DNA of 64,000 bases from Marivibrio halodurans (GTDB taxonomy: Bacteria; Pseudomonadota; Alphaproteobacteria; UBA8366; Aestuariispiraceae): NCBI RefSeq assembly GCF_017963645.1, contig NZ_JAGMWN010000002.1, forward strand, positions 310,001 through 374,000, written 5' to 3'. Of the stretch, positions 1 to 64,000 are shown in pieces. Below the pieces are notes generated by a model. The model was given only the letters and a program-made list of their open reading frames with translations. It was not told the DNA's origin and ran no database searches. Positions within the stretch are counted from its first letter, which is position 1. Every line of letters begins with the position of its first letter. The translations under genes were made by a program, and so were the position numbers.

Positions 1-1161
1 CTCGCCAATCTCAGCCTGACGCTGTTCGAGGGGATCAACTTCTTCGGTCTCCTGGCATTGCCATTGTTCATCCTGACTGGAGACATCATCAACGCGGCCG
101 GTATCGCGAAGCGCCTGACCGATTTCGCCTACGCGCTCCTCGGGTGGGTGCGCGGCGGTCTCGGGCTGGCGGCGCTCGGCGCCTGCGGGATGTTCTCCGC
201 GATCTCCGGGTCCAACGCGGCGACCACGGCGACGATCGGCTCGATCATGTACAAGGAGTTGAAGGAGGGAAAATACGACGACCGCTTCTCGGCCGCGACG
301 CTCGCGTCCGGCGGTGTCGTCGGGATCATCATCCCGCCCTCGATCATCTTCGTCATCTACGGCTTCCTGCTGAACCTGCCGATCGGCGATCTGTTCATGG
401 CCGGTCTGTTGCCGGGCGCGCTGATGATCGTCGGCATGCAGATCGTCTGTCTGGTCCTGTCCTGGAAGTTCGGATGGGGCACGGTCCAGCCGCTGCGGCT
501 CGGCAATTGCGTCCGCACGGGCCTTCGCGCCTATCTTGGTTTCGTGGCGATCGCGATCGTGTTGCTCGGTATTTATGGCGGTATCTTCTCGCCGACCGAG
601 GCGGCGGCGATGACGGTGGTTTTCGGCCTGTTCGCCGGCGTGGCGATCACGCGGGAGATCAAGCCGCGCGCCATCCCGAAGGTGTTGCTCCATTCGGGGC
701 AGATCGCGGGGCTTCTGGTGCCGCTGGTCGCGGTGTCGATCGTGATGCAACAACTCCTCTCGATCATCGGTGCGCCGGCCTTCGTGGCCGGGCTGTTCGA
801 CGGTGTCGGCGGCTATTACGCGACCATGATGATCTGCATGGCGATGATCCTGGTAACGGGATGTTTCCTGGAAAGCGTGCCGGTGGTCATCATCCTGGCC
901 CCGATCCTGGCTCCGATCGCCTATGGCGTCGGTGTCGATCCGACGCATTTCGCGATCATCTTCGTGGCGGGAACGGCGATCGGGTTCATCACGCCGCCCT
1001 TCGGCCTCAACCTGTTCGTGGCCAGCAGTATAACCGGCGTGCCGTTCCTGCGGATCGTGCCGTTCGTGGTGCCCTATTTCATCGTGCTGCTGCTGTCCTG
1101 GCTGGCGATCGTCGGCCTGCCTGAATTGTCCACCTACCTACCGTCGATCAGCGGCATGTAG
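1..1161 (+). CDS. TRAP transporter large permease (DctM family), 5' partial
   Basis: This is the large membrane subunit of a tripartite ATP-independent periplasmic transporter, which imports small acids with a sodium or proton gradient. The frame is already open at base 1 and the first visible residues match a DctM interior stretch (FGLLALPLFILTGDI), so the true start lies left of the window. The visible 386 residues, against about 430 for the family, are almost wholly hydrophobic, with the conserved GCGMFSAISGS region and the ASGGVVGIIIPPS loop typical of DctM. The small permease and the binding protein should lie upstream and are not seen. The substrate cannot be read from this subunit. The downstream sulfur-export type genes suggest an organosulfonate, but that is inference. 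Confidence 0.93.
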   Translation, partial: LANLSLTLFEGINFFGLLALPLFILTGDIINAAGIAKRLTDFAYALLGWVRGGLGLAALGACGMFSAISGSNAATTATIGSIMYKELKEGKYDDRFSAATLASGGVVGIIIPPSIIFVIYGFLLNLPIGDLFMAGLLPGALMIVGMQIVCLVLSWKFGWGTVQPLRLGNCVRTGLRAYLGFVAIAIVLLGIYGGIFSPTEAAAMTVVFGLFAGVAITREIKPRAIPKVLLHSGQIAGLLVPLVAVSIVMQQLLSIIGAPAFVAGLFDGVGGYYATMMICMAMILVTGCFLESVPVVIILAPILAPIAYGVGVDPTHFAIIFVAGTAIGFITPPFGLNLFVASSITGVPFLRIVPFVVPYFIVLLLSWLAIVGLPELSTYLPSISGM

Positions 1162-1171
1162 GCACTCATCC

Positions 1172-1702
1172 GTGAAAGCCGTTCGCCCCGCGCCCATCGG
1201 TGCGGGGCGGCGGTTCGGAAATGGAGATCCCGTTATTTCCGCGCCCTCTCTCAAGTCGGCCTATCTGGGCGAACTGCGCGTGGTGTTCGCGCGCTCGCAC
1301 ATCATCGGCGACACACCCGCCGGCGCGCGCCGGGTCGATTGCTTCGAGAGCGGTCACTTCCAGGGCCCCCGGTTGAACGCTCGTGTCCTGCCCGGGACCA
1401 GCGATTGGCTCCTCGGGGGGCGGGATGGGGTTCACCGGCCCGATGTCCGGGTCTGCCTGGAGACCGATGGGGGGGAGCGTCTGCTCATGTCCTATCGCGG
1501 CGTGCGGCGCGGCACGCCCGAGGCGATGGAACGCTTCGCCCGCGCGTTGCCGGTCGATCCGGAGAGCTACTATCTGCGAAGCCTGATCCTGTTCGAGGCG
1601 GCGACGAGCGGTCCGCATGCCTGGTTGAACGACCTAGTGGCCGTCGGCATCGGCCGGCGCGAACCCGAGGCGACCTGTTACGATGTCTTCGAAATCCTGT
1701 AG
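1172..1702 (+). CDS. DUF3237 family protein
   Basis: A 176-residue protein whose residues from about 25 on fit the DUF3237 family: a TPAGARRVDCFESGHFQGPR block, then the LPGTSDW motif, an acidic DVR strand and a GxxYRG strand, ending in an evenly spaced ECYDVFEI-like tail. DUF3237 proteins are small beta-barrel-like proteins of unknown function, often near transport and catabolic genes. The only start without shortening the domain is GTG at 1172, 10 bases after the permease stop, and no clear Shine-Dalgarno sequence is seen, so it may be read by coupling. Its 3' end overlaps the next gene by 20 bases. It has no signal peptide. Confidence 0.8.
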   Translation: MKAVRPAPIGAGRRFGNGDPVISAPSLKSAYLGELRVVFARSHIIGDTPAGARRVDCFESGHFQGPRLNARVLPGTSDWLLGGRDGVHRPDVRVCLETDGGERLLMSYRGVRRGTPEAMERFARALPVDPESYYLRSLILFEAATSGPHAWLNDLVAVGIGRREPEATCYDVFEIL

Positions 1703-2720
1703 CGACACGGCCCCTTCCGGCCCCTTCGCGCGCGGGCTGTCCTTCTTGGAGCCGGCCAACGCGATCTTTCCCGGCCTCGCCGTCGCCGGCATCGTCGGCC
1801 TCGCCGCGGCGTTCCTGACGGATCATTACGGCGGGCCGATCATGGTCTTCGTGCTGTTGCTCGGGATGACCCTCAATCCCGTCGCGTCCAGCCCGCGCTT
1901 CGTTCCCGGGATCACGCTGGCAACGACCCGGGTCCTGCGGATCGGCGTCGCCCTGCTGGGCGCGCGGATCACGCTCGATCAGATCCTGTCGCTCGGCCTT
2001 GCGCCGATCGCGGTGGTCGTCGTCGGCGTGGTCGCGACCGTGTTGTTCGGCGTGGCGATGGGGCGGGTCTTCGGCCTTGGCAGCCGCTTCGGCGTGTTGA
2101 CCGGCTGCGCCGTCGCGATCTGCGGGGCCTCGGCCGCGCTGGCGATCGCGGCGGTCCTGCCCAAGGGGTCGAACGACGAGCGCGACACGATCTTCACCGT
2201 GATAGGGGTGACGACGCTCAGCACGGTCGCGATGGTGCTCTATCCGTTCGTTACCGTGATGCTGGACTATGACGACCATATGGCGGGCATATTCCTGGGC
2301 GGGACGATTCATGATGTCGCGCAGGTCGTCGGCGCGGGATACAGCCTCTCCGACACGGCCGGCGACGTCGCGACCTATACCAAGCTGCTGCGCGTCGCGA
2401 TGTTGTTGCCGGTGGCCCTGGTGGTCGCCCTGGTCTTCCATCGCGGTGGGGCGGAGGGGACGAAGGCGCGCCCGCCGTTCTTCCTGTTCGCCTTCTTCGC
2501 GCTGATCGGGCTCAACAGCGCCGGGCTGATCCCGGCGGAGGTCGCCTCGCTCCTGGAGACCGCCTCGAAGCTCTGCCTGATCGTCGCGATCGCCGCCCTG
2601 GGGATCAAGACGTCCCTCATGGGCCTCGTGCGCGTGGGTGGGCCCGCGATTGTTCTCATCGTCCTGGAAACCCTGATGATCGCCGGGATCGTCATCGGAT
2701 TGCTCACCGTGCTGGGGTGA
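1683..2720 (+). CDS. YeiH/UPF0324 family putative sulfate exporter (TauZ/SuyZ-like)
   Basis: A 345-residue integral membrane protein with about ten hydrophobic segments. The block around residues 50-110 (LGMTLNP, RVLRIGVALLGARITLDQI) and the GCAVAICGASAALAIAAVLP stretch are diagnostic for the UPF0324/PF03601 family. Members of this family encoded beside sulfonate desulfonation genes in Paracoccus were named TauZ and SuyZ and proposed to export sulfate. Their transport activity is weakly proven. It overlaps the DUF3237 gene by 20 bases and is followed by a second exporter-type gene, so all three probably share a transcript with the TRAP permease. Confidence 0.85.
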   Translation: MSSKSCSDTAPSGPFARGLSFLEPANAIFPGLAVAGIVGLAAAFLTDHYGGPIMVFVLLLGMTLNPVASSPRFVPGITLATTRVLRIGVALLGARITLDQILSLGLAPIAVVVVGVVATVLFGVAMGRVFGLGSRFGVLTGCAVAICGASAALAIAAVLPKGSNDERDTIFTVIGVTTLSTVAMVLYPFVTVMLDYDDHMAGIFLGGTIHDVAQVVGAGYSLSDTAGDVATYTKLLRVAMLLPVALVVALVFHRGGAEGTKARPPFFLFAFFALIGLNSAGLIPAEVASLLETASKLCLIVAIAALGIKTSLMGLVRVGGPAIVLIVLETLMIAGIVIGLLTVLG

Positions 2721-2765
2721 GCGCCGGGGTGAGCGAGCGCTCATCCTGCATGCCGGAGGCCCCGG

Positions 2766-3539
2766 TTGGGAGATCGTGTCTTGTTACCGATTTGGGATCA
2801 GGTGGTGTTTCTCTGCGTGGTGGCCTTCGGGTGCTACACGCAGGCGATCACGGGCTTCGCTCTCGGGCTCATCGTGATCGCGCTCTCGGCGCTGTTCGGC
2901 GTCATGTCGATCGAGATGTCGTCGATCGTCGTCACCATGATCACCCTGGTCAATGCCAGCATCGCCCTGTGGCGCAGCGGCTGCACGGTGCGGTGGAGCC
3001 GGGTCATCCCGCTTTCGCTGGCCTCGGCCCCGACGATCTATCTGGGGCTGCTGCTGCTGGGGGAGATGACGGTCGCCAGCCAGGAACTGCTGCGCATCCT
3101 GCTCGGCGCGACGATCGTCGGGTGCAGTCTTATGCTGGTGCTCAACCCCAAACCATTGCCGAGGGAATCGAGCCGGACGTCCTTCGGCGTGCTCGGCTTC
3201 GTCTCCGGAATCCTGGGCGGTCTTTTCACCGCCTACGGTCCGCCGATCATCTTCCAGTTCTATCGCCAGCCCTTGCCGCTGCCGATCATCCGCGATTCGC
3301 TGCTGATGATCTTCCTGCTGCTGTCGATCGAGCGGTTCGGCTTCCTGGTGCTGCAGGACGGGCTGCCGCTGGACGCGATGTTCCAGGCGGCCCTCGCCGT
3401 GCCGGTCACACTGGCCTTCACGCTTCTGGGCGGCCGCCTTCCCCCCCCGATGAGCGAGGCCGCCATGCGCCGCGCGGCATTCATCCTGCTGATGCTGGCG
3501 GGCCTCGCCATCATGGGGTTGTCGATCCTGGCGGAATAG
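2766..3539 (+). CDS. TauE/SafE family sulfite exporter-like membrane protein
   Basis: A 257-residue membrane protein of the TauE/SafE (COG0730) family: two hydrophobic halves, the family signature QAITGFALGLIVIAL at residues 20-34, and a second related half after residue 135 (GVLGFVSGILGG). Some members export sulfite formed by sulfonate breakdown, while others carry different small anions. The start is taken as TTG at 2766 because GGAGG lies six bases upstream (2755-2759). A TTG at 2781 is the alternative. It closes the forward gene run that begins with the TRAP permease. A strong hairpin follows. Confidence 0.87.
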   Translation: MGDRVLLPIWDQVVFLCVVAFGCYTQAITGFALGLIVIALSALFGVMSIEMSSIVVTMITLVNASIALWRSGCTVRWSRVIPLSLASAPTIYLGLLLLGEMTVASQELLRILLGATIVGCSLMLVLNPKPLPRESSRTSFGVLGFVSGILGGLFTAYGPPIIFQFYRQPLPLPIIRDSLLMIFLLLSIERFGFLVLQDGLPLDAMFQAALAVPVTLAFTLLGGRLPPPMSEAAMRRAAFILLMLAGLAIMGLSILAE

Positions 3540-3540
3540 C

Positions 3541-3582
3541 GGCGGCGGGTGGCGTGAAGCGATTTCCACGCCGCCCGCCGCC
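3541..3582. terminator. 16-bp GC-rich hairpin between convergent genes
   Basis: Arms at 3541-3556 and 3567-3582 pair over 16 positions with a single G-T pair and a 10-base loop. It sits between the stop of the TauE/SafE gene (3539) and the stop of the thiolase gene on the other strand (3595). There is no T-run on either side, so it may act as an RNA 3'-end stabiliser or as a shared, non-canonical terminator. Confidence 0.6.
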
Positions 3583-3594
3583 CCCGGCGGCGGA

Positions 3595-4800
<1,206 letters not shown>

Positions 4801-4894
4801 GTGCTTGATACTCCTGTTCTCATGAGGCCCGGGCGGTTGCGGCGTGGGCTCGCGTTCGGTTCGCGCGCCGGGAAAGGCATGGTCGCTGCGGTTG

Positions 4895-5731
4895 TCATCT
4901 CTCCGACGGCTCGGGCGATACGACCGCGTCCCACGGACCGGGAAGCGGGCCGAGGTCGAGGCGCCGGGCGAAATCCGGCGTTCCGTCGTCGCGCGGGAAC
5001 AGGTCCCCGACCAGCGGGTCGTGGCCGGGAATGACCAGCCCGGGCGTGGAGGCCAGATCCCGAATGCGCCGGAACCCGGAGAGCATGTCGCCCAGATCGA
5101 CCACCAGGGGAAAGACCTTCTCCTGGAGGAAGTTCTCGTAATAATGCGAGGCATCCGAGGCAAGGCAGAGCCAGCCCGACCGGGTCTTGACCCGCACCAC
5201 CTGAAGCCCGCGCGTATGGCCGCCGATCAGATGCACGGTGATACCGGGGGCGATCGCCGTGTCACCGGCATGGAAGGCGACGCGGCCGGAATAGATCCGC
5301 CGCACCATCTCGCAGATATCGTCGGGCGCGTAGGCGACGTTCAGCGCCGCATGCGCCATGCAGGGACCGCAGGCATAGGCCATCTCCGCCTCCTGGAGAT
5401 GGAAGGTCGCGTTGGGAAAACGTGCCAGCCCGCCCGCATGATCGTAGTGCAGGTGGGTGATGATGACGTCGTCGATCGTCTCCGGATCGATACCGAGGGC
5501 GGCGACGGCGGTCGCGGAATCACGTTGGACCGGGCGGTTGCGCCGCGTGGCTTCCCGTTCGTCGAAGCCCGTATCGACGAGGATCGTTCGCCCGCCGGAC
5601 CGCAGGACCCAGACGAAGTAGTCCAGGCCGTGTTCGCTCTCGTGATCGTCCTCGAAGAGGAAACTCTCCGCGCGGGTACGGTCGCGCCGCTCCGCGTATT
5701 TCAACGCCGTCACTTCCCAAAGCTGGTCCAT
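4895..5731 (-). CDS. Metallo-beta-lactamase-fold hydrolase (AHL lactonase-like subfamily)
   Basis: A 278-residue zinc hydrolase of the metallo-beta-lactamase fold. The two-metal motif HLHYDHAGG lies near residue 113, with later ligands in GGHTRG, SDASH and IPGHDP. The arrangement fits the N-acyl-homoserine lactonase-like subfamily (AttM/AiiA), but that label covers lactonases of many substrates, so quorum quenching is not implied. No signal peptide is seen, so it is cytoplasmic. GGAGA precedes the ATG. It lies between the GntR regulator and the thiolase on the same strand, 36 bases from the GntR stop, and may open a lactone or ester intermediate of the same pathway. Confidence 0.82.
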   Translation of the reverse strand: MDQLWEVTALKYAERRDRTRAESFLFEDDHESEHGLDYFVWVLRSGGRTILVDTGFDEREATRRNRPVQRDSATAVAALGIDPETIDDVIITHLHYDHAGGLARFPNATFHLQEAEMAYACGPCMAHAALNVAYAPDDICEMVRRIYSGRVAFHAGDTAIAPGITVHLIGGHTRGLQVVRVKTRSGWLCLASDASHYYENFLQEKVFPLVVDLGDMLSGFRRIRDLASTPGLVIPGHDPLVGDLFPRDDGTPDFARRLDLGPLPGPWDAVVSPEPSER

Positions 5732-5767
5732 GCGTTTTCTCTCCGCTTACATCGCGATCGCGTGTCG

Positions 5768-6487
5768 TCAGAACACCAGGCTTTGATAGCGTTCCAGGCA
5801 GGCGCGGGCCGTTCTTATTATCTCGCGCTTGCAGCGCTCGGCCTCCTCCGGCTCGCGCGCGGCCATGTGCCGCAGCATACGGTGATGCATGCCGCAGCCC
5901 TCCTTCGCGCGGCCCGGCAGCAAGGTGACACGCCGGGCGACCACGCGCGCCTTGTCCAGTACGAGGTCGAGGAAATGCGTGATATGGGCGCTGTCCGCCC
6001 AATGCAGCGTGCGCTCGCGTACCGCGTCCAGCACTTCCAGATAGCGTTCGATGTCGCCGGCCTCGATCGTCTCCTCCATCGCGGGGCCGAGCGCCTCGAT
6101 CAGGTCGTCCCAGGCGCCGTCCGGGGCGTTCACGGTCGCCAGTCGGACGGCGAGGCCTTCGAGCACCTCGCGCACATCGAAGATCTCGTAGACTTCCTTG
6201 GCGTCCAGCCGGGCGACCACGGCGCCCCGGTTGGGGATGCGCTCGATCAATCCCCGCTGCTCCAGGATGCCCAGCACCTCGCGCACGCGGGCGCGGGAAA
6301 TCCCGAATTCGGTCGCGATCAGGACTTCCTGGATCCGCTGACCGGGTTGCAGGTCGTGTCGCGAGATACGGGCGCGCAGGATATCCGTCACCTGCTCCGC
6401 CGTCGCGCCGTCGCCGCGCTTACGCTCCGCGGGGCCGTCGGATCGATCTTGGGTACCCGGCGGCACCTTGTCTGCGGCCGTCTTCAT
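5768..6487 (-). CDS. GntR family transcriptional regulator, FCD subfamily
   Basis: A 239-residue regulator with an N-terminal GntR winged helix (about residues 30-95, with the ILQ-like SRARVREVLGILEQRGLIE core) and a C-terminal all-helical FCD effector domain (about 105-225) that in the family binds a metal and an organic acid. The start is taken as ATG at 6487, nine bases after AAGGAA. It is divergent from the thiamine-diphosphate enzyme gene, with a 14-bp perfect palindrome between them, so it most likely controls both that gene and its own run. FCD regulators usually act as repressors released by a pathway substrate. Confidence 0.92.
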   Translation of the reverse strand: MKTAADKVPPGTQDRSDGPAERKRGDGATAEQVTDILRARISRHDLQPGQRIQEVLIATEFGISRARVREVLGILEQRGLIERIPNRGAVVARLDAKEVYEIFDVREVLEGLAVRLATVNAPDGAWDDLIEALGPAMEETIEAGDIERYLEVLDAVRERTLHWADSAHITHFLDLVLDKARVVARRVTLLPGRAKEGCGMHHRMLRHMAAREPEEAERCKREIIRTARACLERYQSLVF

Positions 6488-6578
6488 CAATCGCGCTTCC
6501 TTTCCGGGGTCCGTCCCGTCCCCTTCGGATATCCCCTAGATACCCCGTGGAGCGGGCCACATCAAAGCCCCGACATAA

Positions 6579-6607
6579 TTGTGTATAGAGTATCAACAAT
6601 ATTGTTG
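6579..6607. promoter_or_regulatory. Candidate GntR operator: nested inverted repeats
   Basis: The sequence CAACAATATTGTTG at 6594-6607 is a perfect 14-bp palindrome. Just before it, TTGTGTATA at 6579-6587 forms an imperfect inverted repeat with TATCAACAA. The patch is AT-rich in a GC-rich gap between the divergent GntR and TPP-enzyme genes, as expected for an autoregulated FCD-GntR site and promoter. Binding is inferred. Confidence 0.55.
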
Positions 6608-6722
6608 GCAATCTTGTCGTCGATTATGTAGGGTCCGTTCCAACGTCGATCCGGGACCGCCGGAGCGATGGCCATTGCAAGCCAGTCGGCTAAAGCCCAG
6701 CCGGAAAAGGAGACATGTGATC

Positions 6723-8417
6723 ATGAGCAGGATGACGGGCGGTCAGGCCGCCGTCGCGGCCCTTCGGAACGAGACGGTTTCCCATGTCTTCGGATTGATC
6801 GGGTCGGCGACGATGGAGATGTTCGACGCGCTCTATGACAGCCGCGACATCCGCATGATCGGCGTGCGGGACGAACGCACCGGCACGCACATGGCCGACG
6901 GCTACGCCCGGGCGAGCGGCCGTCCCGGCGTCATCCTGGCGGGCCAGAACGGACCCGGCGCCACCAACCTCGTCACCGGCTTGGCGCAGGCGAAGGCCGC
7001 CTATTCGCCCGTGGTGTCCATCGCCGGCGCCTTGGCGACGGGCCATATCTATCGCGACGCCTTCCAGGAGGTGGATCAGCAATCCCTCTTCATGCCCATC
7101 ACCAAGAAGACCTGGAGCGTGCCGAGCACGGATCGCGTGCAGGAGATCATGCGCGAGGCGTTTCGCACCGCCATGAGTCCGCGCCGCGGGCCGGTGCATG
7201 TCAATCTGGCGCGCGACGTGCTGGCCGGGCAGGCGGATTTCGATCCGCAACCGGAGCCCGGCAGCTATCGCGTTCAAATGGTACCCGCCGCCCCGGCGGA
7301 GGCGGCGGACAAGGCCGCGGCCCTGCTCCTCAATGCCGAGCGGCCGGTGATCGTGACCGGCGGCGGGGTGAAGTATAATGGCCGTTCGGACGCGGTGCTG
7401 GCGTTGGCCGAGCGGTTGAATTGTCCCGTCGCGACCTCGCCCGGCCATGGCGACGCCATCCCCTTCGGCCATCCGCTGAATGCGGGTCAGATGGGGCCGC
7501 GCGGCAATCCGGTGGCCTCGCGGCTGGTGAAGGAGGCCGATGTGATCCTGGCCCTCGGCACGCGGCTGGGCTTCAATTCGACCTTCTATTCCTACGATAA
7601 CATCAACCGGGATGCCGCGATCATCCATGTGGAGATGGAGCCGACCGCCATCGGCCGCTATTTCCCGATCGCCCAAGGGATCTGGGGCGACGCGGCCACG
7701 GTCGCCGAGCAGATCGCCGACCGGCTGGAGAACGCCGAACGCAAGGCGGCGGCCGAGGCGTGGCTCGCCCGGTTCAAGGAGGAGCGCGCCGCTCACCTCG
7801 CCCGGCGCGACGCCGATGCCGTGATGGGAGAGCCGATGCAGCCTTCCGGCGTCTTCAAGACCTTGCGCGACGTGCTGCCGAAGGACGCGGCGGTGACCAT
7901 GGATGCGGGCACGTTATGCCTTCAGGCGACGGACGCGCTGAATTATTGGGAGAGCCCCAGCCTCTTCACGCCGCTGGATTTCGGCCTTGTCGGCTTCTCC
8001 TTCGCCTGTGGCCTGGGGGTGAAGCTCGCGCGGCCCGACCGGCCCGTCGTGAGCCTCATGGGCGACGGCGGTTTCGGCATGACGCTGACGGAGCTGAGCA
8101 CCGCCGTGCAGCATGATATCCGGACCGTCACCGTGGTCATGAATAATGGCTGCTGGGGCGCGGAGAAGGCCTATCAGCGCGATTTCTTCGGCGAACGCTA
8201 TATCGGCGCGGACATCCACAACCCGCCCTTCGACAAGGTGGCGGAACTCTACGGCGCGGCCGGCTTCCGGGTGGAGCGGCTCGATGAGCTCGGTGATGCG
8301 GTAAAGGCGGCGCTCGCCTGCGGCAAGCCGGCGGTCGTCGACGTCCAGGTCGATCCCAGCGCGCTTTACAGCTTCCGCCGCGATTCCTTCGCCCATCGCG
8401 CCGGAAAGGCGTCCTGA
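6723..8417 (+). CDS. Thiamine-diphosphate enzyme of the sulfoacetaldehyde acetyltransferase (Xsc)-like group
   Basis: A 564-residue enzyme with the three domains of the acetolactate-synthase superfamily. Glu51 (RDERTG) is the cofactor-activating glutamate, QNGPGATN follows, and the C-terminal domain has the GDG...NN diphosphate motif at 447-475. Motifs right after it, WGAEK at 478-482 with a following QRDFF, and FRRDSF at 551-556, resemble those I recall from Xsc, which splits sulfoacetaldehyde with phosphate into sulfite and acetyl phosphate. They differ from acetolactate synthase (typically NNxxLGMV). AAAAGGAG at 6705-6712 fits ATG 6723 or GTG 6717. No pta gene is beside it, so the assignment stays tentative. 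A carboligase or decarboxylase of another 2-oxo acid is the alternative. Confidence 0.8.
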   Translation: MSRMTGGQAAVAALRNETVSHVFGLIGSATMEMFDALYDSRDIRMIGVRDERTGTHMADGYARASGRPGVILAGQNGPGATNLVTGLAQAKAAYSPVVSIAGALATGHIYRDAFQEVDQQSLFMPITKKTWSVPSTDRVQEIMREAFRTAMSPRRGPVHVNLARDVLAGQADFDPQPEPGSYRVQMVPAAPAEAADKAAALLLNAERPVIVTGGGVKYNGRSDAVLALAERLNCPVATSPGHGDAIPFGHPLNAGQMGPRGNPVASRLVKEADVILALGTRLGFNSTFYSYDNINRDAAIIHVEMEPTAIGRYFPIAQGIWGDAATVAEQIADRLENAERKAAAEAWLARFKEERAAHLARRDADAVMGEPMQPSGVFKTLRDVLPKDAAVTMDAGTLCLQATDALNYWESPSLFTPLDFGLVGFSFACGLGVKLARPDRPVVSLMGDGGFGMTLTELSTAVQHDIRTVTVVMNNGCWGAEKAYQRDFFGERYIGADIHNPPFDKVAELYGAAGFRVERLDELGDAVKAALACGKPAVVDVQVDPSALYSFRRDSFAHRAGKAS

Positions 8418-8424
8418 GCCAGCC

Positions 8425-10053
8425 ATGACGGAAATCCATGATTATATCGTCGTCGGTGCCGGTTCCGCCGGGGCTGCCCTTGCCGCCCGCCTGAGCGAAT
8501 GCGGCCGCTATCGTGTGCTGTTGCTGGAAGCGGGCGGGCCGGACCGGAATCCGTGGATCCATATCCCGCTCGGTGTCGGCAAATTGCTGACGAACGCCCG
8601 TTATGTCTGGCCCTATGAATCGGAGCCGCAGGCGCATCTGGCGGGTCAGCGCATCTATTCTCCGCGCGGCAAGGTCCTGGGCGGGTCGAGCGCGGTGAAC
8701 GGCATGGCCTATCTCTGGGGCGATCCGGCGGAATATGATTCCTGGGCCGAAGATGGGGTGACCGGCTGGGGACATGATGACGTCCTGCCCTATTTCCAGC
8801 GCATGGAAAGCAACGCCTTCGCCGACGACCCACGGCGTGGCCGAACCGGGCCGGTGCGCATCACCGACCTGAAGCAACGCGATCCGGACATCCTTTCGGA
8901 AGCCTTCATCGGCGGCTGCAAGGAAGCCGGGATCGCGGAGACGCCGGACTACAACGTCGTCAGCTATGAAGGCGTCCGCTATCTGGAGCAGACCGCCGCC
9001 GACGGGCGGCGTTGGTCGACCGCGCGGGCCTATCTGCGCGCGGCCGCGAAGCGTCCGAATCTCCGGATCGTGACCCATGCGCGGGCGACATCCATCCTGT
9101 TCGAGGGGCGGCGCGCGGTGGGCGTCGCCTATGAGCGGAACGGCACCGCGTTCGAGGCCCGCGCGCGGGGCGAGGTGTTGGTTTCGGCCGGGACGATCAT
9201 GTCGCCCCATCTGCTCGAACTCTCCGGTATCGGGGCGGGGGAGCGACTGCGCGGGTTCGATATCCCCGTCACCGTCGACAACCCGGCGGTGGGCGAGAAT
9301 ATGAGCGATCATCTTCAGGTGCGCCGAACCTACGAGACCCGGGCCGCGCGCACGATCAACGATATCGTCTGCAATCCCGCGGTCAGGACCTTAGAGGCCA
9401 TTCGCTATCTGTTGACCCGCAAGGGGATGTTCGCCGGTACTTCCTCGACCGCGCATGCGATCACGCGCGCCGACCCGGACGTGACGCGGGCGGACACGAT
9501 GATCCGGCTTTACCAGATCAGCGGAAAGGACCGTTATTCACGCAGCAAGCTGGGAGGCATCGATAGTTTCTCCGGCTTCTCGGTCGGCGGGTTCAAGCTG
9601 CTGCCGAAATCGCGGGGTCATGTGCATATCGCCTCGCCGGACCCGTCGGCGCTTCCCCGGATCGAGCCGAACTACTTCGCCGATCCGGCGGACGCGGTGA
9701 CCGCCGTCAATATCCTGAAGCTGATCGGCCGGGTTGCGGCCCAGCCGTCCTTCCGCCAGGTGATCGTCCAGGAACATCAACCGGACCTGTCGGAGGAGAC
9801 CGACGAGGCGCTGCTGGACTATGCCAAGCGCACCGGTCAGACGGCTTGGCACACGGTCGGAACCTGCCGGTTCGGCCCGGCCGGTGTCGGGGTCGTGGGT
9901 TCCGATCTGCGCGTCCATGGCACGGAGGGGCTGCGGGTGATCGATGCCTCCGTCTTTCCGACGATCCCTTCCTCCAACACGAACGCCCCGGCGATCATGG
10001 TCGGCGAACGCGGGGCGGATCTGGTGCTGGCCGACGCGCGGAGAGCCTCATGA
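8425..10053 (+). CDS. GMC family flavoprotein oxidoreductase (alcohol/choline dehydrogenase type)
   Basis: A 542-residue FAD enzyme of the glucose-methanol-choline family: dinucleotide motif GAGSAG at residues 11-16, the GGSSAVNGMAYLWG signature near 90-103, and a C-terminal active-site block with His476 and Asn518-Asn520 ahead of AIMVGERGADL. These enzymes oxidise primary alcohols to aldehydes and pass electrons to quinone or cytochrome, or to oxygen. The gene starts 7 bases after the TPP-enzyme stop and overlaps the next gene by ATGA, so the three are one operon. A GMC dehydrogenase supplying an aldehyde to an Xsc-like enzyme parallels the isethionate route (IseJ), which is inference. Confidence 0.92.
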   Translation: MTEIHDYIVVGAGSAGAALAARLSECGRYRVLLLEAGGPDRNPWIHIPLGVGKLLTNARYVWPYESEPQAHLAGQRIYSPRGKVLGGSSAVNGMAYLWGDPAEYDSWAEDGVTGWGHDDVLPYFQRMESNAFADDPRRGRTGPVRITDLKQRDPDILSEAFIGGCKEAGIAETPDYNVVSYEGVRYLEQTAADGRRWSTARAYLRAAAKRPNLRIVTHARATSILFEGRRAVGVAYERNGTAFEARARGEVLVSAGTIMSPHLLELSGIGAGERLRGFDIPVTVDNPAVGENMSDHLQVRRTYETRAARTINDIVCNPAVRTLEAIRYLLTRKGMFAGTSSTAHAITRADPDVTRADTMIRLYQISGKDRYSRSKLGGIDSFSGFSVGGFKLLPKSRGHVHIASPDPSALPRIEPNYFADPADAVTAVNILKLIGRVAAQPSFRQVIVQEHQPDLSEETDEALLDYAKRTGQTAWHTVGTCRFGPAGVGVVGSDLRVHGTEGLRVIDASVFPTIPSSNTNAPAIMVGERGADLVLADARRAS

Positions 10054-10481
10054 CGACGGATAGCACGGACGGCATGGACGACTTCCCCCATACGCGGGCG
10101 CATCGCGACAAGGGGGATTGGAACCCGCTATGGGAGCAGTTCCGGGAATTCGACCCGGATTTCCTCGAAGCCTATCTGGCCTTTCGCGGCGTGCCGCAGC
10201 GCAAGGGTCCATTGCCGCAGAAAACCAAGGAATTGATCCTGATCGCGATCAACGCGGCGACCACCCATCTCTATGCCCCCGGCGTCCGGCGTCATATACG
10301 CAACGCGTTGAAGGCCGGGGCGACGCGCGCGGAAATCCTGGAGACGATCCAGCTCACCACCGTGATGGGCATCCATGCCTGCAATCTGGCCCTGCCCATC
10401 CTGGCGGAGGAGTTGCGGGACTGGGAAGGCGGGCAGGGCCGGGAAGACCAGCAGGGTCAAGGGGGCGCGGGCGGCGACTGA
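10050..10481 (+). CDS. Carboxymuconolactone decarboxylase (CMD)-like protein
   Basis: A 143-residue helical protein of the CMD/AhpD superfamily, with the usual PQKTKELILIAINAA and HIRNALKAGATRAEI blocks. It has a single cysteine and lacks the CxxC pair of AhpD peroxidases, so a redox role is unlikely. CMD proteins of this type are often subunits or helpers in catabolic operons, with no proven reaction. The start codon overlaps the stop of the GMC gene (ATGA), showing translational coupling. The last 20 residues are Gly/Gln-rich and look disordered. Upstream frame extensions are antisense-like and rejected. Confidence 0.85.
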   Translation: MTTDSTDGMDDFPHTRAHRDKGDWNPLWEQFREFDPDFLEAYLAFRGVPQRKGPLPQKTKELILIAINAATTHLYAPGVRRHIRNALKAGATRAEILETIQLTTVMGIHACNLALPILAEELRDWEGGQGREDQQGQGGAGGD

Positions 10482-10499
10482 CGGCGCCGTGCGTCCGAG

Positions 10500-11909
<1,410 letters not shown>

Positions 11910-11925
11910 TCATAATATGGAAACC

Positions 11926-11941
11926 CGATATCAACCGATAT
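11926..11941. promoter_or_regulatory. Candidate LysR operator in the dgdA-LysR divergent gap
   Basis: CGATAT occurs twice at 11926-11931 and 11936-11941, a 10-base period, and the same stretch reads as the inverted repeat ATATC-aacc-GATAT (11928-11941). It ends nine bases before the LysR start codon and lies about 105 bases from dgdA. The position suits autorepression. The site is AT-rich compared with its surroundings. Confidence 0.45.
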
Positions 11942-11949
11942 GATGGGGT

Positions 11950-12825
11950 ATGTCGCTCGACATCCTTCTTCTGCGTAGTTTCGTCGCCGTGTCGCGAACC
12001 GGGTCGATCAGCGCGGCCGCGCTTCGGATCGGCCGCACCCAATCGGCCGTCAGCATGCAGATGCAGCGGCTCGAGGAGGCCGTCGGCCGGCCCGTGCTGC
12101 ATCGCGCCGGCACCGGCGTGCGCTTGACGGCGGCGGGGGAGCGGCTGTTGTCGCATGCCGAACGGATTCTGAGCGCCCATGACGAGGCGATGTCGGACCT
12201 CTCGGGCGAGGGGCTGCGAGGGGCGATCAGCTTCGGCTGTCCGGAGGATTACCTGACCGCCTTCCTGCCGGATATTCTCAGGGGATTCAGCGAACGGCAT
12301 GGCGGCGTGGAGATTGAGGTCGTCTGCGCCCCGACGGTGGATTTGCATGCGCTGCTCCATCGCCGGCGGATCGACGCGGCCTTGATCTCCTTGCCCGCGG
12401 GGGAGGGCGGAGGGGAGGACGGGTGTCGCGTCATTCGCCCGGCTTCCTTCGTTTGGGTGGCCGATCGTCCTGCGCCGGCATTGCTCGACAACCCGGTGCT
12501 GCCGCTCGCCCTGTCGGCGCCGGAGACGCTGGACCACAGGGCGGCGCGGGATGCGATGATGCGGGCGGGGAGGGCCTATCGCATCGCCTTCGCCAGCAAC
12601 AGCCTGGCCGGGTTGCTGGCCATCGCGCGCTCCGGCCAGGCAGTTAGCGTCGTCACCCGGTCGGCCGTGCCGGACGATCTGCATGTACTGGGCGCACCGA
12701 TGCCGGCATTGCCCGATATCGCCATCAGCCTCGCCTATGCCTCGGACCGGCCGCCGGCGATCGTCCGGGCCTTCGGCGATTTCGTGGCGAACGGTCTTCG
12801 CCCCGGTGTTCTGCGATATCGATAG
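11950..12825 (+). CDS. LysR family transcriptional regulator (probable dgdA regulator)
   Basis: A 291-residue LysR-type regulator: N-terminal helix-turn-helix at about residues 18-40 (SISAAALRIGRTQSAVSMQMQR spans it) and a C-terminal periplasmic-binding-fold effector domain from about residue 90. It is divergent from dgdA across a 127-base gap that holds a repeat pair, the same arrangement as the dgdR repressor of Burkholderia, so control of dgdA by a dialkylglycine is likely. The effector domain gives no direct sign of the ligand. The gene is a single unit: the next gene belongs to an iron uptake group. Confidence 0.9.
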   Translation: MSLDILLLRSFVAVSRTGSISAAALRIGRTQSAVSMQMQRLEEAVGRPVLHRAGTGVRLTAAGERLLSHAERILSAHDEAMSDLSGEGLRGAISFGCPEDYLTAFLPDILRGFSERHGGVEIEVVCAPTVDLHALLHRRRIDAALISLPAGEGGGEDGCRVIRPASFVWVADRPAPALLDNPVLPLALSAPETLDHRAARDAMMRAGRAYRIAFASNSLAGLLAIARSGQAVSVVTRSAVPDDLHVLGAPMPALPDIAISLAYASDRPPAIVRAFGDFVANGLRPGVLRYR

Positions 12826-12879
12826 GTTGCGGTCCGCGCCATGCGCGCGATTGCAGTTTCATCGGAGGAAGGTTAGAAC

Positions 12880-12898
12880 GCGGATGAGAATCATTATC
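12880..12898. promoter_or_regulatory. Fur box upstream of the ECF sigma factor
   Basis: The 19 bases GCGGATGAGAATCATTATC match the classical Fur consensus at 15 of 19 positions, with the right half nearly perfect (AATCATTATC). It lies 79 bases upstream of the sigma factor start. This places the sigma-FecR-receptor group under iron repression. Confidence 0.8.
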
Positions 12899-12976
12899 AA
12901 CTGAGGCGGCGGTCCCTCGGCTCGGGAGGCCGGACGCGATGCGCGTGCCGCCCGGAACGACGACGAGCGCCCGGCT

Positions 12977-13489
12977 TTGTCCCAGGATACGGAAATTCTC
13001 GCTCTCTATACCGCCCATCGCAGCGCACTCGTGGAGTATGCGAGCGGGATCACGGGCAACCGCGCCCATGCGGAAGATCTGGTGCAGGAGGCATGGGTGC
13101 GCATGGACCGGGCGGCGCGCAAGGAGCCGCCGAAGGAACCGCTTCGCTATCTTTATCGGATCGTGCGCAACCTTGCCTTCGACGGTCGGCGGAGCCTGGC
13201 GCGCGAACGTCAGGTGATCAGCGGCGAGGATGTCGCGGGCGCGGCCGCGCGGGGGGCGTCGCCGGACCCATCGCCGGAGGCGGTGGCACTTTACAAGGCG
13301 GAATTCGAGCGTCTGGTCGCGGCCATGGACGAATTGCCGGAGAGAACGCGGATCGCGCTCGAAATGCACCGGATCGGCGGGTGCAAGTTGCGGGAGATCG
13401 CGGCCTTCCTGGACATCTCCCTGCCGATGGCGCATGTGCTTGTCGCGCAAGGGGTTGAGCATTGCAAGCGCCGGCTCGGCTGGTCGTAG
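12977..13489 (+). CDS. ECF sigma factor, FecI-like
   Basis: A 170-residue group IV sigma factor: region 2 at about residues 10-75 (LYTAHRSALVEYASGITG, then AEDLVQEAW) and region 4 at about 110-165, the latter with the family's EMHRIGGCKLREIAAFL helix-turn-helix. The FecI type directs transcription of a siderophore receptor when a signal comes through FecR. The start is taken as TTG at 12977 because no in-frame ATG or GTG lies between the Fur box and the domain; this makes the start less certain. FecR and a TonB receptor follow on the same strand. Confidence 0.9.
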   Translation: MSQDTEILALYTAHRSALVEYASGITGNRAHAEDLVQEAWVRMDRAARKEPPKEPLRYLYRIVRNLAFDGRRSLARERQVISGEDVAGAAARGASPDPSPEAVALYKAEFERLVAAMDELPERTRIALEMHRIGGCKLREIAAFLDISLPMAHVLVAQGVEHCKRRLGWS

Positions 13490-13662
13490 GCGATAAAGCG
13501 GGGCACGTTCCGCATGCTGCCCGGCACCCCGCCGGTTCCTCAACGGGGCGGGGCGGACTAGAAAAATCGCGCGCCGCAACGTCTGATGGGTAGGGTGACG
13601 GCAATCGCGGGGCGCGCGGTGCCCGTCGGTTCGTCCGAACGCGGGAATGACGAGGGAAGGGC

Positions 13663-14691
13663 ATGTCGGATAGCGCCGGTCAAACCCGGGACAAGGCATC
13701 GAGGGAGGCCACGGACTGGTTGATCCTGTTGCAGGACGATCCCGAGGATCGCGCGCTTCGTGATCGGTTCGAACAATGGTTGAACGCCGATTCCTTGAAT
13801 CGCGCGGCCTGGGACGCGACCGCGCGCGCCGCACAAATGATGGCGGTCGCGCCCGCCGTCCATGCAGCCCGATGGCGGCCGGCCGTGGTGACGCCGTCCC
13901 GGCCCCGCTATGCGCGAACGGTGCGCGCGGCAAGCCGCTTCCGTTCCGGGGCGCGCTCGCGTTTGCATCGTCGGATCGCGGCCGCGACGGGTGCGGTGGC
14001 CGTCGCGGTTTGCCTCGTGCTGCTGGCCGCGCCCGATATCCCCATGCGGATGCGCGCCGACATCGTTACCGCGACGGCGGAGGTGCGGTCGGTCGCGCTG
14101 GAGGACGGCACCACCGTCACCCTCGGTCCCGAAAGCGCGATTTCCGTACGCTATGACCCGGACGGCCGGCAGGTCGACCTGCTGGCGGGGGAGGCCTATT
14201 TCGATGTCGTTTCCGATCCCGGCCGGCCCTTCCGCGTGGCGGCTGGAACGGTCCGCGCGCGTGTTCTCGGCACGCGGTTCGATGTCTGGCGGGGCGAAGA
14301 GGGGACCGCCGTCTCGGTCGCGGAGGGGAGGGTCCGGGTCGAGAATCCGGCCGCCGCGCCGCCCGTCTCCGTCATCCTGACGAAGGGGCGGGCCGCGCGG
14401 TTGGATGGCCGGGGGGCGGTGCGGCGGTTCGCGGTCGCACCGGATCAGGTCGCGTCCTGGCGGGACGGACGCCTGATCGCGCAGGACGAGCCGGTGGAGG
14501 ATGTGATCGACCGGCTGCGCCCCTATCACGACGGCGTCATCCTCGTCGCGGGATCGGCCTTGGCGGATCGGACCGTCACCGGCGTCTACAATCTGGACGA
14601 CCCGATGTCGGCGCTCTCCGGCATTGCCCGGGCGCACGGGGCGGCCGTCCGGCGGATCACGCCCTGGATCGTGCTGGTTTCGGGGTTCTGA
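13663..14691 (+). CDS. FecR family anti-sigma/sensor protein
   Basis: A 342-residue single-pass inner-membrane protein. The N-terminal cytoplasmic part is the DUF4880 sigma-binding domain (ATDWLILLQDD to about residue 60), a transmembrane segment lies near 105-125, and the periplasmic FecR domain follows (SVALEDGTTVTLGPESAISVRY), ending in an STN-like region that would contact the receptor. ATG 13663 has AGGGAAGGG just ahead. It lies 173 bases after the sigma gene and 207 before the receptor start, the classic order for surface signalling. Confidence 0.92.
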   Translation: MSDSAGQTRDKASREATDWLILLQDDPEDRALRDRFEQWLNADSLNRAAWDATARAAQMMAVAPAVHAARWRPAVVTPSRPRYARTVRAASRFRSGARSRLHRRIAAATGAVAVAVCLVLLAAPDIPMRMRADIVTATAEVRSVALEDGTTVTLGPESAISVRYDPDGRQVDLLAGEAYFDVVSDPGRPFRVAAGTVRARVLGTRFDVWRGEEGTAVSVAEGRVRVENPAAAPPVSVILTKGRAARLDGRGAVRRFAVAPDQVASWRDGRLIAQDEPVEDVIDRLRPYHDGVILVAGSALADRTVTGVYNLDDPMSALSGIARAHGAAVRRITPWIVLVSGF

Positions 14692-14898
14692 GGACCGTTC
14701 TATCCGCCACCCATGCACGTTTCCCTCCATGTTCCGGTCATGGGCGGAGGCATATGGCACGGACGGACCTATTTTTTATTAGAAAAGCTGTTCCACCCGT
14801 CGTCGGTCCTTGTGAGGGGGCGGAAATGAGACGCATTCGCAATATTCGCGGATGCGATCCCTCGCCCGGCTTTGGGATGCATGAAACGGAGGGGAACG

Positions 14899-17406
14899 AT
14901 GGCGGATAAGGTGGATCGGCGCATGGAAGCCGGCCGGGCAAGGGGGGCGCTCGCGCTCGCGGCGGCTCTGGCGGGAACTGTGGCGACCGGATTGGCAAGC
15001 ACCACATGGGCGGAAACACCGGGCTCCCGGTCCGGGACGTTTGTCCAGGGCGTCGGCGTCCCCGCCCCGATCTCCTTCGAGCCGGGGGCGCAACTCGCCC
15101 AGGCCGAGGGCGAAAACGTGACTTTCGATATCCCCGCCCAGCCGCTGACCAGCGCGCTGGCCGCGTTCGGTCGGCAGTCCGGTCTGCAGGTGACGGTAGA
15201 TGGCGCGATCGCGCGCGGTCACGACGCGCCGGACGTCCATGGCAGCATGACGGCGGAAGAGGCGTTGCGTCGCCTGATCGCCGGCAGCGGTCTTACCTAC
15301 CAGCGCGACGGCGGGACGATCGCCCTGCGCCGGCGCGTGGGCGAGAATGGTACCATGCAGCTCGACCCCATCACGGTTGAGGGGCAGGGACATGCGCTCG
15401 ACCCCGGGCGCACGGAGGATACGGGCTCCTATGCCGGGTCCCAGGTTTCCGTCGGCTCCAAGATGCCGATGTCGATCCGGGAAATCCCGCAATCGGTCAG
15501 CGTGGTCACCCGTCAGCGCATGGAGGACGAGGACCTCGTTTCGCTGCAGGACGCGATGGAGCGCACGACCGGCGTTCGCGTGCAATATTGGGATGACGAT
15601 CGGGCGAGTTTCAGCGCGCGCGGTCATGACGCGTCGCTTCTGCGTGACGGCGTTCCGGTAACGCATATGACGAACTTCACGGCGGCGCCCGATCTCGTCG
15701 CCTATGACCGCATCGAGGTTCTGCGCGGCCCGGCGGGTCTGTTCCACGGCGCGGGCGAGGCCGGGGGATCGATCAATCTGGTGCGCAAGCGCGCGCTGGA
15801 GGATGCCCGCATCAAGGGGTCGGCCCAGGCCGGGTCCTGGAACAACTATCGCGGCGAGGTCGATGTGACCGGCGCCTTGGTGGAGTCCGGCCGTCTGCGC
15901 GGGCGTCTCGCCGGTTCCTATCAGGACAAGGAATCCTTCATCGACATCTACGACCAACAGGAATCGGTGATCTACGGCACGGTGGAAGGTGACCTGACCC
16001 CCGCCACCACGCTTTCCGTCGGCGGGATCTATTTCGAGCAGGACAAGCACCAGTTCCAGGGCATTCCGATCGCCTATACGACGGGCGAAATGGTCGAGTT
16101 GCCCCGGCATTCGAACCTCGGCCATGACTGGAGCCGCGGCAACGAGTCGGCGAGCGATCTTTTCGTGGAGGTGGAGCACGGTTTCGACAACGGGGTGGAC
16201 CTGACGCTTTCCGGGCGCCATGTCGAACGCGATCGCGACGGCTTCGTGAGCTACGTCACCTCGGGTATCGATCGCGCGACGGGAACCGTCAGTTCCCAGG
16301 CCTGGGAATTCATCGCCGGAAGCGAGGATACCTCGTTCGACGCGAATATCGCGGCGCCGACGCGTTTCTTCGGCCAGCAGCAGGAATTCCTGGTCGGCGC
16401 GGACTACACGCTCGCCGATCACCGTTCGCAATGGGGCAGCAGCGCGGCCTTCAGGACCGACGCCTTCGCACCGGATCATCATTTCCCGCTTTCCACCATC
16501 CGGGGCTTCAGCTCCGATTGGGAGGAGGATACGGAGCAGATCGGTGCCTATGGTCAAGCGAACATCAAGCCCGGCCTGGACTGGTTGACGTTGGTCGCGG
16601 GCGGGCGCTTCACCTGGTGGGACTATGTCAACACGAACAATGCCGCCGGCACGACGACGTCCGACGTGACGGTCAGCGGCGAATTCACGCCGAAGCTGGG
16701 GGTGGTCGCGGATGTGACGGAGGAGCTTTCGACCTATGCCTCCTATGCGGCGATCTTCGAGCCGCAGACGAACCTCGACCCTTCCGGCGAGGTGATCGAC
16801 CCGCGCGAGGGCGAGCAGTTCGAGGTCGGCGTCAAGGGCGAGTTCATGGACGGCCGGTTGCTTGCCCATCTGGCCGCCTATCAGATCGAGGACAAGAACC
16901 GCGCGACCCAGATCGACGGTTGCGTCGGCCCGCTCTGCGCCGAGGCGGCCGGGCTGGTCCGCAGCCGGGGTGTCGAGATGGAGGTTAGCGGATCTCCGGC
17001 CCCCGGATGGCAGGCCATGGCGGGCTATGCCTACACCTACGCCACCTATGTCGATGATCCGACCAACCAGGGGGAGGTCTTCGCCTCCTATATCCCGAAG
17101 CATATGGTCAACCTTTCCGCGACCTACAGCTTCGAGGGCGGCGCCCTGGACGGACTCAGCCTCGGCGGCGGCGGCCGGTTCATGAGTTCCTATTTCGATG
17201 TCTCGGGCGGCAATCGCTATACCCAGGATGCCTATGCGTTGTTCGATGCCCGCGTCGGCTATGACCTGACCAAGGAAGTTTCAGCCCAGTTCGCGGTCAA
17301 GAACCTCCTGGACGAGGAATATTTCGAACGTCTGGGCGGGGTGAGCCGGAACAATTACTGGGGCACGCCGCGCAGCTACATGCTGACCCTTCGCGGGGAA
17401 TGGTAA
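14899..17406 (+). CDS. TonB-dependent siderophore receptor with signalling domain
   Basis: An 835-residue outer-membrane receptor. After a signal peptide (hydrophobic stretch ALALAAALAGTVATGLA, cleavage after TWA) comes an STN signalling domain at about 70-145 (FDIPAQPLTSALAAFGRQSG), then a TonB-box-like stretch (LDPITVEG), the plug domain (REIPQSVSVVTRQRMED) and the 22-strand barrel ending in an aromatic-poor ...LTLRGEW. The plug resembles FhuE/FpvA-type hydroxamate or catecholate receptors, but the ligand cannot be read. ATG 14899 is chosen over 14881 because GGAGGGG lies five bases upstream. The STN domain pairs it with the FecR-sigma genes upstream. Confidence 0.94.
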   Translation: MADKVDRRMEAGRARGALALAAALAGTVATGLASTTWAETPGSRSGTFVQGVGVPAPISFEPGAQLAQAEGENVTFDIPAQPLTSALAAFGRQSGLQVTVDGAIARGHDAPDVHGSMTAEEALRRLIAGSGLTYQRDGGTIALRRRVGENGTMQLDPITVEGQGHALDPGRTEDTGSYAGSQVSVGSKMPMSIREIPQSVSVVTRQRMEDEDLVSLQDAMERTTGVRVQYWDDDRASFSARGHDASLLRDGVPVTHMTNFTAAPDLVAYDRIEVLRGPAGLFHGAGEAGGSINLVRKRALEDARIKGSAQAGSWNNYRGEVDVTGALVESGRLRGRLAGSYQDKESFIDIYDQQESVIYGTVEGDLTPATTLSVGGIYFEQDKHQFQGIPIAYTTGEMVELPRHSNLGHDWSRGNESASDLFVEVEHGFDNGVDLTLSGRHVERDRDGFVSYVTSGIDRATGTVSSQAWEFIAGSEDTSFDANIAAPTRFFGQQQEFLVGADYTLADHRSQWGSSAAFRTDAFAPDHHFPLSTIRGFSSDWEEDTEQIGAYGQANIKPGLDWLTLVAGGRFTWWDYVNTNNAAGTTTSDVTVSGEFTPKLGVVADVTEELSTYASYAAIFEPQTNLDPSGEVIDPREGEQFEVGVKGEFMDGRLLAHLAAYQIEDKNRATQIDGCVGPLCAEAAGLVRSRGVEMEVSGSPAPGWQAMAGYAYTYATYVDDPTNQGEVFASYIPKHMVNLSATYSFEGGALDGLSLGGGGRFMSSYFDVSGGNRYTQDAYALFDARVGYDLTKEVSAQFAVKNLLDEEYFERLGGVSRNNYWGTPRSYMLTLRGEW

Positions 17407-17416
17407 GGAACGCCGG

Positions 17417-17704
17417 ATGCCGGATAGAACCAGGGGGCTTTCGGTCCTCTCACGGGTGGCGGCCGCGGCGCTCGGCGGCTATGCCTGCGCCGCGGCGGTC
17501 TCGGTATGGGTCTCCCATATCGTGCCCGCGCCGCGCGTGGAGGGGGTGACGACCGGCCTCCTGATCGGCTTCGCGGTGTTCGTGGGCGCGGTGGTGTGGG
17601 TCTTCGCCGCCACCACCGCGCGCCGCGCCTGGGCGGGGGTGCTCTCCGTCACCGTGCTTTTCGCCGTGATGGCGTGGGTCGCCGGACCGGTGCCCGCGCC
17701 ATGA
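17417..17704 (+). CDS. DUF3649 family small membrane protein
   Basis: A 95-residue protein with three hydrophobic segments (about 12-32, 45-66, 72-90). Proteins of this size and layout beside PepSY and DUF3325 genes fall in DUF3649, found in siderophore uptake groups. It begins 10 bases after the receptor stop and overlaps the PepSY gene by ATGA. The role is unknown. A part in the inner-membrane step of iron release is inferred from context. Confidence 0.75.
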   Translation: MPDRTRGLSVLSRVAAAALGGYACAAAVSVWVSHIVPAPRVEGVTTGLLIGFAVFVGAVVWVFAATTARRAWAGVLSVTVLFAVMAWVAGPVPAP

Positions 17705-19284
17705 AGACCGGATTCCGTCAGTCCATGGTCGGGGTCCACACATGGGCCGGGTTGGTTGTCGGCTGGGTGTTGTTCCTCGTCTTCCTGACCGGGACCGCCG
17801 GCTATTTCGATGCGGAAATCGACCGTTGGATGCAGCCCGAGCGGCCGCTCCAACGCGAGACGGTCTCGGCGGAGCGGGCGGTCGAGGAGGCCTCCGCGCG
17901 TCTGAGCCGCGCCGCGCCCGGCGCGGAGCGTTGGTTCATCGGATTGCCCGGGCCGCGCGATCCGGACATGACGCTGTTCTGGCGTGCCGATCCGTCCGCG
18001 GGTGGCGGCACCGGGCGCGTGGAGATCGACCCCACGACGGGCGCGCCGGTCGCGGCCCGCGAAACCGGGGGTGGGCAGTTCCTCTACAAGCTGCATTACC
18101 GCCTGCACTACATGCCGGCGGTGCCGGCCTATTGGATCGTCGGCCTGTGCAGCATGCTGATGCTGATCGCCATTATCACCGGCATCATCATCCACAAGCG
18201 GATATTCAAGGACTTCTTCACCTTTCGTCCGGGGAAGGGACAGCGCTCCTGGCTCGACGCGCATAATGTCCTGAGCGTTCTGGCACTGCCCTTCCACCTC
18301 ATGATCACCTATTCGGGATTGATCTTCTTCGCCTATCTCTACATGGCCCCGGTGATCGCCGCGACCTACGGCATGGGGGAGGAGGCGCGGGACGTCTATT
18401 TCGACGAGCGCTTCGAGCGCGATTCGATCCCGGCGCGCACCGGTATCCCGGCCGATCTGACCCCCCTAGCCCCCCTCGTCCGGGAGGCGGAGCGGCGGTT
18501 GGGGGACGGGATGCTCGGCTATCTCAATATCCACAATCCGGGCGACGCCAATGCCCGGGTCGTCATCGTGGGCGGGCCGGCCACGCCGTCCCGGCAAAGA
18601 ACCGGGCTGACCTTCGACGGGGTCGACGGCACGCTCCTCACGGTTTCCGCGCCCGATTCCGCGCCGATGACGACCTATCAGACATTGCTCGGCCTGCATG
18701 AGGGGCTGTTCGCGGGCCCGATCCTGCGATGGTTCTATTTCCTTTCCGGCGCGCTGGGAACCGCGATGGTCGGGGCGGGGCTGATCCTGTGGACGGTGAA
18801 ACGCCGCGCGCGGATTGGCGGGACGCCGGGATTCCGACTGGTGGAGCGGTTGAATATCGGAACGATCGCCGGCCTGCCGGTCGCCATTGCCGCCTATTTC
18901 TGGGCCAACCGGCTGATCCCGGTGGGGATCGGGGCACGCGCGGCCTGGGAGGCCCATGTGCTCTTCATCGTCTGGGCGGCGATGCTGCTGCATGCCTTCC
19001 TTCGGCCCGCGCGGCGGGGGTGGCGGGAGCAGCTCTGGCTCGCCGCGGCCGCGTTCGGTCTGTTGCCGGCGCTCAATGCCGTCACCACCGACCGGCATCT
19101 CGGTGTCACCTTGCCGGCCGGCGCGTGGGATCTGGCGGGCGTCGATCTCGTGACGCTGGTCCTCGGGCTTGCCTTCGCGGGTGTCGCCTGGCGGCTTGGG
19201 CGCCGCGCGCGACATGAGGTTCGTGCCGGGGGACGGCGGGCTGAATCCGGCTTGCGGGCACGCGGCTCGGAGGCGGCGGAATGA
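17701..19284 (+). CDS. PepSY-domain transmembrane protein, ferrisiderophore reductase-like
   Basis: A 527-residue inner-membrane protein of the PepSY-associated TM family. It has an N-terminal helix with HTWAGLVVGW (conserved His in the first segment), a HYRLHYMP stretch with His residues, LDAHNVLSVLALPFHLMITYSG, and C-terminal helices. The paired histidines in membrane segments suit heme b or metal binding. The Pseudomonas relative FpvG reduces iron from ferripyoverdine in the periplasm, so reductive iron release is the likely task. It overlaps both neighbours by ATGA, so the three membrane genes are translated together after the receptor. Confidence 0.85.
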   Translation: MKTGFRQSMVGVHTWAGLVVGWVLFLVFLTGTAGYFDAEIDRWMQPERPLQRETVSAERAVEEASARLSRAAPGAERWFIGLPGPRDPDMTLFWRADPSAGGGTGRVEIDPTTGAPVAARETGGGQFLYKLHYRLHYMPAVPAYWIVGLCSMLMLIAIITGIIIHKRIFKDFFTFRPGKGQRSWLDAHNVLSVLALPFHLMITYSGLIFFAYLYMAPVIAATYGMGEEARDVYFDERFERDSIPARTGIPADLTPLAPLVREAERRLGDGMLGYLNIHNPGDANARVVIVGGPATPSRQRTGLTFDGVDGTLLTVSAPDSAPMTTYQTLLGLHEGLFAGPILRWFYFLSGALGTAMVGAGLILWTVKRRARIGGTPGFRLVERLNIGTIAGLPVAIAAYFWANRLIPVGIGARAAWEAHVLFIVWAAMLLHAFLRPARRGWREQLWLAAAAFGLLPALNAVTTDRHLGVTLPAGAWDLAGVDLVTLVLGLAFAGVAWRLGRRARHEVRAGGRRAESGLRARGSEAAE

Positions 19285-19553
19285 CCGGCGGGGCGGCCCT
19301 GCTTCCCGCGCTGGCTGGGTTCGGCGTTCTGGCGCTGTCGATGCACCGGCATCATCGCGACCTGGTCGGACACGCGCCGTCCCGGCGGCGGATGCTCAGA
19401 TTGCGATGCGTCGGCGGGGGATTGCTCGCCCTGTCCCTGGCCATGCGGGTGGCGGTGGCGGGCTGGGCCGTGGGGGTGGTCTCCTGGCTCGGTTTCCTGA
19501 CCGTCGCGGCGTTGCTCGTCGTCTTGACGCTCGCCTGGGCGGCGCGGCGTTAA
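19281..19553 (+). CDS. DUF3325 family small membrane protein
   Basis: A 90-residue protein with two or three hydrophobic segments separated by a short HRHHRDLVGH-type basic loop, the hallmark of the DUF3325 family. It overlaps the PepSY gene stop (ATGA) and ends the iron uptake operon. Function is unknown. The recurring DUF3649-PepSY-DUF3325 order suggests a three-part inner-membrane module. The RND pump gene ends 15 bases away on the other strand. Confidence 0.78.
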   Translation: MTGGAALLPALAGFGVLALSMHRHHRDLVGHAPSRRRMLRLRCVGGGLLALSLAMRVAVAGWAVGVVSWLGFLTVAALLVVLTLAWAARR

Positions 19554-19567
19554 CGCCGCCGGTTTCG

Positions 19568-22500
19568 TTATTCCGCAGGCCGGGGGCGCGGGGCGGAGAG
19601 TTCCTCCTCCAGCAGTTTTTCGGCATGGGAGCGCGGCTTGGTCAGGCCCGCCAGCAGGTCGTAGAGCACCGGCGTCAGGAACAGCGTCAGCACCAGCGCC
19701 GATCCGAGGCCGCCGACGACCACCCAGCCGATGGCGATGCGGCTCTCGGCGCCGGCTCCTTCGGCGACGATCAGCGGGATGGCGCCCAGGATGGTCGATA
19801 TCACCGTCATCACGATCGGCCGGAAGCGCAGGACGGAGGCCTCGATCACGGCATCCCGGACACTCGCCCCCTCGTCCCGGAGCTGGTTCGCGAATTCCAC
19901 GATCAGGATGCCGTTCTTGGCCATCAAGCCGACCAGCAGGATGATGCCGATCTGGCTGTAGACATTGAGCGAGACATCGGCCAGATACAGCGAATAGAGC
20001 GCGCCCGCGATGGCGAGCGGCACGGACAGCATGATGACGAGAGGGTGGACGAAGCTCTCGAACTGAGCCGCGAGCACGAGGAAGACGATCAGCAACGCGA
20101 TCGCGAAGGTCACGCCGAGCCCGCCGGAGGTCTCCTTGTAGGTCGCGGACTGGCCGGCATAGCCGAGCTTGGCGGTGGCGGGCAGGATGCGCGCGGCGCC
20201 TTCCTCCATATAGGTGATCGCCTGGCCGAGCGTGTAGTCGGGCGAGAGCGCCGCCTGGATGGTGACGGAGGGAAGGCGGTTATAGCGCCGCAATTCGGCG
20301 GCGGCGGCCGTCTCCTCGGCCGAGACCATCGCGCTCAACGGAACGAGCGTCCCGTCCGCGCCTCCGGAACGCACGAACACGAAATCAAGATCCGAGGGCG
20401 TGCGGCGATCGCTTTCCTGTGCCTGGGCGATCACCGGATATTCCCGCCCCCGGTCGACATAGGTCGTGATCTCGCGAGAGGCGAACATGGTCTGAAGCGT
20501 GGTGGCGACCGTGTTGGCGCTCACATCCAGATCGTCGGCGCGTGCGCGGTCGAGCGCCAGGTCGAGTTGCGGTTGATTCTCCTCATAGTCGATTTCCGGG
20601 TTCAGCAGCCCTTCGTTGAGCCGGGCATGTTCCAGCAGGTCCGTGGCCCAGCCCTTGACCTGGTCGAAGTCCGCGCCGCCGACGACGATCCGCAAGGGGG
20701 TCGAGTTGCCGCGCAGTCCGAGGCCCGCCGGGCTCGCCACCGCGGCGCGCGCGCCCGGCAGGCCAAGTGCCGCGGGCTGCACGGCGCGCACGATGTCGGC
20801 TTGGGAATCCGTCCGGTCCTCCCACGGCGCGAGGCGCATCACCACGAAGGCGCGATAAGGGCGGGACCCCCAGCCGACCAGGGAATAGAGCGTGGCGATA
20901 TCGCCGTTCGCGACATAGGGGTCCAGGGCCGACTCGATGATGCGGGCCTGCTCGTCGGTGTAGTCGACGGTCGCGCCCTGCGGGGCGGTGATCGGCACGA
21001 AGGCGACGCCACGATCCTCCAGCGGCGCCAACTCGCGCGGCAACTCGTTGAAGATGCCGACGGACCCCGCGACGAACAGGCCGGACAAGGTGAGCACGAC
21101 GAGCGGCGCCGATATCGCCCGCACGAGGCACGCGCGATAGAGCCGCCCGATCCAGGACCGGGCCATGGCGCTGTCGCCATCCGCCGCCGCGCCGGGATCG
21201 CCGCTGCCGGGCGCGCGGCCGGAGAGGATGCGCGAGGCGATCATCGGGCACAGGCTCAAGGCCACGAAGGTGGAAATGACGACGGAGGCGGCCATGACCA
21301 GCCCGAACTCGCTGAACAGACGTCCGACCTGCCCGCCGAGGAAGGAGATCGGAATGAAGACAGCGATCAGTGTCGCGGAGGTGGCCAGTACCGCGAAGGT
21401 GACCTGACGAGTGCCTCGAACGGCGGCGACCAGCGGCGTCTCCCCCTCGTCGATACGGCGCTTGATGTTCTCCAGCACGACGATCGCGTCATCGACGACC
21501 AGCCCGATGGCGAGGAGTAGGGCGAGCAGTGTCAATACATTGATGGAGAAGCCGAAGAGCGCGATCAATGCCATGCAGCCGATCAGGGCGACCGGGATCG
21601 TGACCGCGGGCACGAGCGTCGTGCGAAGCGAGCGGAGGAAGAGGAGGATAACGGCGATCACGAGCCCGAGCGAGATCAGGAGCGCCGTCATCACCTCCCG
21701 GATCGAGGCGGAGATGAACAGCGCATCGTCGGAGCCGACGATTACCCGCATGCCCGGCGGCAGGGTGGGCTGCAAGGCGTCGATCTCGTCGCGTACCGCC
21801 TCCGCGATTTCCATCGTGTTGGCCTGGCTCTGGCGGATCACCTGCAGGCCGACGGCGGGCGTGCCGTTCGATCGGACGATGATCTCGTCGTTCTCGACGC
21901 CCTGTTCGACCCGCGCGACGTCCCGCAGACGGATCGGATACCCGTCGACCGTGGTCAGGACGATTTCGCGGAACCCTTCCACCGTGCCGAGCCGCCCGTC
22001 GAGGCGGATGTCCAACATCCGCTCGCGCGAGGTGATCTCGCCCGCGGGCAGTTCGACATTGTTGCGACGAATCGCTTCCTCGATATCCGCGACGGTCAGG
22101 CCACGCGCCGAGAGCGCGCGCCGGTCGATCCATATGCGGATCGCGTAGCGCCGTTCCCCGCGCATGTCCACGCTGGCCACCCCGTCCAGCGTGGACAGGC
22201 GGTCGATCACGAAACGTTCGACATAATCCGTGATCTCCTGTGGCGAATGCCGGTCGGACAGCACGGCGAGCCGCATCACCGGATCGGCATTGCTGTCGTT
22301 CTTGACGATGATGGGCTCCTCGACGCTTTCCGGCAGATCGCCCCGGACCCGGCCGACCGCGTCGCGCACGTCGTTCGCGGCCTCGTCGATATTCCGGCCG
22401 ACCTCGAATTCGATCACCGTCTGGCTGCGGCCGCGACGGCTTTCGGAGGAGATGGTCTTCACGCCTGAGACGCCCGCGACCGAACTTTCGATCAATTCGG

Positions 22501-22690
22501 TGATGTCGGTATCGACGATCTGGGGCGAGGCGCCGACATAGGTCGTCGTCACCGTGACCACGGCGGAATCCACGTCGGGCAGCTCGCGGATCGGGATGCC
22601 CAGGATCGATGCGATACCGGCCGTGACGATCAGGAGGCTGGCGACGATCGCCAGCACGGGCCGGCGAACCGAGATGTCCGAGAGGCTCAT
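19568..22690 (-). CDS. RND efflux transporter permease (HAE1 family)
   Basis: A 1040-residue proton-driven efflux permease. It has the N-terminal amphipathic SDISVRRPVLAIV start, the GIPIRELPDVD periplasmic entry, two large periplasmic loops and twelve membrane segments. The conserved proton-relay acidic pair sits in the segment with GLVVDDAIVVLENI. The second half has LAAQFES and VGLMAKNGILIVEFANQLRDEG. It overlaps its adaptor gene by four bases. No outer-membrane channel gene is adjacent, so it probably uses a TolC/OprM-type partner encoded elsewhere. Substrate is unknown. It converges on the iron operon with a 14-base gap. Confidence 0.95.
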   Translation of the reverse strand: MSLSDISVRRPVLAIVASLLIVTAGIASILGIPIRELPDVDSAVVTVTTTYVGASPQIVDTDITELIESSVAGVSGVKTISSESRRGRSQTVIEFEVGRNIDEAANDVRDAVGRVRGDLPESVEEPIIVKNDSNADPVMRLAVLSDRHSPQEITDYVERFVIDRLSTLDGVASVDMRGERRYAIRIWIDRRALSARGLTVADIEEAIRRNNVELPAGEITSRERMLDIRLDGRLGTVEGFREIVLTTVDGYPIRLRDVARVEQGVENDEIIVRSNGTPAVGLQVIRQSQANTMEIAEAVRDEIDALQPTLPPGMRVIVGSDDALFISASIREVMTALLISLGLVIAVILLFLRSLRTTLVPAVTIPVALIGCMALIALFGFSINVLTLLALLLAIGLVVDDAIVVLENIKRRIDEGETPLVAAVRGTRQVTFAVLATSATLIAVFIPISFLGGQVGRLFSEFGLVMAASVVISTFVALSLCPMIASRILSGRAPGSGDPGAAADGDSAMARSWIGRLYRACLVRAISAPLVVLTLSGLFVAGSVGIFNELPRELAPLEDRGVAFVPITAPQGATVDYTDEQARIIESALDPYVANGDIATLYSLVGWGSRPYRAFVVMRLAPWEDRTDSQADIVRAVQPAALGLPGARAAVASPAGLGLRGNSTPLRIVVGGADFDQVKGWATDLLEHARLNEGLLNPEIDYEENQPQLDLALDRARADDLDVSANTVATTLQTMFASREITTYVDRGREYPVIAQAQESDRRTPSDLDFVFVRSGGADGTLVPLSAMVSAEETAAAAELRRYNRLPSVTIQAALSPDYTLGQAITYMEEGAARILPATAKLGYAGQSATYKETSGGLGVTFAIALLIVFLVLAAQFESFVHPLVIMLSVPLAIAGALYSLYLADVSLNVYSQIGIILLVGLMAKNGILIVEFANQLRDEGASVRDAVIEASVLRFRPIVMTVISTILGAIPLIVAEGAGAESRIAIGWVVVGGLGSALVLTLFLTPVLYDLLAGLTKPRSHAEKLLEEELSAPRPRPAE

Positions 22691-23823
22691 GATCCCAGCG
22701 CGCCCGATGAGGGGTCGGACGGCGCCGGGGGCGTGTTCGCGGTTCCCTTCGGTTCGAGCGTAAGGGCCGCGCCGTCCCGCGCCTTCTGCACGCCGCGCAC
22801 GATGACCCGCTCGCCCTTCGAGACGCCGTCCAGAACCTCGACGAAGCCGAAGGCGCGCTGGCCGAGGTCGAGATGGCGTTGCGCGGCGCGCGGGCCGCCG
22901 TCCTCGGCCTCCACCGCGACGAAGGCATGGGCGCGGCTTCCGTCGAAGACGACCGCTTCCTCCGGAATCGTCAACGCGTCGCGCCGTTCGACCATGACTG
23001 AAAGATGCATGAACATGCCGACGGGCAGGGCGCTGTCCTCGTTGCCGATGACGGCGCGCACCTTGAAGGCGCGCGAGATGGGATCGATCCGGCTGTCCAG
23101 TGTCTCGACCCGGCCGGTGAATTCCCGCTCCGTGAAGGCCGCCGCGCGGGCTCTAACCGTCTTGCCTGGCTGGATTCGGCCGAACCACCGCTCGGGCAAC
23201 GAGAATTCCACCTCGATCGCCGACAGATCGTCGAGGACGGTTACGTGATCGCCGACCTCCACCCGCGCCCCGATCTCGATATCGGTGAAACCGACGATGC
23301 CGTCGAACGGGGCGAAGACTGTCCGGTCGCGCAGCCGGCGCTCCGCGCGCTCCAACTGCGCCTTGGCGATGGCGAGTTCGGCGGTCAATTGCTCGACCGT
23401 CGCCTCGGCGACGGTATTCGAGCGGCGCAATGCCTGGGCTCGGGCCAGCTTGCCCTCCGCGTCGCGTACGCGCGCGGCCGCCTCGGCGACATCGGCCCGC
23501 TCGATGCCGTCATCCAGCTTGAGCAGCATGTCCCCGGACTTGACGGGCGCGCCCGGGACCAGATGAAACTCCGTGACCCGGCCGGCGGCGGCGGGCGTGA
23601 TCGCGACCGACCGTCTGGCCCGGGTCGATCCGACGGCCTCCAGGAGGATTTCGATCTCCCGCGTCTCGGCGAGCGCGGTCACGACGGCGATGCGGGGGAC
23701 TGCGCGTATGTCGGTGGCTTGCTCGGTTCGATCGTCCTGGCCGTAGCGCTCCCAGCCGAAATATCCCGCGATGGCGAGCGCGCCGATCAGGACCAGGACG
23801 CCCATCTGCTTGAGAAACGACAC
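22687..23823 (-). CDS. RND efflux periplasmic adaptor (membrane fusion protein)
   Basis: A 378-residue adaptor: an N-terminal membrane anchor at about 7-24, a barrel-sandwich hybrid lipoyl-like domain around residues 70-100 (VTEFHLVPGAPVKSGDMLLKLD), a helical hairpin at about 100-165, then the second lipoyl half (FAPFDGIVGFTDIEIGARV) and beta-barrel and membrane-proximal domains. It links the permease to the outer-membrane channel. The start is GTG at 23823 with GGGAGGA seven bases upstream. Cotranscription with the permease is shown by the four-base overlap. Confidence 0.93.
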   Translation of the reverse strand: MSFLKQMGVLVLIGALAIAGYFGWERYGQDDRTEQATDIRAVPRIAVVTALAETREIEILLEAVGSTRARRSVAITPAAAGRVTEFHLVPGAPVKSGDMLLKLDDGIERADVAEAAARVRDAEGKLARAQALRRSNTVAEATVEQLTAELAIAKAQLERAERRLRDRTVFAPFDGIVGFTDIEIGARVEVGDHVTVLDDLSAIEVEFSLPERWFGRIQPGKTVRARAAAFTEREFTGRVETLDSRIDPISRAFKVRAVIGNEDSALPVGMFMHLSVMVERRDALTIPEEAVVFDGSRAHAFVAVEAEDGGPRAAQRHLDLGQRAFGFVEVLDGVSKGERVIVRGVQKARDGAALTLEPKGTANTPPAPSDPSSGALGS

Positions 23824-24007
23824 GAAGCGGTCCTCCCGGCGAGAACGCGGCCCGCATCGGTATGGCGCGGCGCCTTGTCGAAATCGAGGAATCGGATACG
23901 CGGATCATTCCTTGCCGACATCCCTTGTACGTCGGGAAGTGCGCGCTGGGCCAGCGCGAAATGCGAGTCCAACGCGTTCTTGCTCGCGATGCGCGCGGTG
24001 CGACCCT

Positions 24008-26074
24008 CTATATCTTTGGAAAGTCGCACCAGAAGGTGCTGCCTTCGCCCACGACGCTCTTGACGCCGATATCGCCGCCCATCCTTTCGACCAGGTTCTT
24101 CGCGATCGTCAGGCCGACCCCCGTTCCCTCGCCCGCCAGGAAGGGGTCGCCCTCCAGCCGGCTGAAAACGTCGAAAATCGACCCGTACATCGATTCCGGG
24201 ATGCCGCGCCCGGTGTCCGAGACGCGGATGCGGACCCGGTCCGGGCGCGTCTCGCCGAGGTCGATGACGACGCGCCCGTCCGGGCGATTATACTTGATGG
24301 CGTTGGAAAGGATATTCACCAACACCTGCCGGGCACGAATCGGATCGATCCGGCAGAGGATCTCCCCCTCCTCGTCCAGCCGGTTGACGATCGCCACATT
24401 TCGGCTCGCCGCCAGGAAACGCACCTGGGCAAGTGCTTCCTCGACGCACTGTCGCAGCGAGGAAGGCACGGGGGCGATATGGAAGTCGATCTGTTCGGCA
24501 TGCGTCAGTTCCAGGACGTCGTTGACGAGGGCATAGAGCTGATGCGCCGCCGTTTGGATATCGCTCAACTGCTCGTGCTGCTTGGCGGTGAGCCGATCGT
24601 TCGCGGACATCTGCAGAACCTCCGAGAACCCGATGATCGCGTTCAACGGGGTTCGGAACTCGTGGCTCATGCTGGCCAGGAAGACCGACTTCGCCCGGGC
24701 CGCCTGTTCGGCCTCCACCTTCGCTTCCAGCAGGGCCTGCTCCATCTCGATTCTGGAGCTGATGTCCTGGCATGTCCCAAAGATCACCGTCCGGCCCGCG
24801 GCCTCGCGCGCGATCTCGATATTGGTTTCGACCCAGATCGCCTCGCCCGTCTTTCGCACCAGCCGATAGACCGCGGGGCCCATGGACGTGGCCCCTTCGG
24901 CGATACCCCTTTGGATCCATGCCATGATGCGTTCCGCATCGTCGGGGTGATGTATTCCTTCCGCGACGGTCTCGAAGGTGATTTCGTCGTTCTCGTCATA
25001 CTCCAGAAGACGGCGTAGGCCATTCGACCACTCGACCTCGCCGGTATCGACATTCCAACTGAAGTCACCAAGCCGGGCCAGGCGTTGCGCTTCCTGAAGC
25101 TTGCTCGTGCTATGTCGCAAGGCCTTGGTGGCCGAGGCGATTCGCCGGCGCAGCACGACCCCTGAGACGAGGGCGCTTAGGAGAATGACGATCCCGACCG
25201 CGGCGAGCGCGCGCAACCAATCGGGGACACGCACCGATGCGGCCTCGAACCATTTTTCGTAAGCGTCGAAATAGGGGGAGTGTGGGTCGGATTGAAGCCG
25301 TGCCAGGAGGGAGTCGAACTCATCGACGAGGCTTCGGGGAATATCCGGCGCGAACGCTAGATAAAGCGCGGAGGCGTTGAAGACGAACTGGGCGCGGATC
25401 AGGCCGGAATCGGCCTCCATGCGTTCTCCGAACAGGTGGTTCACGATCGCGACGTCCGCGCGTCCGCTGCCGACGGCGGCGAAACTCTCCGCATGGCTCG
25501 CGGTGCGCACCGTCTCTATCGTCCAGCCGCCTTCCTGCGAGAATTCCCGTAGCTTGGTTTCCTGGATGCTGTCCGCGAGGATAGCGACCCGCTGACCGTC
25601 CAGTTCGGCGAGGCCGCCCACGATGCCGCCTGGGCGGGTATAGAGATAGGACCAGCTATAGAGCGCCGGCGTCTTGCCGAATTGAAAGCGCGCGGCCCTG
25701 GCCTCGGAGAACGCGACGTCCGGCATGATGTCGATCCGGCCTTCCTCCAGCCGTTGCAGGCATGTACGCCATTCACAAATCTCGAAGCGGATCGGGTGAC
25801 CGGCGCGGACCGATAGTTCCCGCATCAGGTCCGGAAAGAAACCGGTGGGATGGTCGGCGTCGTCGACGATGATCTTGGGGGCGTTCCGATAGGCACCGAC
25901 GACGAGCGGACGGTCGTCCGGCGCGGCGCCGCCCACCGACGGTGGAGCGAGGAGAAGGAGGAGGCAGATCAGGACCGCCCGCGACGCGCGGCCCCCACGC
26001 CCCCCAGGCGGCGGCGCGGCGTGATGTGTCCCGCCATGGCGGCCGGGCATATGGAAGCTTCGGGCCATTCCCAT
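24008..26074 (-). CDS. Histidine kinase with periplasmic amino-acid-binding-type sensor and PAS domain
   Basis: A sensor kinase of about 688 residues. After an N-terminal signal-like helix (AVLICLLLLLAPP) comes a SBP_bac_3 domain (VGAYRNAPKIIVDDADHPTG to about residue 270), a transmembrane helix near 290-310, a PAS domain that holds EWSNGLRRLLEYDEND, then HisKA with His471 in SMSHEFRTPLN and a HATPase domain (NAIKYN, DTGRGIP, GTGVGLTIAKN). No receiver domain is fused and no response regulator is next to it, so it is an orphan here. The start is uncertain: ATG 26074 is chosen, but ATG at 26122 or 26068 is possible. Confidence 0.88.
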   Translation of the reverse strand: MGMARSFHMPGRHGGTHHAAPPPGGRGGRASRAVLICLLLLLAPPSVGGAAPDDRPLVVGAYRNAPKIIVDDADHPTGFFPDLMRELSVRAGHPIRFEICEWRTCLQRLEEGRIDIMPDVAFSEARAARFQFGKTPALYSWSYLYTRPGGIVGGLAELDGQRVAILADSIQETKLREFSQEGGWTIETVRTASHAESFAAVGSGRADVAIVNHLFGERMEADSGLIRAQFVFNASALYLAFAPDIPRSLVDEFDSLLARLQSDPHSPYFDAYEKWFEAASVRVPDWLRALAAVGIVILLSALVSGVVLRRRIASATKALRHSTSKLQEAQRLARLGDFSWNVDTGEVEWSNGLRRLLEYDENDEITFETVAEGIHHPDDAERIMAWIQRGIAEGATSMGPAVYRLVRKTGEAIWVETNIEIAREAAGRTVIFGTCQDISSRIEMEQALLEAKVEAEQAARAKSVFLASMSHEFRTPLNAIIGFSEVLQMSANDRLTAKQHEQLSDIQTAAHQLYALVNDVLELTHAEQIDFHIAPVPSSLRQCVEEALAQVRFLAASRNVAIVNRLDEEGEILCRIDPIRARQVLVNILSNAIKYNRPDGRVVIDLGETRPDRVRIRVSDTGRGIPESMYGSIFDVFSRLEGDPFLAGEGTGVGLTIAKNLVERMGGDIGVKSVVGEGSTFWCDFPKI

Positions 26075-26406
26075 GCGACAGACTCTTACCCCCGTTCGTC
26101 CCCACGAATCTCGGAGGACCATAGCATGTCCGGGCATGTCCACGATGGATCGATATGGGGGCTCACGCGCGCGGGGCCATCCCCGCGGTCTTCCCCAAGC
26201 GTGCCTTGAATTCGGTGGGGAGGCCGCCATCTCTACCAATCCGCGGCCATCCGGCGGGGCTTTCCGGGCGTGGAGCGCCAGGGCCGGTTTAGCCAGGAAC
26301 GGTTTAGGTTCAAAATGACATACGCGCTCTTTCCTGCCTTCGATCAGTCTCCCCCGAGCGTGATGGAGACCGTGGAGCCGGCCGCGCCTTTGCTCGGAGG
26401 ACCCGC
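26075..26406. other. 332-base gap between divergent genes, no gene seen
   Basis: This gap separates the sensor kinase start from a DedA/YqaA-like gene. The octamer CGGTTTAG occurs at 26286-26293 and again at 26301-26308, a 15-base period, just before a small AT-rich patch, which may mark a promoter or operator for the rightward gene. If the kinase starts further upstream the gap is smaller. No open frame with a ribosome binding site was seen. Confidence 0.4.
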
Positions 26407-26931
26407 GTGAGCCGCGCGGGCCGATGGTCGCGTCGTCTCGCCGAGTCGCGGTGGGGCGATTGGGGGGTCGGAATCGCCAGCCTTGCCGAGGCCCTGGCCG
26501 TGCCGGTCCCGCTGGAGCTCGCGCTTATCCCCCATATGCTGGCGAACCGGACGCGGGTCTGGCGGTTCGCGACGTTGGCGCTCGCGGGGTGCCTCGTCGG
26601 GGCCGCCGTCGGCTATGGCATCGGTTGGCTTTTCTTCGAATCGGTCGGGCGCTGGGCGGTCGAGAGCCTGGGGTGGGCCGAGGACATGGAAACCGTTCGC
26701 GGGTGGATGGAATCCTATGGATTCTGGGCCGTCGTCGCCATCGGAGTAACGCCCGTTCCCTTTCAGGCGGCGATGCTGATGGCCGGTCTGACGGGGTATC
26801 CCTTCGCGGCCTTCATGCTGGCCGCCGCGCTGGCCCGCGGTCTGCGCTATTACGGCTTGGCCGCCGGGGTTCTATGGCTCGGGCCGAAGCTGGAGGTGGT
26901 TGTTCGAAAAGGCACCGGGCGCGATCGGTAG
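26407..26931 (+). CDS. VTT (DedA/YqaA-like) membrane protein
   Basis: A 174-residue membrane protein with four or five hydrophobic segments. It has the family's EALAVPVPLELALIPHML start, a VTPVPFQAAMLMAGL loop of the re-entrant type and an ARGLRYYGLA arginine helix, all as in small YqaA/DedA proteins. Relatives flip or scramble lipids or keep membrane homeostasis. Function here is not defined. The start is GTG 26407 with GGAGG seven bases upstream. It converges on a small reverse gene with a 41-base gap. Confidence 0.78.
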   Translation: MSRAGRWSRRLAESRWGDWGVGIASLAEALAVPVPLELALIPHMLANRTRVWRFATLALAGCLVGAAVGYGIGWLFFESVGRWAVESLGWAEDMETVRGWMESYGFWAVVAIGVTPVPFQAAMLMAGLTGYPFAAFMLAAALARGLRYYGLAAGVLWLGPKLEVVVRKGTGRDR

Positions 26932-26972
26932 CCCGCCGATTCGAGAGGGGCCGATTCGGGAAGGCGAGAGGG

Positions 26973-27272
26973 TCAGCGCGGAACCGGCGTCTGATCGATC
27001 TGTTCCGTTCGTGCCGGCGCACCCAGCAGGAAGTCGCGCGCGCCGAGGCCGGCGGCCGCGCAGAAGCCCCCGCCGGCAAGCCCGTCGAACGGTGCTTCCG
27101 ATTGGCGGGCCTGGGAAATCTGGAGCGCGGCGGCGATGAGCGCGCCGGCCAGGAGAAGCGCGCCGAGGGCCCAGAAGGCCGCCGCCTCGACCGATCCACC
27201 ATGCCCGGCATTCCGGTTCGCGCCGCTTTGGGGGGCGTGTGGGACGACTGTTCGTTCATCCTCGTGCGTCAT
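26973..27272 (-). CDS. Hypothetical small single-pass membrane protein
   Basis: A 99-residue protein with a polar N-terminal 28 residues, one hydrophobic helix (AAAFWALGALLLAGALIAAAL) and a polar C-terminal part. I recognise no family. The ATG at 27272 is supported by GGAGGGG four bases upstream. The longer frame from further upstream lacks such a signal. It lies divergent from the imelysin gene, so it shares the Fur-box region at about 27.43 kb, although the box is closer to the imelysin side. Confidence 0.6.
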   Translation of the reverse strand: MTHEDERTVVPHAPQSGANRNAGHGGSVEAAAFWALGALLLAGALIAAALQISQARQSEAPFDGLAGGGFCAAAGLGARDFLLGAPARTEQIDQTPVPR

Positions 27273-27430
27273 GTACCCCTCCGGCTTTTCCGGTGCCGTA
27301 ACCGCCGATGCGGGCGGTTTTCGCCGGGTCACGGCGGCGCCCGATATCCGCGCGGGACGGGCGGAGAATAAGCGTTCGGCGGCTTCGAGACAATCGGGAG
27401 CACCGTATGGTCACGGGCATATTTGCAAAT

Positions 27431-27449
27431 GCAAATAATTCTCATTGAC
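27431..27449. promoter_or_regulatory. Fur-type iron box upstream of the imelysin gene
   Basis: GCAAATAATTCTCATTGAC, read on the reverse strand, matches the Fur consensus at 13 of 19 positions with an AATGAGAATTATT core. Directly before it is the perfect palindrome ATTTGCAAAT (27421-27430), and GCAAAT is repeated at 27425 and 27431. It lies about 80 bases before the imelysin start and is AT-rich against the local background. Confidence 0.65.
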
Positions 27450-27527
27450 AGTTCGGTTCTGATCGGAGACGGTGCGGCCATTCCGATATTCGTTCTGACG
27501 AGGACTGACGAGGAGAGGAGAAACCAA

Positions 27528-28799
27528 ATGAGGCAAAGAGCCATCCTGGCGTCCAGCGCCTTCGCCGCGACGCTTGCATTCGGCGCGGCGGCGGCCCCGG
27601 TCCAGGCGGCCGAACCGGCGGAGGTCGTGGAGACCTATGCCGATATCGCCCACGCCATGTACGAGGATTCGCTGGACACGGCCAAGGTTCTGCAGGACAG
27701 GGTCGATGCGTTGCTGGCGAACCCGAATCCGGCGACGCTCGCGCTGGCCCGCGTGGCCTGGCGCAACGCCCGCGTCCCCTATCAGCAGACCGAGGTCTAT
27801 CGCTTCGGCAACGTGATCGTCGACGAGTGGGAGGGCAAGGTGAATGCCTGGCCGCTCGACGAAGGGCTGATCGATTATGTCGCGACCGATTCCTACGGCG
27901 ACATGTCCGATGCCAACCGCTTCTACACCGCCAATGTCATCGCCAACGAAACGCTGGAGATGAGCGGCGAGACGATCGATGCCTCCACCATCGACGCCGA
28001 CCTAATCCAGAACGAGCTGCATGAGGTCGACGGGGTCGAGGCGAACGTGGCCACCGGCTATCACGCCGTCGAATTCCTGCTCTGGGGCCAGGACCTGAAC
28101 GGGACCGAACCCGGCGCCGGCAATCGTCCCGCGACGGACTTCGATACCGAGAACTGCACGCACGGCAATTGCGACCGCCGGGGCGCGTATCTGAAGGCCG
28201 CGACCGATCTCCTGATCTCCGATCTGGAGTGGATGACCGCCCAGTGGGCCGAGGGCGGCGAGGCCCGCGCGGCCGTCACCGACGATCCGGCCGCCGGTCT
28301 CGTCGCGATGGTCACCGGCATGGGCAGCCTCAGCTACGGCGAACTCGCGGGTGAGCGGATGAAGCTCGGCCTCATGCTGCACGACCCGGAGGAGGAGCAT
28401 GACTGCTTCTCGGATAACACCCACTATTCGCACTATTACGACGTGGTCGGTATCCGGAACGTCTTCCAGGGCCGCTATGTCGGGCCGGACGGCACGGTGA
28501 CCGAAGGGCCGGGGCTGGCCGACCTCCTGCCGGAGGCGGAGCGCGAGGAACTCGCTCAGGCGATTGACTCGACGGTTGCCCGCATGACCGTCCTGGTCGA
28601 CGAGGCCATGGCCGGCCGCCCCTATGACGTGTTGCTCGCGCCGGGCAATACGGAGGGGAACGAGAAGATCGACGCGGCCGTCACCGCGTTGTTGACGCAA
28701 ACCAAGGCGATCGAACGGGCGGCTTCCGCCCTGAAGCTCGACGGGATCGGGATCGAAGGCTCCGATAGCCTCGACAACCCCTCGGCTGTCCTGCAGTAG
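27528..28799 (+). CDS. Imelysin family protein (iron-regulated, peptidase M75-like)
   Basis: A 423-residue exported protein. It has a signal peptide of about 26 residues (AILASSAFAATLAFGAAAAPVQA), then the imelysin fold. The family motif GxHxxE appears as GYHAVEFLLWGQDLNG near residue 180, and CFSDNTHYSHYYD and a C-terminal helical bundle follow. Imelysins are periplasmic or lipid-anchored proteins tied to iron uptake. Peptidase activity was claimed for the founding member but is not firm. ATG 27528 has GGAGAGGAGA upstream. A Fur-type box lies about 80 bases ahead and a terminator follows. Confidence 0.92.
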   Translation: MRQRAILASSAFAATLAFGAAAAPVQAAEPAEVVETYADIAHAMYEDSLDTAKVLQDRVDALLANPNPATLALARVAWRNARVPYQQTEVYRFGNVIVDEWEGKVNAWPLDEGLIDYVATDSYGDMSDANRFYTANVIANETLEMSGETIDASTIDADLIQNELHEVDGVEANVATGYHAVEFLLWGQDLNGTEPGAGNRPATDFDTENCTHGNCDRRGAYLKAATDLLISDLEWMTAQWAEGGEARAAVTDDPAAGLVAMVTGMGSLSYGELAGERMKLGLMLHDPEEEHDCFSDNTHYSHYYDVVGIRNVFQGRYVGPDGTVTEGPGLADLLPEAEREELAQAIDSTVARMTVLVDEAMAGRPYDVLLAPGNTEGNEKIDAAVTALLTQTKAIERAASALKLDGIGIEGSDSLDNPSAVLQ

Positions 28800-28827
28800 C
28801 CGCTGGGCCCCTAACCCGATCCCCCGA

Positions 28828-28882
28828 GAGGCGGGTCGGTCGGCGATCCCTCGTCCGCCGCCCGGCCCGCCTCACTCTTTTT
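28828..28882 (+). terminator. Intrinsic terminator after the imelysin gene
   Basis: GAGGCGGG at 28828-28835 pairs with CCCGCCTC at 28866-28873, with further pairing possible inside, and a run of five T follows at 28878-28882. It lies 28 bases after the imelysin stop. It would separate that gene from the rest of the cluster, or reduce read-through. Confidence 0.6.
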
Positions 28883-28990
28883 CATCCGGCATCCTGCCGT
28901 GCGGGGCGTCTCCCGGCCCCCTAACCGCCGGGAGCCACCCCGCCCCTTGATCCTAGCCCGCCGGGGCCCGAACGGAAAGGAAGCCAACCC

Positions 28991-29509
28991 ATGTCGCGGA
29001 TGATGTCGCCCACCATCCCCGGCTTGCGTGCTAGAGGCGCGGTCGAGCAGTTCACGCTCTGGGCCTTTCGCTCCTGGGTTCAGGGCTTCGACAACCGTCC
29101 TTGGAAGCGCGCGGAAATGCGCGAGGGCTTCGCCGCCATCGGCGCGGGCGAGGCCGGAGACCCCTTCGACGAGGCGCTGATGATGCTGGCGGCGTCCACG
29201 ACGACGGTGCTGGGCGTCAACTGTCCGACTTGCCCGACCGTTACCGAGGATGAGCATGATTTCCTGCTGGTCCTCGCCCATCTTCAGCGCGGCGAGACGA
29301 GTCGGGCCGACCGGGTGCTGCGGACCTGGCTGCCACCCGCCGCCGCGCGTCTGTGCACGGGGCGTTTCGCCCAGGCGGCGCGCGCCATGGATGAGGCGGG
29401 CTATCGCCTGCCCGTGCGGGCCGAGGCCCTGCGCGCCGTCGATTCGGTCGGATGGGACGGGACGGCCCGCGACCCGGTGCCGCAGGGGGCTTCGCGTACG
29501 CTCCATTGA
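28991..29509 (+). CDS. Hypothetical protein in the imelysin cluster
   Basis: A 172-residue soluble protein that I do not recognise. It is largely helical by composition, with a CPTCPTVTEDE stretch near residue 78 whose CxxC could bind a metal or a disulfide, and a conserved-looking WLPPAAARLC later. There is no signal peptide, so it should be cytoplasmic. ATG 28991 is preceded by GGAAAGGAAG. It lies between the imelysin terminator and the di-heme gene, 27 bases before the latter. A link to iron handling is suggested only by position. Confidence 0.7.
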   Translation: MSRMMSPTIPGLRARGAVEQFTLWAFRSWVQGFDNRPWKRAEMREGFAAIGAGEAGDPFDEALMMLAASTTTVLGVNCPTCPTVTEDEHDFLLVLAHLQRGETSRADRVLRTWLPPAAARLCTGRFAQAARAMDEAGYRLPVRAEALRAVDSVGWDGTARDPVPQGASRTLH

Positions 29510-29536
29510 CGCATCTCGCCGGGTGCGTCACTCCAG

Positions 29537-31033
29537 GTGCTCATGCGACACATTCTCAATCCCGGTCGTGTTCACACCCTGATAGGCTTGTGCCTCGCCG
29601 CTTGCGGTGGGATGGGCGCGGCCGTTCTTGCGGCCGCGCCCGTGGATCTGCCCCACGCCGCCTTCGAGGCCGGGGAGGACCGGCCAGGCGGCGCGGCCAC
29701 CAGCGACAAGGCGTTCGATCGCAACGCCTTTTCCCATGCCAGCGCCAACATGCCGTTCGAGAAGGAATTGGACTTCAAGATCGGCAACGGCTTCTTCAAG
29801 CGCATCTGGGTGTCGGCGCCGTCCTCGACCCAGGCGGCGGATGGGCTCGGCCCGGTGTTCAACGCCAAGGCCTGTCAGCGCTGTCACTTAAAGGACGGGC
29901 GCGGCCATCCGCCGGCCGGCAATTATCCCGAGGACACGGCGGTTTCAATGTTCCTCCGTCTGTCCGTGCCGCCCGCGACGGCGGCGGAACGGCGGCTGAT
30001 CGAGGAAGGACGCCGGAACGTCATTCCGGAGCCGACCTATGGCGGCCAGCTTCAGGATTTCTCCGTCCAGGGCGTGCCCGCCGAAGGGCGCATGCATATC
30101 GAGTACACGGAGCGCACGGTCGCGCTGGCCGATGGGACCGAGGTTTCGCTGCGCGTGCCGCATTACAGCGTCACCGACCTCGGCTACGGCCCGATGCACC
30201 CCGACACCATGATCTCCCCGCGTATCGCGCCGCAGATGATCGGCCTCGGCCTGCTGGAACTGGTGCCGGAGGCGGATATCCTCGCCGCCGCCGATCCGGA
30301 CGATGCCGATGGCGATGGAATCTCCGGCCGGCCGAACCGGGTGTGGAGCCATGTGGAGGGGCGGGTGAAGCTCGGCCGTTTCGGGTGGAAGGCCGGCGCG
30401 CCCTCGATCGACGAGCAGACGCAGAGCGCCTTCAACGGCGATATCGGCATTTCCACGCCGCTTTTCCCCGATGCGTACGGCGATTGCACCGACGGCCAGG
30501 CCGAATGCCGCGCCGCGCCCAGCGGCGCCAGCCCGCAATATAACGACCTCGAAGCGCATGGCGAGGTGGTCGATCTGGTCACCTTCTATTCGCGCAACCT
30601 GGCGGTTCCGGCGCGGCGCGATCCACGCGATCCGACGGTTCTGGCCGGCAAGAAGCTGTTCAATGACGCGGGCTGCGCGGCCTGTCACACGCCCCGGCAT
30701 GTGACGGCCGCATCCGAGACGCAGCCCTGGCTCGGCGGACAGACGATCTGGCCCTATAGCGACATGTTGCTGCACGATATGGGCGAGGGGCTGGCGGACA
30801 ACCGGCCGGAAGGCCGGGCCAACGGGCGCGAATGGCGCACGGCCCCCCTATGGGGCATCGGCATGACCGAACGGGTCAACGACCATACGAACTTCCTGCA
30901 TGACGGGCGGGCACGCAATCTATTGGAGGCGATCCTATGGCATGGCGGCGAGGCGGAAGCGGCACGCGAGCGCGTGCGCATGATGACGCGGGCGGAGCGG
31001 GAGGCGCTGATCGCCTTCCTGAATTCCTTGTGA
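29537..31033 (+). CDS. Di-heme oxidoreductase family c-type cytochrome (DUF1111)
   Basis: A 498-residue exported protein. It has a short signal sequence ending in a possible lipobox (LCLAAC), two c-type heme motifs CQRCH (near residue 115) and CAACH (near residue 380), and conserved blocks of the DUF1111/thiol oxidoreductase family (TYGGQLQDFSVQG, TPLFPDAYGD-like, WRTAPLWGIG, FLHDGRARNLLEAILWHGGEA). Members are electron-transfer enzymes related to MauG/peroxidases and often lie with imelysin genes. GTG 29537 or ATG 29543 is the start, with no strong ribosome site. Its stop overlaps the next gene start (GTGA). Confidence 0.9.
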   Translation: MLMRHILNPGRVHTLIGLCLAACGGMGAAVLAAAPVDLPHAAFEAGEDRPGGAATSDKAFDRNAFSHASANMPFEKELDFKIGNGFFKRIWVSAPSSTQAADGLGPVFNAKACQRCHLKDGRGHPPAGNYPEDTAVSMFLRLSVPPATAAERRLIEEGRRNVIPEPTYGGQLQDFSVQGVPAEGRMHIEYTERTVALADGTEVSLRVPHYSVTDLGYGPMHPDTMISPRIAPQMIGLGLLELVPEADILAAADPDDADGDGISGRPNRVWSHVEGRVKLGRFGWKAGAPSIDEQTQSAFNGDIGISTPLFPDAYGDCTDGQAECRAAPSGASPQYNDLEAHGEVVDLVTFYSRNLAVPARRDPRDPTVLAGKKLFNDAGCAACHTPRHVTAASETQPWLGGQTIWPYSDMLLHDMGEGLADNRPEGRANGREWRTAPLWGIGMTERVNDHTNFLHDGRARNLLEAILWHGGEAEAARERVRMMTRAEREALIAFLNSL

Positions 31034-32151
31034 GGCGACGGCGCTTCTGCCTCGCGCTGGCGTCGGTCCCAATCGCGTCCCCGTTCCTGGGGGGGGCCGG
31101 ATTGGGATGGTCGTCCACCGGCGCGCGGGCGCAATCACCGGCGCCGGACATGGCGGTCGGCTTCGTGGAAAGCGCGCTCGACCGGGTCATCATTCCGGAT
31201 TATGAGCGTTTCGCCGATGCGGCGGAAGGGTTCGCGACGACCGCCGCCGGCGGATGCGCCGATATCGAGACGCTGCGCGCCGGCTTTCACGACGCGATGG
31301 ACGCCTGGCAGGCGGTGCAGGCCGTTCGCTTCGGCCCGGTCGAGCGCGAGGAGCGGCATTTCCGCATCCAGTTCTGGCCGGACAAGCGCAACCTGACCGC
31401 CCGGCATCTAGGGCAATTCATCCAGGACGCGGACGAGTCCGCGCTGGCGCCGGAGACGCTCGCCGCCTATTCGATCGCGGTTCAGGGCTTCCCGGCGCTG
31501 GAGCGGCTGTTGTTCGAGGATGCGGAGGCCCTGACGGCGGGCAATGCCGAGGCGGATTTCCGCTGTCGCCTTGTCGCGGCGATCGCCCGGAACATCGCCA
31601 ACATCGCGGCCGCGATCGTCGCCGAATGGCCGGAGGACCGTCGTCTGATGACCGCGCCGGGACCGGATAATTCGGCCTATCGCGACGGGTCGGAAGCGCT
31701 GCGCGCGATCCATGGGGTCATGTCCGGCGGTCTCGATGCGGTGGTGATGCTGAAGCTCGAACCCGTCCTCGGCGACGGGCCAGAGGGTGTGCGCGCGCGG
31801 TTGGCGGAGAATTGGCGCTCCGCGCGGTCCTTGCGCAATATCGCGCTCAACCTCCGGGCGGCCGAACGGCTTTTCCGGGCCGACGGCGCGGCGGACTATA
31901 GCTTCGACGGGTTCCTGCGGGCGAGCGAACTGGGCCGCCTCGCCGATCGGATCGGCGGCGGACTGGGCGATGCGGCGGATCGCGCCCACGACATCGGGCC
32001 GGATTTCGAGACCGCGTTCGCGGCCGAGGGCGGCTATACCGGCGTTCTGCTGCTGCGCGATCAGGTGGGCGGCGCGCGCGGCGCGGTCAGCCGGGACCTC
32101 GCCGCCGCGCTGGGCCTGACCCTTGGTTTCAATGCGCTGGATGGGGATTGA
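31030..32151 (+). CDS. Second imelysin family protein
   Basis: A 373-residue exported protein, with an N-terminal RRRRF Tat-like or Sec signal of about 35 residues and then an imelysin-type helical domain (IPDYERFADAAEGFATT, the FHDAMDAWQAVQAVRFGPVE block). The strict GxHxxE motif of the first imelysin is not obvious, so this is the shorter, divergent subfamily that usually accompanies DUF1111 and DUF1513. The start is GTG 31030 overlapping the previous stop. It is followed after 3 bases by the DUF1513 gene, so the three are one operon. Confidence 0.85.
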   Translation: MRRRRFCLALASVPIASPFLGGAGLGWSSTGARAQSPAPDMAVGFVESALDRVIIPDYERFADAAEGFATTAAGGCADIETLRAGFHDAMDAWQAVQAVRFGPVEREERHFRIQFWPDKRNLTARHLGQFIQDADESALAPETLAAYSIAVQGFPALERLLFEDAEALTAGNAEADFRCRLVAAIARNIANIAAAIVAEWPEDRRLMTAPGPDNSAYRDGSEALRAIHGVMSGGLDAVVMLKLEPVLGDGPEGVRARLAENWRSARSLRNIALNLRAAERLFRADGAADYSFDGFLRASELGRLADRIGGGLGDAADRAHDIGPDFETAFAAEGGYTGVLLLRDQVGGARGAVSRDLAAALGLTLGFNALDGD

Positions 32152-32154
32152 ACC

Positions 32155-33300
32155 ATGATGGATCGTCGGAACGCCTTGCGATTGATCGCCGCCGGCGGCG
32201 CGGTCGCCACGTTGGCGCCGGGCGCCGGCTGGTCGGCCGAACAAGCGTCCGGTCCGGCGCGGCGTTGCGTCGTGGGATGCGCCCGGGGCGCGGACGGGCG
32301 CGACCGCGCGGTCGTCACCGACATCGAGGGCCGGGTGCTGATGGATATCGTCCTGCCCGATCGCGGTCACGGACCCTCCGTCTCGCCGGATGGGCGGACC
32401 GCGATGGTCCCCGCGCGGCGTCCGGGGCGATTCGCCGCGATCCTGGATCTCGACGCGATGCGGCTCGCCGACATGCTCGAAACCCCGGACGGGCGGCACT
32501 TCATGGGGCACGGCGTCTTCTCGCCGGATGGGCGCCATTGGGTCGCGACCGAGAACGACCATGTGCGCGGCCGCGGGATGTTGAGCGTCTGGGACGTGAA
32601 AAGCCGCAAGCGTGTCGCCGAGTACGAGACGGACGGGATCGGCCCGCACGAGATCCTGCTCGACCCCGGCGGCGGGAGCGTGACCGTCGCCAATGGCGGT
32701 ATCCTGACCGACCGCGACGACCGCCCGCGCGAGAAGCTGAATATCCCGACCATGAAGCCCAATATGCGGCGCATCTCGCTCGCGGACGGCGCCGTCATGG
32801 CGGGCGCGTCGCTGTCGGCTGACATGCATAAGGTCAGTCTGCGCCATATCGACATGGCGCCGGACGGCACCGTCCTGGTCGCCGGGCAGGACCAGGGGCC
32901 GGTGGGCATGGACATGCCGCTGCTGTTCGTCTGGCCGGCCGATGGCGGGGCGTTGCGCACGATCGAGCTTCCGCTGACCAAGACCCGCGCGCTCGTCCAA
33001 TATTGCGGCAGCGTCGCCCTGGACCGCACGGGGCGCATCGGCGCCACGGCCAGCCCGCGCGGCGGCGTGGCCATGTTCGTCGATGTGGAAAGCGGTGCCT
33101 TCCTCGGTCAGTTGCGCGCGCCGGACGGATGCGGGCTGGCACGCGACACGCGCGTCGATGGCGGCTTCTTCCTGTCCAGCGGAACCGGACGCCTGGACGC
33201 CGTCCGGGTCGATGCCGAGGGCACCCTCCGGCGCGAGGCGGTCTCCGGCCCGAACCCGACGACCGCGATGTGGGACAATCACCTGGGGGCTTTCGGCTGA
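32155..33300 (+). CDS. DUF1513 family exported beta-propeller-like protein
   Basis: A 381-residue protein with a Tat-like signal (MMDRRNALRLIAAGG) and DUF1513 features: repeated blade-like strands each with an SPDGR motif (HGPSVSPDGR, GVFSPDGRHW), the GPHEILLDPGGG block, and the DMHKVSLRHIDMAPDG block. A seven-bladed propeller is likely. Function is not known. The family nearly always occurs with imelysin and di-heme DUF1111 genes, forming a periplasmic iron or electron module. It ends the operon that begins at the di-heme gene. Confidence 0.88.
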   Translation: MMDRRNALRLIAAGGAVATLAPGAGWSAEQASGPARRCVVGCARGADGRDRAVVTDIEGRVLMDIVLPDRGHGPSVSPDGRTAMVPARRPGRFAAILDLDAMRLADMLETPDGRHFMGHGVFSPDGRHWVATENDHVRGRGMLSVWDVKSRKRVAEYETDGIGPHEILLDPGGGSVTVANGGILTDRDDRPREKLNIPTMKPNMRRISLADGAVMAGASLSADMHKVSLRHIDMAPDGTVLVAGQDQGPVGMDMPLLFVWPADGGALRTIELPLTKTRALVQYCGSVALDRTGRIGATASPRGGVAMFVDVESGAFLGQLRAPDGCGLARDTRVDGGFFLSSGTGRLDAVRVDAEGTLRREAVSGPNPTTAMWDNHLGAFG

Positions 33301-33390
33301 TTCAGCCGGTCGCTGCGGGTGGGGTTGCAAGTACCGGCGCGCCCGCGATGATGGGGCGTCCTCTCGCAACCCACCGCCCGGAGACGTTTC

Positions 33391-34623
33391 ATGCCCGCCG
33401 ATCCATCGGACTCCTATCCGCGTGCCCGCGCCGCCGCCCTGGCCGGCGCGGCGGCCAGCCTGCTCGGCCTCGGGCTCGCGCGGTTCGCCTATACGCCGCT
33501 TCTTCCGGCGCTGGTCGAAGGGGGATGGTTCGACGCGGGCGCGGCCGCCTATCTGGGGGCGGCCAATCTGGCGGGCTATCTGATCGGTGCGTTAGCGGGC
33601 GCGCGGGTGATGCGCTGGCTCGGTCCGGGCGGTACGACGCGGGCGATGATGCTGCTCTCGGCGGCGAGCTTCCTCGCCTGTATCGAGCCGGTCGGTTTCG
33701 CCTGGTTCTTCCTCTGGCGGCTTCTCTCGGGCATCGCGGGCGGGCTCGTCATGGTGGCGGCTTCCAGCCTCGTCATGTTGCAGACGCCGATCGACCGGCG
33801 GGGGCGCGCCGGTGGTTTGATGTTCAGCGGTGTCGGCCTTGGCGTCGTTCTGGCGGCGGTCGCCATTCCGTGGCTGCTCGATTTCGGGCTCGGCGTGACA
33901 TGGGCGGTGCTGGGGGTGGTTTCCACGGTCATCGCGCTCGCCGCCTGGCCTTTGGCGCGGGAGCCGGAGGGCATGGCCCCACCCTCGCCCTCCCCGGCGG
34001 ACACGGCGGAGACGCCGGACGACGCGTCCGCCCGTCAACGCGCGGAGCGGCGCGCCCTGATCGCGGTCACGCTGCTCTACGGTCTGTGCGCCTTCGGGCT
34101 GGTGCCGCACATGGTGTTCCTCGTCGATTATGTGGCGCGCGGGCTTGATCTGGGCATGGGGCAGGGCGCCTTCTTCTGGACGCTATTCGGAATCGGGGCG
34201 GCGGTCGGGCCGCTGGCGACCGGCCGGCTCGCGGATCGGATCGGCTTCGCCGCCGCGCTGCGGGTCCTCGTGCTGGTGGAGGTGGGAAGCGTCGCGCTTC
34301 TCGCCGCGACGGAGGTGCCGGCGCTGATCGGCCTGGCGGCCTTTACCGGCGGCTTGTTGGCGCCGGGCATGGTGCCGGTCACGCTTGGCCGCGTGCGCGA
34401 GCTTTCAGGGCCGAGCGAGGGCGCCAAGGCCGGCGCCTGGGGCCGGGCGACGAGCGGATTCGCGCTGGGACAGGCGGCGGGGGCCTATCTGCTCGCCTGG
34501 CTCTATGACAGGACGGGGGATTACCACGTGTTGTTCTACGTCGCCCTGTCGGCTCCGGTGATCGGCATCGCCCTTGAACTGGCGGCGGCGTTCGGCCGCG
34601 CGCGGGCGGCCGGTCGTCGGTGA
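33391..34623 (+). CDS. YbfB/YjiJ family MFS transporter
   Basis: A 410-residue major facilitator protein with twelve hydrophobic segments. It starts with the YbfB/YjiJ signature (LGLGLARFAYTPLLPALVEGGW), then ANLAGYLIGALAGARVM. The central cytoplasmic loop at about 190-220 is rich in Pro, Ser and acidic residues. Substrate is unknown. The stop overlaps the GTG start of the CoA transferase gene, so the two are coupled, and a carboxylic acid or its CoA-linked form is a reasonable guess for the cargo. Confidence 0.88.
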   Translation: MPADPSDSYPRARAAALAGAAASLLGLGLARFAYTPLLPALVEGGWFDAGAAAYLGAANLAGYLIGALAGARVMRWLGPGGTTRAMMLLSAASFLACIEPVGFAWFFLWRLLSGIAGGLVMVAASSLVMLQTPIDRRGRAGGLMFSGVGLGVVLAAVAIPWLLDFGLGVTWAVLGVVSTVIALAAWPLAREPEGMAPPSPSPADTAETPDDASARQRAERRALIAVTLLYGLCAFGLVPHMVFLVDYVARGLDLGMGQGAFFWTLFGIGAAVGPLATGRLADRIGFAAALRVLVLVEVGSVALLAATEVPALIGLAAFTGGLLAPGMVPVTLGRVRELSGPSEGAKAGAWGRATSGFALGQAAGAYLLAWLYDRTGDYHVLFYVALSAPVIGIALELAAAFGRARAAGRR

Positions 34624-36059
34624 CGGCACCCCGGCATATGCCCCGGAAGACTCCCTGTGAGCGTATCGCGCCGATCTGGTGCGCGACCGGGCTCTCCCCC
34701 GGCGCGCTGCCCGCCCTGGCCCCGGCCTGGGAGGGTTCGCAGGGGGCACCGGAGGGGACGCCGGTCTATCGCAGCGGTTTCCGCGTGGACGAGGCTGCAT
34801 GGACGGCCATCGCGCTGTGCGCGGCCGGCGCGGCGGCGATCGACCGGGCGCGTGGCGGCGCGGCGCAGCATGTCATGGTCGACCCGCGCCATGCCGCCGT
34901 CGAATTCCGCAGCGAGCGCTATTTCCGCTTGAACGGCACGCCGCCGACGGATCTCTGGGACCCGATCGCCGGTCTCTACCCCACCGGCGACGGGGGATGG
35001 GTGCGCGTGCATACGAATTTTCCCCATCATCGCGACGGCTTGCTGGCGATCCTGGGCTGCGCGCCGACGCGCGCGGCGGTTGCCCGCGCGCTCACCGGCT
35101 GGCGGGCATTGGATCTGGAGCGTGCGGCGGCGGACGCCGGGATGGTGGCGAGCGCGCTGCGATCCTTCGCGGCGTGGGACATCCACCCGCAGGCCGCCGC
35201 GGTGCGCGCCGAGCCCTTGATCGCGGTGGACCGCATCGCCGATGCCCCGCCCACGCCCTTCCGGGCACGTAACGAGGACCGGCCGCTTTCGGGGGTGCGC
35301 GTGCTGGACCTGACCCGGGTGATCGCGGGCCCGGTCGCGGGGCGCGCCCTGGCCGCGCACGGGGCCGATGTGCTGCGGGTGACGGGGCCGCGTCTACCGG
35401 CGCTTCCGGCCCTCGACATCGATACCGGGCGGGGGAAGCGGTCGGCGCAACTCGACCTCGACCGGCCGGAGGGGGCGGCGCGTCTCCGCGATCTGGCTGC
35501 GCGCGCGGATGTCTTCCTGCAGTCCTACCGGCCGGGCGCCCTGGCGGCGCGAGGGTTCTCGGCCGAGGCGCTGGCGGCGCGGCGCCCGGGCCTCGTTCAC
35601 GCGGAGCTGAGTGCCTATGGATTCTCCGGTCCCTGGGCCGGGCGCCGTGGGTTCGATTCACTGGTTCAGGCGGCGACCGGCTTCAATCTGGCGGAGGCGG
35701 CGGCGCTCGGTCGTGACGAGCCGACGGCTCTGCCGGCGCAGGCGCTCGACCATGGGGCGGGCTATCTGCTGGCCTTCGGGATCGAGGCGGCGCTGCTGCG
35801 CCGGGCGGTGGAGGGGGGAAGCTGGCGCGTGCGGGTCTCGCTCGCCCGGGTCGGGCAATGGCTGCGGGATATGGGGCCGACCGATCCGACGGCCGGCGTC
35901 GTCGACCCGGAGGAGGGGGAGATCGCCGCCCTCTCCGAGACCGTGGAGAGTCCTTTCGGTGCCGTCACCGCGATCCGGCACGCGGGCGGTCTGTCGCGCA
36001 CGCCGCCGCGCTGGGCGCGGCCGCCGGTGCCGCTCGACCACCATCCGGCCGACTGGTAG
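34620..36059 (+). CDS. Class III (CaiB/BaiF) CoA transferase with reversed half order
   Basis: A 479-residue CoA transferase. The classical Rossmann-type half (VRVLDLTRVIAGPVAGRALAAHGADVLRV) begins only near residue 225, and its active-site aspartate is in GFDSLVQAATG near residue 350. The first 220 residues resemble the part that usually follows this half (VMVDPRHAAVEFRSERYF, DLWDPIAGLYPTGDGGWVRVH). The order therefore looks permuted compared with formyl-CoA transferase. Such proteins move CoA between carboxylic acids. Start GTG 34620 overlaps the MFS stop. Confidence 0.85.
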   Translation: MTAPRHMPRKTPCERIAPIWCATGLSPGALPALAPAWEGSQGAPEGTPVYRSGFRVDEAAWTAIALCAAGAAAIDRARGGAAQHVMVDPRHAAVEFRSERYFRLNGTPPTDLWDPIAGLYPTGDGGWVRVHTNFPHHRDGLLAILGCAPTRAAVARALTGWRALDLERAAADAGMVASALRSFAAWDIHPQAAAVRAEPLIAVDRIADAPPTPFRARNEDRPLSGVRVLDLTRVIAGPVAGRALAAHGADVLRVTGPRLPALPALDIDTGRGKRSAQLDLDRPEGAARLRDLAARADVFLQSYRPGALAARGFSAEALAARRPGLVHAELSAYGFSGPWAGRRGFDSLVQAATGFNLAEAAALGRDEPTALPAQALDHGAGYLLAFGIEAALLRRAVEGGSWRVRVSLARVGQWLRDMGPTDPTAGVVDPEEGEIAALSETVESPFGAVTAIRHAGGLSRTPPRWARPPVPLDHHPADW

Positions 36060-36075
36060 CGCGCACGGGCGAAGC

Positions 36076-36327
36076 CTAACCGTCGAGGTCCCGGCGCGCC
36101 TTTCGCCGCGCGCGGTCGTGCTTCAGCTTCGCGCGCCAGGTCGCGATGCCGGCCGCCAGGAAGAACAGCAGGATCAGCGATGTCGTCACCGGCATGGCCA
36201 GGACGGCGAAGCCCATCCCCGCCAGCAGACCGACGGCGAGCGCCGCGACCAGCAGGAAGAACAGCACGGTCAGGATCGCGCCGCCGACATAGCCGTTGCC
36301 CGTTCGATTGTCTTCGCTGTCGTCCAT
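36076..36327 (-). CDS. Hypothetical small membrane protein
   Basis: An 83-residue protein with two hydrophobic segments (about 15-37 and 40-62) and a strongly basic C-terminal tail (KLKHDRARRKARRD). I recognise no family. The ATG at 36327 is preceded by a GAAGAG-like ribosome site, and the longer upstream frame has no membrane-protein character. It is convergent with the CoA transferase gene (16-base gap) and divergent from the HisC-like gene. Confidence 0.65.
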   Translation of the reverse strand: MDDSEDNRTGNGYVGGAILTVLFFLLVAALAVGLLAGMGFAVLAMPVTTSLILLFFLAAGIATWRAKLKHDRARRKARRDLDG

Positions 36328-36522
36328 TGTCCACTCTTCACCGATGAAGGGGCGCGAGACGGGGCGGAGTATGCCGCCCGCCCCCCGCCCGCGCAACGCA
36401 AGGGACGGGGCAGGGACCATTGTCGAACCGGCGCGGGCATGCTCTAACCCGCCGGAAACGGGCGCCGCGTGCCAAGACGGCGTCCCGGAGGAACGAACGT
36501 CCGGAAGAGACGGGGTGCGATC

Positions 36523-37632
36523 ATGGTCGATAATCCGCTTCCCTTCACCGACACGGTGGCGGCGCTGCCCGCCGCCGTGCCCTTCGTCGGGCCGGAGACG
36601 CTGCAACGCCGACGCGGTGCGCCGTTCCGCGCGCGCCTCGGCGCGAACGAGAGCGCCTTCGGTGTCTCCCCCAAGGCCGAGGCCGCGATGCGCGAGGCGG
36701 CCGCGGACGTCGCCTGGTACGGCGATGCGGAGAGTTGGGAGCTGAAACAAGCCCTGGCCGAGGCGCATGGCGTGCCGACGGAGGCGATCGTGATCGGCGC
36801 CGGCATCGACGGGCTGCTCGGCGTGCTGGTCCGCGCGATCGTGGAGCCGGGGACCCCGGTCGTCACCTCCCACGGGGCCTATCCGACCTTCAATTATCAT
36901 GTGAACGGCCATGGCGGGCGGCTGGAGTTCGTGCCCTATCGGGACGACCGGGAGGATTGGCGCGGACTCGCGGCGCGGGCGGAGGCGGTGTCGGCGCCGC
37001 TCGTCTATTTCTCCAACCCCGACAATCCGATGGGCACCTGGTGGCCGGCGGCGGAGGTTCAGCAACTGATCGCGGCGATCCCGGAGGGCCGAATCCTCGT
37101 CCTAGACGAGGCCTATTGCGATTTCGCCCCGCCCGAGGCCCTGCCGCCGATCGACGTGACGGACCGGCGGGTCGTGCGCATGCGTACCTTCTCCAAGGCG
37201 CACGGCATGGCGGGCGCGCGCATCGCCTATGCCATCACCCATCCGGAAATCGTGACGGCCTTCAACAAGATCCGGAACCATTTCGAGGTGAACCGCATGG
37301 CCCAGGCCGGGGCGCTGGCGAGTTTCCATGACGCGGCCTTCATCCGCCGCGTGGTCGAGGAGGTCGAGCGCGGCCGCCAGGATTACTATGCGACCGCCGC
37401 GCGCCTGGGGCTGAAGGCCATACCGTCGGCCACCAATTTCGTCGCCATAGACATGGGGCGCGACGGTGATTACGCGCGCGCCATCCTGTCGGCCCTGCAG
37501 GAGGATGGCGTCTTCATCCGCATGCCGGGCGTGGCGCCGCTGGACCGGTGCATCCGGGTTTCCGTCGGCCGGCCGGAGGAACGCGCGATCCTGGACCAAG
37601 CGCTGGAAGCCGCGATCGCGCGCGTCGGATAG
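36523..37632 (+). CDS. PLP-dependent aminotransferase, HisC-like
   Basis: A 369-residue class I/II aminotransferase: the RLGANESAFGVSPKAEAAMREA start typical of HisC, the NPDNPMGTW substrate-phosphate type loop, the DEAYCDF motif, and the PLP lysine in RTFSKAHGMAGARIAYAI near residue 225. This subgroup covers histidinol-phosphate and aromatic aminotransferases. No his gene lies beside it, so a broad-specificity or aromatic aminotransferase is as likely. ATG 36523 has a GGAAGAGA ribosome site. The long frame upstream of it is ignored. Confidence 0.87.
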   Translation: MVDNPLPFTDTVAALPAAVPFVGPETLQRRRGAPFRARLGANESAFGVSPKAEAAMREAAADVAWYGDAESWELKQALAEAHGVPTEAIVIGAGIDGLLGVLVRAIVEPGTPVVTSHGAYPTFNYHVNGHGGRLEFVPYRDDREDWRGLAARAEAVSAPLVYFSNPDNPMGTWWPAAEVQQLIAAIPEGRILVLDEAYCDFAPPEALPPIDVTDRRVVRMRTFSKAHGMAGARIAYAITHPEIVTAFNKIRNHFEVNRMAQAGALASFHDAAFIRRVVEEVERGRQDYYATAARLGLKAIPSATNFVAIDMGRDGDYARAILSALQEDGVFIRMPGVAPLDRCIRVSVGRPEERAILDQALEAAIARVG

Positions 37633-37651
37633 GCCGCCCCGATCGCCGCGG

Positions 37652-38047
37652 CTATCCCGCCGCCCCCTTTGCCTTCAGGTAAAGGGCGCGCAGATCGTCG
37701 GCGAGGGTCAGCGGATCGAAGGGCTTAGCCAGGGTGCCGGTGGCGCCGGCCGCGCGATAGGCGGCGATCTCGTCCGGCTGCACCTTCGCGGTCATGAAGA
37801 TGACCGGGATGTCCGCCGCCGACGGCATGGCGCGCAGCGCCTCCAGCGTCGCCATCCCGTCCATGCCGGGCATCATCACGTCCAACAGGATCAGGTCCGG
37901 AGCGACCGTGGCGACCTGGGCCAGCGCTTCCTCGCCCGAGCCGCAGACGGTAACGGACAGCTTGCCCACGTCCTCCAGCGCCAGCGCGATGACGTCTTGA
38001 AGGTCCGGGTCGTCCTCCACGCACATGACGGAGGCGAGGTCGCTCAT
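37652..38047 (-). CDS. Single-domain response regulator (CheY-like)
   Basis: A 131-residue receiver with no output domain. The phosphorylation site is Asp56 (LLDVMMPGMDG), the acidic pocket is Glu11-Asp12-Asp13, and the switch residues are Thr86 and Lys108 (AKPFDP). It overlaps the large kinase gene upstream by ATGA, so that kinase is its probable phosphodonor. A phosphorelay to an unseen output protein is likely. Confidence 0.93.
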   Translation of the reverse strand: MSDLASVMCVEDDPDLQDVIALALEDVGKLSVTVCGSGEEALAQVATVAPDLILLDVMMPGMDGMATLEALRAMPSAADIPVIFMTAKVQPDEIAAYRAAGATGTLAKPFDPLTLADDLRALYLKAKGAAG

Positions 38048-41000
38048 CTCGATATTCCCTTCTCTCTTTCTCCTGACCGATCCGCTTCACGGTCCGGCTC
38101 ATGGGCCCGTTGCCGATCCGGGGTCCGTTCGTTCGACCGTTCACCGGCCAGCGCGGCGACCAAGGCCGAGACATCATGCCCGCCGGTCATCAGCCGCCCG
38201 CGCATGGTCTCGCGGATCGTGGCTTCGTCCCGTTTCCCGACCGCCAGGAAGCAGCCGATGCGCGGGGGCGACGCGCGTAGCCGGTCGAGGAGTGCCAGCG
38301 CGTTCTCGTTCCCGACCGACAGGGGGGTGACGACGATATCGAAGGGGCCGTCGACGGGCTCTTCCCCGGCCAGTTCTTTCTCGGCCGCGTCGATACTCGT
38401 CTTGGTCTCGACCGGACCCAGCGCGCGCAATCGTTCGGGCCATGCGTCGTTCGTCTCCGGGGTGGCGCTCACCATCAGGGTGCGAACCGGGGCGGCCGTT
38501 TCGTCGACTGGAACATGGCGCAGGATCGCGCCAAGATCCTCCGGGCGTGGTGGATCGGCGATGCAGCGTAGCCAGGGCTCCGGTATCAGCATCAGGCTGT
38601 CCGGGCGTTCCGGATCGAGGGCGAAAGGAATGAGATCGGGCGCGCGCGCCGTCCGGTGTTCCCCGAAGATAGCCAGCAGATCGGGCCAGTTGGCATCGGG
38701 CACGTCGATGTCGAGGACCATCGCGCGGATGTCCGGATTGCGCAGCAATTCCGCCAGGGCATCCACCGCGGAGGTGACCCAGATCGTCTCCTGTTCGGCC
38801 GCGTCCAATTCCTGGGTGATGCGCGCGGCGTGGCCCGACTCTTCCGCGACCAGCAGGATCGGGCCGCGCGCGGGTCCATCCGGGGCGGCGAGGGGCACAT
38901 CCGTCACGGCTGTTCCCCAGATCGGCAGATCGAAGAAGAAAGTGCTGCCGACGTCTTCCTCGGTCTGGAAGCCGATTCCTCCCCCCATGCGTTCCACGAT
39001 GTCGCGGCTGATCGCGAGGCCGAGGCCCGTGCCGCTCGTCCGGCGCCGGTTGGAACTGTCGGCCTGCGCGAACTTCTCGAAGATGCGCGTATGAAAAGCC
39101 TCGGGAATGCCGGCGCCCTGATCGCTCACGGAAATTCGGATCATATGGCCGGTCTCGCGCGCGGTGATAAGGACGCGCCCCTCGGGCGGGGAAAACTTGA
39201 CCGCGTTCGAGAGCAGGTTTCCCAGCACCTGATCGAAGCGTCCGGCATCGACCAGCAACCGGATTCCCGGAACGGTGTTCTCGGTTTCGATTGTGATGCC
39301 GCGTTCGGCGCCGAGCGTCTGCGCGCTCTCGACCGCCTGGGAGAGGAGGGCGTCCAGCGCATGGACCTGGAAGGCGAAACGCATCTTGCCGGCGGTGAGC
39401 TTCTCCAGATCCAACAGATCGTTGACGAGAGCGTGGAGCCGTTCGCCGTTGCGATTGGCGAGGCGCACGAGGTGGTCCGCCTTGGCGGGCTTGTCCTTGA
39501 GCGCGCCGCTTTCCAATAATTTCAACGCGCCGACGAGGGCGGCTACCGGCGTGCGTAGCTCATGGCTGACGGTCGAGATGAATTCGCTCTGCATCCGCTC
39601 GACACGCCGGCGTTCGGAGAGGTCGCGCACGATCGCGACGAACCGCCCCTCGGCCCCCGCGGCCGAGCCCGCGCCGTCGTCGCGGACATATTGCAGGAAG
39701 ACCTCGACCGGGATCAGCCGCCCCTGACGATGGCGGTGATGCGTCTCGAACAGGAGCCAGGGCTGCTCTCCCCGGATCAGCGGGGTGACGAGGGCCTCGA
39801 AACCGGCGCGGGACATGCCCGGATCGATGGCATGGGCGTTCATTCCGATCAGGGCGTCCCGGTCATAGCCGATGTGAAGCACCGCGCCCTCGTTCACATA
39901 GAAGAACCGCAAATGCGCCGCATCGAACATGAAGACGCAATCCCGCGTCTGGTCGAGCGTGGATTTGAACCGGCCGAGCTCCGCCGTGCGGTCGCGCACC
40001 TGCCGTTCCAGGTCGGTACGCGCGGCGGTGACTTCCTGGAAGCTCTCCGCCAGCCGGCCGGCCATATCCTCGATCGTGCGGGTGAGGGAGCGATACTCCG
40101 CGATACTGCTCTCGGGCAGGCCCGGTTTCTCCCCCCGGGCGATCTTGGTGTTGAGGGTGGCCGCCGCCGTTTCGAGTCGGACCAACGGGCCGGTGATCAA
40201 CCGGCTCGTTCCCCAGGCGACGAGCAGGCCGATCGCGAACAGATCGGCCACGAAGAAGATCATGTCCGAGCGCTCCGCTCGGAAGGCGCGCACCACCGGC
40301 TCCGCCGCATGCTCTATCACCAGTACGCTGACCCCCGGCGTCCCGGAGATCAGCCGCGTCACCTGATAGCGCCCCTCCATCCAACGATTGACGGCCGTCT
40401 CCTCCGCTTGCGGCATCCAGATCGCCATATCGGAGAGGACCGGCGTCAAATGGCCATTCGACCGCACGCTCGCGACCTGTCCTGTTTGGGCAAGAATACG
40501 CCCGCCGGGACCGATGAAGGCCGCGCTTTCCCATTCACTCAATCCCGCCCGGTCGAGCAGGGCCTGGAGGCCGGCCTGGAGTCCGTTCGACGTGGTGGGA
40601 CCCTCGTCCGGGATGGCCCGGTCGAGTTGTCGTGCCTGATCGTGCAACCGTTCGGAAAGGTGCGATTCCTCCAGGTTCTGAATGCCGGCTCCTGTATCGA
40701 TCAGGGGAACCGCCCCCGAGACCAGCATCGCCATGAGGGTGAGGGCGAAAACGATGTGGGTAAGTTCCGGCGGGGCCAGCCGCAAGCGCTTGCGGGCAGG
40801 GGGGAAGAGCCCGACGATACCCGTCACGAGGATCGCGAGCAGGGCATTGAAGGCGCCGTTGACCGTGCCCTTGAAGGCGATCAGCACGGTCGCGTCCCAG
40901 CCGCTGTCGAGCATGACGCGATGACACAGCAGGATAAGCGGGATGCCGACGATGCCCCAATAGGCAAGGTCGGCCAGCACCAGATTGCGCAGGCCGCGGC

Positions 41001-41319
41001 GATAGAGGAAGGCGACCACCAGGGCCTCCGCCACCAGGATCGCCATGGCGAAGGGATGGGACCAGAGGCCGATCGTCGCGATCCCTCCGATGCCGGCGAC
41101 GATCAACGCCGCGAACGGGCCGACGAACAGGATCGCCAGCATGACCGCGAAGGAGCCGAATATCAGTTCGACCCCATAGGAGAGTGGGATCGTCAGGTTG
41201 TTGCCGAGGAAGGAGATCGCCGCCAGGACCGCGGTCGTTACCACGACCCGGGTCAAACGGGCGCGCCGGCTTTCCGGAGGGACCTCCGAGTCTTCGGTCT
41301 GTTCGGACTGGCGTGGCAC
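38044..41319 (-). CDS. Membrane PAS histidine kinase with degenerate receiver domains
   Basis: A 1091-residue sensor kinase. Five or six membrane segments occupy about residues 25-175, then comes an extracytoplasmic region to about 340 with a second membrane segment and HAMP (residues 345-430), a coiled stretch, and PAS at about 440-550. HisKA has His586 (TVSHELRTPVA), and the HATPase holds DQGAGIPE and GTGLGLAISRD. The last 330 residues hold two receiver-like stretches. The first has VLDIDVPD but no acidic pocket, and the second lacks the aspartate. GTG 41319 is the start. It is coupled to the response regulator gene. Confidence 0.9.
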   Translation of the reverse strand: MPRQSEQTEDSEVPPESRRARLTRVVVTTAVLAAISFLGNNLTIPLSYGVELIFGSFAVMLAILFVGPFAALIVAGIGGIATIGLWSHPFAMAILVAEALVVAFLYRRGLRNLVLADLAYWGIVGIPLILLCHRVMLDSGWDATVLIAFKGTVNGAFNALLAILVTGIVGLFPPARKRLRLAPPELTHIVFALTLMAMLVSGAVPLIDTGAGIQNLEESHLSERLHDQARQLDRAIPDEGPTTSNGLQAGLQALLDRAGLSEWESAAFIGPGGRILAQTGQVASVRSNGHLTPVLSDMAIWMPQAEETAVNRWMEGRYQVTRLISGTPGVSVLVIEHAAEPVVRAFRAERSDMIFFVADLFAIGLLVAWGTSRLITGPLVRLETAAATLNTKIARGEKPGLPESSIAEYRSLTRTIEDMAGRLAESFQEVTAARTDLERQVRDRTAELGRFKSTLDQTRDCVFMFDAAHLRFFYVNEGAVLHIGYDRDALIGMNAHAIDPGMSRAGFEALVTPLIRGEQPWLLFETHHRHRQGRLIPVEVFLQYVRDDGAGSAAGAEGRFVAIVRDLSERRRVERMQSEFISTVSHELRTPVAALVGALKLLESGALKDKPAKADHLVRLANRNGERLHALVNDLLDLEKLTAGKMRFAFQVHALDALLSQAVESAQTLGAERGITIETENTVPGIRLLVDAGRFDQVLGNLLSNAVKFSPPEGRVLITARETGHMIRISVSDQGAGIPEAFHTRIFEKFAQADSSNRRRTSGTGLGLAISRDIVERMGGGIGFQTEEDVGSTFFFDLPIWGTAVTDVPLAAPDGPARGPILLVAEESGHAARITQELDAAEQETIWVTSAVDALAELLRNPDIRAMVLDIDVPDANWPDLLAIFGEHRTARAPDLIPFALDPERPDSLMLIPEPWLRCIADPPRPEDLGAILRHVPVDETAAPVRTLMVSATPETNDAWPERLRALGPVETKTSIDAAEKELAGEEPVDGPFDIVVTPLSVGNENALALLDRLRASPPRIGCFLAVGKRDEATIRETMRGRLMTGGHDVSALVAALAGERSNERTPDRQRAHEPDREADRSGEREKGISR

Positions 41320-41383
41320 GGACGCACCGCTCCCCGGTCAAGGATTTAGCGCGGCTGAATTCTACTTTAAGGAGAACATCGAT

Positions 41384-41491
41384 ATGCCACGCTCACTATA
41401 TACTCCGTATTATCGCATAGAGCACGGTGCCGAAATAACCCTATTCGGCGTCATTCGATGGCTGTTGGGGTACGGGCGGGGGGTAAGGTGA
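41384..41491 (+). CDS. Candidate small protein, 35 residues
   Basis: A 35-codon frame with a strong ribosome site (AAGGAG at 41369-41374, nine bases ahead of ATG). The peptide is basic and aromatic, with LYTPYYRIEH at its start and a hydrophobic helix-like GVIRWLLGY near its end, so it may touch the membrane. The first half is AT-rich against the very GC-rich neighbours. It lies between the divergent kinase start and the convergent glpK stop. No homologue comes to mind, so it could be a small regulator or a chance frame. Confidence 0.4.
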   Translation: MPRSLYTPYYRIEHGAEITLFGVIRWLLGYGRGVR

Positions 41492-41542
41492 CGGCATGGG
41501 GGGAGGAGACGACTCAACCGGACGGGGGCAACCGGATGGGGG

Positions 41543-43093
41543 TCAACCGAGCGAGTGGGTCAAGGTGCGACGCACGGCGTCCCGCCACCCGGCATATCTG
41601 CGCTCACCGATCGCCGGGTCCAGGCACGGGTCGAAGCGCCGATCGAGCGCCCAGTCGGCGGCGAAGCGCTCCTGATCGGGATAGAGGCCGGCCTTCATGC
41701 CGGCGAGCCAGGCGGCACCGAGCGCGGTGGTCTCCAACACCGTCGGCCGGTCCACGGGCGCGCCCAGGATGTCGGCCAGGAACTGCATCACCCAGTCGTT
41801 CGCGGTCATGCCGCCATCGACGCGCAGAACGGTTTCCGGCGTCTCGCCCGTTCGCGCATCGGTGCCGAGCGCGCGGGCACGGTCCTTGCGCATTGCTTCC
41901 AGCAGGTCTCGGGTCTGGAAGGCGACGCTCTCCAGCGCGGCGCGGGCGATTTCCGCCGGGCCGGTGGCGCGGGTCAGGCCGTGGATGGCACCCCGGCACT
42001 CCGCGTCCCAATAGGGCGCGCCCAGCCCGGTGAAGGCGGGGACGAGATAGACGCCGTGATCGTCCGGCGCGCGTTCCGCGAGCGCCCTGGTCTCGTTGGC
42101 GTCGCGGATGATGCCGAGACCGTCGCGCAGCCATTGTACCACCGCGCCGGCGATGAAGATCGACCCTTCCAGCGCGTATCGCGGCCGCCCGTCGAGCTGA
42201 TAGGCGATGGTGGTCAGCAACCGGTTGTCCGAGGCGACCGGCGTCTCGCCCGTGTTGAGCAGCGCGAAGCAGCCCGTGCCGTAGGTCGATTTCAGCATGC
42301 CCGGCGTGAAGCAGGCCTGGCCGACGACGGCGGCCTGCTGGTCGCCCGCGACGCCGCGAATGGGGATCGCGCGGCCGAGGAGGTCCGCACGGGTCTCGCC
42401 GAAATCGGCGGCGCTGTCGCGCACCTCCGGCAGCATCGCTTCCGGGATGTCGAGCAGGCGCAGCATCTCCGCGTCCCATCGGCCCTCGCGGATATTGTAG
42501 AGCAGCGTGCGCGAGGCGTTGGTCGCGTCGGTCGCATGCACCCGGCCGCCGGTGAGGCGCCAGATCAGATAGCTGTCGACGGTGCCGAACAGCAGCTTGC
42601 CGTCGGCCGCGCGGGTGCGCGCGCCGTCCACCGCGTCCAAAATCCAGGCCAGCTTCGTCCCGGAGAAATAGGGATCGAGCAGCAGGCCCGTGCGTTCCGA
42701 TACCATCGGCTCCACGCCGTCGGCCTTCAGGCGCTCGCACAGGTCCGCCGTGCGGCGGTCCTGCCAGACGACGGCGCGATGGATGGGGCGGCCGGTTTCC
42801 CGGTCCCAGACGATGGTGGTCTCGCGTTGGTTGGTGATGCCGATGGCGGCGATCCGCTCGGGCGCGGCCTGGGCGCGTTCCACGGCCGCGCGCATGACGG
42901 CCGCCGTGCTCGACCAGATATCGTCGGGGTCGTGCTCCACCCAGCCGGATTTCGGGAAATGCTGCGGGAATTCCTCCTGACCGATTCCGAGAATCCCCAT
43001 CGCCGAGTCGAACAGGATCGCGCGGCTGGAGGTCGTGCCCTGGTCGATCGCCAGGACGGTGTCGTCGCCGGCCTCGGGTGCGTGCGCCGTCAT
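41543..43093 (-). CDS. glpK: Glycerol kinase
   Basis: A 516-residue FGGY kinase that converts glycerol and ATP to glycerol 3-phosphate. It has [15 protein letters not shown] near residues 15-29, the glycerol-binding INQRET-like [16 protein letters not shown] block, and the FGGY C-terminal nucleotide block ([21 protein letters not shown]). It overlaps the glpD gene by ATGA on the reverse strand. The glycerol facilitator or ABC importer is not in the window. Confidence 0.97.
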
Positions 43094-44649
43094 TGGGCGG
43101 TTTCCTCCTCGATCGGATCGGGTGCCGTCTCGGCCCGCATGAAGCGGGCGAGCCTTTCCTTCTGCGAGTCGGAGAGCCTAAGTCCCAATTTCGAGCGACG
43201 CCAGAGCACATCCTCCGCCTCGACCGCCCATTCCCGCGTGATCAGCCAGCGAACCTCCGCCGCCGTCAAACCGGCGCCGAAGGCTTCGCCCAGCTCCTCG
43301 GCCGCGCGCGCCGTCCCCAGAATATCCCAGGCCTGGGTGCCGTAGGCGCGGATCAACCGCTTCGCCGTCGCCGGGTCGAGGAAGGGGTAATCCCCGGCCA
43401 GCCGCCGGACCAAATCCGCGACGCCATCCACCGGAAAATCGCCGCCGGGTAGGGGCGCGCCGGCGGTCCAGGCCGCGCCGTGGCCCGGCAGGAAGGGGGC
43501 GAGCTTCGCCGCCGCGGCCTCCGCCAGGCGGCGGTATGTGGTGATCTTACCGCCGAAGATGTTGAGGAGCGGCGGCTCGCCCTCCCCCGGCCGGTCGAGC
43601 TTCAGGACATAATCCCGCGTCGCCTCGGCGGCCGCCGAGGCGCCGTCGTCGAACAGCGGCCGGACACCGGAATAGGTCCACACGATGTCCGCCGCCGTTG
43701 GCGGTTGCTCGAAATAACCGGCGACGGCGTTCAGCAGGTAATCCCGCTCCTCCGGCGTGCAGACCGCCTCGGACGGAGGGCCCTGATGGTCCGCGTCGGT
43801 CGTGCCGATCAGGGTGAAATCCCCCTCATAGGGAATGGCGAAGACGATGCGACCGTCCGTCTGCTGGAAGATATAGGCGCGGTCATGGGTAAACAGGCGG
43901 CGGGTGACGATATGGCTGCCGCGCACCAGACGGATGCGGTCGGCGCTGTCGCGGTGCGTTCGGTTCAGGATGACGTCCTGCACCCAGGGACCGCCGGCAT
44001 TCACCAGGGTTCGCGCCCGTGCGGTCGATACCGTGTCGCCGCGCATGTCGCGCAAGCTCAGGCGCCATAGGCCGTCGGTGTCGCGCGTCGCGTTTTCGCA
44101 TCGCGTGCGGGTGCGGATATCGGCGCCCCGGTCGGCGGCGTCGCGGGCGTTGAGGACGACGAGCCGCGAATCCTCCACCCAGCAATCGGAATATTCGAAG
44201 CCCTTGCGGAACTGGGCCTTCAGCGGCGCCCCGGCATCGTCCATCCGCAGGTCCAGCGTCCGCGTGCCCGGCAATATCTCCCGCCCGCCCAGATGATCGT
44301 AAAGGAACAGACCGAGCCGCAGCAGCCAGGCCGGCCGCAGGCCCTCGTGATGCGGCAGGACGAAGCGCAGCGGCCAGGAGATGTGCGGCATGGCGCGCAG
44401 CAGGGTTTCCCGCTCCACCAGCGCTTCGCGCACCAGTCGGAACTCATAATGCTCCAGATAGCGCAGCCCGCCATGGAACAGTTTCGTCGAGGCGGAGGAG
44501 GTCGCCTGCGCCAGATCGCCCTGCTCGCACAGCAGGACCGAGGCGCCGCGCCCCGCGAGATCGCGCGCGATGCCGCACCCGTTGACGCCGCCGCCGATGA
44601 TGGCGACATCGTGGACCGCCTCGTCGGGAACGCTCTGCCGGTCATTCAT
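43090..44649 (-). CDS. glpD: Aerobic glycerol-3-phosphate dehydrogenase
   Basis: A 519-residue FAD enzyme that oxidises glycerol 3-phosphate to dihydroxyacetone phosphate and feeds the quinone pool at the membrane. It has the FAD motif [19 protein letters not shown] near residues 20-38, then the [20 protein letters not shown] block, and a C-terminal lid domain. ATG 44649 is preferred over 44658 because AAGGAA then lies nine bases upstream. The start overlaps the glpR stop by 8 bases and the stop overlaps glpK, so glpR-glpD-glpK is one unit. Confidence 0.95.
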
Positions 44650-45463
44650 TCGCGTCATTTCCTTCTGGGCGTTCGTTCGCGCCTCTGTTGCCGTCCCCGT
44701 CGGGCGTCGTGACATGGATCGACACGCCATCGCGTGTGCAGGCCCGGCGAAACCGCGCGGGCGGCTCGGCGTCGGTGACGACATGGTCGATCCGCGACAA
44801 GTCGCAGATGCGCACGGGCGCGCTACGCTCGAACTTGCTCCTGTCCGCCACCAGGATGGTGTTGCGCGCATTTTCGACGATCGCCCGCGCGACCGAGACC
44901 TCGCGGTAATCGAAGTCGAGGATGGCGCCGTCCTCGTCCAGGGCGGAAGCACCGATCACCGCCCAATCCACCTTGAATTGGCGGATGAAATCGACCGCCG
45001 CCTCGCCGACGATGCCGCCGTCGCTCTGTCGGACGACGCCGCCGGCAAGGATAAGTTCCGTCGTCGGGGAGCCGCGCAGCACGCTCACGACATTGATGTT
45101 GTTGGTGATGACGACGAGGTCGCGATGCTCCCGCAGCGCTTCGGCGACCTGCTCCGTCGTCGTGCCGATATTGAGGATCAGGGAACAGGAATCGGGAATC
45201 AGCGCCGCCGCCGCCGCGCCGATCCGCGCCTTCTCCGCGAAGGCCATGGCGCGGCGTTCCTCATAGGCGACATTCGCGGTGCCGTTCGCGGGCATCGCCC
45301 CGCCATGAACCCGTGTCAGCAGGCCGCGCCCGCATAGGTCGTTCAGATCGCGGCGGATGGTCTGCGGCGTGACCGCGAAGTCGCGTGCCAGACCGTCCAC
45401 CGACAACCGCCCGGAGGCACGGGCCATGGCGAGCATTTCGTTCTGGCGTGGGGTGAGCGACAT
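44642..45463 (-). CDS. glpR: DeoR family repressor, GlpR-like
   Basis: A 273-residue DeoR-type regulator: a winged helix at residues 5-58 (TPRQNEMLAMARASGRLSVD; later PQTIRRDLNDLC) and a sugar-phosphate binding domain with the NIGTTTEQVAEAL phosphate loop. Encoded first in the unit with glpD and glpK, it is the likely repressor released by glycerol 3-phosphate. ATG 45463 is used since the upstream TTG frame lacks a ribosome site. The last 20 residues are polar and probably disordered. Confidence 0.9.
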   Translation of the reverse strand: MSLTPRQNEMLAMARASGRLSVDGLARDFAVTPQTIRRDLNDLCGRGLLTRVHGGAMPANGTANVAYEERRAMAFAEKARIGAAAAALIPDSCSLILNIGTTTEQVAEALREHRDLVVITNNINVVSVLRGSPTTELILAGGVVRQSDGGIVGEAAVDFIRQFKVDWAVIGASALDEDGAILDFDYREVSVARAIVENARNTILVADRSKFERSAPVRICDLSRIDHVVTDAEPPARFRRACTRDGVSIHVTTPDGDGNRGANERPEGNDANE

Positions 45464-45506
45464 GGGAACGATCCATGGCCAATCATGACCGGGAGGCAAG
45501 TGATGG

Positions 45507-45560
45507 TTTCATTTCTAGCGCAATATTTTCGGTTTTCCAATTTTTTATGTTCAAATGAAA
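45507..45560. promoter_or_regulatory. AT-rich candidate GlpR operator region
   Basis: In this AT-rich patch TTTCATTT (45507-45514) and AAATGAAA (45553-45560) form an inverted repeat with TTTTCGGTTTTC in between. TTTTCG repeats are typical of DeoR/GlpR operators. The site lies 44-97 bases upstream of glpR. The rest of the gap up to 45706 holds a perfect palindrome CACCGTCGACGGTG at 45677-45690. Confidence 0.5.
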
Positions 45561-45706
45561 ATACCCGTAAGCGAATCCACGCCTACCAGAACCGGAGCCG
45601 TTTGCCCGGTGCGGGAAACCGGCTTGCCGGTGCCGGCCGGATGGCAGACCATCCGCCCGCCCAATACGGGGATGAACACCGTCGACGGTGAAGGAAGGAA
45701 CGCGCG

Positions 45707-45784
45707 ATGAGCCATATCCGAACAGCCGGAATTTGTCCGGCGTGCGCCGTGTATCGGGGGCGCTGGGGAATCGTTCGGGGGTAA
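45707..45784 (+). CDS. Candidate 25-codon upstream open frame (leader)
   Basis: An ATG with a good ribosome site (AAGGAAGGAA at 45691-45700) opens a 25-residue frame ending in TAA four bases before the ATG of the PfkB kinase. The peptide holds two cysteines in a CPAC motif. Inside it is a hairpin GCCGGA-atttg-TCCGGC at 45725-45741. It could be a translated leader controlling the kinase gene, or the ribosome site could be a false one. Confidence 0.35.
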   Translation: MSHIRTAGICPACAVYRGRWGIVRG

Positions 45785-45788
45785 GGCT

Positions 45789-46910
45789 ATGCGCGCGCTC
45801 GCGATCGGCTCGGCCATGATCGATACCATCGTCCTGGTGGCCAGCCGCAATATCGAACGGATGACGATGGCGAACGACGCCGTCTCCTATCTGCTGTTGG
45901 AGCAGGGCCGGAAGGTGGAGGCGGAGAGCATCGCCGAGCATGTCGGCGGCGGCGCCGTCAACGCGGCCGTCGCCATGGCGCGGTTGGGGGCGGAGACCGC
46001 CGCCGTCCTGAAGGTCGGGACCGACCTGAAGGCGGAGAAAATCCTGACCCGTTTGCGGGAGGAAGGCGTCGCGGCGGATTTCGTCGCGCGCACCGACGCG
46101 GACGAGACGGGGGCCGCCGTCATGATCGCCAGCCACGACCGTAACGCCACGATCTTCACCCGGCGCGGGGCGAACACACGCCTTGCCGACACGGATGTCG
46201 CGGCGGATCGGTTCGCGGGCCGCGATCTCGTCTATATCACGGCCCTCAGCAACGAATCCGCCGACCGCTTCCCCGATATCGTGCGCCGGGCCGGCGAGGC
46301 GGGCGCCTTCGTCGCCGCTAATCCCGGAATCCGGCAATTGACGGCGCGGGCCGAACCCTTCCTGGAGCGGCTGTGCGATCTCTCGCTCCTCGCCGTCAAC
46401 CGGGTGGAGGCGGAGGCGCTGGTTCCCGCCTTGAGCGTCCGGCGGGTGAGTCATGCGCCGGCGCTCCTTCCCGATGCCGATGAGGGCGACGACGGGTCGG
46501 AGCCGCCGCCCCTGATGCGTCAGGGGCTCAGCTTCGGCGGCTTCGATATGGAACTCGCCAGCTTCTGCGCGGCCGTGCGCGCCTTCGGCTGTGCGCGGCT
46601 TGTGGTCAGTGACGGGACCAACGGCGCCTATCTGGCCGATGCGGAGGGGATATACCATGTCGCCGCCGCCGACGCGGTCGAGGTACGGGGCACCGCCGGG
46701 GCCGGGGATGCCTTCACATCGACCTGCGCGACGCTTCTCGCCGATGGGGCGGACCCCGCGCGGGCCTTGCGCGCCGCCGCCCTGAACGCGGCCGGCGTGG
46801 TCGGCCATATCGACACGCAATCCGGCCTGTCGACGCGGGCCGCGCTCGATGCCCGGCTGGCGGCGGCGCCGGAAACACCACGCGTCAGATTCTGGAGGTG
46901 GACGACATGA
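45789..46910 (+). CDS. PfkB/ribokinase family carbohydrate kinase
   Basis: A 373-residue sugar kinase: the GGGAVNAAVAMARLGAE substrate-side block near residues 52-69 and the GTAGAGDAF anion-hole motif with catalytic Asp307. It is longer than most ribokinases by about 50 residues, with an extra acidic, Pro-rich stretch near 220-255 (PDADEGDDGSEPPP). Its stop overlaps the start of the erythronate dehydrogenase-like gene by ATGA, so both act on one pathway, probably a C4 sugar acid or a related polyol. It is divergent from the glp unit. Substrate is unknown. Confidence 0.85.
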   Translation: MRALAIGSAMIDTIVLVASRNIERMTMANDAVSYLLLEQGRKVEAESIAEHVGGGAVNAAVAMARLGAETAAVLKVGTDLKAEKILTRLREEGVAADFVARTDADETGAAVMIASHDRNATIFTRRGANTRLADTDVAADRFAGRDLVYITALSNESADRFPDIVRRAGEAGAFVAANPGIRQLTARAEPFLERLCDLSLLAVNRVEAEALVPALSVRRVSHAPALLPDADEGDDGSEPPPLMRQGLSFGGFDMELASFCAAVRAFGCARLVVSDGTNGAYLADAEGIYHVAAADAVEVRGTAGAGDAFTSTCATLLADGADPARALRAAALNAAGVVGHIDTQSGLSTRAALDARLAAAPETPRVRFWRWTT

Positions 46911-47866
46911 CGATCGTCATAACGGGCGGTAACGGGTTTCTTGGGCGCCGCGCGGCGGCCTTGCTGGCGCGGCGCGGGACGGAGGAGGATATCCTGCGGG
47001 TCGACGCAATGCCGGCTGGCGATACGGGGCTGCCGGGCCGGGAGGTCGTCGGCGATGTCGCGGACCCTGCCTTCCTCGCCGGGGCCATTCCGGAGGATAC
47101 GACGGCGATCCTTCACCTCGCCGCCGTCGTCAGCGCCCAGGCCGAGGCCGATTACGACATCGGCATGCGCGTCAATATCGACGGGGTCCGCGCCCTGATA
47201 GAGCGGTGTCGGCCCCTGCCCGCCCCGCCGCGGGTGGTCTTCGCCAGTTCCGTCGCCGTTTTCGGGCCGGTCGCGGGGGAGGTTCTGGACGACACGGCCG
47301 CGCGGCCGCTTTCCTCCTACGGCACGGAGAAGGCGGTGGGGGAATTGTTGATCAGTGACGCCAGTCGCAAGGGCTTCCTCGACGGGCGCTGCTTCCGGGT
47401 GCCGACCATCGCGGTGCGGCCGGGGCGGCCGAACAAGGCGGCGTCCTCCTTCGCCAGTTCGATCATCCGCGAGCCACTGCATGGCGAGCGCGCGGCCTGC
47501 CCCGTCGATCCGGCGACGGTGATGTGGCTGTCCTCGCCCCGGCGCGCGGTGGCGCAATTGGTCGCCGGTCTCGATATCGACGGGGCGGCGATCGGCTATC
47601 CACGAATCGTCAACCTGCCGGGCCTATCGGTGACGGTCGCCGGGATGATCGAGGCCCTGGCGCGCGCCGGCGGCGATACCGGGCTGATCGATCATGTTCC
47701 CGACCCCGCGGTCGCGGAAATCGTCGGAAGCTGGCCGGGATCGATGCGCACGGATCACGCGAACCGCCTAGGGTTCCGGGCGGATGCCGATATCGACGCG
47801 ATCCTGCGCGCCTATCTGGAGGACGATTTCGAGGCCGACGCGGCGGCCCGGCAAGCCACCCGATAA
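46907..47866 (+). CDS. NAD-dependent epimerase/dehydratase family, D-erythronate dehydrogenase (DenD)-like
   Basis: A 319-residue extended short-chain dehydrogenase: TGGNGFLG nucleotide motif near residues 7-14, catalytic Ser in FASSVAVFG, and Tyr-Lys in SSYGTEKAVGELL. The blocks HLAAVVSAQAEADYDIGM and the ASSFASSIIREPL, MWLSSPRRAV stretch fit DenD, which oxidises D-erythronate to 2-oxotetronate. GGAGG lies eight bases before ATG 46907. The normal partners (OtnI isomerase, OtnK kinase, OtnC aldolase) are not here. The PfkB gene upstream may supply the kinase. Confidence 0.8.
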   Translation: MTIVITGGNGFLGRRAAALLARRGTEEDILRVDAMPAGDTGLPGREVVGDVADPAFLAGAIPEDTTAILHLAAVVSAQAEADYDIGMRVNIDGVRALIERCRPLPAPPRVVFASSVAVFGPVAGEVLDDTAARPLSSYGTEKAVGELLISDASRKGFLDGRCFRVPTIAVRPGRPNKAASSFASSIIREPLHGERAACPVDPATVMWLSSPRRAVAQLVAGLDIDGAAIGYPRIVNLPGLSVTVAGMIEALARAGGDTGLIDHVPDPAVAEIVGSWPGSMRTDHANRLGFRADADIDAILRAYLEDDFEADAAARQATR

Positions 47867-47893
47867 ATCCGGCCGCCGGTCGGCCCGGCCCGT

Positions 47894-47930
47894 GATGTGC
47901 CCCGGGATATGTGCCCCGGGATATGTGCCC
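47894..47930. repeat. Short tandem repeat of a 14-base unit
   Basis: GATATGTGCCCCGG occurs at 47906-47919. A 12-base variant lies before it (from 47894) and a partial copy follows (47920-47930), giving about 2.5 units. It is in the gap between the dehydrogenase-like gene and the convergent Amt-kinase gene. Nothing else is seen there except weak GC-rich stems. Confidence 0.7.
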
Positions 47931-47964
47931 TGTGAGATACCCCGGGGGCCATGGAAGACTGGGG

Positions 47965-50064
47965 TTATTGCGCCGCGATCTCCATGGCGATCGTACGGTT
48001 CTCGGGAAAGCGGGCGGTTACGGTCGTGCCGTGCCCCGCCATGGAATCCACCGTCAGGCTGCCGCCATGCAGGCGCATCATCGCCTTGACCAGCGGCAGG
48101 CCGAGGCCGGTGCCCGGATGTTTCTTGTTATAGGTCGCGTTCAACTGCGTGAAGGGCTCCAGCGCGCGCTTCACATCCTCGCGCGACATGCCGATGCCGG
48201 TGTCGCGGACCATGAGGGCGATTCGCCCGTCTGCTTCCATCCGCGCCTCGATGCGAACCTGACCGCCGCGGTCGGTGAACTTGATCGCGTTCGAGACGAG
48301 ATTGATCAATATCTGGCGGGCCAGCCGGGGGTCGGCATTAAGCCGGGGCAGATCCCCGTCATGAACCGCCGACAAGGCGACACCCGCCTGATTGGCGCTT
48401 TCCTCCGTCAGACGGCGGACTTGCTCGACGGTGTCGCCGACATCGATCGGCTCTTCCTCCAGTTCCAACCGGCCGGCCTCGATCCGCGAATGTTCCAGCA
48501 GGTCGTTGATCACGGCCAATAGATGCGCGCCCGCCTCTCGGATGGTGGTGATATATTCCCGATAGCGTCCGTCGCCCCCAAGCGGCCCGAAACTCTCCGC
48601 CTCCATCACCTCGGCGAAACCGATCACGGCGTTGAGCGGGGTGCGAAGTTCATGGCTCATATTGGCAAGAAAGACCGACTTCGCCTGATTCGCGGATTCC
48701 GCCTCCGACTTGGCATGGATCAGTTCCTGCATCGTGCGTTCGAGATAGCGGGTATGGCTGTGCACGCGCTCGACCACCTCGTTGTACTGCGCGGCCACCG
48801 GCTCGACCTCCGAACCACGCTCGACCTTCACCGGCTCCGGCAAGGCGTCCTCCGAACGGTTTCGGTCCATGGCGTCGATCAAGTCGATCAGCGCCGAGCT
48901 TTCCTCATGTTCCGCGATATTGAGGCCGAGCGCCTCGGCTTTCCGCGAGACCCGGAGCGGCACGAATCGGTTGACCAGATAAAGCACGACGAAGGAGACG
49001 GTGAAGCTGTAGGCGCCAATCGCCGCGACCCCGATGGCCTGGACGGAAAGCTGTTCCGTCATGGACAAGGACAGATTGGCCGGATCGGCCAGCACCGCCA
49101 GCCCGATCGTGCCCACGATTCCGGCCGCGAGGTGAACCGGCACCGCGCCCACCGCATCGTCGATGCGCAACCGGTTCATGAGATAGGTGGCACCGATCGT
49201 CGCGAGTCCCCCCAGCGCGCCGATCGCGATCGCGCCGCCCATGGTCAGCACATGCGCGCCCGCCGTCACGGCCACGAGGCCGCCCAGAATGCCGTTCAGG
49301 ATCGAATCGATCCGTACGTGACGATGGATCGAGAAGGAAAGAGCCTGCGCCGCGATCCCGCCGGCGCAGGCCGCGAACATCGTATGCAGGATGATCGAGG
49401 GGACCGCGCCCGTGAAGGCCAGCGTCGATCCGCCATTGAAGCCGAACCACCCGACCCAGAGACAGACGACGCCCAGCGCGGAAAGCGGCACGTTGCTCGC
49501 TTGGGGTCTTTTGCCATGCGGGCCGAATCGCCCCTCCCGCGGGCCGATAACCAGCAGCAAGGCGAGCGCCACCCACCCGCCGATCGAATGAACGACGGTC
49601 GATCCGGCGAAATCGATGAACCCCATCGCCTCCAGCCAGCCTTGCGCGCCCCCGTCGATGCCGCGCCAGGCCCAGCCGCCGGCGACGGGGTAAATCGCGA
49701 CGGCGACAAATACCACCACGCAGGAATACGCCAGGAAGCCAACCCGTTCCGCGACGGCGCCGGAGATGATCGTCGTGGCCGTGCCACAGAACAGAACCTG
49801 GAACAGCAGCAAGGCGGCCGCCCAGCCGGTTTCGATCTCGCCCGCGCTTGGGTCCGACAGGCTGCCGTCGGCGAACATGATGCCCGCGCCCGCCGCCCAG
49901 AAGGCTATGCCCGACAGGCAGAGGTCGGCGAGATTCTTCGCCGCGACGTTGATATTGTTGCGCGCCCGGACAAGTCCGGCCTCCAGCGCGCAGAACCCGC
50001 CCTGCATGACCAGGACGAGAGCCGATGCCACGATCAGCCAAGCCGTATCGATCGCTTGCGGCAT
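47965..50064 (-). CDS. Ammonium transporter (Amt) fused to a histidine kinase
   Basis: A 699-residue fusion. Residues 1-370 form an Amt domain with eleven membrane segments, the paired pore histidines His159 (FAGSTVVHS) and His311 ([11 protein letters not shown]) and the WFGFNGGST block. The linker ([16 protein letters not shown], then a coiled coil to about 455) leads to HisKA with His471 ([11 protein letters not shown]) and a HATPase ([25 protein letters not shown]). It senses ammonium and signals by phosphorylation, as shown for the Kuenenia Amt5 fusion; it may also transport. No receiver domain and no glnK gene are nearby. Confidence 0.92.
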
Positions 50065-50361
50065 GCCGCGTCGCTCCCCCCTTCCGAGCCCAGGATCAAT
50101 CCGGACACCCTTGCCAAGGCAGGGGTGGCCCGCTCATTTCATTCCCCCGGTATCGGACTTGCGCGCCGCGGCTCCTACTGCACGCCATCCACAATATTAT
50201 TATAGATATTCGAAGCGGAGTGTATTCACCTTCCATCCCCTTGCAAAGGGGTGGAGGAAAAGGAGGTAAGGGAAAGAAGGGGAGCGGTCGCTTGACTCCC
50301 AATGGACGGGTTGGAAGAACCTGGACGCCTCATACCGCCATGCAACAGGAGGAGGGGGCTC
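50065..50361. other. 297-base gap with a CT/AG-rich hairpin
   Basis: No gene is seen. An AT-rich stretch at about 50190-50216 (CAATATTATTATAGATATTC) could be a promoter. At 50232-50255 a small hairpin (TCCATCCCCTT paired with AAGGGGTGGA) lies before a purine-rich run AGGAAAAGGAGG-type; this looks like a remnant of the CCCCTT...AAGGGG repeats found between genes in many alphaproteobacteria. The ribosome site AGGAGGAGGG of the next gene is at the end. Confidence 0.45.
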
Positions 50362-51189
50362 ATGTCGTCCACCACGGATCGTGGCAGTTCCTGGCTGGCG
50401 GCCGTCACCGGGGCGGCGCCCTATCGCGGCGTCGGCGCGGCCACCCGCGCGCGCATGGCCGCCGATGACGGCTATCGGGGGTATGAAGCCCACAGCATCG
50501 AGGATGCCAATCAGGCGCTGGGCACGCCGGCGGCCTATTACAGGGTCATGGGCGCGGAGGAATCGGAACTCGATCAGCCCGCCTGCCTGATGAGGCTGAC
50601 CTGGTCGGAGACGGAGGCGGCCGGGGTTCTGGCCGCGCTGCGCGGCGAACTGGACGCCGATCCGACCTTCGAGGAGAGCGCCGCCGCCTATCTCGCGGAA
50701 TTCGACCCGGCGCGCCATCACCTGTTCGTCGCCCATGATCCGGAGACCGAGCGGCCGGTCGGCTATGTGCGCTGGCAGTGCGCGCTTTCGATTTATCCGG
50801 ATGGATCGGATGGGCCGGATGGGGAGGAGGCCGCCTCCCTCGATGCGGTCACCTATGACGCGTGCGCGCGCCTCATCCTCTCGATCTATCCAGAACTCTT
50901 CTATGTCCGACCCTCCTTTCGGGAACGTCGGATCGGCGGGGCGCTCGCCGGGGCGATCCAGGCGGAGATCGCGACCCATGTCGAGGATGTGTTGAAGGCC
51001 ATGCGCGCGGCCGGATTCCCGGGCGCGCTCGCGCTCGTCTTCTATGCCGAGGTGGAGAGCGAGGGGGGCTCCAAGCTGATCGAGGCGATCGCCCAAAGCT
51101 TGGAGCAGGATATCGCCACCCGTAACCAGGGCCGGGACCTGCCGCCGATCGAGGTTTCGCTGGAGCATCGGGAAAAACAGACGCCCTGA
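50362..51189 (+). CDS. GNAT-like acyltransferase protein (tentative)
   Basis: A 275-residue soluble protein. The central part has GNAT-like features: HLFVAHDPETERPVGYVRW (strands 2-4), LFYVRPSFRERRIGGALAGAIQ (acetyl-CoA loop) and a later long helix, but the first 70 residues match nothing I know. The function and substrate are not assigned. ATG 50362 has AGGAGGAGGGGG just upstream. It is a lone gene before a LysR regulator, with an 79-base gap. Confidence 0.6.
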   Translation: MSSTTDRGSSWLAAVTGAAPYRGVGAATRARMAADDGYRGYEAHSIEDANQALGTPAAYYRVMGAEESELDQPACLMRLTWSETEAAGVLAALRGELDADPTFEESAAAYLAEFDPARHHLFVAHDPETERPVGYVRWQCALSIYPDGSDGPDGEEAASLDAVTYDACARLILSIYPELFYVRPSFRERRIGGALAGAIQAEIATHVEDVLKAMRAAGFPGALALVFYAEVESEGGSKLIEAIAQSLEQDIATRNQGRDLPPIEVSLEHREKQTP

Positions 51190-51230
51190 GGGGCGATGTT
51201 GAGAAAACTATGGCGGAGCCTTATCGCATG

Positions 51231-51246
51231 CGTCAAATCTATGACG
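51231..51246. promoter_or_regulatory. Inverted repeat upstream of a LysR gene
   Basis: CGTCA-aatcta-TGACG, a perfect 5+5 repeat with six bases between, lies 22 bases before the LysR start. It is of LysR-box type in size but short of the usual T-N11-A spacing. Role is guessed from position. Confidence 0.35.
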
Positions 51247-51268
51247 TGCGCTCGCCGGAGGACGATCC

Positions 51269-52153
51269 ATGCGTAAGCTCAGCACCAGTCAATTGCGGGC
51301 CTTCGACGCGGTGGCGCGGGAAGGCGGCATGTCGCGCGCCGCGCAGCTTCTGAACGTCACGCAACCGACCGTCACCGTGCAGATCCGCCAGTTGGAGGAA
51401 CGCTGCGGCTTCGCGTTGTTCCGGCGCGGGCCGGAGGGCGTGACCCTGACCGAGCAGGGGGAGCGGCTTTTCGACCTGACCCGGCGCATGTTCACCAGCG
51501 AAACCCTGATCGAGGATTTCGTCGATGCCGCGCGGGGGTTGGAGATCGGGGCGCTGACGCTCGCCGCCGACGGGCCGCATGTCGCGCTCGACGTGATCGC
51601 GGCCTTTCGCGCGGACCATCCGGGGGTGCGGCTCACGGTCATGCTCGCCAATGCCGGGCGGGTGCTGGAGGAGGTGCGCGCAGGCCGGGTCGACGCCGCC
51701 ATCATGGGCGAGCCGACGGAGCGCGACGGTCTGTTCATCGAACCGATTTTGAGCCAGGGGCTGGTCGCGGTCCTGCCGGTGGGGCATGCGCTGTCCGGGG
51801 CGTCCGCGCTGACGCTGGCCGATCTGCTGCGCGAGCCGCTGATCGTGCGCGAACGCGGCTCCAACACCCGCCGCTTCCTGGAGGCGGCGGCGGTCAAGGC
51901 GGACCTGCCCCTCGCCCCCGCGCTCGAACTCGGCAGCCGGGAGGCGGTGAAGGAAGCGGTGGCGATCGGTCTCGGCGTCTCTGTCCTGCTCGACCGGGAG
52001 GCGGTGGGCGACGGCCGGTTGGTCGCGGTCCCGATCGAGGGGCTGGCGGGCGTCAATGTCGATGCCCTGGTCTGTCCGGCGGGCGCGGAACGCCGCGCCG
52101 CCATGCGCGCCCTGCGCAAGGCCGCCCGGCGCGTCGGCGCGGAACGCGGGTGA
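51269..52153 (+). CDS. LysR family transcriptional regulator
   Basis: A 294-residue LysR regulator with the helix-turn-helix at about residues 18-40 (GGMSRAAQLLNVTQPTVTVQIR around it) and an effector domain from about 90. ATG 51269 has GGAGGA six bases upstream. No divergent target gene is adjacent: the gene before it runs the same way and the gene after converges. Its target cannot be told from position. The effector domain resembles the CysB-like/nitrogen assimilation branch only loosely. Confidence 0.88.
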   Translation: MRKLSTSQLRAFDAVAREGGMSRAAQLLNVTQPTVTVQIRQLEERCGFALFRRGPEGVTLTEQGERLFDLTRRMFTSETLIEDFVDAARGLEIGALTLAADGPHVALDVIAAFRADHPGVRLTVMLANAGRVLEEVRAGRVDAAIMGEPTERDGLFIEPILSQGLVAVLPVGHALSGASALTLADLLREPLIVRERGSNTRRFLEAAAVKADLPLAPALELGSREAVKEAVAIGLGVSVLLDREAVGDGRLVAVPIEGLAGVNVDALVCPAGAERRAAMRALRKAARRVGAERG

Positions 52154-52268
52154 TTCCGAATTCGGGGAATCCCGTTTCTGAGTTCACGGCCCAGAGGCCG
52201 CGGTTTTCCGGGACGCCCCCAGGGGAGCCCGTTCGGAATGGCCGGGAATGCCGTTCAATCCCCGCATC

Positions 52269-52616
52269 TCATTGGTCCTCCGCTTCCTTCGGGTCGAAGG
52301 GGTTGCGGCCGCTCGGGTCCTCCACCTCGATCGCCCAGAGGTCGGGGTCGCGCGCTCGGGCGCGTTCGATATAGGCGTCGGCGTCGGCCTCCGGCACGCG
52401 CTCCGAGCCGAGGGCCGGGACCCAGCCCAGCACGCCGTCGAGATCGCGTTGCTGCGTCAGCAATCGCGCCCCTTCCGCCACGCGGGCGATCTTGACCAGG
52501 ACGACGCCGCTCATCCGCTCGCCCTTGTGCAGGACGACGGCGGGTATCCCGGCGGCGGAGCAGCGGCTCAGCCCGGCGCCGATCCAAAGATGGGTCGGCA
52601 GGCGGTCGTCGCTCAT
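52269..52616 (-). CDS. DUF1491 family protein
   Basis: A 115-residue protein of DUF1491, a family restricted mainly to Alphaproteobacteria: THLWIGAGLSRCSAAGIPAV, then GVVLVKI and a C-terminal DPDLWAIEVEDPSG block. No function is known. The start at 52616 is supported by GGAG nine bases upstream. Its conservation helps to place the organism. It is convergent with the LysR gene and divergent from malonyl-CoA decarboxylase. Confidence 0.82.
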   Translation of the reverse strand: MSDDRLPTHLWIGAGLSRCSAAGIPAVVLHKGERMSGVVLVKIARVAEGARLLTQQRDLDGVLGWVPALGSERVPEADADAYIERARARDPDLWAIEVEDPSGRNPFDPKEAEDQ

Positions 52617-52800
52617 CGGGGAGGCTCCATGACGGTTTCGCGGGACGTCGGGGCGGTGGACACGGGGCACGGGCAGGCGGATCGTGGCGGTATGGTGACG
52701 CCCCTTGCCGCCTTGTCAATCGCCCCACATATGCGGATCAGTAGCGGGGGCGGCGGCGCGCGCCCGCGTCGATCGGCGAGCACCGGGAAGGACCCATCCG

Positions 52801-54228
52801 ATGCTGGATAGCGAACGTGTGCAGGGCGGCGCCGAGGAGGCGCCCGGTTTCCTCCTTCGCACCTGGGAGAGCGTGCGTAGCGCCTGGCGGGACTTGAGCG
52901 GAACGGAAAGTCCGCTCGCCGGGCGCACGGAACTGGGCACGCGCGAACTGGCGGATCTGGAGAAACGGATCGAGGCCTGCCTGGAGCGCCGGGGTGGCGA
53001 GGTTTCGGCCCGGCAGCGCGCGGCCGGCCTGGGCCAGATCTACCTGACCCTGGCGCGGGCCGGGCGCCGGCAGTTCCTGAGCGTGCTGTCCACCCGTTTC
53101 GGCCCCTCGCGACAGGCGGTGGACGAAGCCGTGGCGGCCTATCAGGCGGCGGAGGACGATGCGGCGCGCCATGGCGCGCAGGAGCGGTTGCGCCGGGCGC
53201 TGACCGCGCCGCGCGTCGAATTGCTGACCCAGTTCAATGCCCTGCCGCAGGGCGTGAAGTTCCTGGTCGATATGCGCGCGGAGGTGCTGGAGTTCCTGCC
53301 CGACGCGCCGGAGCTGGCGCCGCTTGAACGCGATCTGAAAGGGTTGCTGCGAAGCTGGTTCGATATCGGTTTCCTGGAGATGCAGGCGATCAATTGGCAG
53401 TCGCCGGCCGCCCTTCTGGAAAAGCTGATCGAATATGAGGCGGTGCACGAAATCCGTGGTTGGCACGATCTGCATAACCGGCTGGCGGACGACCGACGGC
53501 TCTATGCCTTCTTCCATCCGAACATGCCGATGGAACCGTTGATCTTCGTCGAGGTGGCGCTGGTCAAGGGGCTAGCCGCGAACGTCCAGGTGCTTCTTGA
53601 CGAGAAGGCGCCGACCGCCGACCCGCGCCAGCAGGATACGGCCATCTTCTATTCCATCTCCAACACCCAGAAGGGGTTGCGGGGCATCAGTCTGGGCAAT
53701 TTCCTGATCAAGCGCGTGGTGGATGATCTGCGCCATGAACTGCCGAATCTGCGGACCTTCTCCACCCTTTCCCCGATCCCGGGATTCCGGCGTTGGCTGG
53801 ACCGCGCGATCGCGGAGGGCGCGCCGCGCATCCTGACGGCGGACGATCGCAAGAAACTTCGCCAGGCGACGGGCGGCACGGTCGCCAAGGGCCATCTGCC
53901 CAAGCTGATCGCCGATCCGTCCTGGGTCGGGGACAAGGCGCTGGCCGAGGCGCTGAAGGAGCCGCTGACCCGGCTTTGCGCGCGCTATCTGGTGGAGGAG
54001 AAGCGGGGCGACAAGCCACTCGACCCGGTCGCGCGCTTCCATCTCTCCAATGGTGCGCAGGTCGAGCGGATCAATTGGATGGGCGATCTCTCCCCCAAGG
54101 GGGTCGAGCAGTCGGCCGGGATGATGGTCAATTATCTCTATAAGCTTCCCGACATCGAGAAGAATCACGAGCGCTTCGCCGAGGAAGGCCATATCGCCGT
54201 CGGCGGTCAGGTGAAGAGCCTGTTGTAG
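52801..54228 (+). CDS. Malonyl-CoA decarboxylase
   Basis: A 475-residue enzyme that turns malonyl-CoA into acetyl-CoA and CO2. It has the MCD blocks: WHDLHNRLADDRRLYAFFHP, MEPLIFVEVALVKGLA, the active-site serine region TLSPIPGFRRWL near 322-333, and the histidine His414 in RFHLSNGAQVERINWMGD. The helical N-terminal domain spans about 1-190. ATG 52801 has GGAAGG upstream. It lies alone, 121 bases before a gamma-glutamyltransferase-family gene, without the malonyl-CoA synthetase usually seen with it. Confidence 0.93.
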   Translation: MLDSERVQGGAEEAPGFLLRTWESVRSAWRDLSGTESPLAGRTELGTRELADLEKRIEACLERRGGEVSARQRAAGLGQIYLTLARAGRRQFLSVLSTRFGPSRQAVDEAVAAYQAAEDDAARHGAQERLRRALTAPRVELLTQFNALPQGVKFLVDMRAEVLEFLPDAPELAPLERDLKGLLRSWFDIGFLEMQAINWQSPAALLEKLIEYEAVHEIRGWHDLHNRLADDRRLYAFFHPNMPMEPLIFVEVALVKGLAANVQVLLDEKAPTADPRQQDTAIFYSISNTQKGLRGISLGNFLIKRVVDDLRHELPNLRTFSTLSPIPGFRRWLDRAIAEGAPRILTADDRKKLRQATGGTVAKGHLPKLIADPSWVGDKALAEALKEPLTRLCARYLVEEKRGDKPLDPVARFHLSNGAQVERINWMGDLSPKGVEQSAGMMVNYLYKLPDIEKNHERFAEEGHIAVGGQVKSLL

Positions 54229-54349
54229 GTCGCCTCTCCCACGTCGATGATCCATTCCAGGCGGGTGGCGACCGGGCTTGCCCCGCCGGGCGGCAGGCCT
54301 ACACTCTGCGCCGCGTCCGCGCGCACGAGATGATTTACGAGGAAAAGAG

Positions 54350-56161
54350 ATGACCGGCACGACACCGCCCTTCACCACCCGCCCGGAGATTCGGGGCACC
54401 TTCGGGGTCGCGGCTTCGACTCATTGGCTCGCCTCTCAGACGGCGATGGGAATGCTGGAGCGCGGCGGCAACGCCTTCGACGGCGCCTTCGCGGCCGGCA
54501 TGGTGTTGCAGGTGGCGGAGCCGCACATGAACGGCCCCGGTGGCGACGTGCCGATCATCATGCAGCGCGCCGACGAGGAGCGCCCCCGCGTCATCTGCGG
54601 CCAGGGGCCGGCGCCGAAGGGCGCGACGATCGAGCATTTCAAGGCCATGGGCCTGGAGGTCATCCCCGGCACGGGCATGATGTCGTCGGCTATTCCCGGC
54701 GCCTTCGACGCCTGGGCGCTGATGCTGCGCGACCATGGCACGATGACGCTGCGCGAGGTGCTGGAGCCTGCCATCGGCTATGCCGAGAAGGGCTGCCCCA
54801 TCCCCTATTCGACGACGGAGACGATCAAGGCGGTCAAGGACATGCTGGTCGCGCATTGGCCGTCGACCGCCGAAATCTTCCTGCCGGGCGGGGAGGTGCC
54901 GAAGCCCCAGCAACTCTATCGCAACCCCGCGCTGGCGGAGACGTGGAAGCGCGTGCTGGCCGAGGCGGAGGCCGCGGGGTCCGACCGCGTGGCGCAGATC
55001 GATGCCGCCCGCGCCGCCTGGTACGACGGCTTCGTGGCGGAGGAGATCGCGCGCTTCTGCGCCGAGGAGCCGCATATGGACGCGACCGGCCGCAAGAACG
55101 GCGGTCTGCTGACCATGGAGGATATGCACGGCTGGCGCGCGAGCTATGAGGAGGCGGTCTCCGCGACCTATCGCGACTGCACCCTGTTCAAATGCGGGCC
55201 GTGGAGCCAGGGGCCGGTACTGTTGCAGACCATGGCGCTGCTTGAAGGGTACGACATCGCCGCCATGGACCCGGAGGGCGAGGAATTCGTCCATACCGTG
55301 GTCGAGGCGATGAAGCTCGCCTATGCCGACCGGGAAACCTATTACGGCGATCCCGATTTCGTCGATGTGCCGATGGCGGACCTGCTGTCCAAGGAGTACG
55401 CGGGCGAGCGGCGGAAACTGATCGGCGCGGAGGCGTCCGGCGCCTTCCAGCCGGGCGTTATCGGCGGCAATAACTGGACGATCGATTACGAGGCCGCCTG
55501 CCGGCGCAAGCCGGTGGACGGCATCATGGCCGGGTTCGGCGGCGGCGAGCCGACGGCGCAGGAATCCAAGCTTCACGCCAGCGACACCTGTCACCTCGAC
55601 GTGGCGGACGCGGCGGGGAATCTCGTCTCCGTCACGCCGTCGGGCGGGTGGCTGCAAAGCTCCCCGGTCATCCCGAAGCTGGGCTTCCCGCTGGGGACGC
55701 GCTTGCAGATGGCATGGCTCGACCCGGCGGCGCCGGCGGCGTTGCAGCCGGGACGGCGGCCGCGCACGACGCTGACCCCCTCGCTCGCCCATCGCGACGG
55801 GCGGCCCTATCTCGCCTTCGGCACGCCGGGCGGGGACCAGCAGGATCAGATGCAGATCGTCATGCTCTGCCGGCACATCGATCATGGCATGAACCTGCAA
55901 CAGGCGATCGATTGTCCCTCATTCCATATCGAGCATTTCCCGAACAGCTTCTATCCCCGCCATGCCTCCCCCCGGAAGGTGGTGATGGAAAGCCGTTTCC
56001 AGGAGGCGGTGGTCGCGGGGCTGAAGGCGCGCGGCCATGACGTGAGCCTCGCGCCGCCTTGGTCGGAGGGCCGGCTGGCGGCCGCCGGTTTCGATCCCGA
56101 CGGGACGCTGAAGGCTGGGGCCAATCCGCGCAACATGCAAGGGTACGCCGTCGGGCGCTGA
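54350..56161 (+). CDS. Gamma-glutamyltransferase (GGT)-family Ntn hydrolase
   Basis: A 603-residue Ntn hydrolase of the GGT/cephalosporin acylase family. It is made as one chain and cut before its nucleophile, here Thr413 in SDTCHLDVADAAGNLVSVT. Usual GGTs have TTH; this one has TCH. The large subunit has the GGNAFDGAFAAGMVLQVAEP block and the small one the oxyanion and PLGTRLQMAWLDP blocks. No signal peptide is seen, so it may be cytoplasmic. It begins 3 bases before the MFS gene start, so they pair. Acylase or amide hydrolysis is as likely as glutathione work. Confidence 0.85.
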   Translation: MTGTTPPFTTRPEIRGTFGVAASTHWLASQTAMGMLERGGNAFDGAFAAGMVLQVAEPHMNGPGGDVPIIMQRADEERPRVICGQGPAPKGATIEHFKAMGLEVIPGTGMMSSAIPGAFDAWALMLRDHGTMTLREVLEPAIGYAEKGCPIPYSTTETIKAVKDMLVAHWPSTAEIFLPGGEVPKPQQLYRNPALAETWKRVLAEAEAAGSDRVAQIDAARAAWYDGFVAEEIARFCAEEPHMDATGRKNGGLLTMEDMHGWRASYEEAVSATYRDCTLFKCGPWSQGPVLLQTMALLEGYDIAAMDPEGEEFVHTVVEAMKLAYADRETYYGDPDFVDVPMADLLSKEYAGERRKLIGAEASGAFQPGVIGGNNWTIDYEAACRRKPVDGIMAGFGGGEPTAQESKLHASDTCHLDVADAAGNLVSVTPSGGWLQSSPVIPKLGFPLGTRLQMAWLDPAAPAALQPGRRPRTTLTPSLAHRDGRPYLAFGTPGGDQQDQMQIVMLCRHIDHGMNLQQAIDCPSFHIEHFPNSFYPRHASPRKVVMESRFQEAVVAGLKARGHDVSLAPPWSEGRLAAAGFDPDGTLKAGANPRNMQGYAVGR

Positions 56162-56163
56162 TC

Positions 56164-57348
56164 ATGACGGACGGTGCCCACACGGTCCCCCCCGCCGCCA
56201 GGCGGGCGCGGATGCGCGGCTATGCCTCGGTGATCGCCAGCAATATCTGCTTCGGTCTGGCGATCGGCATGTTCCTGCCGCTGATCCCGCTGCGGTTGGA
56301 TCAGGCGGGGACCAGCGCATTGCTGATCGGGGTCAATGCCGCCGCGTCCTCCTGCGCGATCTTCGTGACCGGGCCCTATATCGGGCAGGTGCTGCGCCGG
56401 GCCGGCTATGCCGGGGCGTTGTTCGGCGGGGCGTTGCTGTTCGCGGCGGCGACGCTCGCCATGATCGTCTGGCCGGGTTACGCGGCATGGACCGCGCTGC
56501 GTTTCGTCGCGGGGCTCGGCATGTCGGTCCATTGGGTGGCGAGCGAGAGTTGGCTCAACGCCGCCGCCGACGAGCGGGAGCGGGGCCGCGTTCTTTCCAT
56601 CTATGTCGCCGCCTTCATCGGCGGCACGGCGGGTGGGCCGCTGGTGCTCAATCTGATCGGGACGGGCGGATCGACGGCCTTCGTCGCGATCATCCTGCTT
56701 TCCGTCCTCTCCGCGCTCGCCATCCTGCCGGGCCGGTCCGGCGCGCCGGTGTTCGAGCCGATGGCCAAGGCGGCCTTCGCCAAGGTCTTCCGCATCGCGC
56801 CGCGCCTGATGTCGGCGGGCTTGCTGATGGGGGTGGCGCAGGGGGCGGCGCTGACGTTGATGGCGCTCTATGGCGTGCGCGCGGGTCTGCCGGAATCGGA
56901 CGCGACGCTGTTGCAGGCGGCATTGCTGGGCGGGGGGCTGTTGTTGCAGTTCCCGATCGGCTGGCTCGCCGACCGGGTCGGGGACCGGCATCGGCTGATC
57001 GTGCTGCTTGCCCTCGTCTCCGTCGCCGGGGCGGGGTTGCTGGTGCCGCTTACCCACGATCCGGTGCTGCTCTATCCGATGGTGATCGTCTGGGGCGGGT
57101 GTCTGATCGGCATCTACACGGTGGCGCTCGCGCTGCTCGGTGCGCGGTTCGCGCAACTGGGCGGCATGGCGGCGGCGAACGCGGCCTTCATCCTGACCTG
57201 GGAGCTCGGCACCTTCTCCGGCGGGCCGATCGCGGGCGGCGTGATGCAAGTCATGGGACCGCCCGGCATGGCCCTGGTGATGGGGGTGAGCGCGGCCGCC
57301 GTCGGTCTGCTGATGGCATGGCGCGTGGCGCTGGACCGGCCGGGATAG
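56164..57348 (+). CDS. MFS transporter
   Basis: A 394-residue major facilitator protein with about twelve membrane segments. The sugar/drug-exporter style SVIASNICFGLAIGMFLPLIP start and the GLGMSVHWVASESWLNAAADERERGRVLSIYVAA block resemble YfcJ/quinolone-like permeases. It starts 3 bases after the GGT-family gene, so it may move that enzyme's substrate or product. The next gene converges with a four-base gap. Confidence 0.87.
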   Translation: MTDGAHTVPPAARRARMRGYASVIASNICFGLAIGMFLPLIPLRLDQAGTSALLIGVNAAASSCAIFVTGPYIGQVLRRAGYAGALFGGALLFAAATLAMIVWPGYAAWTALRFVAGLGMSVHWVASESWLNAAADERERGRVLSIYVAAFIGGTAGGPLVLNLIGTGGSTAFVAIILLSVLSALAILPGRSGAPVFEPMAKAAFAKVFRIAPRLMSAGLLMGVAQGAALTLMALYGVRAGLPESDATLLQAALLGGGLLLQFPIGWLADRVGDRHRLIVLLALVSVAGAGLLVPLTHDPVLLYPMVIVWGGCLIGIYTVALALLGARFAQLGGMAAANAAFILTWELGTFSGGPIAGGVMQVMGPPGMALVMGVSAAAVGLLMAWRVALDRPG

Positions 57349-57352
57349 GGGA

Positions 57353-57931
57353 TCAACGTCCCGCCACGCCGAGATGTTGCAGGCGCGCGAGCCAGCGGGC
57401 GCGGGTCCGGTCGTCCAACTCTTCGGCCCCACCGATCAGCGTCCAGCGCACCGGCCTTATGCCGACGAAATGCAGGATATTGCGGGTCAGGCTCTTCAGG
57501 CTGTGCGCGCCATAGAACCAGCGGTAGGCGAGGGCGGGCATCCCCATCGTGACGACGACGCGCGCGGATCGCCCGCCCAGGGCCTTCCGGGGCAGGCGTC
57601 CGCCGTCATAGGAAAAGGCGAAGCCCGGCCGGAGCACCTGTTCCAGGAACAGCTTCACGAGCCCGGGCATGGTGCCGAGCCAGAGCGGATAGATCAGCAC
57701 GATATGCTCCGCCGCCCGCAATGCCGCTTGCGCGGCGGCGATATCCGGCGGCGGTTCCTCATGCTCGAACGCCTGTTTCGTGCGCAGGACGGGAATGTCG
57801 AGGCGCGCGACATCGATCCGCGTCACCGCGTGGCCGGCTTCCGCCGCGCCGGCCGCATAGGCGTCGGCCAGCCCGTGGACGAAGTGGTCACCCGCCGGGT
57901 CCGGGTGGCCGTCGATCAACAGGATGCGCAT
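57353..57931 (-). CDS. NAD(P)H dehydrogenase (quinone)-like flavodoxin-fold protein
   Basis: A 192-residue flavoprotein of the NQO1/KefF (Flavodoxin_2) family, with the FMN/FAD-binding LIDGHPDPAGDHFVHGLADAY start, IVLIYPLWLGTMPGLVKLFLEQVLRPGFAF and TMGMPALAYRWFYGAH blocks. It reduces quinones by two electrons. ATG 57931 is chosen because the longer upstream frame has no family match. It lies next to a LysR gene on the same strand and near wrbA, which has a related role. Confidence 0.85.
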   Translation of the reverse strand: MRILLIDGHPDPAGDHFVHGLADAYAAGAAEAGHAVTRIDVARLDIPVLRTKQAFEHEEPPPDIAAAQAALRAAEHIVLIYPLWLGTMPGLVKLFLEQVLRPGFAFSYDGGRLPRKALGGRSARVVVTMGMPALAYRWFYGAHSLKSLTRNILHFVGIRPVRWTLIGGAEELDDRTRARWLARLQHLGVAGR

Positions 57932-58010
57932 GACCCGCAGCCTTCCGTTCGCGTGTTTCGAGCGAAGCAAGAATAGGCCGATCGTCACGCCGCGTCCCGC
58001 GACGAATCGA

Positions 58011-58922
58011 TCAGGGCCAGGTTTCCTCCGGCCCGGCGAAGCGGCTTGTCAGGAAATCGATGAAGGCGCGCACCTTGGCGGAAAGATGGCGGCTCGGCGG
58101 GTAGACGGCATGGATGCCGACGGGATCGCTCTCGAAGGCTTCCAGCGCGGGCTCCAGACGCCCATCACGCCATGCCTCCCCACAGATGAAGCAGGGGCTC
58201 ATCACCACGCCCCGGCCGCCGATCGCGGCTTCCACCAGCACATGGCCGTTATTGGCATGCATCGGTCCGGTCGGAACCTGAACGGTGAAGGGCGCGCGGG
58301 TTTCCGGCTCGGCGAAATCCCAATGTTGCTGCGATTGTTGATAGGCATAGGTCAGGCAATGATGATTCGCCAACTCGCGCGGGTGCGTGGGTTTGCCGTG
58401 CCGGCGCCAATAATCCGGCGCGGCCAGCACCATCCGGCGGCTGGAGGCGATGCGCTTGGCGATCAGGCTCGAATCGGCCAGCCGCCCGATCCGCACCGCC
58501 ATGTCGAATCCTTCCTCCAGAAGGTCGACCGTGCGGTCGGCGCATTCCATGTCGATCTGGACGTCGGGATAGCGCGCCATGAAATCGGGTAGCGCGCGGC
58601 CCAGATGCTCGATCCCGAAACTGACCGGCGCGGAGAGGCGTAATATCCCGCGCGGATCGACCTGCAGGCGGGTGACGGCGAGCTCCGCCTCCTCCGCTTC
58701 CGAGACGATGCGCCGGCAGCGCTCATAGAAGGCTTGCCCGACCTCCGTCAGATTGAGCCGCCGCGTCGTGCGGTTCAGAAGTTGCGCGCCCAGCCGCTCC
58801 TCCAGGCGCGTGATCTGCTTGCTGACAGCCGATTTGGAGAGGCCGAGCCGCTCGCCCGCCTTGGTGAAGCTACCGACCTCGACCACGGCGGTGAATACCG
58901 CGATTCCACTGAGATCGTGCAT
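58011..58922 (-). CDS. LysR family transcriptional regulator
   Basis: A 303-residue LysR regulator of the large group with SGIAVFTAVVEVGSFTKAGERLG and LGLSKSAVSKQITRLEERLG at the N-terminus, and an effector domain from about residue 90. It faces wrbA across a gap with a perfect inverted repeat. Regulators of this group (YafC/AaeR-like) often answer to quinones, phenolics or reactive electrophiles. The context supports such a role, but no ligand is shown. Confidence 0.9.
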   Translation of the reverse strand: MHDLSGIAVFTAVVEVGSFTKAGERLGLSKSAVSKQITRLEERLGAQLLNRTTRRLNLTEVGQAFYERCRRIVSEAEEAELAVTRLQVDPRGILRLSAPVSFGIEHLGRALPDFMARYPDVQIDMECADRTVDLLEEGFDMAVRIGRLADSSLIAKRIASSRRMVLAAPDYWRRHGKPTHPRELANHHCLTYAYQQSQQHWDFAEPETRAPFTVQVPTGPMHANNGHVLVEAAIGGRGVVMSPCFICGEAWRDGRLEPALEAFESDPVGIHAVYPPSRHLSAKVRAFIDFLTSRFAGPEETWP

Positions 58923-58942
58923 GGCGGAGATGCCCTTCGTTC

Positions 58943-58965
58943 ATTGTTCGCGATCCATCAACAAT
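58943..58965. promoter_or_regulatory. Perfect T-N11-A LysR box between divergent genes
   Basis: ATTGTT at 58943-58948 and AACAAT at 58960-58965 are exact inverted arms with 11 bases between, fitting the T-N11-A LysR core. It lies 21 bases upstream of the LysR gene start and about 120 bases before wrbA, a place for joint control of both. Confidence 0.7.
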
Positions 58966-59083
58966 CTGATTACCAGGAGCCCGATTGTTTGCCCAGTGCT
59001 TCCGCCCACCTATTGCGGCGAGACACCAATTGACCTCGGCAGGGCGATGGCCTGCTGGGCGCGCGATGAAAGGGGAAGGCAAG

Positions 59084-59683
59084 ATGACGAAGATTCTGGT
59101 ACTTTACTATTCGACCTGGGGCCATGTCGAGACGATGGCCGAGGCGGTCGCCGAGGGCGCGAAGGGCGTCGCGGGAACCGAGGTCACGATCAAGCGCGTG
59201 CCGGAGCTGATGCCCGACGACATTGTCGAGAAGATGGGGGTCAAGACCGATCAGCCGGCCCCGATCGCGGACCCGTCGGAACTTGGCGACTATGACGCGA
59301 TCCTCTTCGGAACACCGACGCGTTTCGGCAACATGGCCGCGCAGATGCGCAATTTCCTCGACCAGACCGGCGGGCTTTGGGCGAAGGGCGCCTTGATCGG
59401 CAAGGTCGGGAGCGTCTTCACCTCCACCGGCACCAATGGCGGGCACGAGACGACGGTGACCAGCTTCTGGAACACGCTGGCCCACCACGGGATGGTGATT
59501 GTCGGGCTCAGCTACGACAATCCGGAGCTGGCGGATCTCGACGGTATTCGCGGGTCGAGCCCCTATGGCGCGGCTGCCATCGCCGGTGGCGACGGGTCGC
59601 TGAAGCCGAAGGAAATCGACCTGACCCTTGCCCGTGCGCAGGGCAAGCGCGTGGCGGAGATCGCCGCGAAGCTGAGCGCGTAG
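59084..59683 (+). CDS. wrbA: NAD(P)H:quinone oxidoreductase WrbA
   Basis: A 199-residue flavodoxin-like enzyme that reduces quinones with NAD(P)H in two-electron steps, avoiding semiquinones. It has the FMN-phosphate loop [15 protein letters not shown] near residues 8-22, the [24 protein letters not shown] block and GTNGGHETT and [13 protein letters not shown] in the C-terminal part. ATG 59084 has AGGGGAAGG ahead. It is divergent from the LysR gene and begins a forward run of redox genes. Confidence 0.95.
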
Positions 59684-59692
59684 GGACGATTG

Positions 59693-59730
59693 TTCCCGCC
59701 CGTCGGAGCCATTTTCCGGCGGGCGGGGAA
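59693..59730 (+). terminator. Hairpin after wrbA (attenuator-like)
   Basis: TTCCCGCCCGTCGG (59693-59706) pairs with CCGGCGGGCGGGGAA (59716-59730), about 12 pairs with one bulge and a nine-base loop. It has no T-run and lies between wrbA and the hydroquinone reductase gene, so it may trim or protect the 3' end of the wrbA transcript. Confidence 0.45.
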
Positions 59731-59764
59731 CGCATGGAACAACGACCGACCGGAGGATGGACCC

Positions 59765-60751
59765 ATGGGACTGCTCGTCGATGGCGAATGGCATGACAAA
59801 TGGTACGACACGGACAAGACCGGCGGTCGGTTCAAGCGATGGGATAGCGCCTTCCGCAACTGGGTGACCGCCGACGGCGCGCCCGGTCCTGGTGGAGAGG
59901 GAGGCTTCGAGGCCGAGCCCGGGCGCTATCACCTCTATGTCTCGCTCGCCTGTCCCTGGGCGCATCGCACGCTGATCATGCGCAAGTTCAAGGGGCTGGA
60001 GAAGATGGTCGGTCTGTCCGTCGTGCATTGGCTGATGGGCGGTCAGGGCTGGCAGTTCAAGGACGGTCCCGGCGTTATCCCGGACCCGATCCATGGCGTC
60101 GACTACATGCACCAGCTCTATACCCACGTGGCGCCGGACTATTCGGGTCGCGTGACGGTGCCGGTGCTGTTCGACCGGAAGCGGGATACCATCGTCTCCA
60201 ACGAGTCGGCGGAGATCATTCGTATGCTGAACGACGCCTTCGACGGCGTCGGCGCGAAACCGGGGGATTACTATCCGGCCGATCTGCGCGAGGAGATCGA
60301 TGCGGTGAACGCCCGCATCTACGACACCGTCAATAACGGCGTCTATAAGGCGGGATTCGCCACGACCCAGGAGGCCTATGAGGAAGCGGTGCATCCGCTG
60401 TTCGAAAGCCTGGACTGGCTGGAGGAGCGGCTGGCCGACCGGCGCTATCTGATGGGCGACCGGCTGACGGAGGCGGATATCCGGCTGTTCACGACGCTGG
60501 TGCGCTTCGATCCGGTCTATGTCGGCCATTTCAAGTGCAATATCCGCCGGTTGGTCGATTATCCGAACCTCTGGGCCTATGCCCGCGACCTTTATCAGAC
60601 GCCCGGCGTGGCGGAGACCTGCGACTTCCGGCACATCAAGCATCACTATTACGAAAGCCACGATCACGTGAACCCGACCGGCGTGGTGCCGGCGGGGCCG
60701 CTGCTGAATTTCGACGCCCCGCATGGGCGTGAAAACCTGATGGCGGCGTGA
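59765..60751 (+). CDS. Glutathionyl-hydroquinone reductase (Xi-class GST)
   Basis: A 328-residue glutathione transferase of the Xi class (YqjG/Ecm4 type), which removes glutathione from glutathionyl-hydroquinones. The active cysteine is Cys63 in LACPWAHRTL, and the GWQFKDGPGVIPDPIHG and TVPVLFDRKRDTIVSNESAEI blocks are diagnostic. The C-terminal domain has the SLDWLEERLADRRYLMGDRLTEADIRLFTTLVRFDP helices. ATG 59765 has CGGAGGATGG ahead. It lies between wrbA and the pirin gene, matching a quinone-detoxification group. Confidence 0.93.
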   Translation: MGLLVDGEWHDKWYDTDKTGGRFKRWDSAFRNWVTADGAPGPGGEGGFEAEPGRYHLYVSLACPWAHRTLIMRKFKGLEKMVGLSVVHWLMGGQGWQFKDGPGVIPDPIHGVDYMHQLYTHVAPDYSGRVTVPVLFDRKRDTIVSNESAEIIRMLNDAFDGVGAKPGDYYPADLREEIDAVNARIYDTVNNGVYKAGFATTQEAYEEAVHPLFESLDWLEERLADRRYLMGDRLTEADIRLFTTLVRFDPVYVGHFKCNIRRLVDYPNLWAYARDLYQTPGVAETCDFRHIKHHYYESHDHVNPTGVVPAGPLLNFDAPHGRENLMAA

Positions 60752-60774
60752 CCGGCGGCGCGACGGAGGACGAA

Positions 60775-61497
60775 ATGAGCGTTGAGGTCAGATCCTTCGA
60801 CAGCCTGGGTGCCTTTCAGCTCGACTGGTTGAACGCGAAGCATCATTTCAGCTTCGGCCACTATCACGACCCGGAGCGCATGGGCGTGGGACCGTTGCGC
60901 GTGTGGAACGACGACGCGATCCAGCCGCGCACGGGCTTCGACCCGCACCCGCATCGCGACATGGAGATCATCACCTATGTCCGCGAGGGCGCGATCACGC
61001 ATAAGGACAGCCTCGGCAATACCGGCCGGACGGAGGCGGGTGACATCCAGGTGATGTCCGCCGGCAGCGGTATCGTCCATGCGGAGTATAATCTGGAGGA
61101 CGATCCGACCCGTCTCTTCCAGATATGGATCATGCCGCGCGGCAAGGGCGGCGCTCCGCGTTGGGAAACGCGGCATTTCCCGAAGGCCGGCGACAACGGC
61201 GGCGGCGGGCTCAAGCCGCTTGCCTCCGGCCGGAAGGGTGTCGGAGACGTGGCGCCGATCGACCAGGACGCGACCCTATTCGCCGGCATGGTTCCGGCGG
61301 GCACTGCAATCGATCACCCGCTGGGCCGTGACCGTCAGGCCTATCTGGTCGCCGCGCGCGGCCGGCTGATCGTCGACGGCGTGCCGGCTGACACCCGCGA
61401 CGGAATCCTGGTCCGCGACACCGAGACCATAAGGCTGGAAGCGCCTTCGGAAGGGGGCGAGGATGCCGAGGTCATCCTGGTCGATCTGCCGCTCTAG
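60775..61497 (+). CDS. Pirin family protein (YhaK-like)
   Basis: A 240-residue bicupin of the pirin family. The N-terminal cupin has the metal ligands in HPHRDMEIITYV (near 55-67) and HAEYN (near 100), and HFSFGHYHDPERMGVGPLRVWNDD is conserved. Bacterial pirins such as YhhW show quercetinase activity in vitro, while YhaK is a redox or electrophile sensor-like protein. ATG 60775 has GGAGG six bases upstream; the earlier GTG lacks it. The N-terminal cupin fits the YhaK form, which suits the thiol/quinone group. Confidence 0.88.
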   Translation: MSVEVRSFDSLGAFQLDWLNAKHHFSFGHYHDPERMGVGPLRVWNDDAIQPRTGFDPHPHRDMEIITYVREGAITHKDSLGNTGRTEAGDIQVMSAGSGIVHAEYNLEDDPTRLFQIWIMPRGKGGAPRWETRHFPKAGDNGGGGLKPLASGRKGVGDVAPIDQDATLFAGMVPAGTAIDHPLGRDRQAYLVAARGRLIVDGVPADTRDGILVRDTETIRLEAPSEGGEDAEVILVDLPL

Positions 61498-61607
61498 GCC
61501 GGATCGGGGCCTTACTTGGGTAACCCGCCCTTGCATGCGGGCGAGTGTCCACTAATATCAAAAGCGTCAAGAATGCTGTCGGAAAAGGCGGGCAGACACA
61601 CGGAACG

Positions 61608-62324
61608 ATGGCGGTCGATCGCGAGGGCATAAAAAGCGGCTATTTCCAGCGCATGGCGGAAGAAAGCATGCGCGAGAACGGCATCGTTCCCTTGAGCGAC
61701 GCGGAACGCCGTCTGTCGCGCGATGCGATATTGGCGAGCCGCCCGGTTGGCGCGGGCCTGTGGGTCTTCGGGTACGGTTCGCTGATGTGGAACCCGGCTT
61801 TTCACTATGTCGAGAAATGCCGGGCGAAACTCTTCGGCTATCACCGCAGCTTCTGTCTTCAGACGCCGATAGGGCGGGGTAGCAAGGATTTTCCGGGGCT
61901 CGTGCTCGGCCTCGACCGGGGCGGGTCGGTGCGCGGCGTCGCCTTCCGCATCGCCGAGGAGGCGGCGGAGGAGGAGCTCGACATCATCTGGGCGCGGGAG
62001 ATGCTGGCCGGCTCCTACTGTCCGCGCTGGGTCCATTTGCTGGACGAGGAGACGGGCGCGCGGTTCCGCGCCATCTCCTTCGTGATGCGGCGGGAATGCG
62101 ACCGCTATGCCGGTGATCTGGACCGGGACGAGGCCGCGCGGCGCATCGCGCATGCGGCGGGGCGGCTCGGCCCCTGCCGGGAGTATCTGGAGAACACGGT
62201 CCTGGCGCTCCATGAACTCGGCATCGCCGACGGACCGATGCATGACCTTCTCCGCCGGGTGCGCGTGATCGCGGGTGGGGGTGAAGGAGCGGGGGAGGGT
62301 CCCCGACTGACGGAGGCATCCTGA
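61608..62324 (+). CDS. ChaC-type gamma-glutamylcyclotransferase
   Basis: A 238-residue enzyme of the ChaC family, which degrades glutathione to 5-oxoproline and Cys-Gly. It has the substrate loop [14 protein letters not shown] near 49-62 and the general-base glutamate in WAREMLAG near 155. The gene stop shares a base with the MsrB start. ATG 61608 is chosen over a further upstream ATG lacking support. The preceding 110-base gap is AT-rich in its middle (CTAATATCAAAAGCG), probably the promoter. Confidence 0.88.
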
Positions 62325-62731
62325 TGGCCGATTTGGATATGCGGAAGGTCCGCAAGACGGACGAGGAATGGCGGCGTCAATTGACGCCCGACCAGTACAA
62401 GGTCACCCGGAAGGGTGGGACGGAACGGCCCTTCAAGAACCAGTTCTGGAACTGCAAGGAACCGGGGACCTATCGCTGCGTTTGTTGCGATGCGCCCTTG
62501 TTCGACGCGGAGACGAAGTACGACAGCCGCAGCGGCTGGCCCAGCTTCACCGAACCGGTGACGGACCACGCGGTGGCGGAACGCACGGATCGCTCTCTCT
62601 TCATGACGCGCACGGAGGTCTTGTGCGCCACCTGCGACGCGCATCTGGGGCATGTCTTCCCGGATGGCCCGCCGCCGACGGGGTTGCGCTACTGCCTCAA
62701 CTCGGCGGCGCTGACGCTCAAGAAGAAATAG
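62324..62731 (+). CDS. msrB: Peptide-methionine (R)-S-oxide reductase MsrB
   Basis: A 135-residue enzyme that repairs methionine-R-sulfoxide in proteins. It has the two zinc CxxC pairs (Cys52/Cys55 and Cys101/Cys104) and the catalytic Cys124 in [10 protein letters not shown], and no resolving cysteine at the usual earlier site (Asp-Ser there), so it probably relies on another reductant such as thioredoxin directly. It is translationally coupled to the ChaC gene by a TGATG overlap. Confidence 0.96.
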
Positions 62732-62766
62732 CCGGGGCGGGGCGAGTCGGTTAGCGTCCCGTCGTC

Positions 62767-64000
62767 ATGAATCGCAAGGAACGCAGAGCGGCCGCCAAGC
62801 GCAAGGCCCAGACCGGCGGCGCGGGCGGCCTCGTCGTCGGCAACGCCGGTAAGGCGTCCAAGCACCGGGCCGAGGGGCGCGAGGCGCTGTTGACGCTCGG
62901 CCGGCAATTGCATGAGCAAGGCCGGTTGCAGGCGGCCGACCGCTATTACGTCCAGGCATTGCAGGCCGATCCGGACGATGCGGAGGCGCTTCGCCTGCGC
63001 GGCGCGCTCGCGCTTCAGATCGGCAATCACGAGGCGGCGGCGGAACTGCTGCGCCGCGCCGCCAAGCATCTGCCGGGGGATGCGGAGGTGCATCTCCATC
63101 TGGCCGCCGCGCTGGAGGGGCTCGGCCGGGCGAAGGAGGCGGAGCGCATCTATCGCAGGGCCGTCGCGCTGGCCCCCGGGGATGTGGGCGCGCGCATGCA
63201 ACTTGGTGCCTTCCTGCGGCTTTCCGGAGATTTCGCGGCGGCGGAGCCGGTGCTGCGGGAGGCCCGCGCGCTCGACCCCGGCCATGCGGCGTCGGCCTAT
63301 CATCTGGCGGCGCTCTTGATCCAGGCGGGCCGGGGGGCGGAAGCCGTCGCCCATGCCGAGGCCGCCCATGCGGCCGACCCGGGGGATGCGGATATCCTGA
63401 TCGTCCTCGGCGTCGCGCGCCAGCATGCGGGCGATTTCTCGGGCGCGGAGGCGGCCTTCCGGTGGGTCGATCGGTTGAAGCCGGGCAATCTCGGCGCGGC
63501 GATCAATCTGGCCTCGCTTCTGGTGGCCGACGGCCGGTTGGTGGAGGCGGAAACGGCTGCGCGCGCGGCCGTCGATGCCGCGCCGGAGAGCGTGCCGGCG
63601 CTGCTCAATCTGGGCGTCGTGCTGACGGCCGCGGAACGGTTCGAGGAAGGGGAGGCGATCTATCGCCGGGCCCTCGACCTCGCGCCGGACTATGCCGAGG
63701 CTTGGGGCAACTATGCCAATCTGTTCCGCATGGCCGGCCGGCACGAGGAGGCGGAGACGGCCTATCGCCGCGCGCTGGCCCTCGATCCGGAGGGCGCGCG
63801 GCACCGTTTCCAGCTCGGCATGGGGCTTCTGGCCCTCGGCCGGTTGGAGGAGGGATGGGCGCTCTACGAACATGGTTTCGCCTGCGGCGAGCGCCGCCCG
63901 AATCGAGAGCCCGACGCCGCGCGCTGGCAGGGCGAGAGGTTGGAGGCGGCGCGCCTGCATATCTGGCCGGAACAGGGGGTGGGGGACGAAATCCGCTTCC
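62767..64000 (+). CDS. TPR-repeat protein with glycosyltransferase-like tail, 3' partial
   Basis: A protein cut by the right edge after 411 residues. It starts with a basic MNRKERRAAAKRKAQ tract, followed by about ten tetratricopeptide repeats (for example LGRQLHEQGRLQAADRYYVQ, AINLASLLVADGRLVEAETA, LGVVLTAAERFEEGEAIYRRA). The last visible stretch HIWPEQGVGDEIRF matches the EQGLGDELQF motif that opens the glycosyltransferase-like half of many TPR proteins. The whole is likely a large TPR-O-GlcNAc-transferase-like protein. No clear ribosome site is seen at ATG 62767. Confidence 0.8.
   Translation, partial: MNRKERRAAAKRKAQTGGAGGLVVGNAGKASKHRAEGREALLTLGRQLHEQGRLQAADRYYVQALQADPDDAEALRLRGALALQIGNHEAAAELLRRAAKHLPGDAEVHLHLAAALEGLGRAKEAERIYRRAVALAPGDVGARMQLGAFLRLSGDFAAAEPVLREARALDPGHAASAYHLAALLIQAGRGAEAVAHAEAAHAADPGDADILIVLGVARQHAGDFSGAEAAFRWVDRLKPGNLGAAINLASLLVADGRLVEAETAARAAVDAAPESVPALLNLGVVLTAAERFEEGEAIYRRALDLAPDYAEAWGNYANLFRMAGRHEEAETAYRRALALDPEGARHRFQLGMGLLALGRLEEGWALYEHGFACGERRPNREPDAARWQGERLEAARLHIWPEQGVGDEIRF

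What the first reader, a model, noticed from the sequence alone, without database searches (positions are those of the whole stretch)
6723..8417. Xsc-like enzyme with changed motifs
The C-terminal WGAEK...QRDFF and FRRD motifs resemble Xsc, but the NN (instead of the HN I recall for Xsc) after the GDG motif and some N-terminal residues (RDERTG) differ. It could be a sister group of Xsc with another 2-oxo or aldehyde substrate.
Basis: partly seen in the sequence, partly recalled or inferred. Interest (0 to 1): 0.5.

Follow-up and report, generated by a model that had tools for sequence, protein, structure and literature searches.

The report
Sister enzyme family of Xsc
A bacterial gene encodes an uncharacterised vitamin-B1-dependent enzyme that is related to, but clearly not, the sulfonate-splitting enzyme Xsc; close relatives sit in gene clusters that resemble those for breaking down ring-shaped plant and plankton osmolytes, so it probably processes an aldehyde from such compounds.

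Summary
The ORF at 6723-8417 is real: 564 aa, all three ThDP-enzyme domains. It is not Xsc by NCBI's cut-offs (420 and 433 bits against 676 and 620). The same genome has two genuine Xsc. It belongs to a tight family, 'XscL' (87 rows, 85 distinct; median identity 75%), which with an MttB-linked subfamily forms a clade apart from 21 genuine Xsc.

XscL keeps a set of Xsc residues (E51, Q115, E481-K482, Q75-N76, S28, R552, D554) in every row. Eleven other positions (among them D50, K128, R260, N262, D404, Y484) differ uniformly from all 21 Xsc. 'NN instead of HN' is unimportant: the Xsc compared read RN.

Of 80 relatives, 63 lie within 7 kb of an LLM monooxygenase and/or DUF1185 gene, in operons like trigonelline-type ring-cleavage clusters. 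The window and three others carry XscL-GMC-CMD instead. Best reading: Xsc-type chemistry on a different, perhaps carboxylated, aldehyde. The substrate is unproven; a sulfonate role for the window copy is a serious rival. A 2026 homarine paper that might already describe this operon was not readable here.

The parts
6723..8417 (+). xscL: ThDP-dependent enzyme, 564 aa, sister family of sulfoacetaldehyde acetyltransferase
8425..10053 (+). GMC oxidoreductase (choline-dehydrogenase-like), 7 bases after the xscL stop; 63-67% identical to the GMC gene following xscL in L059, L062, L085; 42% to the GMC gene before a genuine Xsc in the same genome
10050..10481 (+). carboxymuconolactone-decarboxylase-family (CMD) protein overlapping the GMC stop; 59-83% relatives near xscL in 31 of 80 loci
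5768..6490 (-). GntR/FCD regulator divergent from xscL; 44-48% relatives in L059, L062, L085
4895..5731 (-). metallo-beta-lactamase-fold hydrolase, weakly like lactonases (AidB/AiiA/AttM models, far below cut-off); 33-35% relatives after XscL-GMC-CMD in L059 and L062, a 60% relative in L034; none detected in L085
1..1161 (+). TRAP transporter large subunit (DctM; gene starts upstream of the window), membership uncertain; 31-32% DctM relatives follow XscL-GMC-CMD in L059 and L062, a 53% relative lies near a genuine Xsc of the same genome (L120)
1683..2720 (+). YeiH-family putative sulfate exporter (membership of the xscL regulon uncertain); 49% to the YeiH after a genuine Xsc in the same genome, 48% to one in L085
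2766..3539 (+). TauE/SafE-family exporter (membership uncertain)
10500..11822 (-). class III aminotransferase, convergent (membership uncertain)

Best explanation
XscL is a ThDP-dependent aldehyde-processing enzyme that keeps the chemistry of Xsc but not its substrate. The cofactor, activated by E51, adds to an aldehyde; with the Xsc-type Glu (E481), Gln (Q115) and the Q75-N76 loop it eliminates or rearranges a group next to the carbonyl, protonates the resulting carbanion/enol and passes the acyl group to phosphate or water. The aldehyde is produced upstream by different routes: in most relatives by ring cleavage and hydrolysis of an N-methylated pyridine betaine (trigonelline/homarine type), in the window by oxidation of an alcohol by the GMC dehydrogenase (perhaps after TRAP uptake and lactone opening). 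The CMD protein that accompanies XscL in both contexts suggests a beta-formyl acid and therefore a carboxylated aldehyde, with R260/N262 as candidate ligands. Shown: family, conserved residues, operons, co-occurrence, and a predicted fold. Inferred: chemistry class. Guessed: substrate, product and the roles of R260/N262.
For: Clade apart from Xsc with support 1.0. Window protein 30-37% identical to 21 Xsc, while XscL pairwise identity has median 75%, minimum 59.5%; six of 80 record titles name Acidimicrobiales and eight name Gammaproteobacteria, so one conserved function is likely. The Xsc residue pair Q125/E510 (Table 1 of PMC13327070) corresponds, by my alignment and motif reading, to Q115/E481: in all XscL rows and 21 of 21 Xsc; the three own ALS-like paralogues have V or I at the Glu position. 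Operon (within 7 kb, of 80 loci): alpha/beta hydrolase 68, LLM 57, ALDH 48, LysR 46, DUF1185 44, CMD 30, ABM 22, flavin reductase 20; LLM or DUF1185 in 63 of 80 and 45 of 52 with 6 kb on both sides; LLM, ALDH and hydrolase together in 42 of 80 and 36 of 52. LLM, ALDH, hydrolase, DUF1185 and flavin reductase relatives lie together on A. fabrum pAt and S. meliloti pSymA; S. meliloti lacking pSymA does not grow on trigonelline (PMC4207669, passage). An LLM homologue (62-71%) is in 5 of 8 XscL-positive genomes and in 0 of 60 class genomes without XscL. CMD accompanies XscL in both operon types.
Against: No XscL has been assayed. The window genome has no LLM at E 1e-60, so its copy works in another pathway. 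The CMD and NIPSNAP proteins of A. fabrum gave no match to the CMD and ABM proteins of the XscL operons at E 1e-4, so those two are alike in name only. No Pta or acetate kinase was recognised among the recurrent neighbour families that I labelled (not all were). Pta over the cut-off is in only 3 of 8 XscL-positive genomes, but it is also missing in the window genome, which has two genuine Xsc, so that test is inconclusive. Trigonelline breakdown as known ends in succinate semialdehyde (recalled), which has no obvious leaving group for Xsc-type elimination. The window's GMC, YeiH and DctM have relatives (42, 49, 53%) near a genuine Xsc of the same genome, which hints at sulfonates.
Confidence: 0.47

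Rival explanations
1. XscL is a sulfonate enzyme after all: a divergent Xsc that splits sulfoacetaldehyde or a close sulfo-aldehyde, in the window as the last step of an isethionate-like route (TRAP, GMC dehydrogenase, ThDP enzyme, YeiH/TauE exporter).
For: A genuine Xsc of the same genome (contig C5, L120) lies between a GMC gene (42% to the window GMC) and a YeiH gene (49% to the window YeiH), with a DctM gene (53% to the window DctM) about 4 kb away. YeiH is also near XscL in L085 and L059. 8 of 8 XscL-positive genomes also have a genuine Xsc, against 6 of 60 XscL-negative class genomes. IseJ-Xsc with the TRAP transporter IseKLM is the known isethionate route (PMC6453916, passages). The conserved Xsc residues tested are kept.
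Against: Presence of genuine Xsc in the same genome argues against redundancy. Uniform differences at R260, N262, D404, Y484, K128, D50. Most relatives sit in ring-cleavage operons, and YeiH relatives were found in only 2 of the 80 loci. In the window, DctM, YeiH and TauE lie beyond an opposite-strand block and may belong to another operon.
Confidence: 0.25
2. XscL is a ThDP carboligase or 2-oxo-acid decarboxylase (acetolactate-synthase-like chemistry) recruited to a catabolic operon.
For: Closest solved folds in the lists are BbmA and acetolactate synthases. The C2-alpha-protonating Glu also occurs in pyruvate decarboxylases and in actinobacterial 2-hydroxyacyl-CoA lyase, the latter with the same Glu/Gln pair (PMC13327070).
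Against: Profile scores favour Xsc over the listed ALS models. The synthases and the oxidase in the 'without protonation' part of that table have a hydrophobic residue where XscL has E481. Upstream genes look like makers of aldehydes.
Confidence: 0.2
3. XscL acts on aldehydes with a nitrogen, oxygen or phosphonate leaving group (X-CH2-CHO to acetyl phosphate plus X), e.g. amine or phosphonate analogues of sulfoacetaldehyde.
For: Relatives at 44-51% identity lie with N-demethylation or amine-oxidation genes: MttB-like, class III aminotransferase and two GcvT-type FAD oxidoreductases in Ruegeria; MttB-like plus an OYE/FadH-type flavoprotein in L108.
Against: That subfamily differs at S28 and N76 and reads L-R-K-D, so it may have another substrate; no direct evidence.
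Confidence: 0.08

Closest known systems
Sulfoacetaldehyde acetyltransferase (Xsc; TIGR03457, NF005713)
   Same: ThDP domains, full-length profile match, S28, Q75-N76, Q115, Q119, R164, H242, W478-x-x-E481-K482, F551/R552/D554
   Different: below both NCBIfam cut-offs; 30-37% identity; D50, R52, K128, Q256, P259, R260, N262, D404, N474, Y484, Q485 uniform in XscL and different in 21 of 21 Xsc; other operons; coexists with Xsc
Acetolactate synthase / BbmA (nearest solved folds listed)
   Same: overall fold (TM-score 0.80-0.86 by query length, listed rows)
   Different: the three own ALS-like paralogues lack E481-K482 and the QN pair; identities 25-31% in the listed fold matches
Trigonelline-type ring-cleavage cluster (TgnA/B-like LLM monooxygenase and reductase, ALDH, hydrolase; A. 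fabrum pAt, S. meliloti pSymA)
   Same: the LLM-type XscL operon has related LLM, ALDH, hydrolase, DUF1185 and (in 20 of 80 loci) flavin reductase genes
   Different: no XscL in the 15 kb viewed on pAt and pSymA, and no rhizobial or Agrobacterium record among the 32 plasmid matches to XscL; LLM only 36-45% identical; the flavin reductases there are longer; CMD and NIPSNAP not detectably related
Isethionate operon (IseJ dehydrogenase, Xsc, TRAP IseKLM)
   Same: the window has a ThDP enzyme, a GMC enzyme and TRAP genes
   Different: XscL in place of Xsc, an added CMD protein, GMC only 42% to the one beside the own Xsc; that IseJ is a GMC enzyme is recalled

Membership tests
Sulfoacetaldehyde acetyltransferase (Xsc) | NCBIfam equivalog cut-off TIGR03457 (676 bits) or subfamily NF005713 (620 bits) | tested here: not met
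   420 and 433 bits; the two genuine Xsc of the genome score 928-933 on TIGR03457
Sulfoacetaldehyde acetyltransferase (Xsc) | falls inside the Xsc clade | tested here: not met
   21 Xsc monophyletic with support 1.0, XscL outside
Sulfoacetaldehyde acetyltransferase (Xsc) | catalytic Glu/Gln pair (E510/Q125 of Q84H41) | tested here: met
   E481 and Q115 in all 87 rows, 85 distinct; correspondence by alignment and motif; pair from PMC13327070
Sulfoacetaldehyde acetyltransferase (Xsc) | sulfonate-contact residues | not testable with these tools
   no Xsc structure in the lists seen
Sulfoacetaldehyde acetyltransferase (Xsc) | converts sulfoacetaldehyde and phosphate to acetyl phosphate and sulfite | not testable with these tools
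   needs an assay
Acetolactate synthase | meets an acetolactate synthase NCBIfam cut-off | tested here: not met
   TIGR00118 385.5 bits against 538; the other ALS models among the 25 listed of 54 are also below their cut-offs
Isethionate pathway (window locus) | GMC-type dehydrogenase, TRAP genes and genuine Xsc together | tested here: not met
   GMC and TRAP genes present, but the ThDP enzyme is XscL
Trigonelline-type ring-cleavage pathway (LLM-type relatives) | LLM monooxygenase with ALDH, hydrolase and flavin reductase near XscL | tested here: met
   LLM, ALDH and hydrolase together in 42 of 80 loci (36 of 52 with full flanks); with flavin reductase too in only 18 (16)
Trigonelline-type ring-cleavage pathway (window genome) | LLM monooxygenase in the genome | tested here: not met
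   no LLM at E 1e-60 in G000

The most novel reading that the evidence does not exclude
XscL is an undescribed ThDP enzyme activity: the step that turns the aldehyde left after ring cleavage of N-methyl-pyridine betaines (trigonelline/homarine type) into an acyl phosphate or acid by Xsc-type chemistry. It would be widespread in Rhodobacterales, SAR116, Gammaproteobacteria and Acidimicrobiales, with the GMC route of the window feeding the same intermediate from an alcohol or lactone.
Probability: 0.3. Interest if true: 0.75.

Novelty: new variant of a known kind. Interest (0 to 1): 0.5.

Why it matters
Xsc is taken as a sign of sulfonate breakdown (recalled). Relatives such as XscL can be called Xsc by similarity: a published R. 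pomeroyi re-annotation names SPOA0309 'Sulphoacetaldehyde acetyltransferase' (PMC4334477, passages), and this is probably the megaplasmid relative found here (mapping guessed from position and gene order, not shown). Separating XscL from Xsc would correct sulfur-cycle inferences. If XscL serves pyridine-betaine breakdown, it gives a testable new step in the turnover of abundant marine osmolytes and a second substrate class for Xsc-type chemistry.

Tried and rejected
'NN versus HN' as a functional marker: rejected, the Xsc compared have RN.

Plain acetolactate synthase: rejected by profile and tree. Orthologous Xsc: rejected by cut-off, clade and coexistence with genuine Xsc.

Phosphotransacetylase co-occurrence as a test of an acetyl-phosphate product: inconclusive (over the cut-off in 3 of 8 XscL-positive, 0 of 3 MttB-type, 4 of 45 other genomes, and not in the window genome with its two Xsc).

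Structure: AlphaFold2 model, mean pLDDT 88.1. Fold search agrees with a ThDP enzyme, but coordinates and cofactor were not available and the catalytic site lies between subunits (recalled), so whether the uniform differences line the pocket was not tested.

GMC-type XscL as one lineage: not supported. The common ancestor of the four spans all 87 rows (support within XscL low, 0.45), so the arrangement was shared or gained more than once.

Neighbour clusters on the antisense strand (e.g. clusters 2, 7, 8, 9, 11) were dropped as probable shadow frames; this was judged by overlap and low scores, not tested. Several other clusters (e.g. 24, 25, 28, 32, 42) were not identified. Of the 52 loci with full flanks, six have neither LLM nor DUF1185 by tblastn: L022, L044, L062, L073, L082, L085. 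I looked at some flanking genes of L022, L044 and L082: phosphotransferase-aminotransferase fusion, MFS and solute-binding proteins, LUD/Fe-S proteins, an AAA protein, PALP and HAD enzymes, peptidase, hydantoinase; no common theme. L111 (XscL with an alpha/beta hydrolase, a zinc alcohol dehydrogenase and DctM) is a further context.

I therefore raised the sulfonate rival from 0.20 to 0.25 and lowered the main reading from 0.50 to 0.47 and the carboligase rival from 0.22 to 0.20. I also found that two of the 87 XscL rows repeat others (L098 = L024, L099 = L017).

Papers: the homarine pathway paper (Nat Microbiol 2026, 10.1038/s41564-026-02313-7) and the trigonelline pathway paper (PNAS 2018, 10.1073/pnas.1722368115) are not held; their contents are recalled only, apart from mentions in PMC8269262 and PMC13390433. 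The search for Xsc-like or Xsc paralogue papers listed two titles, neither on this enzyme to judge by title. Paper searches gave capped listings; no described XscL was seen in the listings or in the passages that I opened.
Full report
Observation. Window 6723-8417 (+) is one open frame of 564 aa with all three ThDP-enzyme domains. NCBIfam ranks the two Xsc models first, at 433 and 420 bits, but their cut-offs are 620 and 676; the acetolactate synthase models among the 25 listed of 54 score lower. The window lies at C15:310001-374000 of a 4.18 Mb genome, which also has two Xsc above the cut-off (933 and 928 bits). Its remembered 'HN' of Xsc is not borne out: the genuine Xsc compared read RN in 21 of 21.

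Family. A scan of GTDB genomes found 579 pattern matches, 556 of which encode a relative; the best 80 were kept, at 69-76% identity. These 80, the window and six rows from whole genomes make the 87 XscL rows used below; two of the six repeat loci among the 80, so 85 are distinct. An ML tree of 118 sequences, rooted by me on three own ALS-like enzymes and one more ThDP enzyme (L085), puts XscL plus five relatives at 44-51% identity in a clade with support 1.0; 21 Xsc are monophyletic (1.0); both, with one haloarchaeal sequence, are separated from the four others (1.0). The grouping of all 87 XscL rows has only 0.45, and the window protein is a deep branch. Pairwise identity in XscL: median 75%, minimum 59.5%; window against Xsc 30-37%.

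Residues. The same in all XscL rows and in 21 of 21 Xsc: S28, E51, Q75, N76, Q115, Q119, R164, H242, R281, N475, W478, E481, K482, F551, R552, D554 (C399 and R553 in 85 of 87 rows). E481 and Q115 correspond, by my alignment and motif reading, to E510 and Q125 of Xsc in Table 1 of PMC13327070, where such a Glu protonates the C2-alpha carbanion; the oxidase and synthases listed there without that step have a hydrophobic residue. Uniform in XscL and different in all 21 Xsc: D50, R52, K128, Q256, P259, R260, N262, D404, N474, Y484, Q485. I infer Xsc-like chemistry with a changed substrate; that these positions line the pocket is not shown. A structural test of sulfonate contacts was impossible: no Xsc was named among the listed structure hits (60 of 151, 50 of 488 at E 0.001), and PMC13327070 says that Xsc has not been characterised beyond its stoichiometry. 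The AlphaFold2 model (pLDDT 88.1) has the expected fold.

Operons of relatives. Clustering of ORFs around the 80 loci shows a recurrent order: LysR (divergent), flavin reductase, aldehyde dehydrogenase, LLM-class monooxygenase, DUF1185, alpha/beta hydrolase, XscL, then CMD or an ABM-like protein. Counts within 7 kb: hydrolase 68 of 80, LLM 57, ALDH 48, LysR 46, DUF1185 44, CMD 30, ABM 22, flavin reductase 20; of 52 loci with 6 kb on both sides 47, 41, 39, 38, 34, 21, 17, 18. LLM or DUF1185: 63 of 80 and 45 of 52. LLM, ALDH and hydrolase together: 42 of 80 and 36 of 52; with DUF1185 and flavin reductase as well, 16 and 14. So the full set is a minority pattern; some genes may be elsewhere in the genome or missed. 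The names rest (one representative each) and on my reading; the ABM-like protein had no NCBIfam match.

What the operon resembles. Related LLM, ALDH, hydrolase, DUF1185 and flavin reductase genes lie together, without XscL in the stretches viewed, on A. fabrum pAt (next to proXWV) and S. meliloti pSymA. Identities to the XscL-operon representatives: LLM 36-45%, ALDH 44-56%, DUF1185 46-66%, hydrolase 27-35%, flavin reductase 32-35% over about 145 residues of a longer protein; CMD and NIPSNAP gave no match at E 1e-4. None of the 32 plasmid records matching XscL is from Rhizobium, Sinorhizobium or Agrobacterium (chromosomes not searched). S. meliloti lacking pSymA does not grow on trigonelline (PMC4207669, passage; another strain than the record viewed), and bacterial trigonelline breakdown opens the ring with the TgnA/TgnB oxygenase (PMC8269262, passages); PMC11354265 lists TgnB among luciferase-like enzymes (figure legend). 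In five loci the XscL operon is followed by genes that I read as glutamine-amidotransferase/glutamate-synthase-like and glutamine-synthetase-like (clusters 44-46 and 48); their link to methylamine assimilation is recalled, not tested. I therefore read the LLM-type operon as ring cleavage of an N-methylated pyridine betaine. Whether the substrate is trigonelline, homarine or another is open; PMC8269262 argues that TgnA/TgnB is unlikely to act on homarine. The homarine pathway paper of 2026 is not held and may already describe this operon.

Window-type operon. In the window, L059, L062 and L085, XscL is followed by a GMC oxidoreductase (63-67% identical to the window's) and CMD, with a GntR regulator near (44-48%). 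L062 continues with a metallo-beta-lactamase-fold protein, DctP and a DctM relative; L059 has the metallo-beta-lactamase-fold gene and a DctM relative at the same places. In L085 neither was detected with the window proteins as queries. In the window the lactamase-fold gene follows GntR on the other strand, and TRAP genes lie upstream. CMD thus accompanies XscL in both operon types (31 of 80 loci by tblastn). CMD enzymes decarboxylate beta-oxo-type acids (recalled), so the shared intermediate may be a beta-formyl acid or the aldehyde formed from it.

Sulfonate signals. The genuine Xsc on contig C5 (L120) lies between a GMC gene and a YeiH gene, 42% and 49% identical to the window's, and a DctM gene 53% identical to the window's lies about 4 kb away. 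YeiH is also near XscL in L085 and L059, i.e. in 2 of the 80 loci. The window DctM-DUF3237-YeiH-TauE genes lie beyond an opposite-strand block from xscL, so they may belong to another operon. A sulfonate role of the window copy is the main rival.

Distribution. Matches to the window protein: 10 of 385 class genomes at E 1e-150 (window genome included; seven at 69% or more, three at 48-51%), 1 of 43 in the order at E 1e-130, namely the window genome alone, 13 other genomes of its family included, and 2 of 398 in the phylum sample at E 1e-120, window genome included. XscL is thus an accessory gene here, probably acquired. Of the 8 XscL-positive genomes of these calls, 8 have a genuine Xsc, against 6 of 60 XscL-negative class genomes; 5 of 8 have the LLM at E 1e-60 against 0 of 60 (nominal Fisher p 4e-7 and 5e-6). 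The 60 were taken by handle number from the 375 class genomes without a match; nine low-numbered ones were left out (none of these nine has Xsc). Genomes are related and differ in size and lifestyle, so these are not clean probabilities. The three without LLM are the window genome and two genomes of one genus; the locus of one of these (L111) carries a DctM gene. In one positive genome (G303) the LLM is on another contig than XscL. The three MttB-type genomes all have a 53-55% LLM, and two of the three have Xsc.

MttB-type relatives. R. pomeroyi and Ruegeria sp. THAF33 have a 44-45% relative at the end of LysR / MttB-like / class III aminotransferase / two FAD oxidoreductases, with GcvT-like parts in R. 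pomeroyi. L108 has MttB-like / OYE-type flavoprotein / ThDP enzyme, and L107 and L109 have MttB-like plus ThDP. These look like demethylation and deamination of methylated amines to an aldehyde, which again places this ThDP clade after aldehyde formation. They differ from XscL at S28 and N76 and read LRKD.

Verdict. A real, coherent, apparently uncharacterised sister family of Xsc. It is not a member of Xsc by tested criteria, but likely works like it. Substrate unproven.

Noticed in passing
L116:14001-15680 (R. pomeroyi megaplasmid NC_006569.1): A 45% relative of XscL ends an operon with MttB-like, class III aminotransferase and two GcvT-type FAD oxidoreductase genes; a published re-annotation calls SPOA0309, probably this gene, sulphoacetaldehyde acetyltransferase.
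   Followed up: partly
L069:5742-6335 and relatives: DUF1185 ('amino acid synthesis family'; relatives solved as 2qtp and 3byq, named uncharacterised) recurs in the betaine-type clusters with and without XscL; its role there is unknown.
   Followed up: partly
L120:3680-11821 (G000 contig C5): DctM relative, GMC dehydrogenase, genuine Xsc and YeiH exporter near each other: an isethionate-like cluster in the same genome.
   Followed up: partly
window 12977-19284: By eye from the translations: FecI-like sigma factor, FecR-like protein, TonB-dependent receptor and a PepSY-type membrane protein, i.e. an iron-uptake signalling locus.
   Followed up: no
L111:3177-6722: Ribonucleotide reductase interrupted by an intein with a LAGLIDADG domain.
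   Followed up: no
L121 and L122: LLM-type clusters without XscL in the stretch viewed (LLM 59-61% to the XscL-operon LLM) lie beside genes that look like a carnitine operon (3-hydroxyacyl-CoA dehydrogenase-like, 3-keto-5-aminohexanoate cleavage protein, GlxA regulator).
   Followed up: no
L034:13884-14648: The closest relative (60%) of the window's metallo-beta-lactamase-fold protein lies about 2.2 kb downstream of XscL in an LLM-type locus.
   Followed up: no
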